From Clostridiaceae bacterium (lineage in GTDB: Bacteria; Bacillota; Clostridia; DSM-8532), in the NCBI GenBank assembly GCA_012728095.1, contig JAAYFU010000001.1:1-64000 (forward strand): DNA of 64,000 nucleotides. The letters are read 5' to 3'. This document shows positions 1-64,000 of this stretch, in pieces. Positions within the stretch are counted from its first letter, which is position 1, and every line of letters begins with the position of its first letter. The position numbers were made by a program, and so were the translations under genes. The notes beneath the pieces are model-generated. The model did no database searches. It was not told the DNA's origin and saw nothing but the letters and a program-made list of their open reading frames with translations.

Positions 1-205
1 CCATGACATTTCGTACACTGTTCAATTTTCAATGTCCACTTCTGCCGTACTCCCTTTTCCGGCTCCCTGTCCCGCTTTCAGCCTCTCTCTCAACCTCAGC
101 GGAGACAGCTTTTATATCTTACCATCGACACTTTTTTCTGTCAAGCACTTTTTTCAACTTTTTTCGTATCATTTTCAGCTTGGTCCAGAGCGGCGATGGA
201 TTTTC
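1..205 (-). other. Leader of an rRNA operon (16S gene lies beyond the left edge)
   Basis: Read on the minus strand, this stretch follows three tandem promoters and has no convincing ORF. It ends with TTGAAAATTGAACAGTG near position 20, a phrase typical of the transcribed leader just upstream of 16S rRNA in clostridia and bacilli. The purine-rich stretch after the last -10 box also fits an rRNA leader. The 16S gene itself is not in the window, so the assignment rests on promoter architecture and this leader phrase. Confidence 0.7.
116..144 (-). promoter_or_regulatory. Sigma-A promoter P3 of the rRNA operon
   Basis: On the minus strand: TTGACA (144-139), a 17-bp spacer and TAAGAT (121-116), followed by ATAAAAGC. 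It is the promoter nearest the predicted 16S start. Tandem strong promoters are the usual arrangement of rRNA operons. Confidence 0.75.
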
Positions 206-234
206 ATTTTATCACAGTCGCTTCATTATGTCAA
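206..234 (-). promoter_or_regulatory. Sigma-A promoter P2 of the rRNA operon
   Basis: On the minus strand: TTGACA (234-229), a 17-bp spacer and TAAAAT (211-206). The -35 is a perfect consensus match and the spacing is ideal. It lies about 70 bp before P3. Confidence 0.75.
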
Positions 235-296
235 TTACTAATTACTAGTAATTATTTATTCATGCGCTTTTCAGCCCTCGCGACTGCGGCTTTATT

Positions 297-326
297 ATAT
301 TACATCAAGACAGACCATGTTGTCAA
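297..326 (-). promoter_or_regulatory. Sigma-A promoter P1 of the rRNA operon
   Basis: On the minus strand: -35 TTGACA (326-321), an 18-bp spacer and -10 TAATAT (302-297). It is the most upstream of three promoters pointing left. The bases after the -10 (ATAAAGCCGC) resemble those after P3, as in duplicated rrn promoters. Confidence 0.65.
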
Positions 327-361
327 CACTAAAATTTATATCATTTTTTATGCTTATTATG

Positions 362-1273
362 TCATTTTGCGAACATATCGATAAGGTTTATAACAACCGG
401 GCCCAATAATACTATGAATATTACGGGAAATATAAAAACAACCATCGGAATCAGCATCTTTATGGGCGCTTTCATGGCTTTCTCCGATATGCGCTGCTTT
501 CTGTTATGGCGAATCTGTTCCGATTGCAGTCTAAGTACCCTTCCTAAACTGACCCCCAATTGATCCGCCTGTACCACAGCGCTTACAAAGCTTCGCAAAT
601 CCTGAACGCCAACACGATCTGACATCTGGTATAAAGCATCCTTTTTGCTTTTACCTACCTTTATCTCCTGCAGTACCGTTTCAAATTCCCTGGCCAATGG
701 TCCCGGCATTTTCTCTACCACCTTTGAGATGGCCGAATCAAAAGTTAAACCTGCTTCGACACTGACAGTCAGGAGATCCATTATGTCAGGTAAACTTTTC
801 GTGATTTCAGACTGCCGTTTGCGAATCTTCGCGTTAAGCAGCATATTGGGGAAAAGCAGTCCTATTGTAACCGACGCAAGTATAATTATGAAAAGATCGC
901 TGAGATTCATTCTAAGTTGGATATATAGCAATAATACCAGTATTGGAAGCCCCAGTATCATGAATGCCTGTATGCCCAGCCAGTTCTTAACTCCCCAGGA
1001 ATAAGGCCTTCCAGCCATTATTATCTTATTTTCCATGTTTGCAATCAGCTCTTTTGGGGCAAGTCTCAGCACAGTCTTCCCGACGTTTTCCAGCACAGGT
1101 TTAATAATGCGTTCTTTAAACGATGCGCCAAGTTCGTCTTCCGGTATAATATCATTAGACTGCTGCTTAATATAATTTAACCTCCGGGAAATACTTTCTT
1201 TTGAGCTTTCTCTTAAATTAAAAACATTATATAAGAAACATGACAATGATATGAACAATAAGAATACTGCCAT
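362..1273 (-). CDS. tadC: TadC-like pilus platform protein (type II secretion F domain)
   Basis: Inner-membrane platform protein of the Tad/Flp pilus, thought to pair with TadB and couple to the TadA ATPase. About 303 residues: an N-terminal membrane segment, further hydrophobic segments near residues 85-135, a T2SSF-type cytoplasmic domain (LPDIMDLLTVSVEAGL; GVQDLRSFVSAVVQADQLG) and a C-terminal hydrophobic hairpin. It is the last gene of the operon, behind tadB. The frame also opens with TTG at 1300; I prefer the ATG at 1273 because it begins the first membrane segment, but the Shine-Dalgarno does not settle it. No terminator is visible before the rrn promoters. Confidence 0.88.
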   Translation of the reverse strand: MAVFLLFISLSCFLYNVFNLRESSKESISRRLNYIKQQSNDIIPEDELGASFKERIIKPVLENVGKTVLRLAPKELIANMENKIIMAGRPYSWGVKNWLGIQAFMILGLPILVLLLYIQLRMNLSDLFIIILASVTIGLLFPNMLLNAKIRKRQSEITKSLPDIMDLLTVSVEAGLTFDSAISKVVEKMPGPLAREFETVLQEIKVGKSKKDALYQMSDRVGVQDLRSFVSAVVQADQLGVSLGRVLRLQSEQIRHNRKQRISEKAMKAPIKMLIPMVVFIFPVIFIVLLGPVVINLIDMFAK

Positions 1274-1289
1274 TTCCGTTGACGGCCCC

Positions 1290-2261
1290 CTAAACTTCAA
1301 TATTAATAATTTTTCTTACGAATAGAATGCCCAGAAACTCCATAACCAGGGCGATAATTATCATAATAATACCTGTTGGATTTGTTACCAGTGTTTTTGT
1401 ATGTTCGGGGCTTATCATGCTTATCGCAGCAACAAGGAAAAACGGCAGCAGTGCAATAATCCAGCCTGATATCCGTCCCTGCGCTGTCAATGTTTTAATT
1501 TCCCCTTTGGCCCGGATTCGCTGGCGAATTGTTTCAGAAATGTTATCAAGAATCTCGGCGAGGTTGCCTCCAATCTGCCTTTGAATCAATACTGCCGTCA
1601 CCATAAGCTCCAAATCATCGCTGCCTACACGCTTAACCATGTTGTCAAGGGCCGTTTCGATGTTTACGCCAAGACTGATTTCCTTTTGGAGTTTTGCAAA
1701 CTCATCTGCCATAGGGCCGGTAAGTTCACGGCTTACTGAGTCGACAGCCTGAAAAAAGCTGTGACCGGCTTTCAGGGAATTGGACAGAACTGTTAATGTA
1801 TCCCCCAATTGATTGTTTATTGTTCTTAATCTCTTACTGATGTTCCTTTTCAATATTAACAATGGCACAAACCAGCCTGATACGGCCATCGCCATGATCA
1901 CCGGAAAGTTTTTAAAGAATAATGCTCCCATCAGGCCTGAAACCACAAAAAGTATTAAGCATATTGACAGAAATTCTTCAGGTTTCATCATAATGTTGGC
2001 ATTTAATAGTTTCCTTCTTATTTTGTTTTTATATTTTGTAAAAAACCCTGATTTTTCAATGCTCCTGGCAATAATCCCCAACCCCTGCCGGTAATTCTCC
2101 TGCTGTTTTTTTACTTTTTCATCCTTTACTGTTTCAGACTGGTTTGTATATGCATCAAGGCGGCTGATATACTTGTTTTTATTAAACAGTCCGCATAGCA
2201 ACTGATAGAAAAAAGCAGTCAGTGAAATCCCTGAAATTAATAATACCGGTAAATATTCCAT
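1290..2261 (-). CDS. tadB: TadB-like pilus platform protein
   Basis: Second Tad platform protein with a T2SSF domain. About 323 residues: an N-terminal membrane segment, a hydrophobic pair around residues 100-140, the conserved cytoplasmic stretch (QLGDTLTVLSNSLKAGHSF; DDLELMVTAVLIQRQIGGNLAEILD) and C-terminal membrane segments. The frame opens further upstream, inside tadA, but the ATG at 2261 has GGAG about 10 nt before it and begins the membrane helix. It lies 16 bp after tadA and is co-transcribed with it. Confidence 0.9.
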   Translation of the reverse strand: MEYLPVLLISGISLTAFFYQLLCGLFNKNKYISRLDAYTNQSETVKDEKVKKQQENYRQGLGIIARSIEKSGFFTKYKNKIRRKLLNANIMMKPEEFLSICLILFVVSGLMGALFFKNFPVIMAMAVSGWFVPLLILKRNISKRLRTINNQLGDTLTVLSNSLKAGHSFFQAVDSVSRELTGPMADEFAKLQKEISLGVNIETALDNMVKRVGSDDLELMVTAVLIQRQIGGNLAEILDNISETIRQRIRAKGEIKTLTAQGRISGWIIALLPFFLVAAISMISPEHTKTLVTNPTGIIMIIIALVMEFLGILFVRKIINIEV

Positions 2262-2277
2262 TTTCGTCACTCTCCAA

Positions 2278-3633
2278 TCACTGGGCAGAAAACATATCAG
2301 CAGGAAGGACAACGCCTGTTTTAAGCAGTTTATCCATAAAACCGGGTTTAAGCCCTGTAGGTACCAATCTGCCTTTTATCCGGCCGTTATTGTCAAACCC
2401 CTCTTCCTTATATACAAAGATATCCTGAAGGGTTATGACATCACCTTCCATACCTGATACCTCTGTTATGTAGGTAATTTTTCGTGACCCGTCTTTAAGC
2501 CGGGTTTGCTGCACTATCAGATCTATTGCTGATGATATCTGTTCACGGATAGCCCTGACGGGAAGATCCATTCCCGACATCAAAACCATTGTTTCAAGAC
2601 GTGAAAGAATATCCCTGGGCGAATTGGCATGAGCGGTTGTTAAAGACCCGTCATGACCGGTATTCATTGCCTGGAGCATATCCAGCGCTTCGCCTGACCT
2701 GACTTCACCTACTATAATGCGATCAGGACGCATACGCAGTGAATTTCTGACTAAATCCCGTATTGATATCGCACCCTTTCCCTCTACATTGGGAGGACGG
2801 GTTTCCAATCTGACAATATGAGCTTGTTTAAGCTGCAATTCGGCAGCATCCTCAATAGTGATAATTCTTTCATCCTCAGGAATAAAAGAGGATATAACGT
2901 TAAGGGTTGTAGTTTTACCGCTGCCGGTACCGCCCGATACAATAATATTAAGGCGCGCTTCAACGCAGGCTTTCAAAAATTGCGCCACTTCTGCCGTCAT
3001 GGTGCCGAAACGTATAAGGTCATTGACTGTATATGGGTTATCAGAGAACTTTCTGATTGTGATTGTAGGACCGTTTAATGCCAAAGGCGGAATTATTATA
3101 TTGACACGGGAACCATTGGGAAGCCTTGCGTCAACCATGGGCGAGCTTTCGTCTATGCGTCTTCCCAGGGGCGCAACTATTCTCTCTATAATATGAAAAA
3201 GATGAGCATTGTCTCTGAAGGTTATATCGCTCAATTCCAGTTTTCCGTTCCGTTCCACATAGACTTGGTTTGGCCCGTTCACCATGACCTCATTGATTTC
3301 GGGATCGTTTAAGAGAGGCGTTATAGGCCCGAAACCGATTGTTTCGTTAATTATATCCCGGGCTATTGTATTACGTTCATTCCGCGTTAAATACTTCGCT
3401 TCGCTTTCAATAACTTCATTGACTATTTTACGGATTTCATCCTCAACAGCTTGCATATCATCTTCATTATCATGCGATATGCTTACCTCTTCCACTACCT
3501 TATTAAAGATTTTTAATTTTAAGTCTTTATACAGGTCTTCTTTTTGGTCATCTTTTTGCGCATGGATAGATACAGGCTTGCCTGGTTTTATTTCGTCCTG
3601 TTTGTCCATAGCCAGTCTTTCAAGCAGTCCCAT
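2278..3633 (-). CDS. tadA: TadA/CpaF pilus assembly ATPase
   Basis: Hexameric secretion ATPase of the VirB11/PilT superfamily that powers Tad pilus assembly. 451 residues. A charged N-terminal region (1-80) precedes the CpaF N-domain. Walker A is GGTGSGKT at 234-241, Walker B DRIIVGE at 304-310, and the His box HDGSLTTAHAN at 327-337. The length fits the family. The ATG at 3633 follows AAGGAGG at good spacing. It sits 12 bp after cpaE/tadZ. A paralogue lies at 32136-33377 in the second Tad-like locus. Confidence 0.95.
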   Translation of the reverse strand: MGLLERLAMDKQDEIKPGKPVSIHAQKDDQKEDLYKDLKLKIFNKVVEEVSISHDNEDDMQAVEDEIRKIVNEVIESEAKYLTRNERNTIARDIINETIGFGPITPLLNDPEINEVMVNGPNQVYVERNGKLELSDITFRDNAHLFHIIERIVAPLGRRIDESSPMVDARLPNGSRVNIIIPPLALNGPTITIRKFSDNPYTVNDLIRFGTMTAEVAQFLKACVEARLNIIVSGGTGSGKTTTLNVISSFIPEDERIITIEDAAELQLKQAHIVRLETRPPNVEGKGAISIRDLVRNSLRMRPDRIIVGEVRSGEALDMLQAMNTGHDGSLTTAHANSPRDILSRLETMVLMSGMDLPVRAIREQISSAIDLIVQQTRLKDGSRKITYITEVSGMEGDVITLQDIFVYKEEGFDNNGRIKGRLVPTGLKPGFMDKLLKTGVVLPADMFSAQ

Positions 3634-3645
3634 ACCTGTTCCTCC

Positions 3646-4845
3646 TTAAAACTGAAGAATCTTCCATAAAGTACGCTTTTCAGTTACCGGTTCCAAATTA
3701 TTGGTATGAATTTTGTCCGCGAGACCTATTATGGATCTGGCAACCCTGGTGTCTACTCTTGACATAACAAACGGTATACCTTTATTGGCACTGGTAATAA
3801 CCGTATTATTATCCTCCGGGATATTGACAAATATCGGGTAACCCACTGTTTCTTCAAACTCGCTGCAATTGACACCGTATTGTTCGTTGACCTTGTTAAG
3901 TATTACCTGGATTTTATCCTTATATCTTAGATTCTCCATTAGATTTAATCCTACCCTGATGTTTTTTATAGCGGGTAAATCCAGGGTTGAAACAACCAGG
4001 ATTTTTTCGGAATTATCCAGCGAGGTCAAAACTACTTCCTGGAAAGTAGCCGGAAGATCAATTATTACATAATGAAAATGACCGTTTAACAAAGCCAGTA
4101 TTCTCTCAATGTGCCTGCTGTCTATAAATTCTGCGTACTCGGGTTTTAAAGGCGCCGGCAGTACGCTTACTCCGGAAAAATGAGTGCAAAGATAGTCATT
4201 TACAAGATCCGAATCCATATTGTTCAGATCCCTTACAAGGTCATAAATCGTGTTTTTAACCGATAAATTCATCATTACGGCTACGTCCCCGAATTGCAGA
4301 TCCAGATCAAGAAGGCATACGCGCTTCTTAGTGTTTCTTGCAAGGGCTACGGCTAAATTTGTCGCTATTGTGGTTTTCCCCACGCCGCCCTTGGTACTGA
4401 ATACTGTTATAACCTTGGTCTGAACAACCTGATTAATCACTTTTAAAGTATGTTTTTTTTTATTCTGAATCTCGTATGTCTGTATTATGGCCGATATCAG
4501 CTCATCGGCGGAAAAAGGCTTTACCAGGTATTCTCTTGCTCCGAAGAACATGGCTTTTTTCAAATATTCATTTTCAGACTGGACAGACATTATAATAACG
4601 CCCAGGTCAGGCATAGAGGCAGTTAATATATTTGTGGCTGTCAATCCGTCCATGTCAGGCATGTTGATATCTATCAATACAATGTCCGGTTTGACCTTCT
4701 GGCACAGCTTGATTCCTTCCTTCCCTCCGAAAGCGGTACCAACAACCTCTATCTGTCTGTCACACAAACCCAGCAGTGTTTTTACATTTTCTACGGTATC
4801 CACGCTGTCATCAATTATTACGACCTTTATTTTGCCCTCGTCCAT
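3646..4845 (-). CDS. cpaE: CpaE/TadZ-like pilus localisation ATPase with receiver domain
   Basis: Tad-system MinD/ParA-type ATPase thought to position the pilus machine. Residues 1-120 form a response-regulator receiver fold with acidic pair D12-D13, a phosphoacceptor-like D59 (LIDINMPDMDG) and K109 (YLVKP), so phosphorylation looks possible. Residues 143-390 are the MinD-like ATPase with a deviant Walker A KGGVGKTT at 152-159 and LLDLDLQFGD as switch region. The start overlaps the cpaB stop (TAATG) and follows GGGAGG. Its counterpart in the second locus lacks the Walker A lysine. Confidence 0.92.
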   Translation of the reverse strand: MDEGKIKVVIIDDSVDTVENVKTLLGLCDRQIEVVGTAFGGKEGIKLCQKVKPDIVLIDINMPDMDGLTATNILTASMPDLGVIIMSVQSENEYLKKAMFFGAREYLVKPFSADELISAIIQTYEIQNKKKHTLKVINQVVQTKVITVFSTKGGVGKTTIATNLAVALARNTKKRVCLLDLDLQFGDVAVMMNLSVKNTIYDLVRDLNNMDSDLVNDYLCTHFSGVSVLPAPLKPEYAEFIDSRHIERILALLNGHFHYVIIDLPATFQEVVLTSLDNSEKILVVSTLDLPAIKNIRVGLNLMENLRYKDKIQVILNKVNEQYGVNCSEFEETVGYPIFVNIPEDNNTVITSANKGIPFVMSRVDTRVARSIIGLADKIHTNNLEPVTEKRTLWKILQF

Positions 4846-5621
4846 TATTCTTCACCTCCCGTTTGATCCGTTAATCTTCCTGAATAGTTTAACGGCAATA
4901 AATCTTCAATAATTACGCCGGGCGTTTCAACCAGTTCTTTATCCTTATTTCCTCTGAGAGCAACTGCAAAATCCGCGAAAGTACTTGTATATGCCAGCTT
5001 TTCAGCGTCAATGGGCGAAACGCAAAGAGTAATTGTCCTGGGCAGTTCAGAATCATTTGAAGAATCGCGTTTTTCCCAGGTATTGTCCCGGATACGGTTC
5101 GGCCCTATCGCAAGTACTTCTACATTCTGGATTATGGTATTGCTGATCTTTATCTCTTTATTATCATCTGTTTTTATCACGTAATTCCCTATGATATCTA
5201 CCTTATCACCTACCCTCAACAGATTCGAGAAGATGGATTTTTCATTTACAAAAACAGAAATGGCGCGCATATTTTCAGGAATACTGAAAGATAAATCAAG
5301 CTCCTCCCATCGTGCCAGTCTTTCGGTCCGGAATGGCTCTCCCTTAATAACAGTTTCTCTTACATACATACCTTCAATGTTTTTTCTGTCGTTTATAATA
5401 CCTTCGGGCAGAGCATCCTCCGGCACGTCTACGGTGCTGATATCTTCCGGTTTAATTTCTTCTCCAACTTTTATATTCCTGGATGCTACCAGTAACTTAA
5501 TATTCCTTGTTTCAGGGATCGGTCTTTTCAGGCTTTTTATATAACCGAGAACAAGACCGCATGATATTAATGTGAGTATTAATGAAATTGTAAGGGCTTT
5601 TATGTTTATTTTCTTCTCCAT
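4845..5621 (-). CDS. cpaB: CpaB/RcpC-like Flp pilus assembly protein (SAF domain)
   Basis: Tad component carrying a SAF domain, thought to act outside the membrane in gating or stabilising the pilus. 258 residues: one N-terminal membrane segment (about 8-27), then a SAF-like region (LLVASRNIKVGEEIKPEDISTV, residues about 43-65) and the RcpC-type domain with RAISVFVNE and VDIIGNYV. The length is typical. The start has GAGGCG upstream; the stop overlaps the cpaE start. Confidence 0.9.
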   Translation of the reverse strand: MEKKINIKALTISLILTLISCGLVLGYIKSLKRPIPETRNIKLLVASRNIKVGEEIKPEDISTVDVPEDALPEGIINDRKNIEGMYVRETVIKGEPFRTERLARWEELDLSFSIPENMRAISVFVNEKSIFSNLLRVGDKVDIIGNYVIKTDDNKEIKISNTIIQNVEVLAIGPNRIRDNTWEKRDSSNDSELPRTITLCVSPIDAEKLAYTSTFADFAVALRGNKDKELVETPGVIIEDLLPLNYSGRLTDQTGGEE

Positions 5622-5644
5622 TTTTTACGCCTCATTTTAACTGG

Positions 5645-6043
5645 TTACTCGACCCGCATTACCGAAGTCGCCTTTAATACCGCTTCTTGTCCCTGAAATA
5701 ACTTACCGATTACAGGCGTTATCAGGCCGGCTCTGTATACTACTTCTACCTTTACCTGAGTACCATGCTTCCGGGAATCAAAGGAAGGAGAAACAGAAAT
5801 GTGCATATTGGAGAGTTTCAATGTTGTCGTCATATTTTCAACAACCTGGACTATCTCACTGTCAGTGCCCCCCAGAGCCGCTTTCCTAGCGCCTTCCCTG
5901 GACGCATTGGCTATTATGATATAGTTGTTAAAAAGCAAACCAAACTCGATTATTCCCATGACTATCAGGATTATAATCGGCAATATGATAGCCGTTTCAA
6001 CCAGGGATTGTCCCCTTATGTTTTTTACGTCTGTTTTTATCAC
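5645..6043 (-). CDS. tadE: TadE-like minor pseudopilin
   Basis: Small TadE-family protein with a class III-like prepilin signature: IRGQSLVETAIILP, where cleavage would follow the glycine and the glutamate sits near +5, then one long membrane helix and an extracellular domain of about 90 residues. It probably caps or primes Flp pili. An ATG at 6052 abuts the GGAGG with no spacer, so I choose GTG at 6043, which has GGAGG 9 nt upstream. It lies after the hairpin that follows flp and 23 bp before cpaB. Confidence 0.85.
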   Translation of the reverse strand: MIKTDVKNIRGQSLVETAIILPIIILIVMGIIEFGLLFNNYIIIANASREGARKAALGGTDSEIVQVVENMTTTLKLSNMHISVSPSFDSRKHGTQVKVEVVYRAGLITPVIGKLFQGQEAVLKATSVMRVE

Positions 6044-6071
6044 TGATCTCATCCTCCGGCGTTGAAAAAAT

Positions 6072-6097
6072 TTGCCCCTGTTTTAAAACAGGGGCAA
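6072..6097 (-). terminator. Hairpin terminator or attenuator between flp and tadE
   Basis: On the minus strand TTGCCCCTG-TTTTAAAA-CAGGGGCAA forms a 9-bp stem, followed by A then TTTTTT. It stands between the flp stop (6134) and the tadE start (6043). That position would end most flp transcripts and let a minority continue into the assembly genes. Confidence 0.85.
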
Positions 6098-6133
6098 TTA
6101 TTCCTTACAATACCCGGAACAACGGTTTTGCTT

Positions 6134-6325
6134 TTATTCTTCCGGAACTGCGGTGCCGACTGCTTCTGAAATGGTGTTAAAAATATTTCCGAGATTGACA
6201 CCTAGAGCTCTTAACGCAACAATAACAACTATAGCAATAAGGCCGATAATGAGACCATACTCTACCATACCCTGGCCTTTTTTGCTTTTTATCATGTGTG
6301 TCAAGACATTAAACAGATACATCAT
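6134..6325 (-). CDS. flp: Flp-type major pilin
   Basis: Major pilin subunit of the Tad pilus. 63 residues. A short basic leader (IKSKKGQ) is followed by GMVEYGLIIGLIAIV: the Flp motif with processing after a glycine, glutamate at the conserved position followed by tyrosine, then one hydrophobic helix and a short polar tail (AVGTAVPEE). GGGGGA precedes the double ATG. It is first in the operon; a TATAAT-like -10 lies at 6382-6387 but no good -35 is seen. The peptidase needed to process it (TadV/CpaA) is not in this window. Confidence 0.92.
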   Translation of the reverse strand: MMYLFNVLTHMIKSKKGQGMVEYGLIIGLIAIVVIVALRALGVNLGNIFNTISEAVGTAVPEE

Positions 6326-6471
6326 TGATTAATCCCCCTGTCCATATAATTTTTGTAGTTAGATATACTCCTTACAATGCCATTATACAGGGGAGAAAAA
6401 CCGTTTAATATCAGTCATTCATCACATTTTCAGGGGGACTTCCAGATATGGAAACCAGGACCTTTGTCCTA

Positions 6472-7119
6472 TTATTCAACAATTTTATTCTTGATAGCAT
6501 AAACTGCAGCCTGAGTCCTGTCCTGGACATTAAGCTTGCGGAATATGCTTGATATATGGTTCTTTACGGTTTTTTCGCTGATATAAAGAGCGTTTGCAAT
6601 TTCTTTATTCAACATTCCTTTTGCAAGCAGCCTCAAGACTTCGGTTTCTCTTTCGGTCAGGCGGTTTTTCGGTTCATCTGCGCCGCTTTTTATTCTTTTA
6701 TACTCATTGACCAGTTCTCTGGCCATTGTAGGCTGAATATATGTTTGATTTTTATTAACGCTTCTTATTGCTTCAATAAGAGCGCTGGCTTCTGCGTCCT
6801 TTAGTATGTACCCAAGCGCTCCCAGTTCCAGGGCTTTAAGCAAATATTCCCTGTCCTGATGTATGGTAAGCATCACGGCCTTTACCCCGCTGTCAAATGC
6901 TTTTATTTGTTCCAGGGCCTCAAGTCCGTTTAACACCGGCATATTAATATCCATAAGGAGAACGTCAGGTTTTACTTCTTTGTATTTTTCAACCGCCGTT
7001 TTCCCATCAGAACACGCAGCAATAACCTTTATATCGTTTTCCAGTTCAAGCAGTTGTTTGAGTCCGTCTCTGATCATTGAATGGTCTTCCGCAATCATCA
7101 CCCTGATATAATCGGTCAT
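6472..7119 (-). CDS. NarL/DegU-family response regulator
   Basis: DNA-binding response regulator, 215 residues. The N-terminal receiver has acidic E11-D12, phosphoacceptor D57 (LLMDINMP) and lysine in YILKD near 106. The C-terminal LuxR-type HTH (about 150-213) contains LTEREVEVL-like LTERETEVLRLLAKG and ISEKTVKNHISSIFRKL. The start overlaps the kinase stop (ATGA), so the pair is translationally coupled. It is DegU-like in architecture; adjacency to flp suggests, but does not show, control of the Tad operon. Confidence 0.93.
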   Translation of the reverse strand: MTDYIRVMIAEDHSMIRDGLKQLLELENDIKVIAACSDGKTAVEKYKEVKPDVLLMDINMPVLNGLEALEQIKAFDSGVKAVMLTIHQDREYLLKALELGALGYILKDAEASALIEAIRSVNKNQTYIQPTMARELVNEYKRIKSGADEPKNRLTERETEVLRLLAKGMLNKEIANALYISEKTVKNHISSIFRKLNVQDRTQAAVYAIKNKIVE

Positions 7120-8282
7120 ATGATACCTCCCTGGACTTCATAAGGTAATTTCACCATAATTGTAGTACCGACATTTATTTCAGAATTTATTGTAAACTCC
7201 CCTTCCAGAAGCTCGATTCTTTCTTTCATTCCGATAATGCCGAATCCGCCGTCATCATCTCTGGTTATATCACTCAAAGAGCTGATATCAAAGCCTTTAC
7301 CGTCATCCTTTATTCTCAGCAATATGGATTTTTCGGCACATTCCAGCTGGATGCTTACACTTGTGGCGTCCGCATGCTTGTATGTATTATTCAAAGCCTC
7401 CTGAACAACCCTGAAAATGGCCAGGGAGATATTACTGTCTTTAATTCGTTTATCGTTTCCCTTTATCTTTAATTCAACATTTATGGAATGTTCGTTTCTG
7501 AAACTTTCTATATATTTCTGCAATGTGGTTTTAAGCCCTAAATCATCAATGGACATGGGTCTTAAATCGTATATTACCCTTCTGACATCCTTTAAACATA
7601 AACGAACAATATCTTTAAGGACACCTAATTCCTCGATGGTCCTATTTATATCTATACCGGCCATCTTTTCACATATTTCTGCCTTCAATACGACATTGCT
7701 CATGGCCTGCGCCGGTCCGTCATGGATCTCGCGGGCTATGCGCCTGCGTTCATTTTCCTGCGCTTTAATAATACGTATGGCTATAAGTCTCTTGCTTTCA
7801 GCATTTTCAAAATGCTCATCCAGCTTTTGAAGATCCCCGGATAGATAGCTTAATACTGTGCCTACCTGCGCTACCAGTTTTTCTGCCTTTCCAACTGTCT
7901 CGACTGCATTCTTCAGTCGTCTTTCGACATCATTGCGTCTTGCAATCGTATTCTTTTCGCGTTCCCGGCATACGGCCAATTGTATCATAAGTTCATTGGC
8001 TTCATCATATGCTTTCTTCATTTCTTCTTCGGAATACTTGTCAAAATTCCGGTTGATGTTGGCCAGCTTTTTCCGGCTCTTAATCACCTTAAGCTCCAGT
8101 GTCTGGCACTCGTTCATAATAGATGCCGCTTCAGCCTTTAAATACTGGAGTTCTTCCTTCAGATTATGTACTTCTTTTCTGGCACTCTCCGATATTTCAA
8201 ATATGGCGCCCTTGCTCTCTTCAATTACTCTCAGTGTTTTTTTGACTATGTCATTGATTCTCTTAATGCCGATATCTTCCAA
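7116..8282 (-). CDS. DegS-like sensor histidine kinase
   Basis: Cytoplasmic sensor kinase, 388 residues with no membrane segment. Residues about 1-165 are a long coiled-coil sensor, as in DegS. The HisKA_3 dimerisation helix has EIHDGPAQ with phosphorylated H187. A HATPase_c domain follows (NNTYKHADA as N box; DDGKGFD; GGFGIIGMKERI). It starts with TTG at 8282, supported by GGAGG 7 nt upstream. It is 15 bp downstream of nrdR and overlaps the regulator gene by 4 bp. Confidence 0.93.
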   Translation of the reverse strand: MEDIGIKRINDIVKKTLRVIEESKGAIFEISESARKEVHNLKEELQYLKAEAASIMNECQTLELKVIKSRKKLANINRNFDKYSEEEMKKAYDEANELMIQLAVCREREKNTIARRNDVERRLKNAVETVGKAEKLVAQVGTVLSYLSGDLQKLDEHFENAESKRLIAIRIIKAQENERRRIAREIHDGPAQAMSNVVLKAEICEKMAGIDINRTIEELGVLKDIVRLCLKDVRRVIYDLRPMSIDDLGLKTTLQKYIESFRNEHSINVELKIKGNDKRIKDSNISLAIFRVVQEALNNTYKHADATSVSIQLECAEKSILLRIKDDGKGFDISSLSDITRDDDGGFGIIGMKERIELLEGEFTINSEINVGTTIMVKLPYEVQGGII

Positions 8283-8297
8283 CAGCTGACCTCCGGT

Positions 8298-8753
8298 TTA
8301 TTTCTCACGCAACAGCTTATTCAATTCTTCCATAAAAGTATTTATATCTTTAAACTGCCGATATACCGATGCAAATCTGACATATGCTACTTCATCAAGT
8401 TCCTTGAGCTTTTCCATCACCAGCTCCCCGATAAATTCGCTGGTAACTTCCCGCTCGAGGGAATTATTAATTTGTCCTTCGATGGCATCAAGAATCTTTT
8501 CGATCTGGTTTATCGATACAGATCTTTTCTCGCATGCGCGAAGAATACCCTTTCTTACTTTATCCCTGTCATAAGGCTGGCGGGAACCATCTTTTTTTAT
8601 CACCATAATAGGCATGTTTTCCACTTTTTCATAAGTGGTATACCGTTTATGGCAACTTAAGCATTCTCTGCGACGTCTTATTGTGGCGCCTTCATCGGTA
8701 GGCCTCGAATCAATAACCTTATCTTCATCAAAAGAACAGTAAGGGCATTTCAT
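8298..8753 (-). CDS. nrdR: NrdR transcriptional repressor of ribonucleotide reductase genes
   Basis: Zinc-ribbon/ATP-cone repressor that senses ATP/dATP and represses nrd operons. 151 residues, the usual length. Zinc ribbon MKCPYC...[12 protein letters not shown] with four cysteines at 3, 6, 31 and 34; the ATP-cone domain starts with [15 protein letters not shown] around residue 52. The ATG has AAGGAG upstream. It heads the nrdR-degS-degU group. No nrd genes are in the window. Confidence 0.97.
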
Positions 8754-8892
8754 AGGCTTTCTCCTTACAATTATATATTTTTGGTACTATTTAATCTATC
8801 GTCATATTTTCCTATTTACTTTTATATTTTAATGGTATAAAAGGCCTGTTTTCAAATCGACATAGGAATCAGTCAAACAGTCAGCAATAAAA

Positions 8893-8912
8893 AATGAGGG
8901 TTAACCCTCATT
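8893..8912 (-). terminator. Intrinsic terminator of sigG
   Basis: On the minus strand AATGAGGGTT/AACCCTCATT is a 10-bp perfect palindrome followed by TTTTTATT, 13 bp after the sigG stop. Confidence 0.9.
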
Positions 8913-8924
8913 AAATTATACCAT

Positions 8925-9692
8925 TTATACGTATTTCTGCATATGTTTTAAAGCTGACTTTTCAAGTCTTGAAACCTGAGCCTGGGATATACCTATTTCC
9001 TCGGCCACTTCCATCTGCGTTCGTCCCTGGAAGAATCGTAAATCAACGATCCTTTTTTCCCTTTCACTGAGCTTGCTCATAGCTTCGCTTATAGAAATAC
9101 TTTCGAGCCATTTTTCGTCATTATTCTTATCGTCTTTAACCTGATCCATTACAAAAATTGCATCGCCGCCGTCGTGATAAACCGATTCAAACAAAGAGAT
9201 AGGCTCCTGTATGGCATCCAGCGCCATTACCACATTTTCCTTTGAAATTCCCAGTTCATTGGATATATCAGTAATATTGGGTTCCCGGGACTCTTTCCCT
9301 ATTATTTTTTCTCTTGCCTGTAAAGCTTTATATGCTATATCCTTCAATGAACGGCTTACGCGTATCGGGTTATTGTCTCTTAAATATCTTCTTATTTCGC
9401 CGATTATCATCGGCACCGCATAAGTTGAAAATTTTACATTCTGTGTAACGTCAAAATTGTCAATTGCCTTGATAAGCCCGATACAACCTACCTGAAAAAG
9501 ATCATCCGCATTTTCTCCTCTGTTTCCGAATCTTTGAATGACGCTTAAAACCAGTCTTAAATTGCCCTGTATAAATTCTTCCCGCGCTTTTTTATCCCCT
9601 TTTTTAATTCTTTTCATAAGCTCATTCATTTTGTTTCCCGATAACAGGGGTAGTTTTGATGTATTGACGCCGCAAATTTCAACTTTGTTCAT
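8925..9692 (-). CDS. sigG: Sporulation sigma factor SigG (late forespore)
   Basis: RNA polymerase sigma factor of the late forespore. 255 residues. N-terminal NKVEICGVNTSKLPLL matches the conserved start of SigG. Region 2 has GNLRLVLSVIQRF, DDLFQVGCIGLIKAIDNFD and NVKFSTYAVPMIIGEIRRYL; region 4 has TQMEVAEEIGISQAQVSRLEKSA. The ATG at 9692 is chosen because it begins the conserved N-terminus; the frame is open 33 bp further up. It sits downstream of sigE, as is usual in clostridia, and has its own terminator. I could not pick out a clear forespore-type promoter upstream. Confidence 0.97.
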   Translation of the reverse strand: MNKVEICGVNTSKLPLLSGNKMNELMKRIKKGDKKAREEFIQGNLRLVLSVIQRFGNRGENADDLFQVGCIGLIKAIDNFDVTQNVKFSTYAVPMIIGEIRRYLRDNNPIRVSRSLKDIAYKALQAREKIIGKESREPNITDISNELGISKENVVMALDAIQEPISLFESVYHDGGDAIFVMDQVKDDKNNDEKWLESISISEAMSKLSEREKRIVDLRFFQGRTQMEVAEEIGISQAQVSRLEKSALKHMQKYV

Positions 9693-9936
9693 AAAAATCA
9701 ACACACCTCTCTCTCTGACTGTCATTCAATCTGTACAAATAACAGTCTTATCTTTGAGGGTGTGTTTTATTCTGTTTTTTCGCATGAAAATATTTTAAAA
9801 AGGCCTTGACAAGCTAGTTTAAGGCGCATTTTAACGACATGAGTTTTTCATTGACCCGGACCCGCCAAAGTCCGGCGGCTCTGCCAAAAGACCCCCAGGA
9901 TGCTATGTTCTTGGATTTCGGTAACAAATAAGTGTA

Positions 9937-10650
9937 TTAGAGCATTCTGCATATCTCTCTTTTCAAACGTCCCAGGATCCTTTTTTCCAGTCTCGAAATG
10001 TATGATTGAGATATTCCAAGCATGTCAGCCACTTCCTTTTGTGTCTTTTCCAAATGGTTGTTCAACCCGAATCTCAATTCCATTATTCTCTTTTCTCTTC
10101 CGCTAAGTTTGTTCATTGCGCTTACAAGAAGCTTCTTATCTGTTTCCTCTTCAAGATTTCTTTGGATGATATCACTGTCAGTCCCCAAAATATCGGAGAG
10201 AAGAAGTTCATTCCCGTCCCAGTCGACGTTCAATGGTTCCTCAAAAGACACTTCACTTTTTGCTCTGCTGTTTTTTCTCAGATACATCAAAATTTCATTT
10301 TCAATGCAACGTGACGCGTAGGTGGCAAGCTTAATGTTCCTTCCGGGATTATATGTATTAATAGCCTTTATAAGACCTATTGTACCTATAGATGTCAGAT
10401 CCTCTATATCCACTCCGGTATTTTCGAACTTCCGGGCTATATAGACTACAAGCCTTAAGTTTCGCTCGATCAATGTCCGTTTAACCGACATATCCCCATA
10501 CTCAAGCCTGTTTAAAAGCATAGCTTCTTCATTGGCCTGCAGCGGAGGCGGAAGTATTTCATTTCCGCCAATATAGAAAATCTCATTGCCCTCATCCTGC
10601 TCCTGGTTCTTTACCAGTGTGATAATAAATCCGAACATCTTGTTCAACAT
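9937..10650 (-). CDS. sigE: Sporulation sigma factor SigE (mother cell), made as a pro-protein
   Basis: Early mother-cell sigma factor, 237 residues. The N-terminal hydrophobic pro-sequence [13 protein letters not shown] is removed by SpoIIGA; mature-like sequence follows ([12 protein letters not shown]). Region 2: [34 protein letters not shown]. Region 4: [22 protein letters not shown]. The ATG at 10650 is chosen over 10674 because AAGGGAG stands 7 nt upstream and the length then matches known SigE. It is 53 bp downstream of spoIIGA. Confidence 0.97.
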
Positions 10651-10703
10651 GTTATTTCTCCCTTCATTAGGCATAATTAAAATCTTTCTTGCTTGTCTTT
10701 AAG

Positions 10704-11597
10704 CTAGATCCTGGATAGCAAAGCCGGTCCCACAAGCGCAGAGTATTTGTCGCTTCCGGATAATTTCATGCCGCATATTCCTACTATCACGTCTTTAACT
10801 TCCTTAAGTGACCCCTCCTGCCCGATCCTGATATTATCTGGCCGAAACCCGGTCAGCATACCGTTTTCTTTTCCTATGGACTTAAAAGGAATAAGATGAA
10901 TTCGTTTGAACCAGGGACTCTCTTCATTACCGGCATATAGTTCCATATTGTTTGATATTACTGATTCGTAAATTTCAGCAGGCAAAAGAGATTTTACCGA
11001 ATCTGCTTCTACTACCATCACCGGATAACCCGTTATCGGATCAATAAGAGAGTTCCCTGTATCAATCAGTGCATAAAAGCGAACTGATTTGTCCCCCACC
11101 CTGAGATAAACCGGGACAATTGAACCTTCCTTGAACGCTTTCCCAGAAAGGATCCTGCCGATGGGTCTTACCAATACGGTACAAAGTCCCGCTGAAAATA
11201 TGAAGGCTTTAAGTATCCCCGGGGGACTGATGTACATGAAACCTGCCCCGGAAACTGCTCCTCCGTCCATAAAGCTGGACAGGGCATATGTACACCCCGC
11301 AAGCAGAAAAGCTGACAGAAGCATCATTCCCCATCTTCGCATGAATTCCGAGATCGTTCTGATTTTAAAGGCAATCAGAATCATCAGTGTGGATACAATT
11401 ATTCTTGTTAAAAGCGCAGACAAAAATGCCCTGTCCGGTGCAGCGACGGTAATGACTGCGTATAACGCGCCAAGGGAAGATGCAAAGATCATTCTTAAAG
11501 TCTTTAAGGCAATCCCTGATATAGCGCTTGTCAATTTAAGTATTAAGCAGTTAGCCAAGAGGTTTTCAAAGAACAGAATATCTGCGTATACTACCAC
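10704..11597 (-). CDS. spoIIGA: SpoIIGA, membrane aspartic protease that processes pro-SigE
   Basis: Membrane-embedded protease that activates pro-SigE after a forespore signal. 297 residues. Five or so hydrophobic segments fill the first 150 residues. The protease domain carries the aspartic-type motif ALIDTGNSLIDP with catalytic D179. It starts with GTG at 11597, with AGGAG upstream. The order spoIIGA-sigE-sigG is the classic one. Confidence 0.96.
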   Translation of the reverse strand: MVVYADILFFENLLANCLILKLTSAISGIALKTLRMIFASSLGALYAVITVAAPDRAFLSALLTRIIVSTLMILIAFKIRTISEFMRRWGMMLLSAFLLAGCTYALSSFMDGGAVSGAGFMYISPPGILKAFIFSAGLCTVLVRPIGRILSGKAFKEGSIVPVYLRVGDKSVRFYALIDTGNSLIDPITGYPVMVVEADSVKSLLPAEIYESVISNNMELYAGNEESPWFKRIHLIPFKSIGKENGMLTGFRPDNIRIGQEGSLKEVKDVIVGICGMKLSGSDKYSALVGPALLSRI

Positions 11598-12076
11598 CCT
11601 GAGACTCCTTCCTTCTTAATTCATTTAATATTTCTAACAAGACAATGCCATCCTGAGCCAATAAAATGACTGGAAAGGGCGCTCATGATAACAACGGGAG
11701 ACGCTGCACTTTCCTTTACATGCTGACAGCGGGAACACATCACCCCCTTCAGAATTGGCACTGTCATTTTCTAATTTGGTTACAGGTTTTGCCTATTTAA
11801 TATTATTGTTCAACTCCTTTCTTTATGATTAGGAATAACTTTAACGAGCTTATAAACTTGATTTGATGCTGAAACACGGGTTAAAAACCTTTGGCAAAGC
11901 CTATTATAAATAGGAGATTTAAAATTTTATGTCAAATAAACTTATAGCCCGGAATATTTATTGACGAATCTTTCAAATTGGCTTAATAAAAGCTTTTCAG
12001 ACGTTACGATTTCCCGTAACAAACATTGTTTGCCTCGAATAGTATATGAGTATACACAATACCTCCGGAGGATCCT
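11598..12076. other. 479-bp divergent intergenic region, spoIIGA / asnB-like
   Basis: No gene that I would call firmly. It holds a plausible plus-strand promoter at 11961-11989. On the minus strand a 39-codon frame (11740-11621, beginning MCSRCQHVKE) follows GAAGGGGG, but the spacing is only about 2 nt and the peptide matches nothing I recognise. No convincing minus-strand promoter for spoIIGA was found by eye, although one must exist. Confidence 0.4.
11961..11989 (+). promoter_or_regulatory. Candidate sigma-A promoter of the AsnB-like gene
   Basis: TTGACG (11961-11966), a 17-bp spacer and TAATAA (11984-11989), about 90 bp before the start codon. The -35 overlaps TGACGAA (11962-11968), which fits the loose Spo0A-box consensus TGNCGAA, so sporulation control is possible but unproven. 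Confidence 0.45.
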
Positions 12077-13906
12077 ATGGCCGGAATAGCCGGTATGGTC
12101 TGCTTAACTGACGATATATTACAAAAAAGCGTAAATATTTGCGCTATGTCCGAAGCTATTCGTTCCCGGGGAGACAGCGGAGCGGGACATTACATTTCAC
12201 CGCATGCCGTGTTTTTACGGCGAACAGGGCCTTTTGGCCAAACCGGCAAAGGTTCGTTTGTCAGCGAGGTTGTAAAAGACGGCAAAACCTATATACTGGC
12301 ACTTGACGGCACAATTTTCAACAGAAGCGAAATTATCTCGGATTTAAATCTTTCCGGAGTAGATCACAATGCTCTTTCCTGCTCTGAGCTTCTTATATTT
12401 GCATATGTTAAATGGAAGGAAGATTTTCTTAAAAAATTAAACGGCAGCTTTTCCTTTGCTTTATGGATACAGGAAGACAAAGTTTTGATCCTGGCCCGGG
12501 ACCATCACGGAACAAAACCCCTTTATTACACAATAACCGACAGAATGCTTATTTTTGCTTCTGATATAAGAGGAATAACATGCCATCCTTTTTTTGAGAC
12601 CAGGCTGGATGTTGAAGGCTTGTCGGAACTGATATGTTTAAGTCCCCGTTACACTCCCGGATGCGGGATAATCAAGGGTGTCCACCAGGTAAGGCCGGGA
12701 CATTTTCTGCATTTTTCGTCAAATGGTATTAAAACTAAAAGATATTGGATCATGGAAAAGCAGGAACATGAGGATGATCTCGCAAAAACTCTTGAAACTG
12801 TCCGGGAACTGGTAATTGATTCGGTAAAAAGGCAAATGAAATCGGAAGTGCCGATTTGCGGTCTCTTATCCGGAGGAATATATTCTAGTTTGATAACCGC
12901 AATCGTAACCGATAACTCGGCGCTTCTGAATAACAGTATATATAATACATGGTCTGTGGATTTTGAGAGAAGCAGCCGTTATTTGCGTCTAAAAGGGAAC
13001 GTGATTGAAAGCGACACACCATGGATACGCTGGGTTTGCCGACGGACAGGAACCCGCCATCATTACATTTTCCTTTCGTCATCGGATATTATTGAATCTC
13101 TGCTTGAAGCCGAAGAAGCCAGGGGCATGCCGGGTATGCCGGATTCTGACGTTGCCTTGCTCCTTTTATGCCGTGAGATACGAAAAGATTTCAGTATCGT
13201 TCTATCGGGAGATTGTTCTGATGAGATATTCGGCTCAACCATCAAGGCAAGCGACCATTTTATCACCGGGCGTAAACGTCTCCCCTGGACCTCGAACCTT
13301 GCTGAAAAAATTTCTGTATTTAAAAACGATGTTATAGATTTGATAAAACCCTATGAATTTATTGAAAAATGCTATGAGGAAGCATTGGCGGATTATCCGA
13401 AATTTGCAGTCAATGAAAAGTATCTTAGAAAAGAAAATGAATCCCAGTGGTTCAGCCTGTATTGGAACCTTCCATGTTTACTGGACCGGCTTGACAAAAT
13501 GAGCATGGCTTGTGGTTTAGAAACCAGGGTTCCTTTCTGTGACGTCAGAATTACGGATTATTTCTGGAATGTTCCTCAGGAACTCAAGCGCCTGAATAAT
13601 ATGGACAGAGGATTATTAAGAGAGGCTTTGCGGGGATTTCTTCCTTCGGATGTCCTGGAAAGGAAAAAGACTCCTTTCCCACGAACATTGGATCTCGACT
13701 ATGAAGCAAAACTCAAATCTCTGCTTTTTGAAACAGTTTTTGATCCTTACTCGCCGATAAAATACATGCTAAACTTAAAAACTCTTGAAAGTATGATGAA
13801 ACAACAGCCAAATACGGTTAAGAGTTTTCTTTCCAGGACCCAGCTTTACGGATGGATCATACAGCTGGACCATTTCCTGAAGACCAATGGCATTACAACT
13901 TTTTAA
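12077..13906 (+). CDS. AsnB-like asparagine synthetase homologue with altered catalytic residues
   Basis: Two-domain protein of the glutamine-dependent asparagine synthetase family, 609 residues. Residues 1-190 are the class II amidotransferase domain and 230-600 the ATP-binding synthetase domain. The start reads MAGIAGM, so the nucleophile Cys2 is Ala. The RGPDG-type motif is RGDSG and NGEIYN has become DGTIFN, so the glutaminase looks dead. In the synthetase half the P-loop SGGxDSS reads SGGIYSS (265-271), losing the aspartate, while [11 protein letters not shown] is kept. GGAGG lies 6 nt before the ATG. It could be an ammonia-using synthetase, another amide-forming enzyme or a pseudoenzyme. 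Its end overlaps ispG by 14 bp, convergently. Confidence 0.85.
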
Positions 13907-14939
13907 TTTCGGCCAAAAGAGCTTCCACAATTTCGTTCTCAGGAACCTTCCGGATAATTTCTCCCTTTTTGAAGATAACTGCCGAATCCTTGCCGCCCGC
14001 TATTCCTATATCAGCTTCTCTGGCTTCTCCGGGACCATTGACAACGCAGCCCATCACTGCGACTTTTATCGGTTTTTTAATGTTTTCCAGAGCTTTTTCC
14101 ACCTTGTTGGCAATGTCTATCAGGTTAATCTGTGTCCGCCCGCAGGTGGGACAGGATATTAATACTACGCCCTTTCTGTACAGACCGCAAGCTTTCAGAA
14201 TCTCTTTCGCGGCTTTAACCTCCAAAACCGGATCTCCGGTAAGAGATACCCTTATAGTGTCCCCTATCCCTGAAAGCAGTAATGCGCCTATTCCTACGGC
14301 GGATTTTATTGTTCCGCTGTAGGGCGTTCCGGCCTCAGTCACGCCTATATGCAGGGGATAGTCAGTTTTTTCCGACAGTAATTTATGAGCTTCAAACAAT
14401 ACTCTTACATCTGAGGATTTAATCGAAATGACGGTATTGTAAAAATCCAGCTCTTCCAACAGTTTTACGTTTCTTAAAGCGCTTTCCACAAGAGCTTGCG
14501 CAGACGCATTCCCATACTTTGCAAGCAGATCCTTTTCAAGAGATCCTCCGTTTATTCCAATTCTTATAGGGATCTCTCTTTCACGGGCCATATGAATCAC
14601 TTCTTTAACGCGTTCAACAGAACCTATATTCCCGGGGTTAATCCGGATCTTATCGGCTCCGTTTTCCATGGCCTTTAAGGCAAGCCTGTAATCAAAATGA
14701 ATGTCTGCCACCAGGGGAATCGTTATTCTCTCTTTGATCTTTGATATTGCCTCGGCAGCCTCCATATCGGGCACCGCCACTCTTACGATATCACAGCCCT
14801 CCTGGGCCAATGCCTGGATTTGACTTACGGTAGCCTCAATATCACTTGTTTTTGTATTTGTCATGGACTGGATGCTTATCGGTGCATCGCCGCCGATATA
14901 GACATTGCCGACTCTGATTTTCCTCGTTTTTCTTCGCAT
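13893..14939 (-). CDS. ispG: 4-hydroxy-3-methylbut-2-enyl diphosphate synthase (IspG/GcpE)
   Basis: [4Fe-4S] enzyme of the MEP pathway that reductively converts MEcPP to HMBPP. 348 residues, the short bacterial form. An N-terminal TIM barrel begins with [23 protein letters not shown]; the C-terminal domain holds the cluster cysteines in SCPTCGRTQ and [15 protein letters not shown] precedes the ATG. It is the last of the uppS-cdsA-dxr-rseP-ispG series, though separated from rseP by a repeat cluster. Confidence 0.97.
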
Positions 14940-14994
14940 ATTCTTAATCTCCGTGCAGGTTATTTCTTAATAGCCAGCCATCATGTACGTTTTC

Positions 14995-15222
14995 GTCATT
15001 CTGAGAGTCAGAGAGTGCCTTTCTCTCCCTGTCATTCTGATCGAAGCGAAGAATCTTTCCTCTTATGTCATTCAGAATGGAGTGAAACGGAATAAAGAAT
15101 CTTTTTGTTGACGTATAAGATCCTTCGACTCCGCTACGCTCCGCTCAGGATGACAGTATGGTCGCTGCACTCCTCTCAGGATGACACCTTTCCTTGTCAT
15201 TCTGAACGAAGCGAAAGAATCT
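14995..15222. repeat. Cluster of dispersed palindromic repeats (GTCATTCTGA...GAAGAATCTT type)
   Basis: Five or so partial copies, in both orientations, of a short palindromic unit with the recurring words GTCATTCTGA, GAAGCGAAGAATCTT, GATCCTTCGACTC and GCTCAGGATGACA. The same family occurs at 56862-56976 and 62455-62672. The cluster begins right at the rseP stop. It behaves like REP/MITE-type intergenic repeats; ORFs drawn across it are not real. Confidence 0.85.
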
Positions 15223-16518
15223 TTACAATAACCATTTTGGTATGTCGTTAAATAGGGTGATGATAAGAATTCCGACAAGGAATATAAAACCGATAAATGA
15301 AATCATCCCTACTTTCTCCTGGGGCACCGGTTTCCCTCTGACTTTTTCTATGAGAAGAATTGTCAGTATGCTCCCGTCAAGGGCAGGGAACGGTATAAGG
15401 TTCATAATAGCAAGGTTGACGCTAATAAAGCTTCCCATGTAAATCAGATTAAGAAGAACCTGGCCGACTGATTCCTGTGTTTCCACAACACTTCCTACCG
15501 CCCCGATTATACCTACGGGTCCCGACAGTTCCTTAATGGAAATGGTTCCATTAAACAACCATTTTAATGTCATCAGCACATTACGGGCAGTAGACAGGCA
15601 AAATTTTACAGATGCTCCCATTACCTCAAATATATTGCCTTTTTTATGTTCGAGATTTACCGCGAGAGTATAATTGAAATCCGAGAACGGTTTAACATTC
15701 TCAAATACCAGTATTTTCCCGTTTCTCTCAACGGTAACGGTTAAGGGCGCTAATTTATCAGTTCGCGTATTGTTAAGGTAGTTTTGAATATCAGGCGTTG
15801 TGAAGACTTCGGTATCATCAAGCTTAATAATCCTGTCCCCGCGCTTTATCCCGGCTTTTATCAAAGGAGAGTCCGTCTCCAATATATCAATAACATTGGT
15901 TCCGATATTACCCTCTACTTTGGCCGTAAAACCCAATCTGACCCGTGTCGGTGTTTTCCCGGGGGCAATCATTTTTGCGACCTTTTTATTTTCACTGACA
16001 TCATAATAAACCAGTTCTTTCTCAGAACCGTCTTCACCGTACATGAAGAGATTTATATCAGACGCAGGTTCATAAAACCGTCTTCCCCCATAGGAGATTA
16101 GTCTGTCACCGATTTCAGCGCCTGCCTCTCTAACAACTGAACCCTCATAGAATTCTGTTATCGTATTGGTATAAAAACCCGTATTGCTTAAAAATACTAC
16201 GGCAAAAAGAAAAGCCGCCAACAGATTCATCAACGGCCCGGCTGCTATAACAAGGGCACGCTTACCCACAGGCTGGTTTGAGAAGGCTCTGGGATCATCG
16301 GAAGATTCTTCTTCTCCCTCCATTCTGACAAAACCTCCCATAGGTATCAGCCTCAGTGAGTAGGTTGTCTCTCCTTTTTTGACGGAAAAAATCCTGGGTC
16401 CCATAAATAATGAAAACTCCAGGACCTTGATATTACAAGCCTTGGCTGCCATAAAATGTCCCAGCTCATGTATGATAATAAGTATGCTCAAAGCAATTAA
16501 AGCTACAATAATTCCCAT
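15223..16518 (-). CDS. rseP: RseP-family intramembrane metalloprotease (site-2 protease)
   Basis: Membrane zinc protease that cleaves regulatory membrane proteins within the bilayer. 431 residues. Zinc motif HELGH at residues 17-21 in the first membrane segment; a membrane segment near 100; one PDZ domain (about 195-280, GIKRGDRIIKLDDTEV); and the second motif NLIPFPALDGS in the C-terminal membrane region. GGGGGG precedes the ATG. It abuts dxr with no gap. Its place in the uppS-cdsA-dxr group is conserved in Firmicutes. Confidence 0.95.
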   Translation of the reverse strand: MGIIVALIALSILIIIHELGHFMAAKACNIKVLEFSLFMGPRIFSVKKGETTYSLRLIPMGGFVRMEGEEESSDDPRAFSNQPVGKRALVIAAGPLMNLLAAFLFAVVFLSNTGFYTNTITEFYEGSVVREAGAEIGDRLISYGGRRFYEPASDINLFMYGEDGSEKELVYYDVSENKKVAKMIAPGKTPTRVRLGFTAKVEGNIGTNVIDILETDSPLIKAGIKRGDRIIKLDDTEVFTTPDIQNYLNNTRTDKLAPLTVTVERNGKILVFENVKPFSDFNYTLAVNLEHKKGNIFEVMGASVKFCLSTARNVLMTLKWLFNGTISIKELSGPVGIIGAVGSVVETQESVGQVLLNLIYMGSFISVNLAIMNLIPFPALDGSILTILLIEKVRGKPVPQEKVGMISFIGFIFLVGILIITLFNDIPKWLL

Positions 16519-17673
16519 TTAAAACCCCCCGTTTACAATACTTAGGGCCAATTCTCTCGCCTTTCTGTCAGTATCTATTATATCATTAAGTACAGGCTTG
16601 CTATTCACAAAATGTTCCTTCATAACCAGGCCAACCAACTCAGTAATTTGCAGGAAAGAAATCCTTCCTTGTAAAAACATGTTTACAGCCACTTCATTTG
16701 CCGCATTCATGGCACATGGCAGTGTACCGCCGGTTTCAGCTGCCTCATAAGCCAGTTTTAAAGCCTCAAAGGTCTCCAAATCAGGCTTATTGAAACTAAG
16801 TGTTTTTATTTCATCAAAATCCACTCTTCTGAATGGATTCTCCATCCGTTCAGGCCAGGTAAGGGCTAACTGAATCGGTATGCGCATATCCGGCGCACCC
16901 ATTTGAGCCATTATTGATCCATCCTTAAAAGACACCATTGAGTGTATTATGCTCTCAGGATGTACAATCACTTCTATTTTTGATACCGGAAGATTAAACA
17001 GCCACATGGCTTCGATAATCTCCAGGCCCTTGTTCATCATTGTTGCAGAGTCAATGGTGATCTTGCTGCCCATCGACCAGTTGGGATGTTTCAGAGCCTG
17101 TTCCACAGTTACATTTTTAAGCTGTTCTTTTGTATAGCCTCTGAATGGGCCTCCTGACGCAGTCAGAATAATTTTCTCCACATCCCTGTTCCTGTTTCCG
17201 GCAAGGCATTGAAAAATGGCCGAATGTTCGCTGTCAACCGGAAAAATCCTTACACCTTTTTCTTTCGCCAATTCTGTAATTATCGAGCCTGCGGTAACCA
17301 ATGTTTCTTTATTAGACAGGGCAATATTCTTACCGGCTTTTATCGCGGCTACAGTGGGTAATAGTCCTGCAATCCCCACAACCGATGTTAATACCGTATC
17401 GGCATCATTATGGGTTACAGCTTCAATAATCCCGTCATCGCCTGCCAAAACTTTTGTATTGGTGTCTCTAACAGCTTGTTTTAGATCGCTTGCAGCCCTT
17501 TCATCCTGCATTGCGGCGACCTTAGGCTTATACCGCCTGATTTGCTCTTCCATTAACTTAATGTTGCTGTTGGCAATTAGAGAGACTACATTTATTTTCA
17601 GGTTTTCGCAGACATTAAGAGCCTGAACTCCTATTGAACCTGTTGAACCCAAGATACACAGACCTTTTATCAT
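16519..17673 (-). CDS. dxr: 1-deoxy-D-xylulose-5-phosphate reductoisomerase
   Basis: Second step of the MEP pathway: rearranges and reduces DXP to MEP using NADPH. 384 residues. NADPH-binding LGSTGSIG at 8-15; the DXP/metal region contains VDSEHSAIFQCL (D/E ligands) and LTASGGPFRGY; C-terminal helical domain with PCAMNAANEVAV. AAGGTAG precedes the ATG. It lies 12 bp after cdsA. Confidence 0.97.
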   Translation of the reverse strand: MIKGLCILGSTGSIGVQALNVCENLKINVVSLIANSNIKLMEEQIRRYKPKVAAMQDERAASDLKQAVRDTNTKVLAGDDGIIEAVTHNDADTVLTSVVGIAGLLPTVAAIKAGKNIALSNKETLVTAGSIITELAKEKGVRIFPVDSEHSAIFQCLAGNRNRDVEKIILTASGGPFRGYTKEQLKNVTVEQALKHPNWSMGSKITIDSATMMNKGLEIIEAMWLFNLPVSKIEVIVHPESIIHSMVSFKDGSIMAQMGAPDMRIPIQLALTWPERMENPFRRVDFDEIKTLSFNKPDLETFEALKLAYEAAETGGTLPCAMNAANEVAVNMFLQGRISFLQITELVGLVMKEHFVNSKPVLNDIIDTDRKARELALSIVNGGF

Positions 17674-17685
17674 AGTACTACCTTT

Positions 17686-18543
17686 CTAGCATAAAAACAA
17701 ACTTACATATATGTAAACCAACGGCGCCACAAACAGTATACTGTCAACCCTGTCCATTATTCCGCCGTGTCCGGGTATCAGCTTGCCGAAATCTTTAATT
17801 CCTGAAAACCTCTTTATGGCAGAAGCGGCCCAGTCTCCAAGCTGAGCTACCACACCGCATAAAAAGCCCATGACGGCAAAATGGTATAACGAAATGGAAG
17901 CCACTCCCGCCCGGTTCATGATAATTTTACCGTAAAGCACCATTACAAGCATGCAGCCTATGGCCCCCCCTATTGAGCCTTCTATGGTTTTTTTAGGGCT
18001 TATATGGGGGATAATCTTGTTTTTGCCTATGGAAACCCCCACAAAATAGGCAAAAATGTCAGTCATTACTGCGCCTATTATGACAAGCCATATAAACTCG
18101 AATCCCCGTTCAAGATTCCTTGTCATAACAGCGAAGGAAAGCAGGAAAGGAATATATACTATTCCCAACAATGTATAGGCAATGTCCTCAAAATGACATT
18201 CCATTCTGCCGAATATTATTCTTAAGAACAGGTATAAAACCAAAAGATAAAAAAAAGCATTCAGATTATTAGCGGCAAATATTTTTGTAAATATACCCGA
18301 TAATTCCGGGAAATGTTCCGTGGGAATTGTAATCCCATAAGCCTTGCCCATGAAAATAACGGCCGAAATTATACTAACCGGCAAATCGATATTGATATTC
18401 CTGTTTTTCATGGCGTTTGAAAACTCAAAAAGGCCGATTATACTTGCTATAAGCGCAGCAACAGCCAGGACATATGACGGTAAAAACAGCAGGACTATCA
18501 GTATTGCTGAGGCAATTGTTCCGCTTATTATTCTTGTCAGCAT
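17686..18543 (-). CDS. cdsA: Phosphatidate cytidylyltransferase
   Basis: Integral membrane enzyme that makes CDP-diacylglycerol from phosphatidate and CTP. About 285 residues with eight or so hydrophobic segments. The C-terminal signature KKTIEGSIGGAIGC and KDFGKLIPGHGGIMDRVDS is typical of CdsA. The ATG at 18543 is chosen (GGAGGTG upstream) rather than the longer frame to 18636, which would run deep into uppS; the two genes then overlap by 7 bp. Confidence 0.95.
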   Translation of the reverse strand: MLTRIISGTIASAILIVLLFLPSYVLAVAALIASIIGLFEFSNAMKNRNINIDLPVSIISAVIFMGKAYGITIPTEHFPELSGIFTKIFAANNLNAFFYLLVLYLFLRIIFGRMECHFEDIAYTLLGIVYIPFLLSFAVMTRNLERGFEFIWLVIIGAVMTDIFAYFVGVSIGKNKIIPHISPKKTIEGSIGGAIGCMLVMVLYGKIIMNRAGVASISLYHFAVMGFLCGVVAQLGDWAASAIKRFSGIKDFGKLIPGHGGIMDRVDSILFVAPLVYIYVSLFLC

Positions 18544-19268
18544 TTTACACCTCCAAAACGTCTCTGCCTTCCCTGGTATGAGATAATGGCATCCCTCAGG
18601 TTGGCTGCGCTGAAATCCGGCCACAGAACGTCGCAAAAATAAAATTCCGTATAACTTGACTGCCAGATTAAAAAGTTGCTCAACCTCATTTCACCACTGG
18701 TACGTATAAGTAAATCCGGGTCAGGTATTCCTTTGGTATAAAGTCTTTCGGATATAGTCCCTTCATCTATCCTGGATACCAACCCTGCCTTGACATCTTC
18801 AACAAGTCTCGAAACCGCTTCCACAATTTCCTGGCGTCCTCCGTAATTCAGGGCAATAATAAAATCCAGACCTTCAATATTTTCAGTGCTTTTTTCCACT
18901 CTTTCTATTTCCTTAACTATTTCTTCAGGAAGGCGCTTTTTATCACCTATGACTCTTATCCTTACATTCTTGCCTGCCAATTCCCTTTCCGCATTACGCA
19001 GATATTCCAGAAGAAGCTTCATCAGTTCATCCACTTCTTCTTTGGGTCTGGACCAGTTTTCAGTTGAAAAAGCATAGACCGTAAGGTACCTGACCCCTAA
19101 CCGGTAACATTCCTCTACTATCTTTTTAAGGGTCCTGGATCCTTCCCTGTGCCCCATACTCCTGGACAGACCTCTCTTTTCTGCCCATCTGCCGTTACCG
19201 TCCATTATAATTGCAATATGTTTGGGAATATTGTTTTTATCCAGTTCCTTTTTCTTATTAAAAAGCAT
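18537..19268 (-). CDS. uppS: Undecaprenyl diphosphate synthase (cis-prenyltransferase)
   Basis: Makes the C55 lipid carrier for wall polymers by adding isopentenyl units to FPP. About 243 residues. The catalytic motif IMDGNGRWAEKRG has D23; TVYAFSTENWSRP and the C-terminal DLLIRTSGEMRLSNFL with SYTEFYF are hallmarks. The ATG at 19268 has GGGGGA upstream and fits the family N-terminus better than 19292. First gene of the uppS-cdsA-dxr-rseP block. Confidence 0.97.
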   Translation of the reverse strand: MLFNKKKELDKNNIPKHIAIIMDGNGRWAEKRGLSRSMGHREGSRTLKKIVEECYRLGVRYLTVYAFSTENWSRPKEEVDELMKLLLEYLRNAERELAGKNVRIRVIGDKKRLPEEIVKEIERVEKSTENIEGLDFIIALNYGGRQEIVEAVSRLVEDVKAGLVSRIDEGTISERLYTKGIPDPDLLIRTSGEMRLSNFLIWQSSYTEFYFCDVLWPDFSAANLRDAIISYQGRQRRFGGVKC

Positions 19269-19469
19269 GGCTTTCCCCCATGATTTTATCAAATATCAAT
19301 ATACTACAAACATTTAATAACGTGAACAAAAATTTTCCCACTTAAATCGACAAACGAAAAAACCCCCTGCCATCGATTTTCAATGATTCGTATTCCCTGT
19401 TAAAAATCCTTGATTTTGTCGCGGCGTCATCACTATCATATCAAAAATATCAGATTATGACTATAAAAA

Positions 19470-19499
19470 AACATGTACAGTCCTAATTCTGTACATGTT
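19470..19499 (-). terminator. Intrinsic terminator of the 19520-21148 gene pair
   Basis: On the minus strand AACATGTACAG...CTGTACATGTT forms an 11-bp stem followed by TTTTTTA, 20 bp after the stop at 19520. Confidence 0.85.
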
Positions 19500-19519
19500 A
19501 ACCATCCTTTAAACCGCTG

Positions 19520-20320
19520 CTATTGTTTATCATCAACCGGCAGTCCCAGGATTTCCGCCGCATTATTATACAATATATCTTTTCTTTCTGTTTCGCTTAA
19601 ATCAAGTTTATAAAAAACTTCAAGCTCTTCAGCCTGATAAACAATAGGATAATCGGTCCCAAATACAATTTTTTTCGTTCCGTGCTCTTTTATGAGCCTC
19701 ATGGCGAAATCAATATCCATGTATCTTATCGCGCTGGAGGTGTCCATATAAAGATTTCTGCCTACCAGGCATTCCATGGATTCCCGCCACTTACTGTGCC
19801 CTCCTAAGTGCGCAGCAATAATCGTTAGTCCCGGAAACTTGTCCAGCACATTCGCTATCCTGCGGGGAGAAGAGTTATCCAGTCTGGCATCCCCGCAATG
19901 GATAAGCACAGGCAGCCTGTTTTCAATTAAAGAATAAATCTTATACATTTTGGGATCGTCAGCATTAAAACCCTGAAAATCCGGATGCAGTTTAATCCCC
20001 TTTAGTTTTAAGGCTATAATGCGTTCAATTTCGTCTTCCGCATCTGCCATATCAGGATGGAGAGTCCCAAAACCAATCAGTTTTTCAGACGTATGGCTTG
20101 CAATCCAATCATTGATAGACTTTACCTGTGATGCTTTTGTCGCGGTGGAATGTATTACGATATGATCTATGCCGGATTTTTCGGCGCTTTTTACTAGATC
20201 CGGCAAAATCCCCTTGCCATGCATCGGGACTTTATAATGGTTTCCTATATGGTTTACAGCTTTTTCCGCAATTTCTTCCGGAAAAACATGGGCATGAAAA
20301 TCTATTATCTTACTTTTCAT
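19520..20320 (-). CDS. Amidohydrolase-2 family metal-dependent hydrolase
   Basis: Predicted TIM-barrel metallohydrolase or decarboxylase of the Amidohydro_2 family, 266 residues. Metal-ligand motifs: DFHAHVFP (HxH at the N-terminus), VLIHCGDARLDN, TIIAAHLGGHS and FGTDYPIV near the C-terminus. The substrate is unknown; families include isomerising hydrolases and decarboxylases of small acids. It is co-transcribed, 12 bp downstream of the isomerase-like gene, and followed by a terminator. GGAGAG precedes the ATG. Confidence 0.85.
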   Translation of the reverse strand: MKSKIIDFHAHVFPEEIAEKAVNHIGNHYKVPMHGKGILPDLVKSAEKSGIDHIVIHSTATKASQVKSINDWIASHTSEKLIGFGTLHPDMADAEDEIERIIALKLKGIKLHPDFQGFNADDPKMYKIYSLIENRLPVLIHCGDARLDNSSPRRIANVLDKFPGLTIIAAHLGGHSKWRESMECLVGRNLYMDTSSAIRYMDIDFAMRLIKEHGTKKIVFGTDYPIVYQAEELEVFYKLDLSETERKDILYNNAAEILGLPVDDKQ

Positions 20321-20332
20321 TTCTCTCCATCT

Positions 20333-21148
20333 CTAAATCTGTCTTATCAGGTAACTCATATAATGAATATAATGTGAGAATACTACTCCCGGTTCCTGAA
20401 GCTCAGGACACCAACGTTTTAGCCATTCAAGGGAAACATACCCTTTAAATCCGTTATTCTTCAGTTGTTTCAGACAGTCCAGAACAGGCACGTCACCGTA
20501 ACCGAGCATCCTGTAGGATACCTTGCCGTTTTCCATCACCGAGTCCTTAATATGGACATACTTGATAAACCCATCAAGATAATTGAGAGTAGTTTCAGGG
20601 GTTTCATTAAAGTATCTGTACGGATGGTGAATATCCCACAGTATACCTGTATTCGGGCGGTCAACTGCTTTAATAAACTCGGCCATAACCCTGGAATCTG
20701 CCATAACGCCGTTCGTTTCTATTAATGGTATTACGTTTTTATCTGCGGCATAATCGCATACCTTTTGATATTGAGTTTTAACAAAATCCAGGTCCCTTTC
20801 CTCGCCCGGAGCTCCGTCTTTGTCTCCTAAGACTCTTATATAAGGGGTCCCTATTCTCTGGGCAAGATCTATGTAGGCCTTTGCCTCGGATAATGCTTCA
20901 TCTTGTTTTTCCTTATCAAACAGGTATGCGCCGGAAGTGAGAATAGGAATTTCAATATCCAGTTTTTTCAAGGTCTCCAGAGTTTTTTCAATGTTTTCTC
21001 CCCTGAAAGGCTTACATTTGGGCGCGTATATTTCTGATTCAATACCCCTGATTTCAATTCCGTTAATTCCCAGGTCCTTACATGTAGCATAAATCTCTTC
21101 CCAGGACCAACCCGGGCAACCAAGCGTAGAAAATGCCAATTTGAACAT
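20333..21148 (-). CDS. Sugar phosphate isomerase/epimerase family protein (TIM barrel)
   Basis: Xylose-isomerase-like/AP-endonuclease-2 family barrel, about 271 residues. Typical features: FSTLGCPGWSWEE at the start, GINGIEIRG, a metal glutamate region PLIETNG, GILWDIHHPYRY, VHIKDS and the closing YVSLEW. Probably acts on a sugar or inositol-type substrate. AAAGG better suits the second ATG (21148) than the one at 21154. Paired with the hydrolase downstream, which hints at a small catabolic unit. Confidence 0.85.
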   Translation of the reverse strand: MFKLAFSTLGCPGWSWEEIYATCKDLGINGIEIRGIESEIYAPKCKPFRGENIEKTLETLKKLDIEIPILTSGAYLFDKEKQDEALSEAKAYIDLAQRIGTPYIRVLGDKDGAPGEERDLDFVKTQYQKVCDYAADKNVIPLIETNGVMADSRVMAEFIKAVDRPNTGILWDIHHPYRYFNETPETTLNYLDGFIKYVHIKDSVMENGKVSYRMLGYGDVPVLDCLKQLKNNGFKGYVSLEWLKRWCPELQEPGVVFSHYIHYMSYLIRQI

Positions 21149-21327
21149 AATCATCGTCCTTTCTATCCTTCCAACGGATGAGACTATTGTATAACGAAAA
21201 AAATATTTCCCAAATTACCAGACGGAAAACATCAATTCATGTCCCCGCTGTGATACTCTGCCACACGGCATCTTAAGAAAACACCTGATTTCTGTAACAG
21301 TCCATATCAATATAGTACCTCAAAGGC

Positions 21328-22992
21328 TCAGGCAGTTTCAATTGCTGCGTCATCTTTAAGGTTCAATTCCTCAATTGCCTGTTCCCTCATTTTATATTTT
21401 TGGATTTTACCGCTGGCTGTCATGGGAAAGCTGTCGGTAAACTTAACATATTTGGGAACTTTATGCCTGGCCATATGAGCTCTTACAAATTCCTTAATTT
21501 CGTCCTCTGTGGCAGTTTCTCCGTCTTTCAGTATAATCCAGGCCATGACTTCTTCGCCGTATTGTTTGCTGGGTACTCCTATTACCTGGACGTCCTTCAC
21601 TTTAGGATGCGTATATAAGAATTCTTCAATTTCTTTCGGATAGATGTTTTCCCCACCGCGGATGATCATATCCTTGATTCGGCCGGTAATTTTGAAATAG
21701 CCGTTTTCATCCACAGTAGCCAAATCCCCTGTATGAAGCCATCCGTCTTTATCAATGGCTTGGGCGGTTGCTTCCGGCATTTTATAATAGCCTTTCATTA
21801 TATGGTATCCCCTGGTAATGAATTCACCCGGTGTATTGGGCGGCAATTCCTCGCCTGTCACCGGATCAATAATCTTGGCTTCAACATGCGGGAAAACACG
21901 GCCCACAGTTGAAACGCGGATTTCAAGGCTGTCATCAGTGGTTGTCTGAGTACAGCCGGGAGAAGCCTCGGTCAGACCGTAGACAATGGTTATTTCCCTG
22001 GCTCCCATAACATTGGCAACGTCCTGCATAACCTTGATGGGACAGGGTGAACCTGCCATAATGCCGGTTCTTAATTTGGAAAATTTGAACTTCTTGAATT
22101 CCGGATGTTCCAGGATGGCTATAAACATGGTAGGAACACCGTGAACAGCGGTGCATTCTTCGTTCTGCAAGGCCTCCATTACTTTTAAGGGCTGGAAATA
22201 TTCCAGCGGAACCATGGCAGTTGCATGGGTAAGGCATGCTGTAACACCCAATACCAAACCGAAACAATGAAATAACGGCACCGGAATACACAGCTTATCC
22301 TCTTCAGTAAATTTCATCCTGTCACCGATGCTCTTTCCGTTATTAATAATGTTGAAATGGGTTAGCATAACGCCTTTTGGAAATCCCGTCGTACCGGAAG
22401 TGTATTGCATATTGATAACATCATGGGGATCCAGGCTTCTTTTTATCTTTTCATATTCCTCCTGGGGATACTCGTCTCCCATGGTGTAAAGGTCCTTGAA
22501 ATTGTACATTCCCGGATAATTTTTATCACCGATATATACAACATACTTTAAGAACGGCAGCATCGGGTTATTCAGTTCTCCGGGCTTGCTGTCCTTCAGG
22601 GTGGGACAAAGCTCGTTTATGATGTTTACATAATTTGAATCCTTGAAACCTTCAATCATAACCAGGCACTTGGAATCCGACTGGCGTAACAGGTATTCTA
22701 CCTCAAATATTTTGTAATTCGTGTTTACCGTAACTAGAACGGCACCGATTTTTGCTGTTGCAAACATGGTAATAAGCCATTCCGGATAATTGGTAGCCCA
22801 TATTGCGACATGGTCGTCCTTGGTAATACCCATTTTCAAAAAGCCCTTCGCGACACGGTCAACCTCATCGTTAAATTCCTTCCATGTTCTTTGATACGGC
22901 CTGTCTATGTACTTGATAGCCAGCCTGTCAGGGTATTTTCTTGCAACATCTTCAAGCAAATCTCCAAATGTGATGCTGATAAGTTCGCTCAT
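21328..22992 (-). CDS. AMP-forming acyl-CoA synthetase
   Basis: Member of the ANL superfamily: activates a carboxylic acid with ATP and transfers it to CoA. About 554 residues. The ATP P-loop is YTSGTTGFPKG at about 197-207, then YGLTEASPG, the hinge region WLHTGDLATVDENGYFKITGR and C-terminal catalytic lysine in TASGKIQKYKM. The sequence most resembles medium-chain or short/branched-chain acid ligases, but the acid cannot be read from it. The ATG at 22992 is chosen because GGAGGAGG lies 7 nt upstream; the ATG at 23010 would precede that site. Unusually it lies behind a T-box leader with a leucine specifier. Confidence 0.92.
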   Translation of the reverse strand: MSELISITFGDLLEDVARKYPDRLAIKYIDRPYQRTWKEFNDEVDRVAKGFLKMGITKDDHVAIWATNYPEWLITMFATAKIGAVLVTVNTNYKIFEVEYLLRQSDSKCLVMIEGFKDSNYVNIINELCPTLKDSKPGELNNPMLPFLKYVVYIGDKNYPGMYNFKDLYTMGDEYPQEEYEKIKRSLDPHDVINMQYTSGTTGFPKGVMLTHFNIINNGKSIGDRMKFTEEDKLCIPVPLFHCFGLVLGVTACLTHATAMVPLEYFQPLKVMEALQNEECTAVHGVPTMFIAILEHPEFKKFKFSKLRTGIMAGSPCPIKVMQDVANVMGAREITIVYGLTEASPGCTQTTTDDSLEIRVSTVGRVFPHVEAKIIDPVTGEELPPNTPGEFITRGYHIMKGYYKMPEATAQAIDKDGWLHTGDLATVDENGYFKITGRIKDMIIRGGENIYPKEIEEFLYTHPKVKDVQVIGVPSKQYGEEVMAWIILKDGETATEDEIKEFVRAHMARHKVPKYVKFTDSFPMTASGKIQKYKMREQAIEELNLKDDAAIETA

Positions 22993-23125
22993 AACACTAT
23001 CCTCCTCCAAATAAAATGATTATTACATTTGGTTGTCTGTATAAGCCGCAATTACAGCTGTATTTATCCGGATATTCTGTCTGCCTGGCAACATTCCCAA
23101 TATTGAACCGTATACATTTTGTGGT

Positions 23126-23417
23126 ATAAAAAAACCTTCATCTCTTTGTAAGAGACGAAGGTTATACTCCGCGGTACCACTCTAATTGACACATAAATGT
23201 GCCCACTCAACCGGCATCAATCAATGCCTGACAGTGTAACGGCTGTTTCCGTACCAACCTACAATAAGCCTTTGCTTACTTCAGCGGTCCGCTCCGGAGC
23301 GAGTTTCACGTACTTCAAAGTCTGCACTTTCACCAAACGGCAGCTCTCTGTAACTTTGAGAGGTATCGCTACTACTCTCCATCAATGCGTTTCATCTATC
23401 CAGTTTTTGATATATTT
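23126..23417 (-). promoter_or_regulatory. T-box leader, specifier CUC (Leu), upstream of the acyl-CoA synthetase
   Basis: On the minus strand the leader holds the Stem I words GAGAGTAGTA and CAGAGAGCTG...TTTGGTGAAAG, the specifier-loop region GTGAAACTCGCTCCGGAGC (specifier CTC at 23303-23301 when aligned to the T-box consensus), the T-box AGAGTGGTACCGCGG (23183-23169) and a terminator hairpin CTTCGTCTCT...AGAGATGAAGG with TTTTTTT (to 23126). Uncharged tRNA-Leu would bind the specifier and the T-box and allow read-through. The specifier assignment is by eye; ACT (Thr), one base over, is the alternative. Confidence 0.93.
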
Positions 23418-23423
23418 AACGAT

Positions 23424-23452
23424 ATTATATTCACCAATAAGTATATTGTCAA
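23424..23452 (-). promoter_or_regulatory. Sigma-A promoter of the T-box/acyl-CoA synthetase transcript
   Basis: On the minus strand: perfect TTGACA (23452-23447), a 17-bp spacer and perfect TATAAT (23429-23424). This places the start near 23417, giving a leader of about 290 nt to the terminator. Confidence 0.9.
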
Positions 23453-23749
23453 GTATAAAAAATGTGTTTATGTTTCGTTTTGTAATACATTGCTGCATAA
23501 TTTGCGTTTGGCGCATCTACTCTAACTTCATGCAGAAGGTTCTTTTCATGTTTAAACTTACATCCCCTTTGTGAAACCTGAACTTGTGTTATCTTTAGCA
23601 TATTCATATATAATATTCATTTATTAATCATTATTGGATCATTTATGAAAAAATTTTTCTTTTATGCTAACTAAAATTATACTAACGGCGCTCTATGTAT
23701 CTTTCCAATGTCAGAAATACTTTTCTCTACTTGACCATTTTAAATATTA

Positions 23750-25243
23750 TTAACCCGTATTTCCGCAATAAAAGATAAATTCTTCATTACCCAGAGTTAT
23801 ACGATCCCCGTTTTTTATCATGTTTTCCTTTATCGGTTCAACCCTTACACCATTTATCATGGTACCGTTCCTGGAATTCATGTCGCTGATGAAATAACCT
23901 TCTTCGGTTTTGGTTATTTCAGCATGCATCTTGCCTACGGCGGGATTTTTTATGCAATAGTCAACCTGTCCCTCAAGCCTTCCTAACATAAAAGGGAACT
24001 TTTTCATAGGAATAGTTTCAGTACTGTTACAGTTTAATCTTTTAAGATACGGAATATTCAAGCCGCCCATATTCAAAATAACAGTTCTGTCCTGTTCACT
24101 CGGGCTGTCTAAGTTATTGAAAAACGGTCTTGTTTCAGATGTACTTTTCCCTGATGCGAACAATATGCTCTGTGTACCGGATGAAGCCGAATCTCTTTCG
24201 ATCATCGGCACCGTTTCTTTTTTCACGTCCGTAATTTTGAATATTCCCCCATTTGCAAAAACCGGTTCGGAGAATTCCTTATTAACATACCGTCCGACTA
24301 TAAACGGTTCCTTCGTATCGGTTTTTTTCTCTATAATCTTTTCGATTTTCTTATCAGGAGTAAATAATTTAGAGTAAACAAGATAAATAACTGCCCCTGT
24401 TATTAAGACAAAACCGAATAACGAAAGAAGAGAGTCCGGATTACTGGGAGATAAAATACCCGACAGAATTAAGGCAATACAAAAAATGACCAGTGTGCCT
24501 ATTACCGAGAATAAAATAATGTACGATTTGGCAGGATAACATGATTTTTTTACCTGAACAGGCTCATTGACCTTTTGTATCTCTATCGGACACCAGGATA
24601 ATTGAGGACTAGCTGCGTTTTCAGGCAAATCCTTTATGGATCCGGCAATATTAATATGAACTTTGTTTATCCTGTCTATTTCATTTAAGTATTTCTTAAG
24701 CGAGATCTCCTGGAAATCCGGGTCTTTAAGTATTTCAATGAGTCTCTGTATAAAGTTGTCCGAAGGTTCGTCAAGGAACCGGATATCATTTATTATAACG
24801 TCCAAAAGAAATTCTTTTATAGCATTTGAACCATGATGTCTGTCCCTAGTGGGAAGATAAACATGCCTTAGTTCAAGAGTCTGGGGATCTACAAAAATAT
24901 ATGTACTGTCAAAGACAATCCCGCTGCTGTCAAGAAGATACCGCTCCATTACCGCCAGTAATTCAGTAATCTGCCTGATTATACAGATAAAATCCTTCCT
25001 GCTGAATTTTCGTCTTTCAAAAAGCTTTTTTACAGGGACAAGGGAAGTTATATCAAATTGCAGATGAGTTACACCGTTTATCCGGATTACATCACTTTTT
25101 AACAATCCTTTAATTTGATTTTTGGCCAGCATCTCCAATTGATAATTCACCAGTTGATCCTCATCCCTGAAAGTGTACACAAGCAAATTCTTTCCTGAGA
25201 TATTCTTGTAACTAATACTATATCCTTGTTCCTTGTTTTCCAT
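23750..25243 (-). CDS. FHA-domain membrane protein of the second Tad-like locus (DUF6382-like N-terminus)
   Basis: 497 residues. The first 190 or so form a soluble domain resembling DUF6382, often fused to FHA. Two membrane segments follow (about 245-265 and 272-292). A C-terminal FHA domain (about 410-495) has MLGRLEGQVDY, the SRNGT-type core MNSRNGTMING and NGDRITLGNEEF. FHA domains bind phosphothreonine, so this protein may tie the locus to Ser/Thr kinase signalling. It is the last gene of the operon, 15 bp after the preceding gene. AAGGAGA precedes the ATG. Confidence 0.88.
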   Translation of the reverse strand: MENKEQGYSISYKNISGKNLLVYTFRDEDQLVNYQLEMLAKNQIKGLLKSDVIRINGVTHLQFDITSLVPVKKLFERRKFSRKDFICIIRQITELLAVMERYLLDSSGIVFDSTYIFVDPQTLELRHVYLPTRDRHHGSNAIKEFLLDVIINDIRFLDEPSDNFIQRLIEILKDPDFQEISLKKYLNEIDRINKVHINIAGSIKDLPENAASPQLSWCPIEIQKVNEPVQVKKSCYPAKSYIILFSVIGTLVIFCIALILSGILSPSNPDSLLSLFGFVLITGAVIYLVYSKLFTPDKKIEKIIEKKTDTKEPFIVGRYVNKEFSEPVFANGGIFKITDVKKETVPMIERDSASSGTQSILFASGKSTSETRPFFNNLDSPSEQDRTVILNMGGLNIPYLKRLNCNSTETIPMKKFPFMLGRLEGQVDYCIKNPAVGKMHAEITKTEEGYFISDMNSRNGTMINGVRVEPIKENMIKNGDRITLGNEEFIFYCGNTG

Positions 25244-25258
25244 TTCGCTCTCTCCTTT

Positions 25259-26554
25259 TTATGAGGCTTTTTTCAGTTTTTCAGCCTGTTCGGCGGCTTC
25301 ATAATTGCCATAACCTTTCACAAGCCACACCTCAACGTTATATTTCTTTAATTCTTCCCTTGCTTTTTCATATTGTTCAATGACATATTGGCCTGAATTC
25401 TCAGGAATAACCATAATAACAATACGTTTTACTTCTTTTATATCCGCATCTTTCAGAAAATCTGGGGTTCCGAATTCCAACAACCTTTTGCCATGTTTCT
25501 TTATCTCGCTTTTTATGGCCGAAGGTTTTTCGCTGTACGTCTTCATAAACGGATTGAGAGTAAATACATCATAGTATTCTACCGTGGCTGTGGACTCATT
25601 ATATTTATAAGCATCAATAACCGGATACTTTATTGGTGTGGCTGTCGCATTAAGCTTTTCCACCTCAAGTTTTTCTATTTCAAGACCACGGTCCCAATAT
25701 CTTTTATCATTGTCCATCTTTGTCCAGACACTTGCGTTTTCTTTCTCTTCGACTTTTTCTTTACTTTTGACCGATTCGCCCCTTCCGCCTGTCCAGGCTA
25801 TTATCCTGACTCTGTTGGAAAGCCTGATATCGGGTACGAATGCAAACACCAAAGGAGCTTTTACGCTGTAACTTACTACAAGTTCCATGGACTCAGAATC
25901 TCCGAAAACGTTAGTTTGTGAAAAGTCCAGCCCGCTTAAACCACCCGTTATCCCTAAAGTTTTAGCAGGATCATCTTTGTTTGTTCCGACTCTTTTCTCC
26001 AACTCTTTTGCCAGGCTGCACCGGGCCATAAGACCCACCAGTTGATTGGTAATCTTATAGTTTAAGTCCCTTGCGAATACTGTAACCATTAGTTTAAGCT
26101 CGGCTTTCGGATCGGAAACTATATTTTGAATCACATTAATTGCTTCTGTTGACGCGTTGCTTAGATTATCCGCTTTTTCCAAAATTGCCGTAATGTTGTC
26201 CATGGAACCTGTCTGCGAACTATCACCGGTAACGGCCTCATTAAAGGCATTAAATGCATTTACCAAAAGCTCTCGTTGACCTGAAAGCGTGTTTTGCGCA
26301 TCATCCGCTGCTTCATTCAAAGCGTCCGAATAATCCTTCAACCCGGTAAAATGATAAAAATAGCTCATGTAACCATATCTTCGCCCTATCTCGGAAAGAG
26401 CTTCCTGCATTGTGTTATATACAAAAAATATCCGTATAATATAGGCAAAGGATAAAAAGACAATAAGAAAGAAAGGCAAAACAATTGCCGCTTCAATTGT
26501 AGAGCTTCCTTTTGCCACTTTATTTTCAGTTTTAATAGCCCTGGCTCCATTCAA
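25259..26554 (-). CDS. TadE/TadG-like pseudopilin with large extracellular domain
   Basis: 431 residues. The N-terminus has a TadE-like signal: AKGSSTIEAAIVLPFFLIVFL, i.e. Gly, then Glu a few residues on and one long hydrophobic helix. The remaining 380 residues are predicted outside the membrane and include charged and helical stretches; the last 120 look alpha/beta. It overlaps the previous gene by 23 bp and seems to start with TTG at 26554, with only a weak ribosome site, so the start is uncertain. Function beyond pseudopilin-like anchoring is unknown. Confidence 0.75.
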   Translation of the reverse strand: MNGARAIKTENKVAKGSSTIEAAIVLPFFLIVFLSFAYIIRIFFVYNTMQEALSEIGRRYGYMSYFYHFTGLKDYSDALNEAADDAQNTLSGQRELLVNAFNAFNEAVTGDSSQTGSMDNITAILEKADNLSNASTEAINVIQNIVSDPKAELKLMVTVFARDLNYKITNQLVGLMARCSLAKELEKRVGTNKDDPAKTLGITGGLSGLDFSQTNVFGDSESMELVVSYSVKAPLVFAFVPDIRLSNRVRIIAWTGGRGESVKSKEKVEEKENASVWTKMDNDKRYWDRGLEIEKLEVEKLNATATPIKYPVIDAYKYNESTATVEYYDVFTLNPFMKTYSEKPSAIKSEIKKHGKRLLEFGTPDFLKDADIKEVKRIVIMVIPENSGQYVIEQYEKAREELKKYNVEVWLVKGYGNYEAAEQAEKLKKAS

Positions 26555-29500
26555 CTGAAATCATCCCTGAATCACCATTTCTAAAAAGCCTTTCCGGAAT
26601 AAACCAGGGGGTAAAGTCCAGTTCGGCTTTTATAAAAATATATGTATTATACTTATCTATACAAATATCATGATTTTCAGCCGCTTCCTGCATGTTCAGC
26701 TGTATGAGGTCGGCGGTTCTCAATGCCTTTGTGTCGGCCGAAACGGCCAGTAACATGAGCCTTAAGTAATCCGTGTAATCCATCATTATCAATCTTCCGG
26801 TTATATTGTTTCTGCCGCTTTTTCCGGGAACCCCGAGGAACTTGTCAAGCTGCTCTCCGGCGGCATCAATACCCTTATTCAGTAAATCAGTTCCCATCTT
26901 GACAAGTTTATCCTCCAGGTTTTTATATTGCTCTGACTCAAATATGAATTTCCTCACTTCTTCTTTCAGCTCATTTTTAAACTTAATCAGTTTTTCGGGA
27001 GCATAAGCTTTCAGCTTATCGGAAACGCTTGATACGAGATTTCTGACTGCTGTTTCAAGGCTGGATGTAAAACTGTCCAGATCGCTGAAACTGATGTTGT
27101 TTATATACTCATTTACCGCGCTTTTAACAAGGTCTTTCATATCAGCGTCAACGCTGCTGTCAGGTTCCCCCACTAAATCATTCAGCCCCTTCTCGAAGGG
27201 TGCAAACGTCTGATCGATTTTGCCGTTTATAATGCCGGTTACAGTTTCCTGTACCGCCTCAGAAGCCTGCCCCACTGTATCCCTGATTTTTTCGGTTACA
27301 TAATTTCTGACATTTTTAGTCAGTATATCTTTTAATTTGCTTATGGCATTGTCGACCCCGAGATACCATGCGGATGAGGTTTTTATAAGCGGCACCGATT
27401 TCCCTTTAAGAAGAAAACTAGTATCGATATAGGATTCCATACCCGCCCAGCCAATAAGTATAAAATTCTGGACTACGGGAACGCCAAAGATTGTCCACCC
27501 TGATATTGCGGTAGCCAGCGACAATGCTAAAGCAACCTTGTCGGGATCGGTATACACATGAAGGAGATTGAATAAAAGGCGTATTGCAAAGATACTTCGT
27601 TTTACGCTTTCAACATTTGCTTTTTCCGAGCTATCCCCAAAAAGTATGTATTCCACTTCGGCTTGTTTCAGAAAAGTTTTGTCAAGAGGCCTTCCCCAGC
27701 CGATATCATGCTCGGGTCCGTCAGCCGTGGTTACACTTTTAAAAGCCGAAACAATATATTCATTCATATAAAGACTTTCAATTAGGCTCTCTGTTCCGTC
27801 TGCCACTACGTTTTTAATAATTTCAAGAAGCTTTTTAATTCTTTCTATTTCATAGTCAAAGAAATTCTTTTCTTTTTCGTTGACGGTGTCCAATCCCTGA
27901 ACAGGCTGTTCAAAGGGATTTTCATTAATCACGTTATTTATGCCCGACTCGGTAATTGCCCTGCTGATTTGAATTAATGCCTCCCTTGAACTTGTTGTTC
28001 CCTTTACTGAAGGAAGCGTAAGATATCTTTCGCCGATATTATCAAGGTTTCCGTCAATTCCGTCAGGAAGATCGGAGCTGTCTTCCTGGTTTGCCGCTTC
28101 ATTTGCGAATTCACTGATCCCTTGCCGAACTTCCTTCAATTCTTTTTCGTCATCGGTTTGTTTGTCTTCGGTCTCCTTACCCAGATACGTCGCATCGAAC
28201 CATTTCTTAAAAGCTTTTATTTCTATGGAGTTTGCCGCCGGCTCAAGATTGTAGGCAGGTATTTTATACAGGTCGCCCATTTTATCAATGGCTTTAATAC
28301 CTCTAATATTCCCTTTCAGGTCTCCAAAACCTGATCTGACATTGTTGTATTTGTTATAACCCTGATAATCCAAATTCATATTTTGAGGGTTTTTCTTTAT
28401 CTCAGCGGTTATATTTATCAGTTTTTCCATCTCGTCGGATACATTACATAAGACTAAATAAAAATCATTTATAGATTCGTACCAGGCTTCCAACTGCTTA
28501 AGGTTTAAAGTTAGCCTGTCCCTTACCTCAGTGAAGAAGTCCACCTTTATTGATTTCAATTGCACTTCGAGACTTCCTTTTACTGTATCAGAAACACTTC
28601 CTTCATATTCATCCGCGTCTTTTTTTAACGATTCGGACTCTTTTTCCAGCTGAGACAGTTTAGGAAGCATGGCATTCATCATTTCGATAACATCGGTGGT
28701 ATACGTTAAATGATCCCATACATGGTTCATTAATATGCTCAATTCACTTGTTGCCGCGTCATTACTAATTCTGGCCATATCAAGATTTGCGGCGGAATAA
28801 TCCAAACCCTCATCAATGGTCTTTTTATAGCCGGTTATTTTTTCTTCCAAAGGCTGAAATATCTTATAGGCAGCATTGTAGGATTCTGCAATCGAATCGT
28901 ACTCTACCTCCAACGCAACAATCTCCGAGTTAAGCGTTTCTATTCTCTTATTGTTTTTTGAATCGGAATCCTCGCCTTCTTTTTCAAAATCTTTTGCCGT
29001 TAATTGGGCCAAATCATTTCTTTTCTTTTCCAATTTGTCATACACATTATCAAGCTTGCGTCGTAAACTATCACAATTCTCTTTTGCTTTTATATAATCA
29101 TCATATATTGCTATATAACCTTCTCTTGCTTTTTTTATGGATTCTACAGGTTCGTAGGCCAAGGTTAAATAATCCATGGCGTATTGAAAGCTTTCCGTCA
29201 TGGTGTCAACAGTCCTGTCTTTCAGGGTTTTACCCGAGTCATCGGTAATATGGTTGAACTTAACCAGTTCAATATTAATCATGCAATATATGTTAACAAG
29301 GTCTTTTCTGATATCGTTCATTAGTTTATCAAGGGTCATTTTCCGCTCGATCATTTCCCCTTCTTTAATAAGTCCCATCATGACCTTGATTTTTTCATAG
29401 AATTCCTGGACTACCTGCACAGGAGCGCGATACTTCATAAACTCGGCAACCAGCTGCTGAAGAACAAATGGTTCGCTGTAATTGTAAAATGGAATTGCAT

Positions 29501-29825
29501 CGACATTCAGAACTTTGAATCCATAAAGATCGGTAAATCCGTCTACCGCTAATCCGGTATTAAGGTTTTCGGACAAAAGCGCGTAAATTTCTTTTTCCAT
29601 GATTTCAATATCTCTTGGATATATTGCAAAAAGTCCATATTGTTCCTTCAGTTGTCTGTCATACGCTGCCAGAACCGACTCGGCGCATATTTTAAGAGCG
29701 GTTTTTGCCTGCTTTTTCGCCAAAGAATAGCGGGTTATATCCATCAATATACAAGTAAGCGGAATCAGTACCGCAAGGACAATACATAAAAAAACGGTTA
29801 CGCTTCCTCTTGGTTTTAAGAACAT
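26532..29825 (-). CDS. Giant TadG-like / DUF5702-type surface protein
   Basis: 1097 residues. One N-terminal membrane helix preceded by KPRGSVTVF (a TadE/TadG-type signal: VFLCIVLAVLIPLTCILMD), then a region with YSLAKKQAKTALKICAESVL typical of DUF5702-type proteins. The middle (about 200-480) is rich in heptad-like charged helices, probably coiled coil. A hydrophobic patch near 770-800 (LALSLATAISGWTIFG) may be membrane-associated. It is probably the main surface component of this second locus, but the role is inferred. AGGAAGG precedes the ATG. Confidence 0.82.
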   Translation of the reverse strand: MFLKPRGSVTVFLCIVLAVLIPLTCILMDITRYSLAKKQAKTALKICAESVLAAYDRQLKEQYGLFAIYPRDIEIMEKEIYALLSENLNTGLAVDGFTDLYGFKVLNVDAIPFYNYSEPFVLQQLVAEFMKYRAPVQVVQEFYEKIKVMMGLIKEGEMIERKMTLDKLMNDIRKDLVNIYCMINIELVKFNHITDDSGKTLKDRTVDTMTESFQYAMDYLTLAYEPVESIKKAREGYIAIYDDYIKAKENCDSLRRKLDNVYDKLEKKRNDLAQLTAKDFEKEGEDSDSKNNKRIETLNSEIVALEVEYDSIAESYNAAYKIFQPLEEKITGYKKTIDEGLDYSAANLDMARISNDAATSELSILMNHVWDHLTYTTDVIEMMNAMLPKLSQLEKESESLKKDADEYEGSVSDTVKGSLEVQLKSIKVDFFTEVRDRLTLNLKQLEAWYESINDFYLVLCNVSDEMEKLINITAEIKKNPQNMNLDYQGYNKYNNVRSGFGDLKGNIRGIKAIDKMGDLYKIPAYNLEPAANSIEIKAFKKWFDATYLGKETEDKQTDDEKELKEVRQGISEFANEAANQEDSSDLPDGIDGNLDNIGERYLTLPSVKGTTSSREALIQISRAITESGINNVINENPFEQPVQGLDTVNEKEKNFFDYEIERIKKLLEIIKNVVADGTESLIESLYMNEYIVSAFKSVTTADGPEHDIGWGRPLDKTFLKQAEVEYILFGDSSEKANVESVKRSIFAIRLLFNLLHVYTDPDKVALALSLATAISGWTIFGVPVVQNFILIGWAGMESYIDTSFLLKGKSVPLIKTSSAWYLGVDNAISKLKDILTKNVRNYVTEKIRDTVGQASEAVQETVTGIINGKIDQTFAPFEKGLNDLVGEPDSSVDADMKDLVKSAVNEYINNISFSDLDSFTSSLETAVRNLVSSVSDKLKAYAPEKLIKFKNELKEEVRKFIFESEQYKNLEDKLVKMGTDLLNKGIDAAGEQLDKFLGVPGKSGRNNITGRLIMMDYTDYLRLMLLAVSADTKALRTADLIQLNMQEAAENHDICIDKYNTYIFIKAELDFTPWFIPERLFRNGDSGMISVEWSQGY

Positions 29826-29835
29826 TTTATCCTTC

Positions 29836-30504
29836 CTATTCCTTTAAAATCCTGTCAAGATTCTTTTTCAAAGGTTCAATTTTCTTAATAAACTTGCGGT
29901 AAAGGTCTGTAGAGCTTATTAACTGGTATACATAATCAGTCGTATTGATCATGTCCTTTGGGTCAAATATAAGCGATCTGGCATTTGCTTTTAAAATCAG
30001 GCAATCCCCGATGCCAATAAGCTTCATAAGATTCTTTGCAGGCATCATATAAGCCGCTTTTATTTCAATGTTAAGCACAGCAGGCAGTCCCGGTTTGATA
30101 TCAACATTTACGGTTGTGGCAGGTATGGCATTATCACCTGAAACCTGCGAATTATATGGTTTCAAAAGGCCAACGTTCCTGATGCTTTTTTCAATATGCT
30201 CCCTGGCATCCTTCTTCTTTTTTTCGCTGAACAGGAGTTTTAAGTTCCAATATATTTCCCTGCTGTCATATGTTTCTCTTTTGTACACGCCCGAGTTAAT
30301 TTCTTCCATCGGCAGAGGATTATATCCCCATTGTCTTGACAGGCTTTGAGCCGCTTCTTCCGCGATATTTTGTATAATTGCCTTTTGATACAGGATCAAA
30401 AAGACTATTATGCATACAAATACGCAGATAAAAATTATAGGCATCAATAAAGCGTATTCCAATGTCGAATGCCCGCTTGTTGACGGTTTTCTAAATATTT
30501 TCAT
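29836..30504 (-). CDS. TadE-family pseudopilin
   Basis: About 222 residues. Prepilin-like N-terminus STSGHSTLEYALLMPIIFI with Glu a few residues after Gly, then one long membrane helix and an extracellular domain of 170 residues. The ATG at 30504 shares a base with the upstream stop (TGATG) and has GGAG 9 nt before it; the longer frame to 30546 would overlap the TadC-like gene. It is a TadE-type component of the second locus. Confidence 0.83.
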   Translation of the reverse strand: MKIFRKPSTSGHSTLEYALLMPIIFICVFVCIIVFLILYQKAIIQNIAEEAAQSLSRQWGYNPLPMEEINSGVYKRETYDSREIYWNLKLLFSEKKKKDAREHIEKSIRNVGLLKPYNSQVSGDNAIPATTVNVDIKPGLPAVLNIEIKAAYMMPAKNLMKLIGIGDCLILKANARSLIFDPKDMINTTDYVYQLISSTDLYRKFIKKIEPLKKNLDRILKE

Positions 30505-31382
30505 CAGAAATTGCTCCTGAACTCCAGAATTACCGGCGCCACACAAATAAGAACGATAGCCAGGAACATAATGGAAAGAGGCAGCATCAGCTTCGAAGAC
30601 GCTCTTTCTCCCAACTGTCTAGCCACATTTTTCCGCATTTCCCAGCATTCCGTACCCATTCTTTTAAGCTCGAACAGCATTTGGTTTCCGCCCAGCTTCA
30701 TGTTCTGCTGAATAATGCTTACAAAGTTTGTTATCTGCTTAATTTTGCATCTTTCGGAAAAATCCATATATGCTTCATATTCAAGCGCTCCCGCCTTAAT
30801 ATCTGAGATTACACAATGCAGTTCCTTGTAAAGAGGGGCCGATTTGTCACTGTCAGCTACAATCCGCTCTATGGCCTGCCTGACATTCAGCCCTGCGTTG
30901 ACCAGCAATATCAGCTTGCTGACAAAGTTGGGGAAATCCCTTTCCAGTTGAAATTTACGTTTTTTATATTGATTGTCCAGATCATTATCAACCAGGAAAA
31001 ATAACCCTACTCCTGCTAAGGGAATAAGAATCAGCATTAAATACTTCGACCCCTCCAGCATGCATAATAACGATCCTAAAATTATGCCCAGGAATAAGTA
31101 AAAAATTTTTACAGACCAGTAAACCTTCAAATAATATGATAAGTTCCGGCTTCCATGTAACATCACAAGCTTTTGGTTCAGTTTTGTCTGATATCTGCCT
31201 GCGCCTGAAAGCCGCAGCATTTCGACTATATAGAGACAGCCGGGCAGAAATTTTTTATATGAATATGTCTTATGATCCAGAAGCGCAAAGAAATCACCGT
31301 ATTTCTCATATGCAAGACACTGGAAAATACAATAAACAAGTATGGTTATGCTCAAAACGCCAACGCAAATAATTATCATCAT
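30504..31382 (-). CDS. TadC-like platform protein (second locus)
   Basis: 292 residues with an N-terminal membrane segment, a hydrophobic pair near 95-150, a T2SSF-type domain (FPNFVSKLILLVNAGLNVRQAIERIV; KIKQITNFVSIIQQNMKLGG) and a C-terminal membrane helix (LMLPLSIMFLAIVLICVAPVI). It occupies the TadC place in the operon. The start overlaps the TadB-like stop (TAATG) and has GAGGTG upstream. Confidence 0.88.
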   Translation of the reverse strand: MMIIICVGVLSITILVYCIFQCLAYEKYGDFFALLDHKTYSYKKFLPGCLYIVEMLRLSGAGRYQTKLNQKLVMLHGSRNLSYYLKVYWSVKIFYLFLGIILGSLLCMLEGSKYLMLILIPLAGVGLFFLVDNDLDNQYKKRKFQLERDFPNFVSKLILLVNAGLNVRQAIERIVADSDKSAPLYKELHCVISDIKAGALEYEAYMDFSERCKIKQITNFVSIIQQNMKLGGNQMLFELKRMGTECWEMRKNVARQLGERASSKLMLPLSIMFLAIVLICVAPVILEFRSNF

Positions 31383-32143
31383 TACACCTCGATATTCGTG
31401 ATTTTATGACCTATCAACTGGCCTGTTAAAATCATTGCCAACGCGATTGTCATGATAATGCGCCCTAAAGCATCTGTCATAAGAGGGTCCAAATAGCCTG
31501 AGCCTGAGCTTTTAAGAAAAATCACCAAAACAAAAGGTACGATGCTCATAATCTTTTGCTCAAATTTCTTTCCGCTGATAAGATTCTCGATTTCATTCTG
31601 AATTTCTACTTTTTCCCGTATGATATCCGAGGTGTTTTTTATTACTTCTATCAGGTTTCCCCCGGCACGTTTGGATATCATAATAACATCGGCAAAGCTT
31701 TTTATATCTTCAATTTTGCTTCTTTCGGCAAAATCATAAAAAATCTTTTCTATTGGTTCATTCATATGGATCCTGTGATTTATAATTTCAAGTTCTCTTA
31801 TAATATCGCTGTTCTTATCGGGATATATGCCAAGCATTGTTTTATACGTATCCAACATGGCGGTTTCCATTGATTTGCCTGCCGATAATGCCACAGATAA
31901 AAAATAGAGGGCATCTTTAAACTGAATTGTCAGTACTTCTTTTTTCCTCCGCAGCTGTACTTTCTTTCGATAAGGTATATACAGGATACCTGCCAGGGAC
32001 ATTATTGAGGCCAATACCAAATTCTCGTAGAATATAAGACCTATCGCAAAGCATGTACCCATGGCCAAAAGCAGTGTAACCATGAGTTCCTCAAATTTCA
32101 TTTCATAAACATCATATCGGGGTTGTACAAACCTGTTATTCAA
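31382..32143 (-). CDS. TadB-like platform protein (second locus)
   Basis: About 253 residues, shorter than TadB of the first locus. Two hydrophobic segments near 25-65, then the T2SSF domain (FKDALYFLSVALSAGKSMETAM; DIKSFADVIMISKRAGGNLIEVI) and C-terminal membrane segments. I choose TTG at 32143, which has GGGGGA 7 nt upstream, over TTG at 32149, where the site abuts the codon. It overlaps the ATPase gene end by 8 bp. Confidence 0.86.
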   Translation of the reverse strand: MNNRFVQPRYDVYEMKFEELMVTLLLAMGTCFAIGLIFYENLVLASIMSLAGILYIPYRKKVQLRRKKEVLTIQFKDALYFLSVALSAGKSMETAMLDTYKTMLGIYPDKNSDIIRELEIINHRIHMNEPIEKIFYDFAERSKIEDIKSFADVIMISKRAGGNLIEVIKNTSDIIREKVEIQNEIENLISGKKFEQKIMSIVPFVLVIFLKSSGSGYLDPLMTDALGRIIMTIALAMILTGQLIGHKITNIEV

Positions 32144-33377
32144 GCTCAATCCCCCTTTGCTTAGCCTTGCTCTTATTTATCAAAGGATTTTCTGTTCTCC
32201 TTAAATGCCCTTCAATAATCCCGTGTTCGTCCTGGCCCGTCTCTTCAAATACATAGATGGGATTAAGCAATATTTCTCCGTCTTTATACCCGGCAACCTC
32301 CGTGATTTCCAAGACTCTCCTGGTGTGGTCCCTTAGCCTGGAAAGAAAAATAATGATATCAAGCGCCGATGCAATCTGTTTTTTTATTGCTTCAAGAGGC
32401 AATGGAGCCGCCATCAAAACCATGGTTTCCAGGCGCGAAAGCATATCCCGGGTTGAATTGGCATGACCGGTTGACATGGATCCGTCATGACCTGTATTCA
32501 TTGCCTGAAGCATGTCCAATGCTTCTTCTCCTCGTACTTCACCTACGATTATCCGCTCAGGCCTCATTCTCAAAGAAGTCTTAATAAGTGTTTTCATGGT
32601 TATTTCTCCCTTGCCTTCGGTATTGGCGTTACGGGTTTCCAACCTGGCAATGTTCCTGATGGATAAAAGCTGAAGTTCGGCTGAATCCTCAATGGTTACA
32701 ATTCTCTCATCCTGTGGTATCAGCGAAGACAGAGCGTTTAAAAACGAGGTTTTTCCTGAGCCGGTTCCCCCGCATATGAAGACATTATATTTGGCTTTAA
32801 CCAATTTATCCAAAAACTGCGCTACCTCTATGCTTATGGACTTGTAACGGATTAAGTGTTCCATACTCATAGGCTTGTCAGGGAATTTTCTTATTGTCAC
32901 CAAGGGACCATTTAACGCTATGGGCGGCAATACGATATTTACTCTTGACCCGTCTTCCAGTCTTGCGTCAACGATAGGTTCCGCTTCATTTACGCTGCGG
33001 TTGACCCGCGCCACCATGTTTTGTATAAGGTCCTCCAGCCTTTCTTTACTCTCAAAGGTGATATCAGTCTCAAAAATCATCCCGTTTTTTTCGATGAATA
33101 CCTGTTTAGGGCCGTTTATCATGATTTCGGTTATGCTTCGATCTTTTATAAGGGGTTCAATAACGTCATGCCGCCGCATTTGATTGAATATGGTATCTAC
33201 TATGTATTTAATCTCAGAAACATTAAAGGATTTGGTTAAATCTCTGGAAAAGCATGCGGCTTCTATTTGCTCCAGAAGCTTATTGTCAAATTCCTCAGCG
33301 CTGTATTCCAGGGTGGAATCAGTGTTCATCGCCACCTCTTTTCTAATTTCCCTGATTATTTCGTATATGTCGGCCAT
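32136..33377 (-). CDS. TadA/CpaF-like secretion ATPase (second locus)
   Basis: About 413 residues, a paralogue of the ATPase at 2278-3633 but without its long charged N-terminus. Walker A GGTGSGKT at 203-210, Walker B-like ERIIVGE, and a His box [11 protein letters not shown]. It should drive assembly or secretion through the TadB/TadC-like pair downstream. The ATG at 33377 has GAGG upstream; the frame remains open to 33398, within the preceding gene. Confidence 0.94.
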
Positions 33378-33381
33378 ATAT

Positions 33382-34461
33382 CTATACCTCAAAAGCATTT
33401 AAGTTTACTTCAAAAGCTTCAAGATACTCGTTTGAAGGCGGGAAAAATTCCAGGTTTTCAAAACATGGGCACGGCAAATATACGGTTTTGAAACCCGAAA
33501 TATCAAAACCTGCCGGAAGCTTAACATCACTGGCAAGGCTTATACAAAAAATAAGCTTGTCTTTAAGATGATAACCTTTATTTTTTTCTATACCGTTTAT
33601 CAGATCCCCGATTTTTTTCAACCTGTCTTTTGAAGACTGATAGTTTAAAGCAGATATATATATCCTTTCTGCCATGATCAAAAGTGGAATAGTGAGCTGA
33701 TCGACCAAAAAAGCCCTTGAAACAATTATCTCATCATATGGCAAACTTCTTTGGACAGCTCTGATCAGGGCTTTTAATTCTTCCTCGCTGATATTTTTTA
33801 TATCTTCGGGATTATTATGGCCTTTCATATAATAAATACCTGTATGTACATCAAAGGAAGTGCATACTTCGGCCTTCAGGGACAAGCTTTCTTTTTGGGA
33901 TTTGACATAATAGAGCATCTCGCTCAATCCCATCGTATTATCGCTGTTAAAATAAGAATCGGTGTTTGAAAATTCGTCCAGATTCAAATAAAAGACTTTT
34001 TTACCCCTTACGGCATTGAGATACGCGAGCCCTTGAGCCAGGGGATTCAGGACATCGCTTCCGTCCGCATAAAGAATCAAATTTATGCGTCCGTTTTTAT
34101 TTTCATCGTTAATGTCCCTTGGAATGTACTCGGCGCATAATGACAGGATTTCCTTCATAATCCGGTCTGCCGGGCTGTATTTGTTGACACTATCAACTCC
34201 CTGGGGAACCAGGCTTTCGGCACAGTCTCTCAAGAGCAATATGTTTTTATTTTTAGGCTTAACTGTAAGTTCATTGTATAAGGAAGACGATATAACCAAT
34301 AAGTCAGCGTTTTTGCAGCTACACAACCATTCGATAAATTTGCATGCGTCTGTGAATAATTCCAGGTAAAAGCCGCAGGATTTGTTTTTCTGTAGATATC
34401 CACTCAGTTTTTCCAGGTATAAAATATCTTTATCTGCAATAACCAACCTAATTTGTGACAT
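33382..34461 (-). CDS. TadZ-like protein with degenerate receiver and no Walker A
   Basis: 359 residues. Residues 1-110 look like a receiver fold that has lost its acidic pocket (RLVIADKDILYLEKLSGYL; LLVISSSLYNE in place of a phosphoacceptor Asp). Residues 125-350 follow the MinD/TadZ layout (NLILYADGSDVLNPLAQGLAYL, KKVFYLNLDEF) but the KGGVGKT loop is replaced by YADGSDVLNP, so ATP binding of the usual kind is unlikely. It is first in the operon, where TadZ would be expected. The function is inferred from position and fold only. Confidence 0.72.
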   Translation of the reverse strand: MSQIRLVIADKDILYLEKLSGYLQKNKSCGFYLELFTDACKFIEWLCSCKNADLLVISSSLYNELTVKPKNKNILLLRDCAESLVPQGVDSVNKYSPADRIMKEILSLCAEYIPRDINDENKNGRINLILYADGSDVLNPLAQGLAYLNAVRGKKVFYLNLDEFSNTDSYFNSDNTMGLSEMLYYVKSQKESLSLKAEVCTSFDVHTGIYYMKGHNNPEDIKNISEEELKALIRAVQRSLPYDEIIVSRAFLVDQLTIPLLIMAERIYISALNYQSSKDRLKKIGDLINGIEKNKGYHLKDKLIFCISLASDVKLPAGFDISGFKTVYLPCPCFENLEFFPPSNEYLEAFEVNLNAFEV

Positions 34462-34503
34462 AATAAACCGCCTTATGCCAAAATTTACTGTTTGTTATTG
34501 CAT

Positions 34504-34532
34504 ATTTTACTATACTTTTATCTTATTGTCTA
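34504..34532 (-). promoter_or_regulatory. Sigma-A promoter of the second Tad-like operon
   Basis: On the minus strand: TAGACA (34532-34527), a 17-bp spacer and TAAAAT (34509-34504), about 43 bp before the first start codon. It would drive the eight-gene unit down to 23750. Confidence 0.65.
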
Positions 34533-34591
34533 TAAAATAAAATATTATTATTTATTTTTATAGTTTACATTAAATGTAATGACGTTTTTTG

Positions 34592-34620
34592 TTGTAAATA
34601 TAACTGTTTATTTTTGATAA
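34592..34620 (+). promoter_or_regulatory. Candidate promoter of the GH3 gene
   Basis: TTGTAA (34592-34597), a 17-bp spacer and TGATAA (34615-34620), about 70 bp before the chosen start. Both boxes deviate from consensus in a very AT-rich region, so the call is tentative. Confidence 0.4.
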
Positions 34621-34692
34621 TTGATATATATCATCTACTATGTTAAGTTAAAAAAAGTACTATTTGCATGGAAATTGAGTTGCGGGAGAATA

Positions 34693-35964
34693 ATGAAAAG
34701 AGCAATTAAACCTTTTATAATCACAATTGTAATTCTGTTTATATTTATATCTGCATACCAGGGACTGGAAAGCGGAAGGGACCACAATACTCCCGTTCCT
34801 GCTCCGACATCGATTATTACCGAACCTGACAGGGAAATCAGCGGAATAACGAATACACCGCTGCCTTCTTCCCCTCCTGTCGAAATCCCCGGAATGACCC
34901 CTATTCCGACTCAAATCCCGGGTTCGAAATCTGATCCCGATTCCAATGCCGCCTCTTTTTTGGAACGAAGCCAGGAGCTGCTAAGCAAAATGAGTATTGA
35001 GGAAAAAGTCGGGCAAATGTTCATGGTGCGTTGTCCCCGGCAGGATGCCGCGAAAAAAGCGACCCAATACTATATCGGAGGGTACATCCTTTTTTCCAGG
35101 GATTTTGAAGACAGAACCATTGACCAGGTAAAATACACTATCAAGAGTTATCAGGATGCGGTAAAAATTCCGCTTTTGATAGGGGTTGATGAAGAAGGAG
35201 GAAACGTTAACCGTATAAGTCTTTATAAACAGTTCAGGGAAGAACCTTTTATGTCGCCGCAGGACTTATATAAAAAAGGCGGCTTTGAGGCTATCGTAAA
35301 TGATACCGTTGAGAAAGCAATTCTTTTAAAGTCATTGGGAATTAATCTGAATCTTGCGCCGGTATGCGATATATCAACTGATCCTTCAGACTATATTTAC
35401 CCGAGATCCTTCGGAAAAGATGCCGTTTTAACTTCAGAATATGTTAAAACTGTTGTTACGGCTATGAAAAATCAGCATATTGGCAGTATGCTTAAACATT
35501 TTCCCGGTTACGGAAACAATTTGGATACCCATACGGGTATCGCTTATGACAACAGGGATTATGATACATTTCTGAAAAATGATTTTTTGCCTTTTATTGC
35601 AGGGATCAACGCTGGGGCCGGCGCCGTTCTGGTTTCCCATAATATAGTCACTTCCATGGACGAGAATTGTCCTGCCTCACTATCCCCGGCAGTCAATCGG
35701 ATTTTGCGGGAAGACCTTAATTTCAAAGGCGTTATAATGACCGATGATTTATACATGAAGGCTATACAAAATTATACCTGCGATAGTGAAGCGGCTGTTC
35801 TCGCGGTTCTTGCCGGAAACGACCTTATTTGTTGCACGAATTTTGAGGAACAAATACCCGCAGTTGTTAACGCGGTTAAAAAGGGAATTATCCCTGTTGA
35901 GAGACTGGACCAATCAGTCCTTCGCATTCTTTTATGGAAGCATGAACTTGGTATAATTGGCTAG
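34693..35964 (+). CDS. Exported glycoside hydrolase family 3 enzyme (NagZ-like)
   Basis: Probably a beta-N-acetylhexosaminidase acting on wall-derived sugars outside the membrane. About 423 residues. One N-terminal membrane anchor or signal (residues about 7-24), a Pro/Thr/Ser-rich linker (about 30-85), then a single GH3 barrel: LLIGVDEEGGNVNR, GINLNLAPVCDIS, MLKHFPGYGN with THTG, and GVIMTDDLYMKAI holding the likely nucleophile aspartate. The KHFPG...H motif is the NagZ signature. The ATG at 34693 has GGGAG upstream; the frame starts at 34621 without such support. Confidence 0.88.
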   Translation: MKRAIKPFIITIVILFIFISAYQGLESGRDHNTPVPAPTSIITEPDREISGITNTPLPSSPPVEIPGMTPIPTQIPGSKSDPDSNAASFLERSQELLSKMSIEEKVGQMFMVRCPRQDAAKKATQYYIGGYILFSRDFEDRTIDQVKYTIKSYQDAVKIPLLIGVDEEGGNVNRISLYKQFREEPFMSPQDLYKKGGFEAIVNDTVEKAILLKSLGINLNLAPVCDISTDPSDYIYPRSFGKDAVLTSEYVKTVVTAMKNQHIGSMLKHFPGYGNNLDTHTGIAYDNRDYDTFLKNDFLPFIAGINAGAGAVLVSHNIVTSMDENCPASLSPAVNRILREDLNFKGVIMTDDLYMKAIQNYTCDSEAAVLAVLAGNDLICCTNFEEQIPAVVNAVKKGIIPVERLDQSVLRILLWKHELGIIG

Positions 35965-35985
35965 TTTTTATATTGCTTGCATTAA

Positions 35986-37455
35986 TCAATCCCACTCAAT
36001 ATTGCCAATCGCCCAGGCAGTCAGCTCGCTGAGGGACGGATGTATTACCATTGAATTATTTATGGGCATGAAGCTTCCAAGCGGCGGATAAACCGGTTTA
36101 TTGTCCTCATTCATTTGCCGCCTTTCACATCTGTAGTCAACATTCATCAGGTACACGAATGGCTGCAGAAGAATTGCGGCATGAGGACCTACTATATGCA
36201 CACCTAGTATTGTGCTGTTCTCACCTGCGATGATTTTGACAAAGCCGTTGTCAGTTGAGTCATCCGTTATACCCAAAGCTATACCACCGGCAATTCGGGA
36301 ATAATAATTTCTGCCTACCCAATATTTTTTTCCTGAATTCTTTGCTTCTGCTTCGGTCATTCCCACATGAGCCACCTGGGGGCAAGTGAATATGGCCCAT
36401 GGAACGGCATTATAAAATGCTTTTCTTTTTTCACGGCCAGTAAACAAGTTATTAATTAGTATTTCCGCTTCGTAATTTGCCTTGTGTCTGAACTGATATT
36501 TTCCGTTAATATCACCCAGCGCATATATTCCTTTTTGACTGGTTTCCAGATATTCGTTTGTTATTATCCAACCTTTTTCATCGGTTTTTACATCTGTATT
36601 GCTGATCTTCAATGTGTCTGTGTTGGGTTTTAATCCGGAAGCGATGAATATTTCTTCAGCTTCGATTTGCTTTCTTTCTCCAGTTACTGTATTCTCTACG
36701 ATCAAAGTCTTTATATCACCTTTTTTATCTGAAGCTATAACTTTGCTGTTGGTCAGAACCGTAATTCCGTTATTCTCAAATTCGGCTTCCACAATATTAC
36801 TTATTTCCTCTTCTTCGGAACTTAGTATACGTGGCTTCATTTCGACAATGGTAACCTTTGTGCCGAAAGCCGAGAAAACATGAGCAAACTCTGTTCCGAT
36901 TGCGCCGCCGCCTACTATTATCAGGCTCTTCCATGGTTTTTTGGGGAACTTGTCCCCGAAAAAAGTCTCGTAAGTAATATAACCGGTCTTTTCAATATCT
37001 TTAATAGGCGGAATATAGGATTCCGCACCGGTTGCAATAATTATCAGATCACTTTGGATTTCCTCCGAAAAGCTGTTATCATCATATTTTACCTGTAAAG
37101 TTTTTTTACCGGTAAACTCCGCTGTCCCTTTATAAACTTCTAAATTCCTGATACGTTTAAGACTTTTTTCAATATGAATGCTATGGTTTATTTGATCCCA
37201 CATACGTTTAGATATTTTTTCCCAGTCAACAACAGGCTTACTAAAGCCAATACCTACCCGATGCCCTTTTTCAGCCTCACGAACCAAGTCCGATGGATAA
37301 ACAAGCATTTTTGAAGGAATGCAGCCTTTAGTGAGGCAAGTCCCACCGAATTTTGACTTCTCGATTATTGCGCATGACATACCCCCCATAAGAGCAGCTT
37401 CTGCAACCACAAGCCCTGCTCCGCTGCCGATAACAATAATGTCAAAAGTCTTCAT
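35986..37455 (-). CDS. Pyridine nucleotide-disulfide oxidoreductase (dihydrolipoamide dehydrogenase/mercuric reductase-like)
   Basis: FAD-dependent disulfide reductase, 489 residues. FAD-binding IVIGSGAGLVVAEAA at the start, redox pair C40 and C45 in GGTCLTKGCIPSK, NAD-binding GGGAIGTEFAHVF, a second FAD motif YALGDINGKYQF, and the C-terminal IHPSLSEL with the His-Glu catalytic dyad of the family. No lipoamide-complex genes are near, so the partner is unknown. GGAGGT precedes the ATG. It ends 21 bp from the convergent GH3 gene. Confidence 0.88.
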   Translation of the reverse strand: MKTFDIIVIGSGAGLVVAEAALMGGMSCAIIEKSKFGGTCLTKGCIPSKMLVYPSDLVREAEKGHRVGIGFSKPVVDWEKISKRMWDQINHSIHIEKSLKRIRNLEVYKGTAEFTGKKTLQVKYDDNSFSEEIQSDLIIIATGAESYIPPIKDIEKTGYITYETFFGDKFPKKPWKSLIIVGGGAIGTEFAHVFSAFGTKVTIVEMKPRILSSEEEEISNIVEAEFENNGITVLTNSKVIASDKKGDIKTLIVENTVTGERKQIEAEEIFIASGLKPNTDTLKISNTDVKTDEKGWIITNEYLETSQKGIYALGDINGKYQFRHKANYEAEILINNLFTGREKRKAFYNAVPWAIFTCPQVAHVGMTEAEAKNSGKKYWVGRNYYSRIAGGIALGITDDSTDNGFVKIIAGENSTILGVHIVGPHAAILLQPFVYLMNVDYRCERRQMNEDNKPVYPPLGSFMPINNSMVIHPSLSELTAWAIGNIEWD

Positions 37456-37602
37456 ACCGTTACCTCCACGTGGCGATTAAATAATAGGGTAATACTAATC
37501 TAAACCTTTAATCAGATTATCATACCTTGTTTTATATCTCAAATCATAATTGAAATGGCGATGCAGTTTCCCACATCGCCAACTTATCATTTGCCTGACT
37601 AA

Positions 37603-39090
37603 TTATGCAAACGGATTCTCACTCTTATATAACATACCCTTAGGTTGATTGAATCCGATTTCATCCTGGCTTACACCTATGTACTTGAATACTTCAAACA
37701 ATGCTTTGCCAAAGTGACCAAATGCAACCGCGGTATGATGAGGATAGTTCTTCTCGATTAATACATGGCGATAGAAACGTCCCATCTCAGGAATAGCAAA
37801 AACACCGATTGCACCGAAGGACTTGGTTCTGACATCAAGTACTTCACCTTCTGCGACATATGCACGAAGAATATTATCGGCAGTAGACTGCAGGCGGAAT
37901 ATAGTAACCGGACCCGGCATAATGTCCCCTTCCAAAGTTCCGTTTGTAACTTCAATAGGAAGATTTCTTGCCATAATCTTCTGATACTTCATCTCGAAGA
38001 AAGCAAGCTTGGAAGAACAGGTGTTGCCACAGTGGAATCCCATGAAGGTATCCTTATGAGAATAAGGGAACTTGCCTTCAATGGACTCTTTATACATATC
38101 TGCAGGAACAGTGTTATTAACATCAAGAAGTGTAACCGCATCTTCGCTAACACAAGTTCCGATAAACTCGGAGAGAACACCATAGATATCAACTTCACAG
38201 GAAACGGGAATTCCGCGACCGGCAAGTCTGGAATTTACATAGCAGGGAACGAATCCAAACTGTGTCTGGAATGCAGGCCAGCATTTTCCTGCAATAGCAA
38301 CATATTTACGATATCCTTTATGTGCTTCCACCCAGTCAAGAAGTGTAAGTTCATACTGCGCAAGCTTATTAAGAACTTCCGGTTTCTTATTACCGGCGCC
38401 AAGTTCCTTCGCCATGTCTGCTGCTACTTCAGGAATACGAGGATCATTAGCATGCTTATTGAAAGCTTCAAACAGATCAAGTTCAGAGTTCTCTTCGATT
38501 TCAACGCCAAGATTATATAATTGCTTAATAGGAGCATTACATGCAAGGAAGTTCATCGGACGAGGACCAAAAGAGATAATCTTAAGATTAGCCAATCCGT
38601 AAACTGCTCTCACGATCGGAAGGAATTCATGAACCATATCTGCACATTCTTCAGCAGTTCCTACCGGATACTCAGGAATATATGCACCAACGTTACGAAG
38701 CTTTAAGTTGTAACTTGCATTCAACATACCGCAATATGCATCACCACGGCCATCCATTAAATCAGCCTGGCTCTCTTCTGCAGCGGCTATGAACATTTTC
38801 GGTCCATCAAAATGCTTTGCAAGCAATGTCTCGGAAATTTCAGGGCCAAAGTTTCCAAGATATACGCATAATGCGTTACATCCTGCTTTTTTAATATCTT
38901 CAAGAGCTTCTACCATCTGGATTTCGCTCTCAACGATACATATAGGGCATTCATAGATATCATCTGCGTCATACTTTTCTTTATATGCTTCTACAAGTGC
39001 CTTTCTTCTGTTAACAGACAATGATTCAGGGAAACAGTCTCGGCTAACCGCTACGATTCCGACTTTTGCTTTGGGAATGTTATTAAACAT
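37603..39090 (-). CDS. L-fucose/L-arabinose isomerase family protein
   Basis: About 495 residues with the overall fold order of the fucose/arabinose isomerase family: an N-terminal Rossmann-like domain (VGIVAVSRDCFPESL), NALCVYLGNFGPE, the middle MNFLACNAPI and C-terminal PHHTAVAFGHFGKAL. Probably an aldose-ketose isomerase; the sugar cannot be told. The ATG at 39090 follows GGAGG at good spacing; the frame continues to 39138 without a ribosome site. It stands alone, with no kinase or transporter beside it. Confidence 0.85.
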   Translation of the reverse strand: MFNNIPKAKVGIVAVSRDCFPESLSVNRRKALVEAYKEKYDADDIYECPICIVESEIQMVEALEDIKKAGCNALCVYLGNFGPEISETLLAKHFDGPKMFIAAAEESQADLMDGRGDAYCGMLNASYNLKLRNVGAYIPEYPVGTAEECADMVHEFLPIVRAVYGLANLKIISFGPRPMNFLACNAPIKQLYNLGVEIEENSELDLFEAFNKHANDPRIPEVAADMAKELGAGNKKPEVLNKLAQYELTLLDWVEAHKGYRKYVAIAGKCWPAFQTQFGFVPCYVNSRLAGRGIPVSCEVDIYGVLSEFIGTCVSEDAVTLLDVNNTVPADMYKESIEGKFPYSHKDTFMGFHCGNTCSSKLAFFEMKYQKIMARNLPIEVTNGTLEGDIMPGPVTIFRLQSTADNILRAYVAEGEVLDVRTKSFGAIGVFAIPEMGRFYRHVLIEKNYPHHTAVAFGHFGKALFEVFKYIGVSQDEIGFNQPKGMLYKSENPFA

Positions 39091-39384
39091 TTTTCTACCT
39101 CCATAATAGTTTTTATTCTTTATACACCCAGGTTTCACCCTTAATTCATTAAGGCTCCGTCAATCTTTGACCCGGATGAGCAATTAACCACTTAATATCC
39201 GATGCAAGAAGACGATCTTCCTTTACCTTGGAACGGATTTTAACCATGTCTAAATCTACTATTTTTCACTTCGTTGAAAAAATTATATCAAATAATGTAA
39301 TTAGTAGTAAACAAAATATATGATTAAATTTATTTTCTATATTTCTAAAAGATGAAGGGAGAAAAGAAAACAAAAATAAATTGT

Positions 39385-40116
39385 TTACTTGGATGGCTGT
39401 CCTTTTAACAAGGGGCACCCACATCTTGAACAAAAATTATTACGTGCATCATTCATCTGATGGCATTTGATACAGAACAAAATCTCATCCCGAGATTTAT
39501 CATACTTTTCAAATGCCGAAAGGTATCTTTTCCCATGGAAATGTACATAATCATCTATTCGGTAATAATCAAACATTGTTCGGCTGTCCTTAAAAGAAAC
39601 TTCTTTTATACTTCCGTCAGTAAGTCTGAACACAACAATATATTCGTCATAATTTTCTTTTATATAATCGTCACCTGATTTGACCTTTCTTGTCTTATGT
39701 TCTATCCTTTTTTCCACTACCTGGCCTTCCCAGTCAGGCTTATTTCGCCCGGAAAAAAATAAAGATACCAGACCGAATAACCACAAGACTCCGATAATAA
39801 ACGATATAACTGTTATACCTTCTTCATCGGGCCTGATATCTCCTGTTGCCAGTATGATTGCCGGTATTAGAATTGAGAGTCCGCACATCAAAATATGGCT
39901 ATATTTGCGGTAGTAACGGTCATATTTTACAAATCTGGGATCCTTTATTTTATCTGACCAACCGATACCACCGGCGCCTAATGCAGAAGAGTTTCCGTAT
40001 CTTTTCTTTTCAGAATACCAGGCACCGCATGCAGGGCATTTCATTTTACCTTTTTCAATACGTTCCCCACAATTTGAGCAAAAAAAGTCACCATATCCAA
40101 AAAACTTTTTTGCCAA
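39385..40116 (-). CDS. Zinc-ribbon membrane protein of unknown function
   Basis: 243 residues. N-terminal zinc ribbon CSNCGERIEKGKMKCPAC (C13, C16, C27, C30), two membrane segments (about 73-92 and 102-122), then a soluble domain of about 80 residues that looks like a DUF2500-type beta domain, and a second CxxC...CxxC ribbon at the C-terminus (CIKCHQ...CSRCGCP). The start is TTG at 40116 with AAGGTGAG upstream. Not recognised further. Confidence 0.75.
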   Translation of the reverse strand: MAKKFFGYGDFFCSNCGERIEKGKMKCPACGAWYSEKKRYGNSSALGAGGIGWSDKIKDPRFVKYDRYYRKYSHILMCGLSILIPAIILATGDIRPDEEGITVISFIIGVLWLFGLVSLFFSGRNKPDWEGQVVEKRIEHKTRKVKSGDDYIKENYDEYIVVFRLTDGSIKEVSFKDSRTMFDYYRIDDYVHFHGKRYLSAFEKYDKSRDEILFCIKCHQMNDARNNFCSRCGCPLLKGQPSK

Positions 40117-40280
40117 ATATACTCACCTTCCCCCTAATTTTGCAATTTTTTATATTTAATTATAAAGTTGTCCTGTCTTGTATTCAGCAAATGACAATCA
40201 GGATTCAATGACAAAATAATAAAAACTGTCATTGTACCCCGTGGAAGTATAAGTTAGAATTGTTAACAGGGGGGAATTCT

Positions 40281-42143
40281 ATGATGTTTAAATCAAAGCT
40301 TAATTATTTATTCGAAAACATGAGGTTTTCGAATGTTGAAGTGGCTCGTGCAGGTAATTTTGACGCTTCACTCATTAGCAGGTTCCGTACCGGAAAACGA
40401 ATTCCTTCCAAAGGAAGCCGGCAAATATACTGTTTATGTAAAGGTCTTTCAAGAGCAGCCCAGGAACGTGGAACTTTAGATCAACTGTGTATATTATGTA
40501 AAATTAACGCTGGGAATGATTTGGAACTAATTACCGACCAATTGCTTCGATGGCTTGATACTCCTGATTTAAAAAAAGAAAGAACCAGTAAAAATGAAAT
40601 TCCCAAAACGAAATCTACAAAAAAGCTTAAAGCTTTTTCAGAGAAACTGAATGCTTTAATGGAGACTTTTGACATATCTAATATTAAGCTGGCTCAGGTC
40701 ATGCATATCGACGCTTCCCTGGTAAGCAGGTATCGTACCGGTATGCGGATTCCTACCGCAAACAGTTGGTTTCCCGAACAATTCTGCCAATGGCTGGTGA
40801 AAAAGATAAAATCATATCCATATGATAAGGTCAATGAGCTCTTGTCTCCGCTTATTGGTGATCCTGTGCCGAAAAAGGTAATCGAACTCAAAAAAAAATT
40901 GCTGGAATGGATGCAATCAGAACTGGAAACCGATGAAACCATTATTTCGAGCAGTTTTTTAGACAAGCTGAATTCTTATGAACCCATATTTGAGATGCCC
41001 TCAAATATTACAGATTCTTTTCCTGTTATACCTGAAAGTCAACCGGATTCCGAAATTTTTTATGGGATTGAATGTCTTAGAAAAGCCGTAATAAAGCTTT
41101 TGACCATAGCCGCTTCCCAGGATGAGGGTACACTTTACCTATATTCCGATCAGCCATTGGACTGGTTGACAGAAGACTCTGAATTTGCAAAGCTTTGGTC
41201 CTCATTAATGTCAAAGGTATTATATCGAAAAAACCAAATATATATCATACACAATATACATCGTTCCCTTAGTGAAATGTTGGAAGTTATTCAAAAATGG
41301 ATTCCCCTTTACATGATTGGATTAATAAAGCCCTATTACTTGAATAATAAACAGAATTCCAACTTTTGCCAAACCAAATTTATTCTATCGGGTAAGTGCA
41401 GTATTAATTCTTCCTTTGTATACGGAACGCAGGATTCAGCCGAATACGAATTTTGCACTGAAAAAAGCCGTGTTGAATATCAATTCCGGCAATTCAACGA
41501 GCTTTTGAATAATAGTCTTCCCCTTGTTAATGTTTTTTCTTTAAGGAATCCGGATGATTTTCGGGCCTTCACACAAACTTATATTAAAAAGTCCGGTCAT
41601 GAAATACATTTAAGATATACCTTGCCAATCTCAACAATGCCGGACGAAACGTTTGAAAGTATACTATTACGCAGCAATCTTAGCCATGAAGAAAAAGCAT
41701 TGGCCGAAGAATATCGCAATAATAATGTTGAAGATTTTATAAATTCATTGAAAGAATACAGTATAACAGATTTAATAGCCATCCCTGATGAAAACGAAAT
41801 TAAATCCCATAAAGTCAAGATTGATTTGCCCAGGCCAATCATAGGGAAAACATTGTTTTATGAGGAGGCCGAGCTTTCAAGTCATTTAGCAAATATTAAA
41901 CGACTTCTTACAGATAATGAAAACTATTATTTGTATATACTCCCTGAAAGTCCTTTTGAAAACATCTTTATTTCGGTTATAGGAGAGGAGCAGTCCATCG
42001 TGGTGAAAGTGGATAATCACGTAACTGCATTTCTTTTCAATCATCCACACATGAATCGTACTCTTTCTTCATACCTTAATTCAATTGCAGAAAAGGCAAC
42101 GCCTTGGGATAATAAAGAGAATAACACTTTGCCCGCCTATTAA
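40281..42143 (+). CDS. Tandem helix-turn-helix protein of unknown function
   Basis: About 620 residues. Two XRE/Cro-like HTH units share a striking motif: ASLISRFRTGKRIP near residue 29 and ASLVSRYRTGMRIP near residue 150, an internal duplication. The remaining 400 residues match no domain I know; they are soluble, with a mixed alpha/beta look. GGGGGG stands 6 nt before the ATG at 40281; the frame opens at 40260. It is flanked by unrelated genes. Probably a transcriptional regulator with a sensor domain, but only the HTH units support this. Confidence 0.75.
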   Translation: MMFKSKLNYLFENMRFSNVEVARAGNFDASLISRFRTGKRIPSKGSRQIYCLCKGLSRAAQERGTLDQLCILCKINAGNDLELITDQLLRWLDTPDLKKERTSKNEIPKTKSTKKLKAFSEKLNALMETFDISNIKLAQVMHIDASLVSRYRTGMRIPTANSWFPEQFCQWLVKKIKSYPYDKVNELLSPLIGDPVPKKVIELKKKLLEWMQSELETDETIISSSFLDKLNSYEPIFEMPSNITDSFPVIPESQPDSEIFYGIECLRKAVIKLLTIAASQDEGTLYLYSDQPLDWLTEDSEFAKLWSSLMSKVLYRKNQIYIIHNIHRSLSEMLEVIQKWIPLYMIGLIKPYYLNNKQNSNFCQTKFILSGKCSINSSFVYGTQDSAEYEFCTEKSRVEYQFRQFNELLNNSLPLVNVFSLRNPDDFRAFTQTYIKKSGHEIHLRYTLPISTMPDETFESILLRSNLSHEEKALAEEYRNNNVEDFINSLKEYSITDLIAIPDENEIKSHKVKIDLPRPIIGKTLFYEEAELSSHLANIKRLLTDNENYYLYILPESPFENIFISVIGEEQSIVVKVDNHVTAFLFNHPHMNRTLSSYLNSIAEKATPWDNKENNTLPAY

Positions 42144-42263
42144 GTGTTTTTTTCTCTTTCTTGATGGCGAAGGCGCCACCAAAGATAAAATAATCTTTTC
42201 CTATCCGGCATCCGAGAGTAAAAATGTAGTTTTCCACAAAAAAAGTGATGATTTTGGGTCCTG

Positions 42264-44018
42264 TTAATCCCTGGTTATAGCATATTTCATCGAATACTCC
42301 CTGAATTGCTGCATGAATTCACTGTTTGGATCGTGCTTGGCTTTATATAGATAATCATGCATATTCATGCTGTCATGCGACATCTCAATGACACATCCGG
42401 CTATATTTGAACAATGGTCGGATATCCGCTCCAGGACAGTCAATAAATCGGAAAATACGAACCCCAGACCGATTGTACACTCGTTATTCTGTAGTCTTAT
42501 AACATGCTGTTTTTTAAGAGTGCTTTTCAACTCATCTATTACTTCTTCAAGAGGGTCTACCTTAGCCGCCAACGACAAATTATTTTCAGTAAACGCCTGG
42601 ATTGCTGTTTCCACCACTTCATTCACGGCTGAAACCATGACGCTTAATTCCTTCTTCGCCGGTTCGGAAAACTCCCATTCCTTATCATGCAATTCTTTGG
42701 CCGATTCGGTAATATCCATTGCATAGTCGGCAATTCGCTCAAATTCGCCGATCAGGAAAAGTATTTTAGCCGCTTCTGTGGAATCGTCAGCCGATAAGTT
42801 CTGACTGGACAATTTGACAAGATACGTTCCCAAAGCATCCTCATACATATCAGTTCTGTGTTCCGCATCATTCACCATTTGCGCTTTGTTTTCGTCATAA
42901 CCATTTATAAGCTCCAATGCCAGTTTAATGGCTTCCATGGAAGTAACGGCCATTTCAACTGCCACCTCCCGGCTGCGACTGATGGCTATGGATGGAGTTG
43001 AAAAAAGACGAGAGTCCAACAGCGATACTTTATCCTGCTTATTGTCATCAGGAATGGTTTTGTATGCCAGTTTTTCAAGCGATTCGCTCATTGGTAAGAG
43101 CATTATGGTACATAAAATATTAAATAACGAATGCGCTATTGCAATTGAAACATGGTTAGCCGTCCGGTTAACAAATGAAAACTCAAATATATTATTTAAT
43201 ATGGTAAATAGCGTTAAAAATACTATTGTACCGATCATATTAAAATAAAGGTGAACCAGAGCAGCACGACGTGCGTTTTTATTAGTGCCCACAGACGAGA
43301 TAAGGGCTGTGACGCATGTACCGATATTTTGCCCCATTATTATGGGGATGGCTGCTCCCATTGTAATTTGTCCTGTTGCGGATAAAGCCTGCAGAATACC
43401 TACCGATGCCGATGAACTTTGAATGATGCCCGTAACTATGGCTCCTACCAGCACACCAAGTATGGGATTTGAAAATACTAAAAATAAATTACGGAATCCT
43501 TCCATTCGGCCTAATGGCTCAACGGCTTCCGACATGGCTTCCATTCCATAAATCAGTATGGCAAAACCCAGCAAAATCAAACCAATATCCTTTTTCCTCC
43601 GGTTTTTAACAAACATATAATAAATAATTCCGATCAGAGCCAGGATAGGAGTAAACGAAGAAGGTTTCAGAAGCCGGACAAACAAACTGCTGCCTTGTAT
43701 GCCTGCCAGGCTTAAAACCCATGCCGTTACAGTTGTACCTACATTCGCTCCCATAATTACATGTATGGCTTGTTTCAAGGTCATGATACCTGAGTTTACA
43801 AACCCCACCACCATTACCGTAGTGGCGGAAGAGCTCTGTATTATAGCAGTTACTCCTGAACCCATTATGAAACCATTTAATTTTGTTGATGTCAAACGCT
43901 CCAATAAACCCTTCAGTTTATTTCCTGCGCTTTTTTCAAGGCCTGTCCCCATCAGGTTCATGCCAAAGAGGAATAATGCCAGTCCCCCAATCAAAGCTAA
44001 AACACCAAATAAATCCAT
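42264..44018 (-). CDS. Na/phosphate cotransporter (NptA/PhoU-like)
   Basis: 584 residues. Two inverted Na_Pi_cotrans repeats with the signature glutamine-serine motifs AIIQSSSATTVM and GIIQSSSASVGI, about nine membrane segments in the first 330 residues, and a C-terminal PhoU-like helical domain (about 345-560). It imports phosphate with sodium, or exports as in some homologues. GGTGGAG lies just before the ATG. No pho regulator is nearby. Confidence 0.93.
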   Translation of the reverse strand: MDLFGVLALIGGLALFLFGMNLMGTGLEKSAGNKLKGLLERLTSTKLNGFIMGSGVTAIIQSSSATTVMVVGFVNSGIMTLKQAIHVIMGANVGTTVTAWVLSLAGIQGSSLFVRLLKPSSFTPILALIGIIYYMFVKNRRKKDIGLILLGFAILIYGMEAMSEAVEPLGRMEGFRNLFLVFSNPILGVLVGAIVTGIIQSSSASVGILQALSATGQITMGAAIPIIMGQNIGTCVTALISSVGTNKNARRAALVHLYFNMIGTIVFLTLFTILNNIFEFSFVNRTANHVSIAIAHSLFNILCTIMLLPMSESLEKLAYKTIPDDNKQDKVSLLDSRLFSTPSIAISRSREVAVEMAVTSMEAIKLALELINGYDENKAQMVNDAEHRTDMYEDALGTYLVKLSSQNLSADDSTEAAKILFLIGEFERIADYAMDITESAKELHDKEWEFSEPAKKELSVMVSAVNEVVETAIQAFTENNLSLAAKVDPLEEVIDELKSTLKKQHVIRLQNNECTIGLGFVFSDLLTVLERISDHCSNIAGCVIEMSHDSMNMHDYLYKAKHDPNSEFMQQFREYSMKYAITRD

Positions 44019-44099
44019 ATCTCCACCTGCATATTTGACTAATAGAAAAACTATTTTTTATAGAGTGCTAATCATGAAATAATCTATTAAGCTGCTAAA

Positions 44100-44927
44100 T
44101 TATTCAACTAAATAAGAAATAATATACTCGGTGTTCTTTTCAGGATTTATACCCGGATCCTCATCAATCCATTTGCCTTTGAGCCCAAGTTCCTGAATCA
44201 TCATTTCAAAATGACACATGGCAATACCGATGTCCAGACGTTGTATATCGAAGCCCAATAAAGTTTTATATCCCGGTGTTCTTGATAGAAAGAAGTGATA
44301 CAGTTGTCCGGATTTGACAATTCTCCAGGGCTGTTTGTTTGAAGCCGAAGGAGCAAGTCGAACCATGTCAAGCGCCTCAGCAATTTTATGGTCTGTTTCT
44401 CTTTTGAGAGGATTCTCAAAGTTCCCGTCAAAAAACAATTCCGACCAGTCTTTTCGGTTTACGGATCCTGCGCTTTTCACAAGAACCGAATCAATGAGAT
44501 TTCTTTTTTCTTTCGGATAACCTACGGGGGATACAACAGGGATCACTTCATTTCCCTTCAATTCTGCGGCCTTTGCAAAATTCGCCCTGTTGAATGTGCC
44601 ACCCAGCCAGCATGTTCCCAAACCTAAAGACGTGGCATAAAGGATAATCCTTTCAAAAGCATAACCCAGGTTTTCTTCATATCTGAAGGCTTTCTCTGAT
44701 ATCCCGCAAATAAATGTTTTTGCCCCGTTTATAACACCATAGGTGCCAAGCTTTATTCGGCCACTTATTTCATCTGTGTCCAACATTACGAATCTTGTTC
44801 TCGGATTAAAGGGTGAGGGCACATCAGCTATATAGCTTTTCAGTTTTTCTCTCAATTCCTGTGATATTGGCTCGTCTTTGTAGGTTCTAACAGACCTTCT
44901 CTGTGTAATTGCCTGTTTAATATCCAT
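44100..44927 (-). CDS. Nitroreductase family protein (TM1586 type)
   Basis: FMN-dependent oxidoreductase fold, 275 residues. N-terminal QRRSVRTYKDEPI is the classic nitroreductase start, with LGTCWLGGTFNR and the second half RLAPSASNKQPWRIV, which is typical for the longer two-lobe TM1586 subgroup. The substrate is unknown. AAGGAGG precedes the ATG. It lies 20 bp after the membrane protein gene on the same strand, so the two are probably co-transcribed. Confidence 0.88.
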   Translation of the reverse strand: MDIKQAITQRRSVRTYKDEPISQELREKLKSYIADVPSPFNPRTRFVMLDTDEISGRIKLGTYGVINGAKTFICGISEKAFRYEENLGYAFERIILYATSLGLGTCWLGGTFNRANFAKAAELKGNEVIPVVSPVGYPKEKRNLIDSVLVKSAGSVNRKDWSELFFDGNFENPLKRETDHKIAEALDMVRLAPSASNKQPWRIVKSGQLYHFFLSRTPGYKTLLGFDIQRLDIGIAMCHFEMMIQELGLKGKWIDEDPGINPEKNTEYIISYLVE

Positions 44928-44947
44928 CCGAATAACCCTCCTTGTAG

Positions 44948-45526
44948 TTATTTCGACCTTTCTTTGCTCTTAACTTCCCGTCTTCTTAAGTATAAATAGA
45001 GACCGCCAACGCATATTATCAAACCCGTAACGGCAGGCTTCAGGATGGACAGCCCGGCATCACCGCTGAAAATAACGCTCCAAAGAACCTTCAGGACTGC
45101 CGCTCCTATTACAGTACCTAAAAGCCATTTCCAGCTTCTTTTCCATGCGGCTGTAATTAGCATCACAAAGAAAATCGGCACTAATAAACTGATTAATATT
45201 TTAGGGGCAGTCCAGGCGCCTTTTAAGTACTCCATCTCATAGGCTAGGAATGATAATACCCTGGGATCGCTCTCAGCCGGCGCGGGAAACCAGAACATGC
45301 TGGTAAACAGGGCGAATATGGAGCCAAATATACCGGTTAAGCTTTTTTTAAAGGCGAAAATTACAATCGGTACAATAAAGAGGGGCCTGATATACCAGCT
45401 CAAAACATTATGGTGCCTTGCAAACGCCCAGTTAAAGAAGGTTTCATTCGTCAAGAAAATAGTTATAAATATTACCGTAGCAACTGCAAATAAGATTCCC
45501 AGAACTAAATCTAATTTCTTAATCAT
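44948..45526 (-). CDS. Six-helix integral membrane protein of unknown function
   Basis: 192 residues with about six hydrophobic segments (around 7-27, 40-58, 64-82, 108-126, 133-152 and 158-178) and a basic tail (RRREVKSKERSK). No motif that I recognise. AGGAG precedes the ATG. It is immediately upstream of the nitroreductase. Confidence 0.75.
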   Translation of the reverse strand: MIKKLDLVLGILFAVATVIFITIFLTNETFFNWAFARHHNVLSWYIRPLFIVPIVIFAFKKSLTGIFGSIFALFTSMFWFPAPAESDPRVLSFLAYEMEYLKGAWTAPKILISLLVPIFFVMLITAAWKRSWKWLLGTVIGAAVLKVLWSVIFSGDAGLSILKPAVTGLIICVGGLYLYLRRREVKSKERSK

Positions 45527-45667
45527 AGCTAATTTACTCCTTTAAGTATTATATTAACTTAAAATTCTCGTATAAAACAGTGAATAATAACATGAGATTA
45601 GTTTTTCTATTTTAGTAATTAAAATTTTGATTAGATCGGTAAAAAATAAGTTAAAATTAACAAAAAT

Positions 45668-45699
45668 AAAAGCCTTCACGGTTCTTCCGCAAAGGCTTT
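45668..45699 (-). terminator. Intrinsic terminator of the opine-dehydrogenase cluster
   Basis: On the minus strand AAAGCCTTTGCGG-AAGAA-CCGTGAAGGCTTT forms a strong stem followed by TATTTTTG. It lies 28 bp after the stop at 45727 and closes the three-gene unit. Confidence 0.85.
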
Positions 45700-45726
45700 C
45701 TCTTGTTTTTATATATTATTATTATA

Positions 45727-46836
45727 TTATACTATATCGCTTTTCAGCTCTTCTACCTGTCCCATGGACAGTTTATCATCAATTATACGCTGCAATATTG
45801 TTTCTCCCAGCCGTTCAACAGTTCTGCCCTCTGCCCTTAAATCTCGTTTTAAGGCAGCAGACGCAATATTAATTAAAGCAGTACAAATTGGTGTATCAAC
45901 ATTAAGCTTTGAACCCAGGCTTTCAAGAAGGACCAGTCCTTGAGGCACATCCTCTGAAATATACCTTGAATCAACTTTCGTAGGCCCCTTTGCCCTGGTA
46001 GGCATACTTGCATACCAGAAGAATACTTCTTTGGCATCCCTGGTATCATCTAATGTATTTCTGTACTTACAGGCTTCCACGTAAGGAATCCTCTCACATC
46101 CCAGTTTTTCCATTACATCCATCTTCTCTTTGTCCAGTTTTTCGAGAATATTCCATACACTTGGGGTGAATACCTCATGATACATGCAATAATCGCCATT
46201 GGTCTTTTCAATTCGAGGAATGCTCATGATACCTCCAACTGTATGCACAATCAGGTTGGGATTATGAAGCGCCGCCTCGATTACCGATGGGAGATAGGCA
46301 AACGGGTAACCAAGATTATTCAGTATCTTGGCGCTTTCATTAGTCCGGCATACGGGATATATACCCAAAGGATTTCGTACATTGCGAAAACCGACTTTTA
46401 TAGTTCCCGGTTCACTGATCCGGCAATCTACAAAAGAGCTCTGGGCTTCGCAAACAGTAAGGTTAATATCAGGGCAATGCTTCAGTACATAAGCGGTAGA
46501 CAGATAACCAGGGTTGAAAAGAATGATCTGCCCGTCACGAAGATATGGTTTTATGCGCTTTATCAAGTCTTCATGATAATTGGTTTGGATATAAATAATG
46601 ACAACCTGGCTTTTACTGATTCGGGAAATATCCCTGGATACATGCTTGATTCTCGCTGTTACTGTTTTGCCGTTTTCAATGATTTTAACGATGCCATTAT
46701 TTTCAATAAGATAATTAAAGTTATCATCATGCATGGAATTTGACGTTTTAATTAAACTGACATCATGTCCTCGCATGCTTAATTCTGCGGCTACAGCCGT
46801 CCCGCCGTTACCTGCTCCTAAAATGGAAATGTTCAT
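45727..46836 (-). CDS. Opine dehydrogenase-family protein, copy 1
   Basis: NAD/NADP octopine/nopaline dehydrogenase family, 369 residues. Such enzymes reductively join an amino acid amine to a 2-oxo acid, or run in reverse. The Rossmann start ISILGAGNGGTAVAAELS has a GxGxxG-type loop; the helical C-terminal domain holds LHNPNLIVHTVGGIMS, the family's conserved Asn/His region. About 70% identical by eye to the copy at 48070-49155. GAAAGGAGA precedes the ATG. It lies 140 bp after the ATP-grasp gene, and its leader shares sequence blocks with the leader of copy 2. Confidence 0.88.
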   Translation of the reverse strand: MNISILGAGNGGTAVAAELSMRGHDVSLIKTSNSMHDDNFNYLIENNGIVKIIENGKTVTARIKHVSRDISRISKSQVVIIYIQTNYHEDLIKRIKPYLRDGQIILFNPGYLSTAYVLKHCPDINLTVCEAQSSFVDCRISEPGTIKVGFRNVRNPLGIYPVCRTNESAKILNNLGYPFAYLPSVIEAALHNPNLIVHTVGGIMSIPRIEKTNGDYCMYHEVFTPSVWNILEKLDKEKMDVMEKLGCERIPYVEACKYRNTLDDTRDAKEVFFWYASMPTRAKGPTKVDSRYISEDVPQGLVLLESLGSKLNVDTPICTALINIASAALKRDLRAEGRTVERLGETILQRIIDDKLSMGQVEELKSDIV

Positions 46837-46976
46837 ACATCAATCTCCTTTCTTATGAATTTTGTTTTGTCATCGTAAATAAAGCGCAGTTTAATAAAGC
46901 ATCTTTTATTTTCACGTAATGATTCTTCAGCAACTAAAAAAAGAATATTTTTGTTTCGGATAATTAAGGTATACGG

Positions 46977-48089
46977 TTAAAAAGCAAATTCGTTCTTATT
47001 TAAAAATATTGTATCCAAGACAGCCTCAGTAATATCTCCGAAAAGCGGCCCGCAGCTTACCTGGTTCATTCCGGGCGCTCCGTTGTATTCGATGAATACA
47101 GGATCGCCAGCCTCATCGACTGCAAAATCCCAGCCTATTATGCGAAAATGCGGGGTATCCAAATGGGCTCTTCGAATTAATGAAATAATACGGTCATAAG
47201 AAGGTATTTTAATCTCGCTGAAAACAGTTCCGCCCGGATGTTTTTCTGTCCACCGGGAAAGCTTATCCATAGCCTTGTCCTCGAGCCTTCCGTCAGGCTG
47301 TATCGGACAGGCAAGTCCACCTGCTGAAACATTGTCGAGTCTCGATCCTCCCACGCCCATCCGCAGGATGGATGAAGAAATATGTACCTCGCCCCCAAAC
47401 AGGAATGAGATTACCCGTATTGTATTCAAAGATGAGGGATGTATTGCTGCCAATATTTCATGCTGCGTTATTACTTCCTGAACTATATAGTCAGTGCCAT
47501 ATGATTCCATCAGTTTCTGAATATCCATGTTAGGACAGCTATCTTTATCATAGAAAAAGACATTTACTCCTTCGCCGCTGTATATGGCAGGCTTTATCAC
47601 AAATCTTTTCTCGGATTCCAGGAGCGATTTAGCCTGACTGAAGCTTATAATCCTGCCAGAACCGTCATAGAAACAATGGTTGCTGTTTTTAAGTATTGTC
47701 CTGGGTTGTTTCAAATAGGGAAACAACCGGCCGTAAGAGCATTTATCGGTATATGCATGACGAAAGCCGGGCCTGTTGAATGCAGGGTAAATTTTTTGCC
47801 AATACAGGTCCTCGGGTATATACCTTGGGTCATATTTATTATCCTTAAAGCAATACAGGTCATACCACATTTTATCAGGCCTGATATTGTATTTTCTCCA
47901 AAATGAAAGAACCTCGGAACGGAAAAGCTCCTTACTACCCCTAAAGCCTCCATTAATAGTTTTAAGTTGTTCTCTGCAGCTCTTTCGCGCTTTTCTCGCC
48001 TCCATATAAAGGTCAACACTTTGATAAAACGACCTGCATAGTCTTTCCCATCTTCCTGCCTTATTGATTTCATGCATATACACCAACAC
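46977..48089 (-). CDS. ATP-grasp protein (sugar-transfer associated type)
   Basis: About 370 residues. ATP-grasp features: FVIKPAIYSGEGVNVFF (ATP lysine and glycine loop), YIVQEVITQHE, an Arg-rich NTIRVISFLFGG and the metal-binding end GWDFAVDEAGDPVFIEYNGAPG with Glu and Asn ligands. It resembles the ATPgrasp_ST family, whose members are found with polysaccharide genes. Here it sits between two opine dehydrogenases, so an amino-acid ligase role is attractive but inferred. It overlaps copy 2 by 20 bp. The start is unclear among GTG 48089, GTG 48083 and ATG 48077. Confidence 0.85.
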   Translation of the reverse strand: MLVYMHEINKAGRWERLCRSFYQSVDLYMEARKARKSCREQLKTINGGFRGSKELFRSEVLSFWRKYNIRPDKMWYDLYCFKDNKYDPRYIPEDLYWQKIYPAFNRPGFRHAYTDKCSYGRLFPYLKQPRTILKNSNHCFYDGSGRIISFSQAKSLLESEKRFVIKPAIYSGEGVNVFFYDKDSCPNMDIQKLMESYGTDYIVQEVITQHEILAAIHPSSLNTIRVISFLFGGEVHISSSILRMGVGGSRLDNVSAGGLACPIQPDGRLEDKAMDKLSRWTEKHPGGTVFSEIKIPSYDRIISLIRRAHLDTPHFRIIGWDFAVDEAGDPVFIEYNGAPGMNQVSCGPLFGDITEAVLDTIFLNKNEFAF

Positions 48090-49155
48090 CTGTCTCCTGG
48101 AATATCCTTTCCAGATTATCCCTTCCCAGTCTTTCCACTGTCCTGCCCTCCAGTCTGAAATCGCGTCCCAGGGCAGCTGAGGCTATATCTATCAAAGAAG
48201 AACATATCGGCGTAGCAACATCGTACTCTAAACCCAGGGATTCCAATAGCACTAACCCCTGAGGAACATCTTCGGTAATATATCTTGAATCGACTCTTGT
48301 CGGTCCCTTTAACGGATTGGGGAGATTGGCATACCAAAAGAAAACTTCCTTGGCGTCACGGGTATCATCCAACGTGTTACGGAATTTGCAGGCTTCTACG
48401 TAAGGAACCCGCTTACATCCCAGCTTCTCCATGACATCCATTTTTTCGTTGTCCAGTTCCTCCAGAATACTCCATACACTGGGCGTGAAGACCTCTCTGT
48501 ACATGTAATACTCGCCATTGGTTTTTTCAATGCGGGGAATACTCATTATTCCACCAATTGTGTGTACAATAAGGTTCGGATTGTGCAGCGCAGCATCAAC
48601 TACTGAAGGAAGATATACAAAAGGATAACCCAGTTTGTTAAGCTTTTTTTCGCACTCTTCCCTGTGATTTGCCGGAAAGATTCCCAACGGATTTCTTTTA
48701 TTGCGAAAAGTAATGCTGACAGTACCAGGCTCACTGATCCGGCAGTCAATAAATGAACTTTCGGCTTCAACAACTGTCAGTTTGATATCTCCGCAATGTT
48801 TCAACACATAGGCTGTTGAAAGGTATCCGGGATTTAACAGCAGGATCTGTCCGTCCCGAAGATACGGTTTGATTCTCTTTATCAACTGTTCATGATAATT
48901 TGTTTGTATGTATACGATTATTATTTCGGTGCTGCTTATACAAGATAAATCTCTTGTGACATGCGCAATATGCGCCAACCGGGTTTCATCTTTTTCTATA
49001 AGTCGGACTGCACCATTATTATGGATCAGATAATCGAAATTTTTATTGTGCATGGCATGGGATGTTTTGATCAACGTCACCTCATGCCCACGTAAGCTGA
49101 GGTCAGCCGCAACCGCAGTACCGGCATGACCTGCCCCCAGGATAGAAATACGCAT
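48070..49155 (-). CDS. Opine dehydrogenase-family protein, copy 2
   Basis: 361 residues, first gene of the cluster. Rossmann start ISILGAGHAGTAVAADLS, QTNYHEQLIKRIKPYLRDG, LHNPNLIVHTIGGIMS and NTLDDTRDAKEVFFWYA are nearly identical to copy 1; the two differ most between residues 45 and 75 and at the C-terminus. Having two copies suggests different amine or keto-acid partners. AAAGGGTG precedes the ATG. The promoter is about 245 nt upstream, leaving a long structured leader. Confidence 0.88.
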   Translation of the reverse strand: MRISILGAGHAGTAVAADLSLRGHEVTLIKTSHAMHNKNFDYLIHNNGAVRLIEKDETRLAHIAHVTRDLSCISSTEIIIVYIQTNYHEQLIKRIKPYLRDGQILLLNPGYLSTAYVLKHCGDIKLTVVEAESSFIDCRISEPGTVSITFRNKRNPLGIFPANHREECEKKLNKLGYPFVYLPSVVDAALHNPNLIVHTIGGIMSIPRIEKTNGEYYMYREVFTPSVWSILEELDNEKMDVMEKLGCKRVPYVEACKFRNTLDDTRDAKEVFFWYANLPNPLKGPTRVDSRYITEDVPQGLVLLESLGLEYDVATPICSSLIDIASAALGRDFRLEGRTVERLGRDNLERIFQETGVGVYA

Positions 49156-49402
49156 ATCATCACCCTTTCAGTTATATAAATTAAAATTATTATTTATAAA
49201 ATAAAATTAATAGATAAAATAAGCGCAGCTAAAAAACAGTGTCATCAGCAAAGCACAATTAAATAATTCTGGTGTTTAATAAAACATGCGTTTTTTGAAT
49301 GATTTGAATTATTTAAAGAATATTGTTGCTTTGGAATCCATTAAAAACCGTTTTATCATAAGGCATATAAAACGTCATAATGGATTTGGATTTACAGTTT
49401 TC
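49156..49402 (-). promoter_or_regulatory. Long structured leader of the opine-dehydrogenase cluster
   Basis: About 245 nt between promoter and first gene with no ORF. On the minus strand a two-part hairpin pairs 49386-49378 with 49343-49335 (9 bp, AATCCATTA/TAATGGATT) and, inside it, 49374-49367 with 49356-49349 (8 bp, CGTTTTAT/ATAAAACG). A second helix pairs 49314-49306 with 49269-49261 (9 bp). Blocks 49274-49287 and 49221-49228 recur in the leader of copy 1 (46889-46902, 46882-46889). It could be a regulatory RNA; no known riboswitch core was recognised. Confidence 0.55.
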
Positions 49403-49408
49403 CATTAC

Positions 49409-49437
49409 ATTATACCATAATAATTATATTATGACAA
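49409..49437 (-). promoter_or_regulatory. Sigma-A promoter of the opine-dehydrogenase cluster
   Basis: On the minus strand: TTGTCA (49437-49432), a 17-bp spacer and TATAAT (49414-49409). The start would be near 49402. Confidence 0.75.
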
Positions 49438-49527
49438 AAATCAAGTATAACAACTTTAATGCCATGTGTTATCACACTTTGATTCTAGTTCGGATGATAA
49501 TTTTTGATTTGTCCGGATAAAAAGAAC

Positions 49528-49555
49528 GGGTTACAGTTATAAAATACTGTAACCC
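49528..49555 (-). terminator. Terminator after tRNA-Leu
   Basis: On the minus strand GGGTTACAG...CTGTAACCC is a 9-bp stem followed by GTTCTTTTTATC, directly after the tRNA 3' end. Confidence 0.85.
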
Positions 49556-49558
49556 ATT

Positions 49559-49641
49559 TGGTGCGGACAAAGGGACTTGAACCCCCACGGTTTCCCGCTA
49601 GATCCTAAATCTAGTGCGTCTGCCAATTCCGCCATGTCCGC
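49559..49641 (-). tRNA. tRNA-Leu, anticodon UAG
   Basis: On the minus strand GCGGACA pairs with TGTCCGC as acceptor stem, with discriminator A and encoded CCA (49561-49559). D-arm GGCGGAATTGGCAGAC, anticodon stem CTAGA/TCTAG with loop TTTAGGA (anticodon TAG, reading CUN leucine codons), a class II variable arm (GGGAAACC) and T-arm GGGGGTTCAAGTCCC. The long variable arm supports leucine. Confidence 0.96.
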
Positions 49642-49787
49642 AGATTTAATACTTTGCAATTATAGCAACGGTTTCAGCGTTTGTCAAGTTATCCGAAGAC
49701 GGCAATGTCCACTGTTGACCGGCATTATAACTTCATTTTATATAATATAAACCTCCGATCAGACCGGAAAATATTTTAGCCAGAATT

Positions 49788-50369
49788 TCAATATCGTTTT
49801 CTGCGTATCGCGCCTCTTTGTTTTTTTCCTCTATTTTTATTATATCCGGGTGCAAAAAGATTAAGAAGTCTTTCCTGTTCATCTATCAATCCTGAAACTG
49901 CTGAAATGAAAGACAGGATTTCCTTATCTTTAGCAAGAAGCCTGAAAGCTTTGGAAACAGCATCGACAAAATCCTCATCCAATGGATATGAAACAGGCTG
50001 CCGTGCCAATGGACACATTGGAACAGCTCTCGGATCCATTATAATGCTCATGGCCCGGTTATGGTTCATATATGGCGTCAAAGGGAAAATCCGACATGCC
50101 AAAGGTCTTAATTCCCTTTGACGTTTATCCGAGCATATCGCAATCAATACCGGCTTATTGTTGCCATAGGTAAAATCCGAAAGTTCAATTTTCAGCCAGG
50201 ACGGAGCATCAGAGTACATTACTTCTTCGCCGGGGAAAAGATACATTCCTGCATCTTCATCCGGCGATTTGCAGCAAGCCTTGTCGCATAATTCTCCGCA
50301 GTCTGACTTAAGGGGTGTGACTTTATCTAAAATATCATAAACTTTTTCATATAGTTCACGTTTTGTCAT
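49788..50369 (-). CDS. Cysteine-cluster protein (YkgJ-like)
   Basis: 193 residues. An N-terminal group of cysteines CGELCDKACC with later single cysteines (SDKR...CRIFP; PMCPLARQPV) resembles the zinc/iron-chelating CxxxCxxCC family (YkgJ/UPF0153), whose role is poorly known. The C-terminus is basic (KKQRGAIRRKR). GAGAGAG precedes the ATG. Confidence 0.72.
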   Translation of the reverse strand: MTKRELYEKVYDILDKVTPLKSDCGELCDKACCKSPDEDAGMYLFPGEEVMYSDAPSWLKIELSDFTYGNNKPVLIAICSDKRQRELRPLACRIFPLTPYMNHNRAMSIIMDPRAVPMCPLARQPVSYPLDEDFVDAVSKAFRLLAKDKEILSFISAVSGLIDEQERLLNLFAPGYNKNRGKKQRGAIRRKRY

Positions 50370-50428
50370 CGATTACTCTCTCTTCAGGTTAATACGACTG
50401 TAAGACCAGTTTCCGGCAACTGACAGCT

Positions 50429-51514
50429 TTATATCTTTTTAAGAAAATCAAGAATGGCCGTTGTTGACGGAGGGCAGCCGCCTATGTTTTTACATATGCC
50501 CGAAGTACATTTTCCTATGCCTATCCCGCTGCCTTCCTGACTCTTGTATCCCTGTCCGATCAGAATTTGATCATTCTTGAATTTGTGTAATGATCCATCA
50601 CCATCAAGCCTTGCCAGAGCATGGATCAAATTTGCATAGCATGCCGAGCATGCGTCTTTGGCATTTACGTACTGTGAAAGCTTCTGTACTTTTCTTGAGG
50701 GAGACGGTCTGGCAATGCTTTCATCCTTATCAAGTACGATAATATCGGCAAACTCGATATCCGAGCTTCCGATCCCTATTTCTTCGGCTATTCTTATATA
50801 ATCAATATCATATGGCTTATATCCCATATTGGCTGCAATATATGAATCCATCAATACAGGGTCGGTACCGCAGAAAATACGGTTCATTTGAACTGGATTT
50901 CCACCTTCTTCAAAGTCAAGATCACCGCATATACCATCCACCAGGATGAAGTCCTGTTTTATGATCTTATTCAAATAAGCGATAGGCTTATGAAGACCCC
51001 AAGTATGGAATTTTCGTTTATCCCTGTCAGAAATGCATCCTTTCATATTTTTGAGGGCGCCTGTCATTAATGTCTGGCAGTGACCCTTCAATACCGGCAC
51101 ATTGATGAGGAAATCCAGTGAAAGCACCTTGCTGCTAACTTCCATATTCACCCCGTTATAGGTTTTGACTGTATATGTATCCTGTTTAATGTCAAAAAGC
51201 GGGACATTATATTTTTTTGATATATCTTCATAGCCGCAGATTTTAAACGCCCTTTTTGTGCTGTCTCCCACCCATGAGCTTTCAAGGATAACAATATTAT
51301 CATGTCCATGTTCTTTCAAATATTCTATGAGCGCTGAGACAATGACCGGAGATGTTGTGGCTCCCGAGGATGAAGGCTTAGACACCACCAGGTTTGGCTT
51401 TATCCCTATAAGAGCACTCTTTGGTATCATTTTCTCCAGTGCTGCTTTTCTAAGAACATCTATTGTCATTTTCCATATGTCCTGGCCATAAGTTGTGATT
51501 ATTCTGTTATTCAT
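50429..51514 (-). CDS. DUF362-family protein
   Basis: 361 residues of the DUF362 family, proteins often linked to iron-sulfur clusters. Conserved family words: [46 protein letters not shown] and [16 protein letters not shown]-terminal cysteines ([29 protein letters not shown]) could bind a metal or cluster. It overlaps the carB stop by 8 bp and has GGGAGA upstream, so it is probably the last gene of the pyrimidine unit, though its function there is unknown. Confidence 0.85.
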
Positions 51515-54500
51515 TTATATCTCCCGTTATTTTTATTTCACTGATATCGATTATATCAAAATCTTCAGGTCTATTGCCAGTTTGGAGGCAATGCAGGACG
51601 GCATAGGCTGTGTCAAGACTTGTAAGGCACGGAACAGAACGCTCAACAGCCTTTCTTCTTATCCTGAAACCGTCTCTTCTGGCATCCCGGCCTTTAGTGG
51701 GAGTATTTATTATCATTTTAATTTTGCCCTGCTCCATAAGCTCAATTATATTAGGAGAACCTTCATCCAGTTTCTTGACGCTGTTGGTGGCAATGGCATG
51801 TTTATTCAAATAAAGAGCCGTCTTACCTGTCGCATACAGAGTATATCCCAGTCGTTCAAATCCATCTGCCAGATCCAGGATCTCCGGCTTGTCGGTGTCT
51901 CTGACAGTAAGAAGGATACCGCTTCCCGGCTCAGGGAAGACAAAACCTGAAGCCACTATCCCTTTCAAAACTGCCTCATGAAAATTCTTAGCTATTCCCA
52001 GGACCTCACCGGTCGACTTCATTTCAGGACCCAGGCCTGTATCAACATCATGGAGTTTCTCAAAAGAGAATACCGGGACCTTTACCGCCACAAAATCCCG
52101 CTCCCTGAATAAACCTGTTCCATATGGAAAGTCGGTCAATTTTTTGCCCATCATAATACGGGTTGCCATTTTAATCAGCGGTATTCCTGTAACCTTGCTT
52201 ATATATGGCACTGTACGGCTGGATCTGGGATTTACTTCAATGACATAGATCTCGTTATTGAACAGCACATATTGAATATTTACTATGCCGATTATATGAA
52301 GAGCCTTTGCAAGCTTTTCAGTATAATCTATTATTTTTTCCTTTGCGTTGAATGAAAGATCCTGAGGAGGATATATGGATATACTGTCTCCAGAATGTAC
52401 TCCTGCCCTTTCCAAATGCTCCATTATTCCGGGGATCAGGATATTCTCGCCGTCACAAACCGCGTCAACTTCCAGCTCTTTGCCCATCATGTATTTATCG
52501 ATCAGAACAGGGTGTTCCTGTTCTTCCCTGTATATTATCTCCATGTATTCTCTGATATCATTGTCATTATAGGCGATTTCCATGCCTTTGCCGCCCAGGA
52601 CATAAGAAGGGCGAACCAGGACCGGATACCCAAGGCTGTTGGCAGCGTTTATTGCCTCTTCCAGGGTCCTTACAGTGGCTCCCTTAGGTCTCGGGATGTT
52701 CAGTTTTTCCAATATGGCGTCAAATTTCTCCCTGTCCTCGGCTGCATCAACATACTTTGCCTCGGTACCGAATATTTTAACGCCTGCCTCAGCAAGAGGA
52801 TTGGTAAGCTTGATGGCAGTCTGTCCGCCGAACTGAGCGATAACGCCCTCAGGCTTTTCAAGCTCGATTATTTCCTCCACATCCTCGGGAGTTAAAGGTT
52901 CAAAATAGAGCCTGTCGGAAGTATCGAAGTCGGTCGAAACGGTCTCAGGATTGTTATTTATTATTATTGCTTCATACCCTTCTTCCTTAAGTCCCCATAC
53001 CGAATGGACCGAACAATAGTCAAACTCGATCCCCTGTCCGATGCGAATGGGTCCCGACCCCAGAACGATTATCTTCTTGTTCTTAGACGGTACTGATTCC
53101 GAGTATTCATCATAGGTTGAATAATAGTAAGGAGTCTGGGCTTCAAATTCGGCGGCACAGGTGTCAACCATTTTATAGGCCGGTTTAATACCCCATTTAT
53201 GTCTCAGTTCTTTAATTTCTTTTCGGGTAGAGTTGGTATATTTAGCGATAACCTCATCCAAAAAGCCCATCTTTTTGGCTTTAAGAAGTATATCCTTATT
53301 CAGGCTCTCTTTGGTAAGAGTTTTTAATTGCTCCTCCATCTCCACTATTTTTTTGATTTTGTGGAGGAACCACATATCGATTTTGGTAATATTGTTGATA
53401 TCCTCTAGCGCAATTCCTCTGCGTATCGCCTCGGCTACCACCAGCAAACGATTGTCATCAACCACATGCAGCGATTCTCTGAGGGTTTTGTCGTCCAGAT
53501 CCTTGCAAAGAGGTGTTTCCAGTGTTTTAATCCCCAGTTCCAGGGAACGGAGAGCCTTCATCAAAGCAGCTTCAAATGAGTTGCCTATTGCCATAACTTC
53601 TCCGGTAGCTTTCATTTGTGTCCCGAGGGTGCGTTTTGCGTAGACAAATTTATCAAAAGGCCATTTTGGTATTTTTACCACGCAATAATCGATCACAGGC
53701 TCAAAACAGGCATATGTTTTACCTGTAACAGCGTTCTTTATTTCATCCAGACCATATCCTACTGCGATCTTTGTAGCCACCCTCGCTATAGGATAGCCGG
53801 TTGCCTTGGACGCAAGGGCTGAAGAGCGGCTCACACGGGGATTTACTTCAATGACTGCATATTCAAAACTATCCGGGTGAAGCGCGAACTGGCAGTTACA
53901 CCCGCCCTCTATCCCCAAGGCCGTGATAATATTCAAAGCTGCAGATCTTAGCATTTGATATTCCTTGTCGCCCAGTGTCTGGGTGGGTGCAACGACTATG
54001 CTGTCACCGGTATGAACGCCTACCGGGTCAATATTTTCCATACTACACACGGTAATCACATTACCCTTGGAGTCTCTCATAACTTCATACTCGATTTCTT
54101 TCCAACCAGCCACGCATCTTTCAATAAGGACCTGGTGCACCCTGCTCAAACGCAGGCCGTTTGAGCCGATTTCCTTCAATTGTTCAACATTATATGCTAT
54201 ACCGCCTCCGGTTCCGCCAAGAGTGAAGGCCGGCCTTACGACTACTGGATAGCCGATTTCATCTGCAAAGGCCAATGCATCCTCGACGGAATTTACCACC
54301 TTACTGGGGATACAGGGCTCGCCTATTGATTCCATAGTGTCTTTAAACAGCTGCCTGTCCTCAGCCATACGTATTGCCTCCACACTTGTTCCCAGGAGCT
54401 TAACTCCTTCCTGCTGCAAAAAGCCTGATTCGGCCAGTTCCGTGGCAAGATTCAGCCCTGTCTGTCCGCCCAGGGTAGGCAGGATGCTGTCGGGTTTTTC

Positions 54501-54740
54501 TTTTTTTATTATTTTCTTTAGCGTATCCACATTAAGGGGTTCTATATATACCTTATCCGCAATTTCCGAATCCGTCATTATTGTGGCAGGATTGCTGTTA
54601 ACCAGTATGGTCTCGATCCTTTCCTCTTTTAATGCCTGACAGGCCTGGGTTCCGGCATAGTCGAATTCTGCCGCCTGACCAATAATTATGGGACCTGAGC
54701 CTATAACCAAAACACGCTTTACATCATTTCTTTTGGGCAT
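51507..54740 (-). CDS. carB: Carbamoyl-phosphate synthase large subunit
   Basis: Forms carbamoyl phosphate from bicarbonate, ammonia and 2 ATP for pyrimidine and arginine synthesis. About 1077 residues, with two homologous ATP-grasp halves and a C-terminal MGS-like allosteric domain. [23 protein letters not shown] opens the first half and [21 protein letters not shown] the second. The ATG at 54740 with GGAGGA upstream begins the conserved N-terminus and overlaps carA by 17 bp; the frame up to 54791 is not needed. Confidence 0.98.
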
Positions 54741-55824
54741 AATTGATCCTCCTGTTTTTGTACATGTCAATGAGCTCCATGAACCTGTCAAAAAGATATT
54801 CGGTGTCTTTCGGACCTGGGGATGCCTCCGGGTGAAACTGAACCGTGAATGTTGGTGTGTCCAGATACTTTATGCCCTCAACCGTATTGTCATTGATATT
54901 GATATGACTTACAACGGCTTTTCTATTGTCCAGTTTTTCAGCCAGCACAACATAACCGTGGTTCTGGGATGTGATATAGGTTCTGCCGTTCTCCAAATCC
55001 TTTACCGGATGGTTTCCCCCACGGTGCCCGTACTTGAGTTTTCCAGTATCCCCGCCGTATGCCAGGGCAGTCAGCTGGTGCCCCAGGCATATACCGAACA
55101 TAGGCTTTTTCCCTAGTAATTTTCTCAATTCTTTAATTTGATAAGTACAGTCCTTAGGATCGCCCGGTCCGTTTGACAACATTATTCCGTCAGGTTCAAC
55201 CGCCAGGATCTCATCAGCTGAAGATGTGGCCGGAAATACATATATATCACAGTTACGTTTTACCAGGCATCGTATAATATTCGTTTTGATCCCGTAATCC
55301 AAAAGTGCTATCCTTCTTCCCGAGCCTTCAATATGCCTGACCTCTTTTGCGGTTACTTTCTCAACAGGATTGATTATTCTATAATTCTTAACTTTCTCAA
55401 TCCAGTCCTCCAATTTAAAGTCAGCATCAGTCGATATTACCCCGTTCATAGTCCCTTTATTTCGAAGAATCCGCGTTAAAGCACGGGTGTCTATGCCCTG
55501 TATTCCGATAATATTGTGTCTTTTCAAATATTTGTTTAAAGTCTCCTGGGATCTGAAATTGCTGGGCTCGTCACAGAGTTCCCTGACTATAAATCCCTTG
55601 GCATAAGGTTTTGTGGATTCCTGATCCTCTGTGTTTATTCCGTAATTGCCTATCAACGGATAGGTCATGGTTATTATCTGGCCCGCAAAAGATGGGTCTG
55701 TAAGAATCTCCAGGTACCCTGTCATTCCTGTGTCAAACACGACTTCCCCGATACATGTACCGGTAGCTCCTATCGATTGGCCTACAAATTGGGTTCCGTC
55801 CTCTAAAGCCAAAATAGCCTTCAT
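54724..55824 (-). CDS. carA: Carbamoyl-phosphate synthase small subunit
   Basis: Glutaminase subunit feeding ammonia to CarB. 366 residues. N-terminal domain [17 protein letters not shown]; class I amidotransferase domain with nucleophile Cys in [24 protein letters not shown] and the His/Glu pair in [15 protein letters not shown] precedes the ATG. It lies 29 bp after pyrF. Confidence 0.98.
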
Positions 55825-55853
55825 ACTTTCTCCCTTTCCTTATTTCCCACTGA

Positions 55854-56795
55854 CTAAAACTTGCCGATTGCTCTGTTTATATCATCACGCATACGCTCAG
55901 CTTCAGCTCTTGCGGCTTTCTCAAAGTCTTCATGGGTAAACTTGTCCTTCCATACATCCAGCTTATATGCGCACATAAGACTTCTTGAAGCATTTATAAC
56001 CGCTCCCAGGCCGTTTTTATCGAAAGCCTCGGCCACATCCTGTACCGTCCCGCCCTGGGCTCCGTAGCCCGGCACCAATATCCACGCTTTCGGCATTCTC
56101 TTTCTCAGCTCACTAAGCTGTTTAGGATAGGTTGCTCCAACCACGGCCCCGACTGAAGAATACCCGCATTGCCCTACTGTCGTGCTTCCCCATTGATTGA
56201 CCAAATCAGCCATAACTTCATATATTGTACGCCCGTCCTGCAGCTTAAGGTCCTGAAGCTGGCCTGATGAGGGATTAGAGGTCTTAACTAGGATAAATAT
56301 TCCCCTGTCATTCTTCTCACATTCCTCAATGAACGGTTTTACTCCGTCGATTCCCAGGTATGCGTTGACTGTGAGAGCGTCAACGCTAAAAGCTTCCTGT
56401 TCAGTTCCGTTTATTGGGGTTTTACCAAGGTAGGCGGCAGCGTATGCTTGTGCGGTAGTCCCTATATCATTTCGTTTGCCGTCGGCAATTACCAATAATC
56501 CTTTATCCTTCGCATATCTTATTGTTTCATAAAAAGCCCTGATTCCCTCTGGGCCATACATTTCATAATAGGCAAGCTGTGGTTTCACAGCCGGTATTAT
56601 TTCATATAATGTATCAATCAGCCTTCTGTTAAACTCAATGATACAATCTGCCGCTGCCTTTTGATAACTGACATTTTTAACAAAATATTTCTCTTTTATG
56701 GACGCAGGAATGTACTCCAGTTTTGGGTCAAGTCCCAGGACTGAAGGGTTGTTCTTAAACTTAATTTGTTTTGCAAGCTTGTCTGAAAAATTCAT
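55854..56795 (-). CDS. pyrF: Orotidine-5'-phosphate decarboxylase, type 2
   Basis: Last step of UMP synthesis, decarboxylating OMP. 313 residues, the longer type 2 form. VLGLDPKLEYIP near the start, catalytic VIADGKRNDIGTTAQAYA, VKTSNPSSGQLQD and the phosphate-binding LVPGYGAQGG. AGGAGG precedes the ATG. A repeat cluster separates it from pyrC. Confidence 0.96.
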   Translation of the reverse strand: MNFSDKLAKQIKFKNNPSVLGLDPKLEYIPASIKEKYFVKNVSYQKAAADCIIEFNRRLIDTLYEIIPAVKPQLAYYEMYGPEGIRAFYETIRYAKDKGLLVIADGKRNDIGTTAQAYAAAYLGKTPINGTEQEAFSVDALTVNAYLGIDGVKPFIEECEKNDRGIFILVKTSNPSSGQLQDLKLQDGRTIYEVMADLVNQWGSTTVGQCGYSSVGAVVGATYPKQLSELRKRMPKAWILVPGYGAQGGTVQDVAEAFDKNGLGAVINASRSLMCAYKLDVWKDKFTHEDFEKAARAEAERMRDDINRAIGKF

Positions 56796-56861
56796 ATGGC
56801 CTCCTGTTTTAATTATTGTATTTTATACCTCACCTCTGAGAAACCTCGCCTCCGCCTGTTT

Positions 56862-56976
56862 ATGTCATTCTGAACGAGTGAAACGAAGTGAAGAATCTTT
56901 ATACCAACTATAGATCCTTCGCTGCCGCCCAGGATGACAAGTAGGACAGGATTCTTCGCTAACGCTCAAAATGACA
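56862..56976. repeat. Dispersed palindromic repeats between pyrC and pyrF
   Basis: Copies of the same family as at 14995-15222: GTCATTCTGAACGAG, GAAGAATCTTTAT, GATCCTTCGCTGCCGCCCAGGATGACA and an inverted copy GATTCTTCGCTAACGCTCAAAATGACA. It lies within the pyrimidine gene series, so it would be transcribed if the genes form one unit. Confidence 0.85.
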
Positions 56977-57065
56977 TTAGCAATCCCTTCGAAGCGAACT
57001 ATCCTATCTCAATGATAAACCTTGTGCCTGACTTTAAATTTAACCTTTATTACCGTCCCCATGGT

Positions 57066-58337
57066 TTATATATCTTCATATACTATGTTGCCGCCAACAA
57101 TTGTGGTCTTAACCCTACCCTTAACCTTAAAGCCGTCGAATGGCGAGTTCTTGCTTTTTGACGCAAATTTTGACACATCCACCCTATACTCGTTGTCAAA
57201 GTCCACCAGGATTATATCTGCAGGTTTACCACGCTCAATTTTGCCTTTGTCAATTTTAAGCATGTTAGCCGGGTTTACGGTAAGCTTATCAATCATTTGA
57301 GACAAGCTTAAATGCCCCTTGTCTACCAATTCGGTATAACTTAATGCCAGTGCCGTCTCAAATCCCACTATGCCATTGGCGGCTTTTTCAAACTCGACAT
57401 TCTTTTCATCAAAATGGTGAGGCGCATGATCGGTTGCAATAATATCAATGGTACCGTCTTTAAGGCCTTCAATAACAGCCTCAAGATCATCCCGGCTTCT
57501 TAAAGGCGGGTTCATTTTGGCATTGGTATTGTAATCCCGGCAGGCTTCTTCGGTTAAGGTAAAATAGTGGGGACACGTCTCAGCAGTAACTTTTATTCCG
57601 CGTTTTTTTGCCTGGCGGATAAGTTCGACCGATATTTTTGTTGATACATGAGCTATATGAACTGGCACACCGGTGTATTGGGACAAAAGTATCTCCCGTG
57701 CCACCATCACATCTTCCGATACTGACGGTATACCTCTCAGTCCAAGAATCGTGGAAGTCAACCCCTCGTTCATGCACCCATTATCTGTCAGGTTTAAATC
57801 CTCACAGTGGGATATAACCGGTAAACCGAATTGTCCGGCATAAATTAAGGCTTTTTTCATTACATCACTGTTCATGACCGGTTTACCGTCATCTGATACG
57901 GCTACTATACCCGCTTCACGCATAAATCCCATCTCGGACAGCTCATTGCCCTCCAGCCCTTTTGTTATGGCGCCTATGGGAAAAACATTTACACAACCTT
58001 CTTTTCGAGATTTTTCAATAATATAACGAACCACGGCCGCATTATCCACCGGGGGATTTGTATTGGGCATACAGGCAATTGAAGTAAACCCTCCCCTGGC
58101 AGCGCTTCTTGTGCCTGATATAATATCTTCCTTGTATTCATATCCCGGATCTCTTAAATGACAATGGGCGTCTACCAAGCCGGGAAGAACATAGAGTCCG
58201 TCGGCATCAATAATTTTGTCGGCTTTAGCCTCAGGGTCCGCTTTAGTTGAAATCACTAAGTCTTCTTCAATTAAAATGTTGGTTTTTTCTGCTCTGCCGT
58301 TTATGATAGCTGTTCCGTTTCTTATTAAAGTTCTCAT
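57066..58337 (-). CDS. pyrC: Dihydroorotase
   Basis: Cyclises carbamoyl-aspartate to dihydroorotate. 423 residues, class I type. Metal motif VDAHCHLRDPGYEYKED, later VISHCEDLNL, VHIAHVST and the catalytic Asp in IIATDHAPHH. GGGAGG precedes the ATG; the gene starts almost at the pyrB stop (58340), so the two are tightly coupled. Confidence 0.97.
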   Translation of the reverse strand: MRTLIRNGTAIINGRAEKTNILIEEDLVISTKADPEAKADKIIDADGLYVLPGLVDAHCHLRDPGYEYKEDIISGTRSAARGGFTSIACMPNTNPPVDNAAVVRYIIEKSRKEGCVNVFPIGAITKGLEGNELSEMGFMREAGIVAVSDDGKPVMNSDVMKKALIYAGQFGLPVISHCEDLNLTDNGCMNEGLTSTILGLRGIPSVSEDVMVAREILLSQYTGVPVHIAHVSTKISVELIRQAKKRGIKVTAETCPHYFTLTEEACRDYNTNAKMNPPLRSRDDLEAVIEGLKDGTIDIIATDHAPHHFDEKNVEFEKAANGIVGFETALALSYTELVDKGHLSLSQMIDKLTVNPANMLKIDKGKIERGKPADIILVDFDNEYRVDVSKFASKSKNSPFDGFKVKGRVKTTIVGGNIVYEDI

Positions 58338-58339
58338 AA

Positions 58340-59260
58340 CTATTCCCTCCCTGTCAGTAGATACAGCAGTGCCATCCTTACCGCAACACCGTTTGTAACC
58401 TGTTTATTAATAACTGAGTTGTCTGCGTCAATAATGACGGAAGTCATCTCAACACCCCTGTTGACCGGTCCGGGATGCATCCATAAAGCATTCTTTTTTG
58501 CTCCTCTTATGTTTTCAGGATTTATTCCGAAAAACCTTGCATATTCATTTATAGATGGGAACAGACACTTTTTCTGTCTTTCCAGTTGAATTCTTAAACC
58601 CATCACCACGTCGCAGTCGGCGACAGCGTCATAAATGTTTGTAAATACCTTAGCACCCAGTTTTTCAATACCTGTGGGCAATAGGGTCGATGGCGCAAAC
58701 AGATTAACCTGGGCCCCCATTTTGGTAAGCCCGATAATATTGCTCCTGGCTACCCTGCTGTGGTATATGTCACCGATTATGACCACTTTTAGACCGGATA
58801 ATGTACCGAAAGCTTCCATGATTGTCATCATATCCAAAAGTGCCTGGGTTGGATGCTCATGCATTCCGTCCCCCGCATTTATAACTGAGGCGCTGATATT
58901 CTTTGCAAGCAGATGCGGCGCTCCCGCCTGGGGATGACGAATTATTACTATATCTGTGCCCATGGCTTCAAGGGTTCTTCCCGTATCAATGAGCGTTTCG
59001 CCCTTTGCCACACTGCTTGAGGCAACTGAAACATTTACTGCCTGGGCTCCCATATATTTGGCTGCTAATTCAAATGAGACTCTTGTACGGGTACTGTTTT
59101 CATAAAATAAAGTTACGACCGACCTTCCCTGGAGATAGTTTACTTTCTTCATTGAGCTTTTTACTGTTTTCTTCATTTCCTTTGCTGTCTCCAGGATATA
59201 AGAAATCTCCTCAGCCGAAACATTTTCTAGCCCCAGAAAATCCTTTGAGCTTAGCTTCAT
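58340..59260 (-). CDS. pyrB: Aspartate carbamoyltransferase catalytic subunit
   Basis: Joins carbamoyl phosphate to aspartate. About 306 residues. Carbamoyl-phosphate loop VTLFYENSTRTRVSFELAAK-type core (YENSTRTRVSFE), HPTQALLD and IGDIYHSRVARS. The ATG at 59260 has GGCGG upstream and matches the family length; the frame runs to 59311 without such a site. No pyrI is next to it. First gene of the pyrimidine unit, behind an attenuator-like leader. Confidence 0.96.
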   Translation of the reverse strand: MKLSSKDFLGLENVSAEEISYILETAKEMKKTVKSSMKKVNYLQGRSVVTLFYENSTRTRVSFELAAKYMGAQAVNVSVASSSVAKGETLIDTGRTLEAMGTDIVIIRHPQAGAPHLLAKNISASVINAGDGMHEHPTQALLDMMTIMEAFGTLSGLKVVIIGDIYHSRVARSNIIGLTKMGAQVNLFAPSTLLPTGIEKLGAKVFTNIYDAVADCDVVMGLRIQLERQKKCLFPSINEYARFFGINPENIRGAKKNALWMHPGPVNRGVEMTSVIIDADNSVINKQVTNGVAVRMALLYLLTGRE

Positions 59261-59312
59261 GTTTGTTCCGCCTTTCCATTTGTTTATCGCCCGACTTTGC
59301 AGATTACGCATA

Positions 59313-59345
59313 AAAAAATAGTAAGACCGCGGTCTTACTATTCTA
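59313..59345 (-). terminator. Intrinsic terminator/attenuator in the pyrB leader
   Basis: On the minus strand ATAGTAAGACCGCGGTCTTACTAT is a near-perfect palindrome followed by TTTTTT, lying about 50 bp before the pyrB start codon. Placed after a promoter and a leader ORF, it must be read through for pyrB expression. The palindrome could also terminate from the other side but lacks a clean T run there. Confidence 0.85.
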
Positions 59346-59459
59346 ATTAATAAATTTTTTATTCACGGATCCATTTATTGAAAGGAAAGGAGATATGAAC
59401 CCGATGTTCACTGTCGGTATGCCGTATTTGATTTTACACTTCATGATCATGCACACCAT
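59343..59459 (-). CDS. Putative 38-codon leader ORF of pyrB
   Basis: On the minus strand ATG at 59459, preceded by GGAAAGAG, opens a 38-residue frame (MVCMIMKCKIKYGIP...) ending in TAG at 59343-59345, just at the terminator stem. The shape recalls the E. coli pyrBI leader, where translation up to the attenuator couples to UTP-dependent pausing; an AATAAAAAATTTATTAATTAG run precedes the stop. Not confirmed as translated. Confidence 0.45.
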   Translation of the reverse strand: MVCMIMKCKIKYGIPTVNIGFISPFLSINGSVNKKFIN

Positions 59460-59474
59460 AAACTCTTTCCTTTC
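59380..59474 (-). promoter_or_regulatory. Long-range inverted repeat in the pyrB leader
   Basis: GAAAGGAAAG on the minus strand (59474-59465, at the ribosome site of the leader ORF) is perfectly complementary to CTTTCCTTTC (59389-59380, near its end). The helix would mask the leader's ribosome site. On the plus strand the 59380-59392 arm reads GAAAGGAAAGGAG and precedes another short frame (59395-59481, 28 codons), so orientation of the peptide is open. Confidence 0.6.
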
Positions 59475-59495
59475 GATATAATTTTCAATATACTA

Positions 59496-59519
59496 ACATA
59501 TGAAAAATATACTTGTCTA
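59496..59519 (-). promoter_or_regulatory. Candidate promoter of the pyrB leader
   Basis: On the minus strand TAGACA (59519-59514) followed 18 bp later by a TAGTAT -10-like sequence at 59495-59490. It is the only reasonable pair upstream of the leader ORF; spacing and -10 are imperfect. Confidence 0.4.
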
Positions 59520-59811
59520 TTAGTAATTTTAAATATTTTACTGATTCTTAATTAATGATTTTTATATAAAATGGAGTCATCTTATAAGAAACTGGAACTT
59601 TGGATTATTAGTCGTTAGTTGATTCAATTAAGGTGGTAATATACAATATGCCAATACTTAAGACATCCATATCTGCCTTCGGTATTATAATAATAAAAAA
59701 GCCTATACAGCCATTGATTCCATATTTTATTGATTGATAACAGTTATGGCACTATGATACCTTAATATATAGAATATATAGATAACAGATGTTAAAGGGG
59801 GGAGCATTTTT

Positions 59812-60096
59812 ATGAATGAGAAAAATACTACAAGTCGGTTTCGGGCTCTAGTCAACTTCGCCAGAAAAAGTTTTACCGAACTTAACGTACATAGCAAGTT
59901 GATATTAAAAATAGGCTCAATAGTATTTTTTGCTTTCCTCTTATTAGCTCTGTTCATTTCAGTATCTTATATGACCGGTTTATCATATTTTAACGGTCAG
60001 GTTAAAATAATCGAATGGATAGTCCTCTATTCATTCAGATTTTGGGTTATGCTGGTTTTTGGTTCACTGATACTGGATATACTAATCAGGCGTTAA
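59812..60096 (+). CDS. Small membrane protein of unknown function
   Basis: 94 residues. A polar, basic N-terminus (MNEKNTTSRFRALV) is followed by two hydrophobic segments (about 34-54 and 66-90). AAGGGGGGAG stands before the ATG at 59812. No family recognised. It stands alone on the plus strand between the pyr leader and a shared terminator. Confidence 0.7.
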   Translation: MNEKNTTSRFRALVNFARKSFTELNVHSKLILKIGSIVFFAFLLLALFISVSYMTGLSYFNGQVKIIEWIVLYSFRFWVMLVFGSLILDILIRR

Positions 60097-60117
60097 AATG
60101 GGTTTCCATTTTAAATT

Positions 60118-60181
60118 AACGGGACGATTATTCTGATTACAACATGACCCGCGTGCGGGTATTCAGAATAACCGTCCCGTT
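60118..60181. terminator. Long hairpin terminator between convergent genes
   Basis: AACGGGACGATTATTCTGA pairs with a downstream arm TATTCAGAATAACCGTCCCGTT, a stem of about 20 bp with one mismatch around a GC-rich loop. It lies between the small membrane protein (plus) and the CofE-like gene (minus), so it probably serves both. Confidence 0.75.
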
Positions 60182-60249
60182 GATTTTATTTACTTACTTT
60201 CCCTAGGATGTCATGTCAAAGATGTCATGTCAACCTTTTAAAACTCATA

Positions 60250-61440
60250 TTAATCCGAGTAATTGCTAAAATAGCCCTGTATATATACAATCGGGGTACC
60301 TTTGTCTCCGCTTCCGGAGGTTAAATCACTCAAAGAACCGATTAAATCGGTCAGTCTCCTTGGCGTTGTGCCGAGGGATTCCGTTTCGCCTACAAGCTTT
60401 TTCTTTTTGCCATGTATAAAATCGGATATAGCTTTGTTAAGCTCATCGCCTTTTAGATTCGCAAAATTATTATCAGCCAGATATTTTAGTTTTACCTCAT
60501 TTGGAGTACCTTCAAGCCCTTTGGTGTATCCCGGCGATACAACAGGATCGGCCAGCTCCCATATCTTCCCAACAGGATCCTTGAAAGCACCGTCGCCATA
60601 AACCATAACTTCAATAGTCTTTCCTGTCTTATCCTTTATAACACGCTGAATTCTGTCAACAAGCTCCTGGCAGTCTCTTGGAAACAACTTGACAGTATCT
60701 TCGGTAGCCTTGTTGGACCCCAACAGTCCATATTCCCTGTTATACCCGCTACCGTCTACAGAACACACCAGTATATCGTCCAAACCATAGACTTTTTCTG
60801 CGCCGTTTCCTTTCAAGATTCTCTTGGTCCGATTTCTTGTATGAATATCGCAACAAAGAACACTCTTCGTATAATTCAGTATGGTCTTCGGATTGTTGGA
60901 GAAGATTACTTCACACTCACAACCCTTTTTTTCAATAATAGTTTTATAGTAGTCTACATAGTCCACTCCCGTGAATACGTGCTTATGATATCCAAACAAA
61001 TCCCTGTATTCTTTTTCAGTAAGAACATCGGTCCAGGGGTTTATCCCCTTTTCATCCAGAAGATCGACATCTATAAGATGGTTTCCTACTTCATCAGCAG
61101 GATAACTAAGCATCAGGACAATCTTCTTCACTCCCTGGGCAATGCCGCTAAGACATACGGCAAAGCGGTTTCTGCTTAGGATGGGAAAAATAACTCCAAG
61201 CGTATCGTTACCGAATTTCGTTTTAACATCCTTTGCTATTGCGTCAATATGTGCATAATTACCCTGAGCCCGTGCTACCACTGATTCGGTTATTGCCAGG
61301 ATGTCCCTGTCCTCTATTTCAAATCCTTCCTGTTCAGACGCTTTCAACACCGTTTCCGATGCAATCTGCACTATATCGTCTCCCTGCCTGATAATCGGAG
61401 TGCGAAGCCCCCTCGAAACAGTTCCTACTATTCTTTCCAT
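60250..61440 (-). CDS. CofE-like coenzyme F420-0:L-glutamate ligase family protein
   Basis: 396 residues, family PF01996. The CofE N-terminal layout is seen in RTPIIRQGDDIVQIASETV, ILAITESVVARAQGN and FPILSRNRFAVCLSGIAQG. True CofE adds glutamates to F420-0 in methanogens and actinobacteria; clostridia are not known to make F420, and this protein is longer than archaeal CofE (about 250), so the substrate is uncertain. No other F420 gene is in the window. CGGAGGA precedes the ATG. Divergent from a LysR gene with a shared operator-like dyad. Confidence 0.82.
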   Translation of the reverse strand: MERIVGTVSRGLRTPIIRQGDDIVQIASETVLKASEQEGFEIEDRDILAITESVVARAQGNYAHIDAIAKDVKTKFGNDTLGVIFPILSRNRFAVCLSGIAQGVKKIVLMLSYPADEVGNHLIDVDLLDEKGINPWTDVLTEKEYRDLFGYHKHVFTGVDYVDYYKTIIEKKGCECEVIFSNNPKTILNYTKSVLCCDIHTRNRTKRILKGNGAEKVYGLDDILVCSVDGSGYNREYGLLGSNKATEDTVKLFPRDCQELVDRIQRVIKDKTGKTIEVMVYGDGAFKDPVGKIWELADPVVSPGYTKGLEGTPNEVKLKYLADNNFANLKGDELNKAISDFIHGKKKKLVGETESLGTTPRRLTDLIGSLSDLTSGSGDKGTPIVYIQGYFSNYSD

Positions 61441-61469
61441 GATACAAAATCCTCCGTAAAAAATGAACT

Positions 61470-61494
61470 ATATTTGTATTATACAGACAAATAT
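61470..61494. promoter_or_regulatory. Dyad and overlapping divergent promoters between cofE-like and lysR genes
   Basis: ATATTTGT-N9-ACAAATAT (61470-61477, 61487-61494) is a perfect 8-bp inverted repeat, a plausible LysR-type operator. It overlaps a plus-strand promoter TTGTAT-17 bp-TATAAG (61474 to 61502) and a minus-strand promoter TTTACT-17 bp-TATAAT that reads toward the CofE-like gene. Confidence 0.6.
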
Positions 61495-61534
61495 GATATA
61501 AGTAAAATCAATACAATTAATAATTGATATAAGG

Positions 61535-62437
61535 ATGTGTTATGGTTTGATAAAACTAGATTCATACCGGGTTTTTTGCTTAGTGGCTGAACATCGAAGT
61601 TTTTCAAAGGCCGCAAAAGCTCTTTATGCTACACAGCCGGCTGTCAGCCAGGCTATTATGAATCTGGAAAATGAACTTGGTACGCGACTTTTTACCAGGA
61701 CTTCAAAAGGAGTAAAGTTAACAACAGATGGGCAGATGCTTTATGAATATGTAAGCTCTGCCGTAAAACTTATAGAAGCCGGAGAAAAGAAACTCTCGGA
61801 AGCTAAAGATTTGCTTTACGGCGAGATGAAAATAGGTGTCGGTGATACCATATCCCGGTATTATTTATTGCCTTACCTTGAAAAGTTTAATCAAGGTTCG
61901 CCTAATATAAAACTTAAGGTTATAAACAGGACCACAATGGAGCTATGTAATTTGTTAAAATCCGGAGAAATCGATATAGCGCTTTGTAATCTGCCGGTAA
62001 AGGATCCTGCTTTGGAAATTGTCAAATGCCTGGATATTCATGATATATTCGTATGCGGGGAAAAATATAAGAACCTGAGTCTGAACCGGTATTCATTGGC
62101 CGATATAATGAAATTCCCGTTGATTTTTCTTGAACGAATATCAAATTCAAGGCAATATGTCGAAAAGTTTTTAGCCTCCAAGGGTCTTAAACTGCAGCCT
62201 GAAATTGAGTTAGGCTCTCACGACCTGTTGCTGGAATTTGCCAGGTTTAATTTCGGGATAGCATGCGTGGTAGAGGAATTCTCACTGGATTATCTGAACA
62301 GCAAAAAACTTTATAAAGTATTACTCGATGAAGAAATACCAAAACGTTCCATAGGATTTTGTTTCTTAAAAAACGTGTCCCTGTCGGCTGCCGCAAAAAA
62401 GCTTATGGAAATAACGCAAGCAGCGTCTCCTTTGTAA
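61535..62437 (+). CDS. LysR-family transcriptional regulator
   Basis: About 300 residues. Winged HTH in the first 65 residues (YRVFCLVAEHRSFSKAAKALYATQPAVSQAIMNLE, read as the LysR DNA-binding helix), then a periplasmic-binding-protein-like effector domain (IGVGDTISRYYLLPYLEKF). The start may be ATG 61535, with AAGG only 1 nt away, or TTG 61547, which fits the usual LysR N-terminus (IKLDSYRVF). It probably controls the divergent CofE-like gene. Confidence 0.93.
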   Translation: MCYGLIKLDSYRVFCLVAEHRSFSKAAKALYATQPAVSQAIMNLENELGTRLFTRTSKGVKLTTDGQMLYEYVSSAVKLIEAGEKKLSEAKDLLYGEMKIGVGDTISRYYLLPYLEKFNQGSPNIKLKVINRTTMELCNLLKSGEIDIALCNLPVKDPALEIVKCLDIHDIFVCGEKYKNLSLNRYSLADIMKFPLIFLERISNSRQYVEKFLASKGLKLQPEIELGSHDLLLEFARFNFGIACVVEEFSLDYLNSKKLYKVLLDEEIPKRSIGFCFLKNVSLSAAAKKLMEITQAASPL

Positions 62438-62454
62438 TCCTGAAAACTCCATGT

Positions 62455-62672
62455 GCCACTCTGAGCGTCAGTGAAGGATCTGATCCACTTTGTCATTCTG
62501 AGCGGTAGTGAAGAATCTGATCCCCTCTGTCATTCTGCAGCGAAGAATCTTTAGTCGTATAAAGATTATTCATTCGCTTCGCTCGTTCAGAATGACAGTA
62601 AAGATAAGATCCTTCGACTCCGCTGCGCTACGCTCAGGATGACAGTAGGGGCAAGCTTTGCTCTGGATGACA
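62455..62672. repeat. Cluster of dispersed palindromic repeats after lysR
   Basis: Four to six copies of the family seen at 14995 and 56862: CTGAGCGTCAGTGAAGGATCTGAT, GTCATTCTGAGCGGTAGTG, GTCATTCTGCAGCGAAGAATCTTTA and inverted copies with GATCCTTCGACTCCGCTGCG and CTCAGGATGACAG. It lies directly upstream of the folded RNA candidate. Confidence 0.85.
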
Positions 62673-62679
62673 TAAATAG

Positions 62680-62893
62680 GGGGTGCAAGGTTTCTCATTG
62701 AGATACGCCGATCTGCTTCGGAGAAAAGACCACCGAGCGTTAACATCATTGAAATGTATGAGCGACCCGTGAGAGGAAGACCCCCTTCCCAGGGACATGA
62801 CGTAGCGCAAGCGGAGGAATGTCATAAAACGGCGGTATTGAATTATAGACATACGTGCTTAAATGCGTTCGAAATGAGAATCTTGCACCCGCC
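62680..62893 (+). ncRNA. Probable structured non-coding RNA of about 214 nt
   Basis: Closed by a near-perfect 18-bp stem: GGGTGCAAGGTT/CTCATT at 62681-62699 pairs with AATGAG/AATCTTGCACCC at 62873-62890 with one bulge. Inside, TACGCCG (62704-62710) pairs with CGGCGGTA (62830-62837); TCTGCTTCGGAGA forms a UUCG-capped hairpin; GACAT...ATGTC encloses a GCGCAAGC hairpin with a GNRA loop. The tetraloops only make sense on the plus strand. No ORF explains it. Size and host group suit the clostridial raiA-type RNA class, which I could not verify. Confidence 0.65.
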
Positions 62894-62927
62894 CAATTAA
62901 TGACGATAACAGGCCAGAATTAACAAA

Positions 62928-62957
62928 AGGGACAGTTATTCTTGCAATACTGTCCCT
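62928..62957 (-). terminator. Terminator of the DUF3048 gene
   Basis: On the minus strand AGGGACAG...CTGTCCCT forms an 8-bp stem followed by TTTTG, 38 bp after the stop at 62996. Confidence 0.75.
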
Positions 62958-62995
62958 GAACTAATATATAACCAATGTTTCTGTCCCTATGGTTA

Positions 62996-64000
62996 CTATT
63001 TCATTGTTACATAATCAAGATTCGATACTATCTCTATCCAGGTTTGTCCGCGGTTAAGAACAATAGGTTTTCCATCCTGGGTGGTATATTCCGTTTGTGC
63101 ATCTCTTGCTGTCTTTGACCACTTTATAGGAACTGCCTTGCCGCCTGTAATAAAAAAGCCGTCTCCGCTCCCAATATTCTTAAGATTTCTTCTCCCGTAT
63201 GTATCGCCTTCAATTACCGGGGATGACATTTTAAGCACAATAATATTCGCGGTTTTCACCTGTTCATTTGTATTACGGTCTATTTGAATTTTCCCCATCC
63301 TGAAACGTTCATAAAGATTGGTCTCTGGGTTATATATAAATTCACAGTTACTGCTTCCCTTTGATGAGTGAAATTTTATAGAAACATCCTCAGCCGGCGT
63401 TCCGTTTTCAGGTACCGTAAACTGGTCGTGATAATCAAACGGGAATGCTCTTTTAGACTCTGTTCTGTACTTTTTATCAGAAATAAATTTTTCTATTCTT
63501 TCCCTTGATGTATATGTATCCTGCCAGTTATATTTATCTTCAGTCAAATCCCAAAAAGCGGAACCATGAACCTGATAATCAATATTCTGAATTTTTAACT
63601 TGGGAATATCAGTATAAGCGTATGTACTGCCGCCGGCATGTGTATAAATCGCGTCATGTTCCAGGACATAGTCCAGAAAGTAGTGCCGTGAACTTCTTAC
63701 CGGGCCGATCATGTCAGGCATTGTTTCCCAGAAAAGAGCCATATACCGGGTAATATTGTATTCAACAAGTATTTCATAAATCAATTGTGCCTGGCCGATT
63801 CCACCCTGGGGCAAGACCTTATCTCCCTGGTTATCTATCATTACCGCTACAGGTCTTTTCGATGAATCAGGTATTATAAAATCCGGATTAAAAACAGGTG
63901 GTTCGCTGGGTACAGGTTCAGGAGTTGTGATGGGTGTTTGGACAGGTGATGCCGAAGGCGTTTCTGTAACGGTGGCAACCGGTTCATCGGTTGCCCCGCC
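62996..64000 (-). CDS. DUF3048-family (YerB-like) lipoprotein, 5' end outside the window
   Basis: The frame runs from the right edge to the stop at 62996 without interruption, so the start is beyond the window; the ATG at 63841 is internal. At least 334 residues are present: a Pro/Thr/Ser-rich linker at the edge (TPEPVPSEPP), then the DUF3048 domain (RPVAVMIDNQGDKVLPQGG, YEILVEYNITRYMALF, IGPVRSSRHYFLDYVLEHDA) and a C-terminal domain. Such proteins are predicted to be surface lipoproteins of unknown function; the lipobox is not visible here. Confidence 0.9.
   Translation of the reverse strand, partial: GGATDEPVATVTETPSASPVQTPITTPEPVPSEPPVFNPDFIIPDSSKRPVAVMIDNQGDKVLPQGGIGQAQLIYEILVEYNITRYMALFWETMPDMIGPVRSSRHYFLDYVLEHDAIYTHAGGSTYAYTDIPKLKIQNIDYQVHGSAFWDLTEDKYNWQDTYTSRERIEKFISDKKYRTESKRAFPFDYHDQFTVPENGTPAEDVSIKFHSSKGSSNCEFIYNPETNLYERFRMGKIQIDRNTNEQVKTANIIVLKMSSPVIEGDTYGRRNLKNIGSGDGFFITGGKAVPIKWSKTARDAQTEYTTQDGKPIVLNRGQTWIEIVSNLDYVTMK

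Follow-up and report, generated by a model that had tools for sequence, protein, structure and literature searches.

We examined a three-gene locus in a 64,000-nucleotide stretch of DNA (the window) from an uncultured clostridial bacterium. Three minus-strand open reading frames were located at the positions given by the initial annotation: ODH1 (48070..49155), encoding a 361-aa opine-dehydrogenase family enzyme; AG (46977..48077), encoding an ATP-grasp ligase; and ODH2 (45727..46836), encoding a second opine-dehydrogenase family enzyme of 369 aa. Matches of the ODHs to PF02317 (E 1.8e-40 for ODH1 and 1.6e-44 for ODH2) and of AG to PF14397 (E 2.5e-37) agree with the earlier description of two opine-dehydrogenase-family genes around an ATP-grasp gene. 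The ODH1 stop overlaps the likely AG start (ATGCATGA, 48070-48077); AG is 366 aa long from ATG 48077, and its listed open reading frame starts at GTG 48089. The spacing between AG and ODH2 is 140 nt in the window, compared with -4 to 86 nt in relatives. A promoter (TTGTCA-17-TATAAT, 11/12 matches, with the TG of an extended -10 element) lies at 49409..49437 on the minus strand and is followed by an AT-rich leader of ~250 nt (23% GC). An intrinsic terminator, with a 14-pair stem and a T tail, lies on the same strand at 45668..45700, 27 nt past ODH2. In sister-species loci, the promoter region (49329-49423) was 78% conserved by blastn (L104) and the terminator region (45666-45702) was 92% identical (L088). 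The claim of a single unit with promoter and terminator was thus borne out, and ODH1-AG-ODH2 is an apparent operon. Because a riboswitch or T-box would have named the amino acid, we searched for both, but no Rfam riboswitch or T-box was found ahead of the unit in the window or in relatives L004-L016 and L018-L020.

Both ODHs contain the C-terminal helical domain PF02317 (Octopine_DH), with scores of 152 and 138.8 bits against a curated cut-off of 30. The N-terminal Rossmann GxGxxG/A motif reads GAGNGG in ODH2 and GAGHAG in ODH1, with G7, G9, and G12 invariant. The catalytic His-Asp dyad, H198 and D296, was invariant in 40 sequences, and in the alignment H198, R291, and D296 of ODH2 correspond to H202, R292, and D297 of ArODH, the Arthrobacter N-(1-D-carboxyethyl)-L-norvaline dehydrogenase (CENDH). 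W274 lies near the conserved active-site tryptophan region, where the alignment with 1bg6 is gapped. The ODH1 model (pLDDT 92.6) had the ArODH structure (PDB 1bg6) as its best PDB match (TM 0.82/0.85). The window ODHs share with ArODH this fold, the two-domain layout, and the Asn at its specificity position 198, but they are only ~25% identical to it, carry Tyr for Ala at ArODH position 111, and share an operon with an ATP-grasp gene and a diverged paralogue. Fold and catalytic residues support the opine-dehydrogenase identity proposed earlier; both enzymes belong to the PF02317 family with catalytic residues kept and are predicted to perform reductive coupling.

A gap-free alignment of ODH1 with ODH2 over 354 aa gives 74% identity, so that the paralogy noted in the initial annotation stands and its estimate of about 70% was slightly low. 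This identity is consistent with redundancy, in which the two enzymes would be dosage or backup copies of one activity and the arrangement would have no special logic. Moreover, most close relatives (L009-L011, L013-L017, L019, L022, L023, and L044) lack ODH1 or carry it in degraded form, and it is therefore dispensable. However, the ODH1 copies form one clade in the tree, with modest support (91/72; 100/97 with L024 included), and carry fixed private residues. H10, A11, and D18 were present in 7/7 ODH1 copies, and this H-A-D signature also persists in both ODH1 relics; ODH2, which keeps the ancestral N10 and Y292, had N10 and E18 in 17/17. The derived paralogue is further characterized by its GAGHAG cofactor loop, Y217, R220, and P281-L282, with Y217, R220, and L282 found in 6/7 copies. 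H10 places a His at the position of ArODH N14 in the cleft, where an N-to-H change has been reported among characterized ODHs (PMC10787698). The single clade and its private substitutions, including this variable cleft residue, suggest that ODH1 and ODH2 probably differ in function, and we consider redundancy unlikely.

AG scored 129 bits against PF14397, the "sugar-transfer associated ATP-grasp" profile (cut-off 31.4). K162, D317, E330, and N332 (numbered from ATG 48077) were invariant in 25 sequences, and the nearest folds to the AG model (pLDDT 90) were RimK, Ddl, LysX/ArgX, and glutathione synthetase. With the lysine and metal residues intact and a fold matching RimK and Ddl, the assignment as an ATP-grasp ligase held. 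Among known systems, AG is closest to the PF14397 ligases and the TupA-like PF14305 ligases; it matches the PF14397 profile, and both its ATP-grasp Lys and its D-x12-E-x-N metal triad are invariant. In contrast to them, AG in the window's clade lies outside a polysaccharide locus, is paired with opine dehydrogenases, and has a helical N-terminus of ~110 residues without a Pfam match.

We next considered the distribution of the cassette. The search for the three-gene neighbourhood that had been suggested earlier found it conserved, with the full ODH1-AG-ODH2 triple in six of the checkable close loci (those where a close ODH2 is preceded by sufficient DNA) and ODH1 relics in two others. ODH2 was present in every checkable locus, and AG or an AG relic lay directly upstream of it in 21/21, so that the AG-ODH2 association is not due to chance; in L018 the AG relic contains a stop and matches weakly (E 0.001). 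Some of the apparent decay of ODH1 and AG may reflect MAG breaks. The genes around the cassette vary among close loci. AG and ODH distances covaried across 24 loci (r = 0.90, 0/5000 permutations) and also inside the close group (r = 0.54, 5/5000 permutations). The dN/dS values of all three genes were ~0.10-0.15 between L005 and L007, and that of ODH1 against L004 was ~0.04 (0.075/1.82), showing purifying selection on ODH1, AG, and ODH2. No match was found among 72,556 plasmids at E 1e-40, and the flanks held no convincing inverted repeats of the kind that bound a mobile element. The ODH1-AG-ODH2 unit is compact and rare, and its distribution is patchy. ODH2 remains intact in L018 and L070 despite a relic AG, suggesting that it may also act without AG.

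The persistence of ODH2 in these two loci would fit a catabolic unit, in which the ODHs work oxidatively on opines from the environment, releasing an amino acid and a 2-oxo acid, and AG has some unrelated function. Opine dehydrogenases can run in either direction. However, no opine permease, binding protein, or amidase was consistently linked, and the tight coupling with an ATP-consuming ligase favours synthesis over catabolism. We therefore regard a catabolic unit as highly improbable.

No glycan genes were seen beside the cassette in the window or in any close relative; the neighbours are unrelated and variable, and no recurrent ones were found in the window's clade beyond sporadic ZIP or ABC matches. 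Many of the more distant AG-ODH pairs (ODH identity 57-66%) are embedded in surface-polysaccharide or capsule loci that contain several ATP-grasp ligases. A related ODH in a glycan locus is carried, for example, by the cultivable Ruminococcus flavefaciens Y1 and Cerasibacillus quisquiliarum. The loci of distant pairs with the same AG-then-ODH order include, with some genes named by eye from the sequence, sugar transferases, further ATPgrasp_ST genes, TupA-like ATP-grasps, PGA_cap capsule proteins, UDP-glucose dehydrogenases, DegT aminotransferases, epimerases, and flippases. Nearly all members of the taxonomic order have UDP-glucose dehydrogenase, which makes its co-occurrence with the cassette uninformative. 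Some distant ODHs stand by themselves, with neither AG nor glycan genes (L027, L031, L034, and L111). An ATP-grasp gene consistently belonging to a polysaccharide locus, which the initial annotation had set against its proposal, was found for many distant pairs but not in the window's clade, where the cassette stands alone.

The initial annotation had proposed a pathway for an amino-acid-derived conjugate, which the families, active sites, and conserved neighbourhood make likely. Among the products it named, an opine serving as a wall or surface-polymer modifier fits best, given the capsule and polysaccharide loci of the distant pairs, although the window's clade is alone. The case for a metallophore is weak, since the ODHs belong to PF02317 rather than the staphylopine type and no recurrent transport or metallophore partner was found among the window flanks and 52 neighbours in relatives. 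Opine metallophore systems rely on a nicotianamine-like synthase together with dedicated export. Neither a nicotianamine-like synthase nor a transporter was present among the Pfam-scanned window neighbours (two small ones have no Pfam match) or the recurrent families of the relatives' neighbours. The window ODHs matched only PF02317 and generic Rossmann families, with no match to the staphylopine-type dehydrogenase family and with ArODH as the nearest structure. The staphylopine, pseudopaline, and yersinopine dehydrogenases share the opine dehydrogenase fold (6c4t, 6pbm, and 6c4l were among the matches), but they are longer (~420-430 aa) and more distant in fold (TM 0.70-0.76).

These observations also bear on the main rival to a surface-polymer product, a soluble small-molecule pathway. 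Here the ODHs would make one or two opines, and AG would link two opines, or an opine and an amino acid, to give a pseudopeptide that serves for metal binding, osmotic balance, signalling, or storage, without a polymer acceptor. In its favour, the cassette of the window's clade is isolated, its surroundings vary, and glycan genes do not adjoin it; dipeptide and glutathione ligases are among the nearest folds to AG; and opine metallophores exist in other bacteria, with their dehydrogenases present among more distant fold matches. However, no recurrent transporter, nicotianamine-synthase-like gene, or metal regulator lies alongside, and the ODHs are nearer to ArODH than to staphylopine or pseudopaline dehydrogenase. 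AG, moreover, comes from a sugar-transfer-associated family whose members pair with an ODH inside polysaccharide loci. A soluble conjugate is a credible but doubtful alternative.

The reading we prefer, to which we give slightly less than an even chance, is that the operon makes an opine-type building block and attaches it to a cell-surface glycan or related envelope polymer. We infer the chemistry and reaction order, the identity of the acceptor, and a role for each ODH as follows. With NAD(P)H, ODH2 would reductively join a 2-oxo acid to an amino acid or another amine, and ODH1 would perform the same coupling with a different substrate, giving N-(carboxyalkyl) amino acids. AG would activate a carboxylate with ATP to an acyl phosphate and form an amide with an amine, so that the opine, or the amino acid from which it is made, becomes attached to an acceptor. 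The likeliest acceptor would be a uronic-acid or amino-sugar residue of the polymer. As the polymer would be made elsewhere in the genome by unlinked genes, the cassette would act in trans. The families and active sites, the AG-ODH2 linkage in 21/21 loci, the distance covariation, and the selection on all three genes speak for a surface polymer, as does the capsule or polysaccharide context of distant pairs with the same gene order. Against it are the lack of an adjacent glycan gene in the window and close relatives, the lone distant ODHs, and the survival of ODH2 beyond AG in L018 and L070. The predicted opine amide on a sugar has a precedent in Providencia O-antigens, albeit in Gram-negative bacteria rather than a Gram-positive anaerobe: N-(1-carboxyethyl)alanine (alanopine) is a glycan substituent in P. 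alcalifaciens O35, and N-epsilon-(1-carboxyethyl)lysine is amide-linked to galacturonic acid in P. rustigianii O14 (PMC10609480).

Our searches of the open literature found no paper tying an ODH and ATP-grasp pair to these O-antigens and none with both "opine dehydrogenase" and "ATP-grasp"; looking for opines together with capsule, O-antigen, or glycan turned up no precedent. The component families are known; the literature searched held no example of this combination, in which the ODH pair is split. A bolder proposal, which we hold to be rather unlikely, is that the cassette acts as a portable "opine-decoration module", in which each ODH would make its own N-carboxyalkyl amino acid and a single ATP-grasp enzyme would attach both to a surface polymer encoded elsewhere. 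This would constitute an undescribed class of opine-substituted envelope polymer in Gram-positive anaerobes, with related modules inside capsule loci of rumen and gut Clostridia.

Opine synthesis has been described chiefly in crown gall, in invertebrate fermentation, and for metallophores. The cassette is a compact gene set, simple enough for expression and assay. If the surface-polymer reading is true, it would connect opine synthesis with the modification of surface polymers by ATP-grasp enzymes in Gram-positive anaerobes and would supply genes for an O-antigen chemistry to which the open literature assigns no ODH-ligase pair that we found.

The gene order that the initial annotation had proposed for the cassette, an ATP-grasp ligase gene (AG) between two opine-dehydrogenase paralogues (ODH1 and ODH2), was borne out. 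With ORFs called by a custom script, ODH1 (48070-49155; PF02317), AG (46977-48077 from its ATG; PF14397, "sugar-transfer associated ATP-grasp"), and ODH2 (45727-46836; PF02317) follow one another on the minus strand of the window. The listed AG ORF opens with GTG 12 nt ahead of the ATG, and the AG start is overlapped by the ODH1 stop codon. ODH1 and ODH2 are 74% identical in a gap-free alignment. The promoter and terminator ascribed to the unit were also confirmed on the minus strand: a strong extended -10 promoter at 49437-49409, conserved in sister-species locus L104, and a terminator at 45700-45668, conserved in sister-species locus L088. The leader is ~250 nt and AT-rich, and an Rfam search of it gave no match. 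Just upstream of the cassette lies a tRNA-Leu gene (49562-49687), which has a terminator of its own and an extended -10 promoter matching at 12/12 positions; in the sister species G010, this tRNA gene has the opposite orientation and is separated from ODH1 by an FMN/pyridine-nucleotide oxidoreductase gene. A 627-aa ORF at 40260-42143, with two similar N-terminal repeats that by eye look like phage-repressor-like helix-turn-helix segments, had no Pfam match.

Each cassette enzyme is a member of a known family. The AlphaFold model of ODH1 (pLDDT 92.6) best matched Arthrobacter N-(1-D-carboxyethyl)-L-norvaline dehydrogenase (ArODH; PDB 1bg6; TM 0.82/0.85), followed by octopine, pseudopaline, and staphylopine dehydrogenases. 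H198, R291, and D296, which align to ArODH H202, R292, and D297, were invariant in 40 ODH sequences. For the family's active-site tryptophan, W274 is a nearby candidate, in a stretch where the alignment to 1bg6 has gaps. In its ATP-grasp part, the AG model (pLDDT 90) matched RimK, Ddl, LysX/ArgX, and glutathione synthetase, and K162 and the D317-E330-N332 triad were invariant in 25 sequences. Pairwise dN/dS between loci L005 and L007 was ~0.10-0.15 for all three genes. All three enzymes thus look functional, as predicted from sequences and models.

We next consider the distribution of the unit. Scanning one genome per species yielded 43 loci. With the window counted, 21 loci (the window, L005-L019, L021-L023, L044, and L070) had a close ODH2-type gene and enough upstream DNA. 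AG or its relic was directly upstream of ODH2 in 21/21. The AG gene is full-length in 16 of them; L006 and L011 have an interrupted copy, L021 a truncated one, L018 a weak 30-residue relic with a stop, and L070 a relic of 56 C-terminal residues. The complete triple was found in six loci (the window, L005, L006, L007, L008, and L012); in L004, ODH1 lies where the contig ends, and L011 and L013 carry ODH1 relics upstream of AG. Most loci come from MAGs, and assembly errors may therefore account for some frameshifts (L006, L011) and absent copies, the more so because 74% identical paralogues can break contigs. Flanking context varied between loci, with no recurrent neighbor families. Within the window's genus, parts of the unit occupy the same neighborhood in two sister species: G010 has the ODH1 side, with MP192 (44948-45526 in the window) and a nitroreductase gene on a separate contig, and in G007 ODH2 adjoins both. 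Counting the window's own genome, ODH was present in 6/33 genomes of the order, 10/391 of the class sample, and 3/398 of the phylum sample, at E-value limits that differ between the three; the gene is thus rare and patchily distributed, a pattern that horizontal spread and loss could explain. Searches of the open literature turned up no ODH1-AG-ODH2 arrangement.

A tree of 47 rows placed the seven ODH1 copies on one side of a branch whose support (91/72) was not decisive and rose to 100/97 once L024 was added. H10, A11, and D18 occur in 7/7 ODH1 copies, Y217, R220, and L282 in 6/7, and F292 and P281 in 5/7; the window's ODH1 retains Y292. ODH2 copies have N10 and E18 in 17/17 and G11 in 15/17. 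More distant homologues retain N10 and Y292, and the changes at positions 10 and 292 are therefore derived in ODH1. Position 10 aligns to ArODH N14, a cleft position showing N-to-H among a characterized ODH set (PMC10787698). The ODH1 signature is present in both relics (L011 and L013), an argument for an ancestral triple at those loci from which ODH1 has since been lost. The main acidic-substrate pair, Arg at 111 and Gly at 198 (PMC10787698), is absent from both cassette ODHs, where Tyr111 and Asn194 (the counterpart of 198) occur instead. We infer that ODH1 and ODH2 differ in substrate or cofactor preference. Redundancy of the two copies, a matter separate from that of the product, appears improbable, as their fixed private residues count against it. 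Unlike the cassette ODHs, the genome's third PF02317 gene (G000:C75:478-909; L001:1-2409), directly before a gene for a B12-binding-domain protein, has by eye the Arg and Gly at ArODH 111/198 that are tied to acidic amino-acid preference (PMC10787698).

ODHs at 57-66% identity (L025-L043 and L046) come from Bacilli and from Clostridia of the rumen or gut. Nine of the loci (L026, L029, L030, L033, L035, L038, L039, L043, and L046) have an AG homologue directly ahead of ODH, the order of AG-ODH2. Most of the nine, as well as L025, L032, L040, L041, and L042, contain surface-polymer genes: further ATPgrasp_ST copies, TupA-like ATP-grasps, PGA_cap, and UDP-glucose dehydrogenase, along with sugar transferases, DegT aminotransferases, epimerases, flippases, and EpsG. 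A Polysacc_synt_2 gene and undecaprenyl-phosphate genes are found close to L028 and L036, and L027, L031, L034, and L111 showed no such context at the locus. The open literature searched likewise yielded no AG-ODH pairs in capsule loci. AG and ODH distances correlated over 24 loci (r = 0.90, 0/5000 permutations) and within the two groups (r = 0.54 and 0.71, 5/5000 permutations each), as expected under co-inheritance.

Several of the distant loci had further features. In the capsule-like locus L026, a 467-aa protein without a Pfam match (9058-10458) is encoded between the ATPgrasp_ST-ODH pair and a second ATPgrasp_ST gene, which is followed by a PGA_cap-like gene. The polysaccharide loci L029, L038, L039, and L043 have GNAT acetyltransferase and PLP-enzyme (PALP) genes, fused in most of them, whose products might provide an amino-acid substrate. 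At L072 (G124:C187, 3-3995), an ODH 58% identical lies near URO-D-type and MTTB-type methyltransferase genes, hinting at a separate ODH-like/corrinoid-methyltransferase context.

The link to a surface polymer is put forward tentatively, because its basis is the distant pairs together with known glycan chemistry (PMC10609480) rather than the neighborhood in the window itself. The strongest rival, a soluble conjugate as the product, is rather doubtful, and a catabolic role is the least likely reading. We propose that the ODHs make N-carboxyalkyl amino acids and that AG would carry out an amide ligation, for which a surface polymer is the best candidate acceptor.
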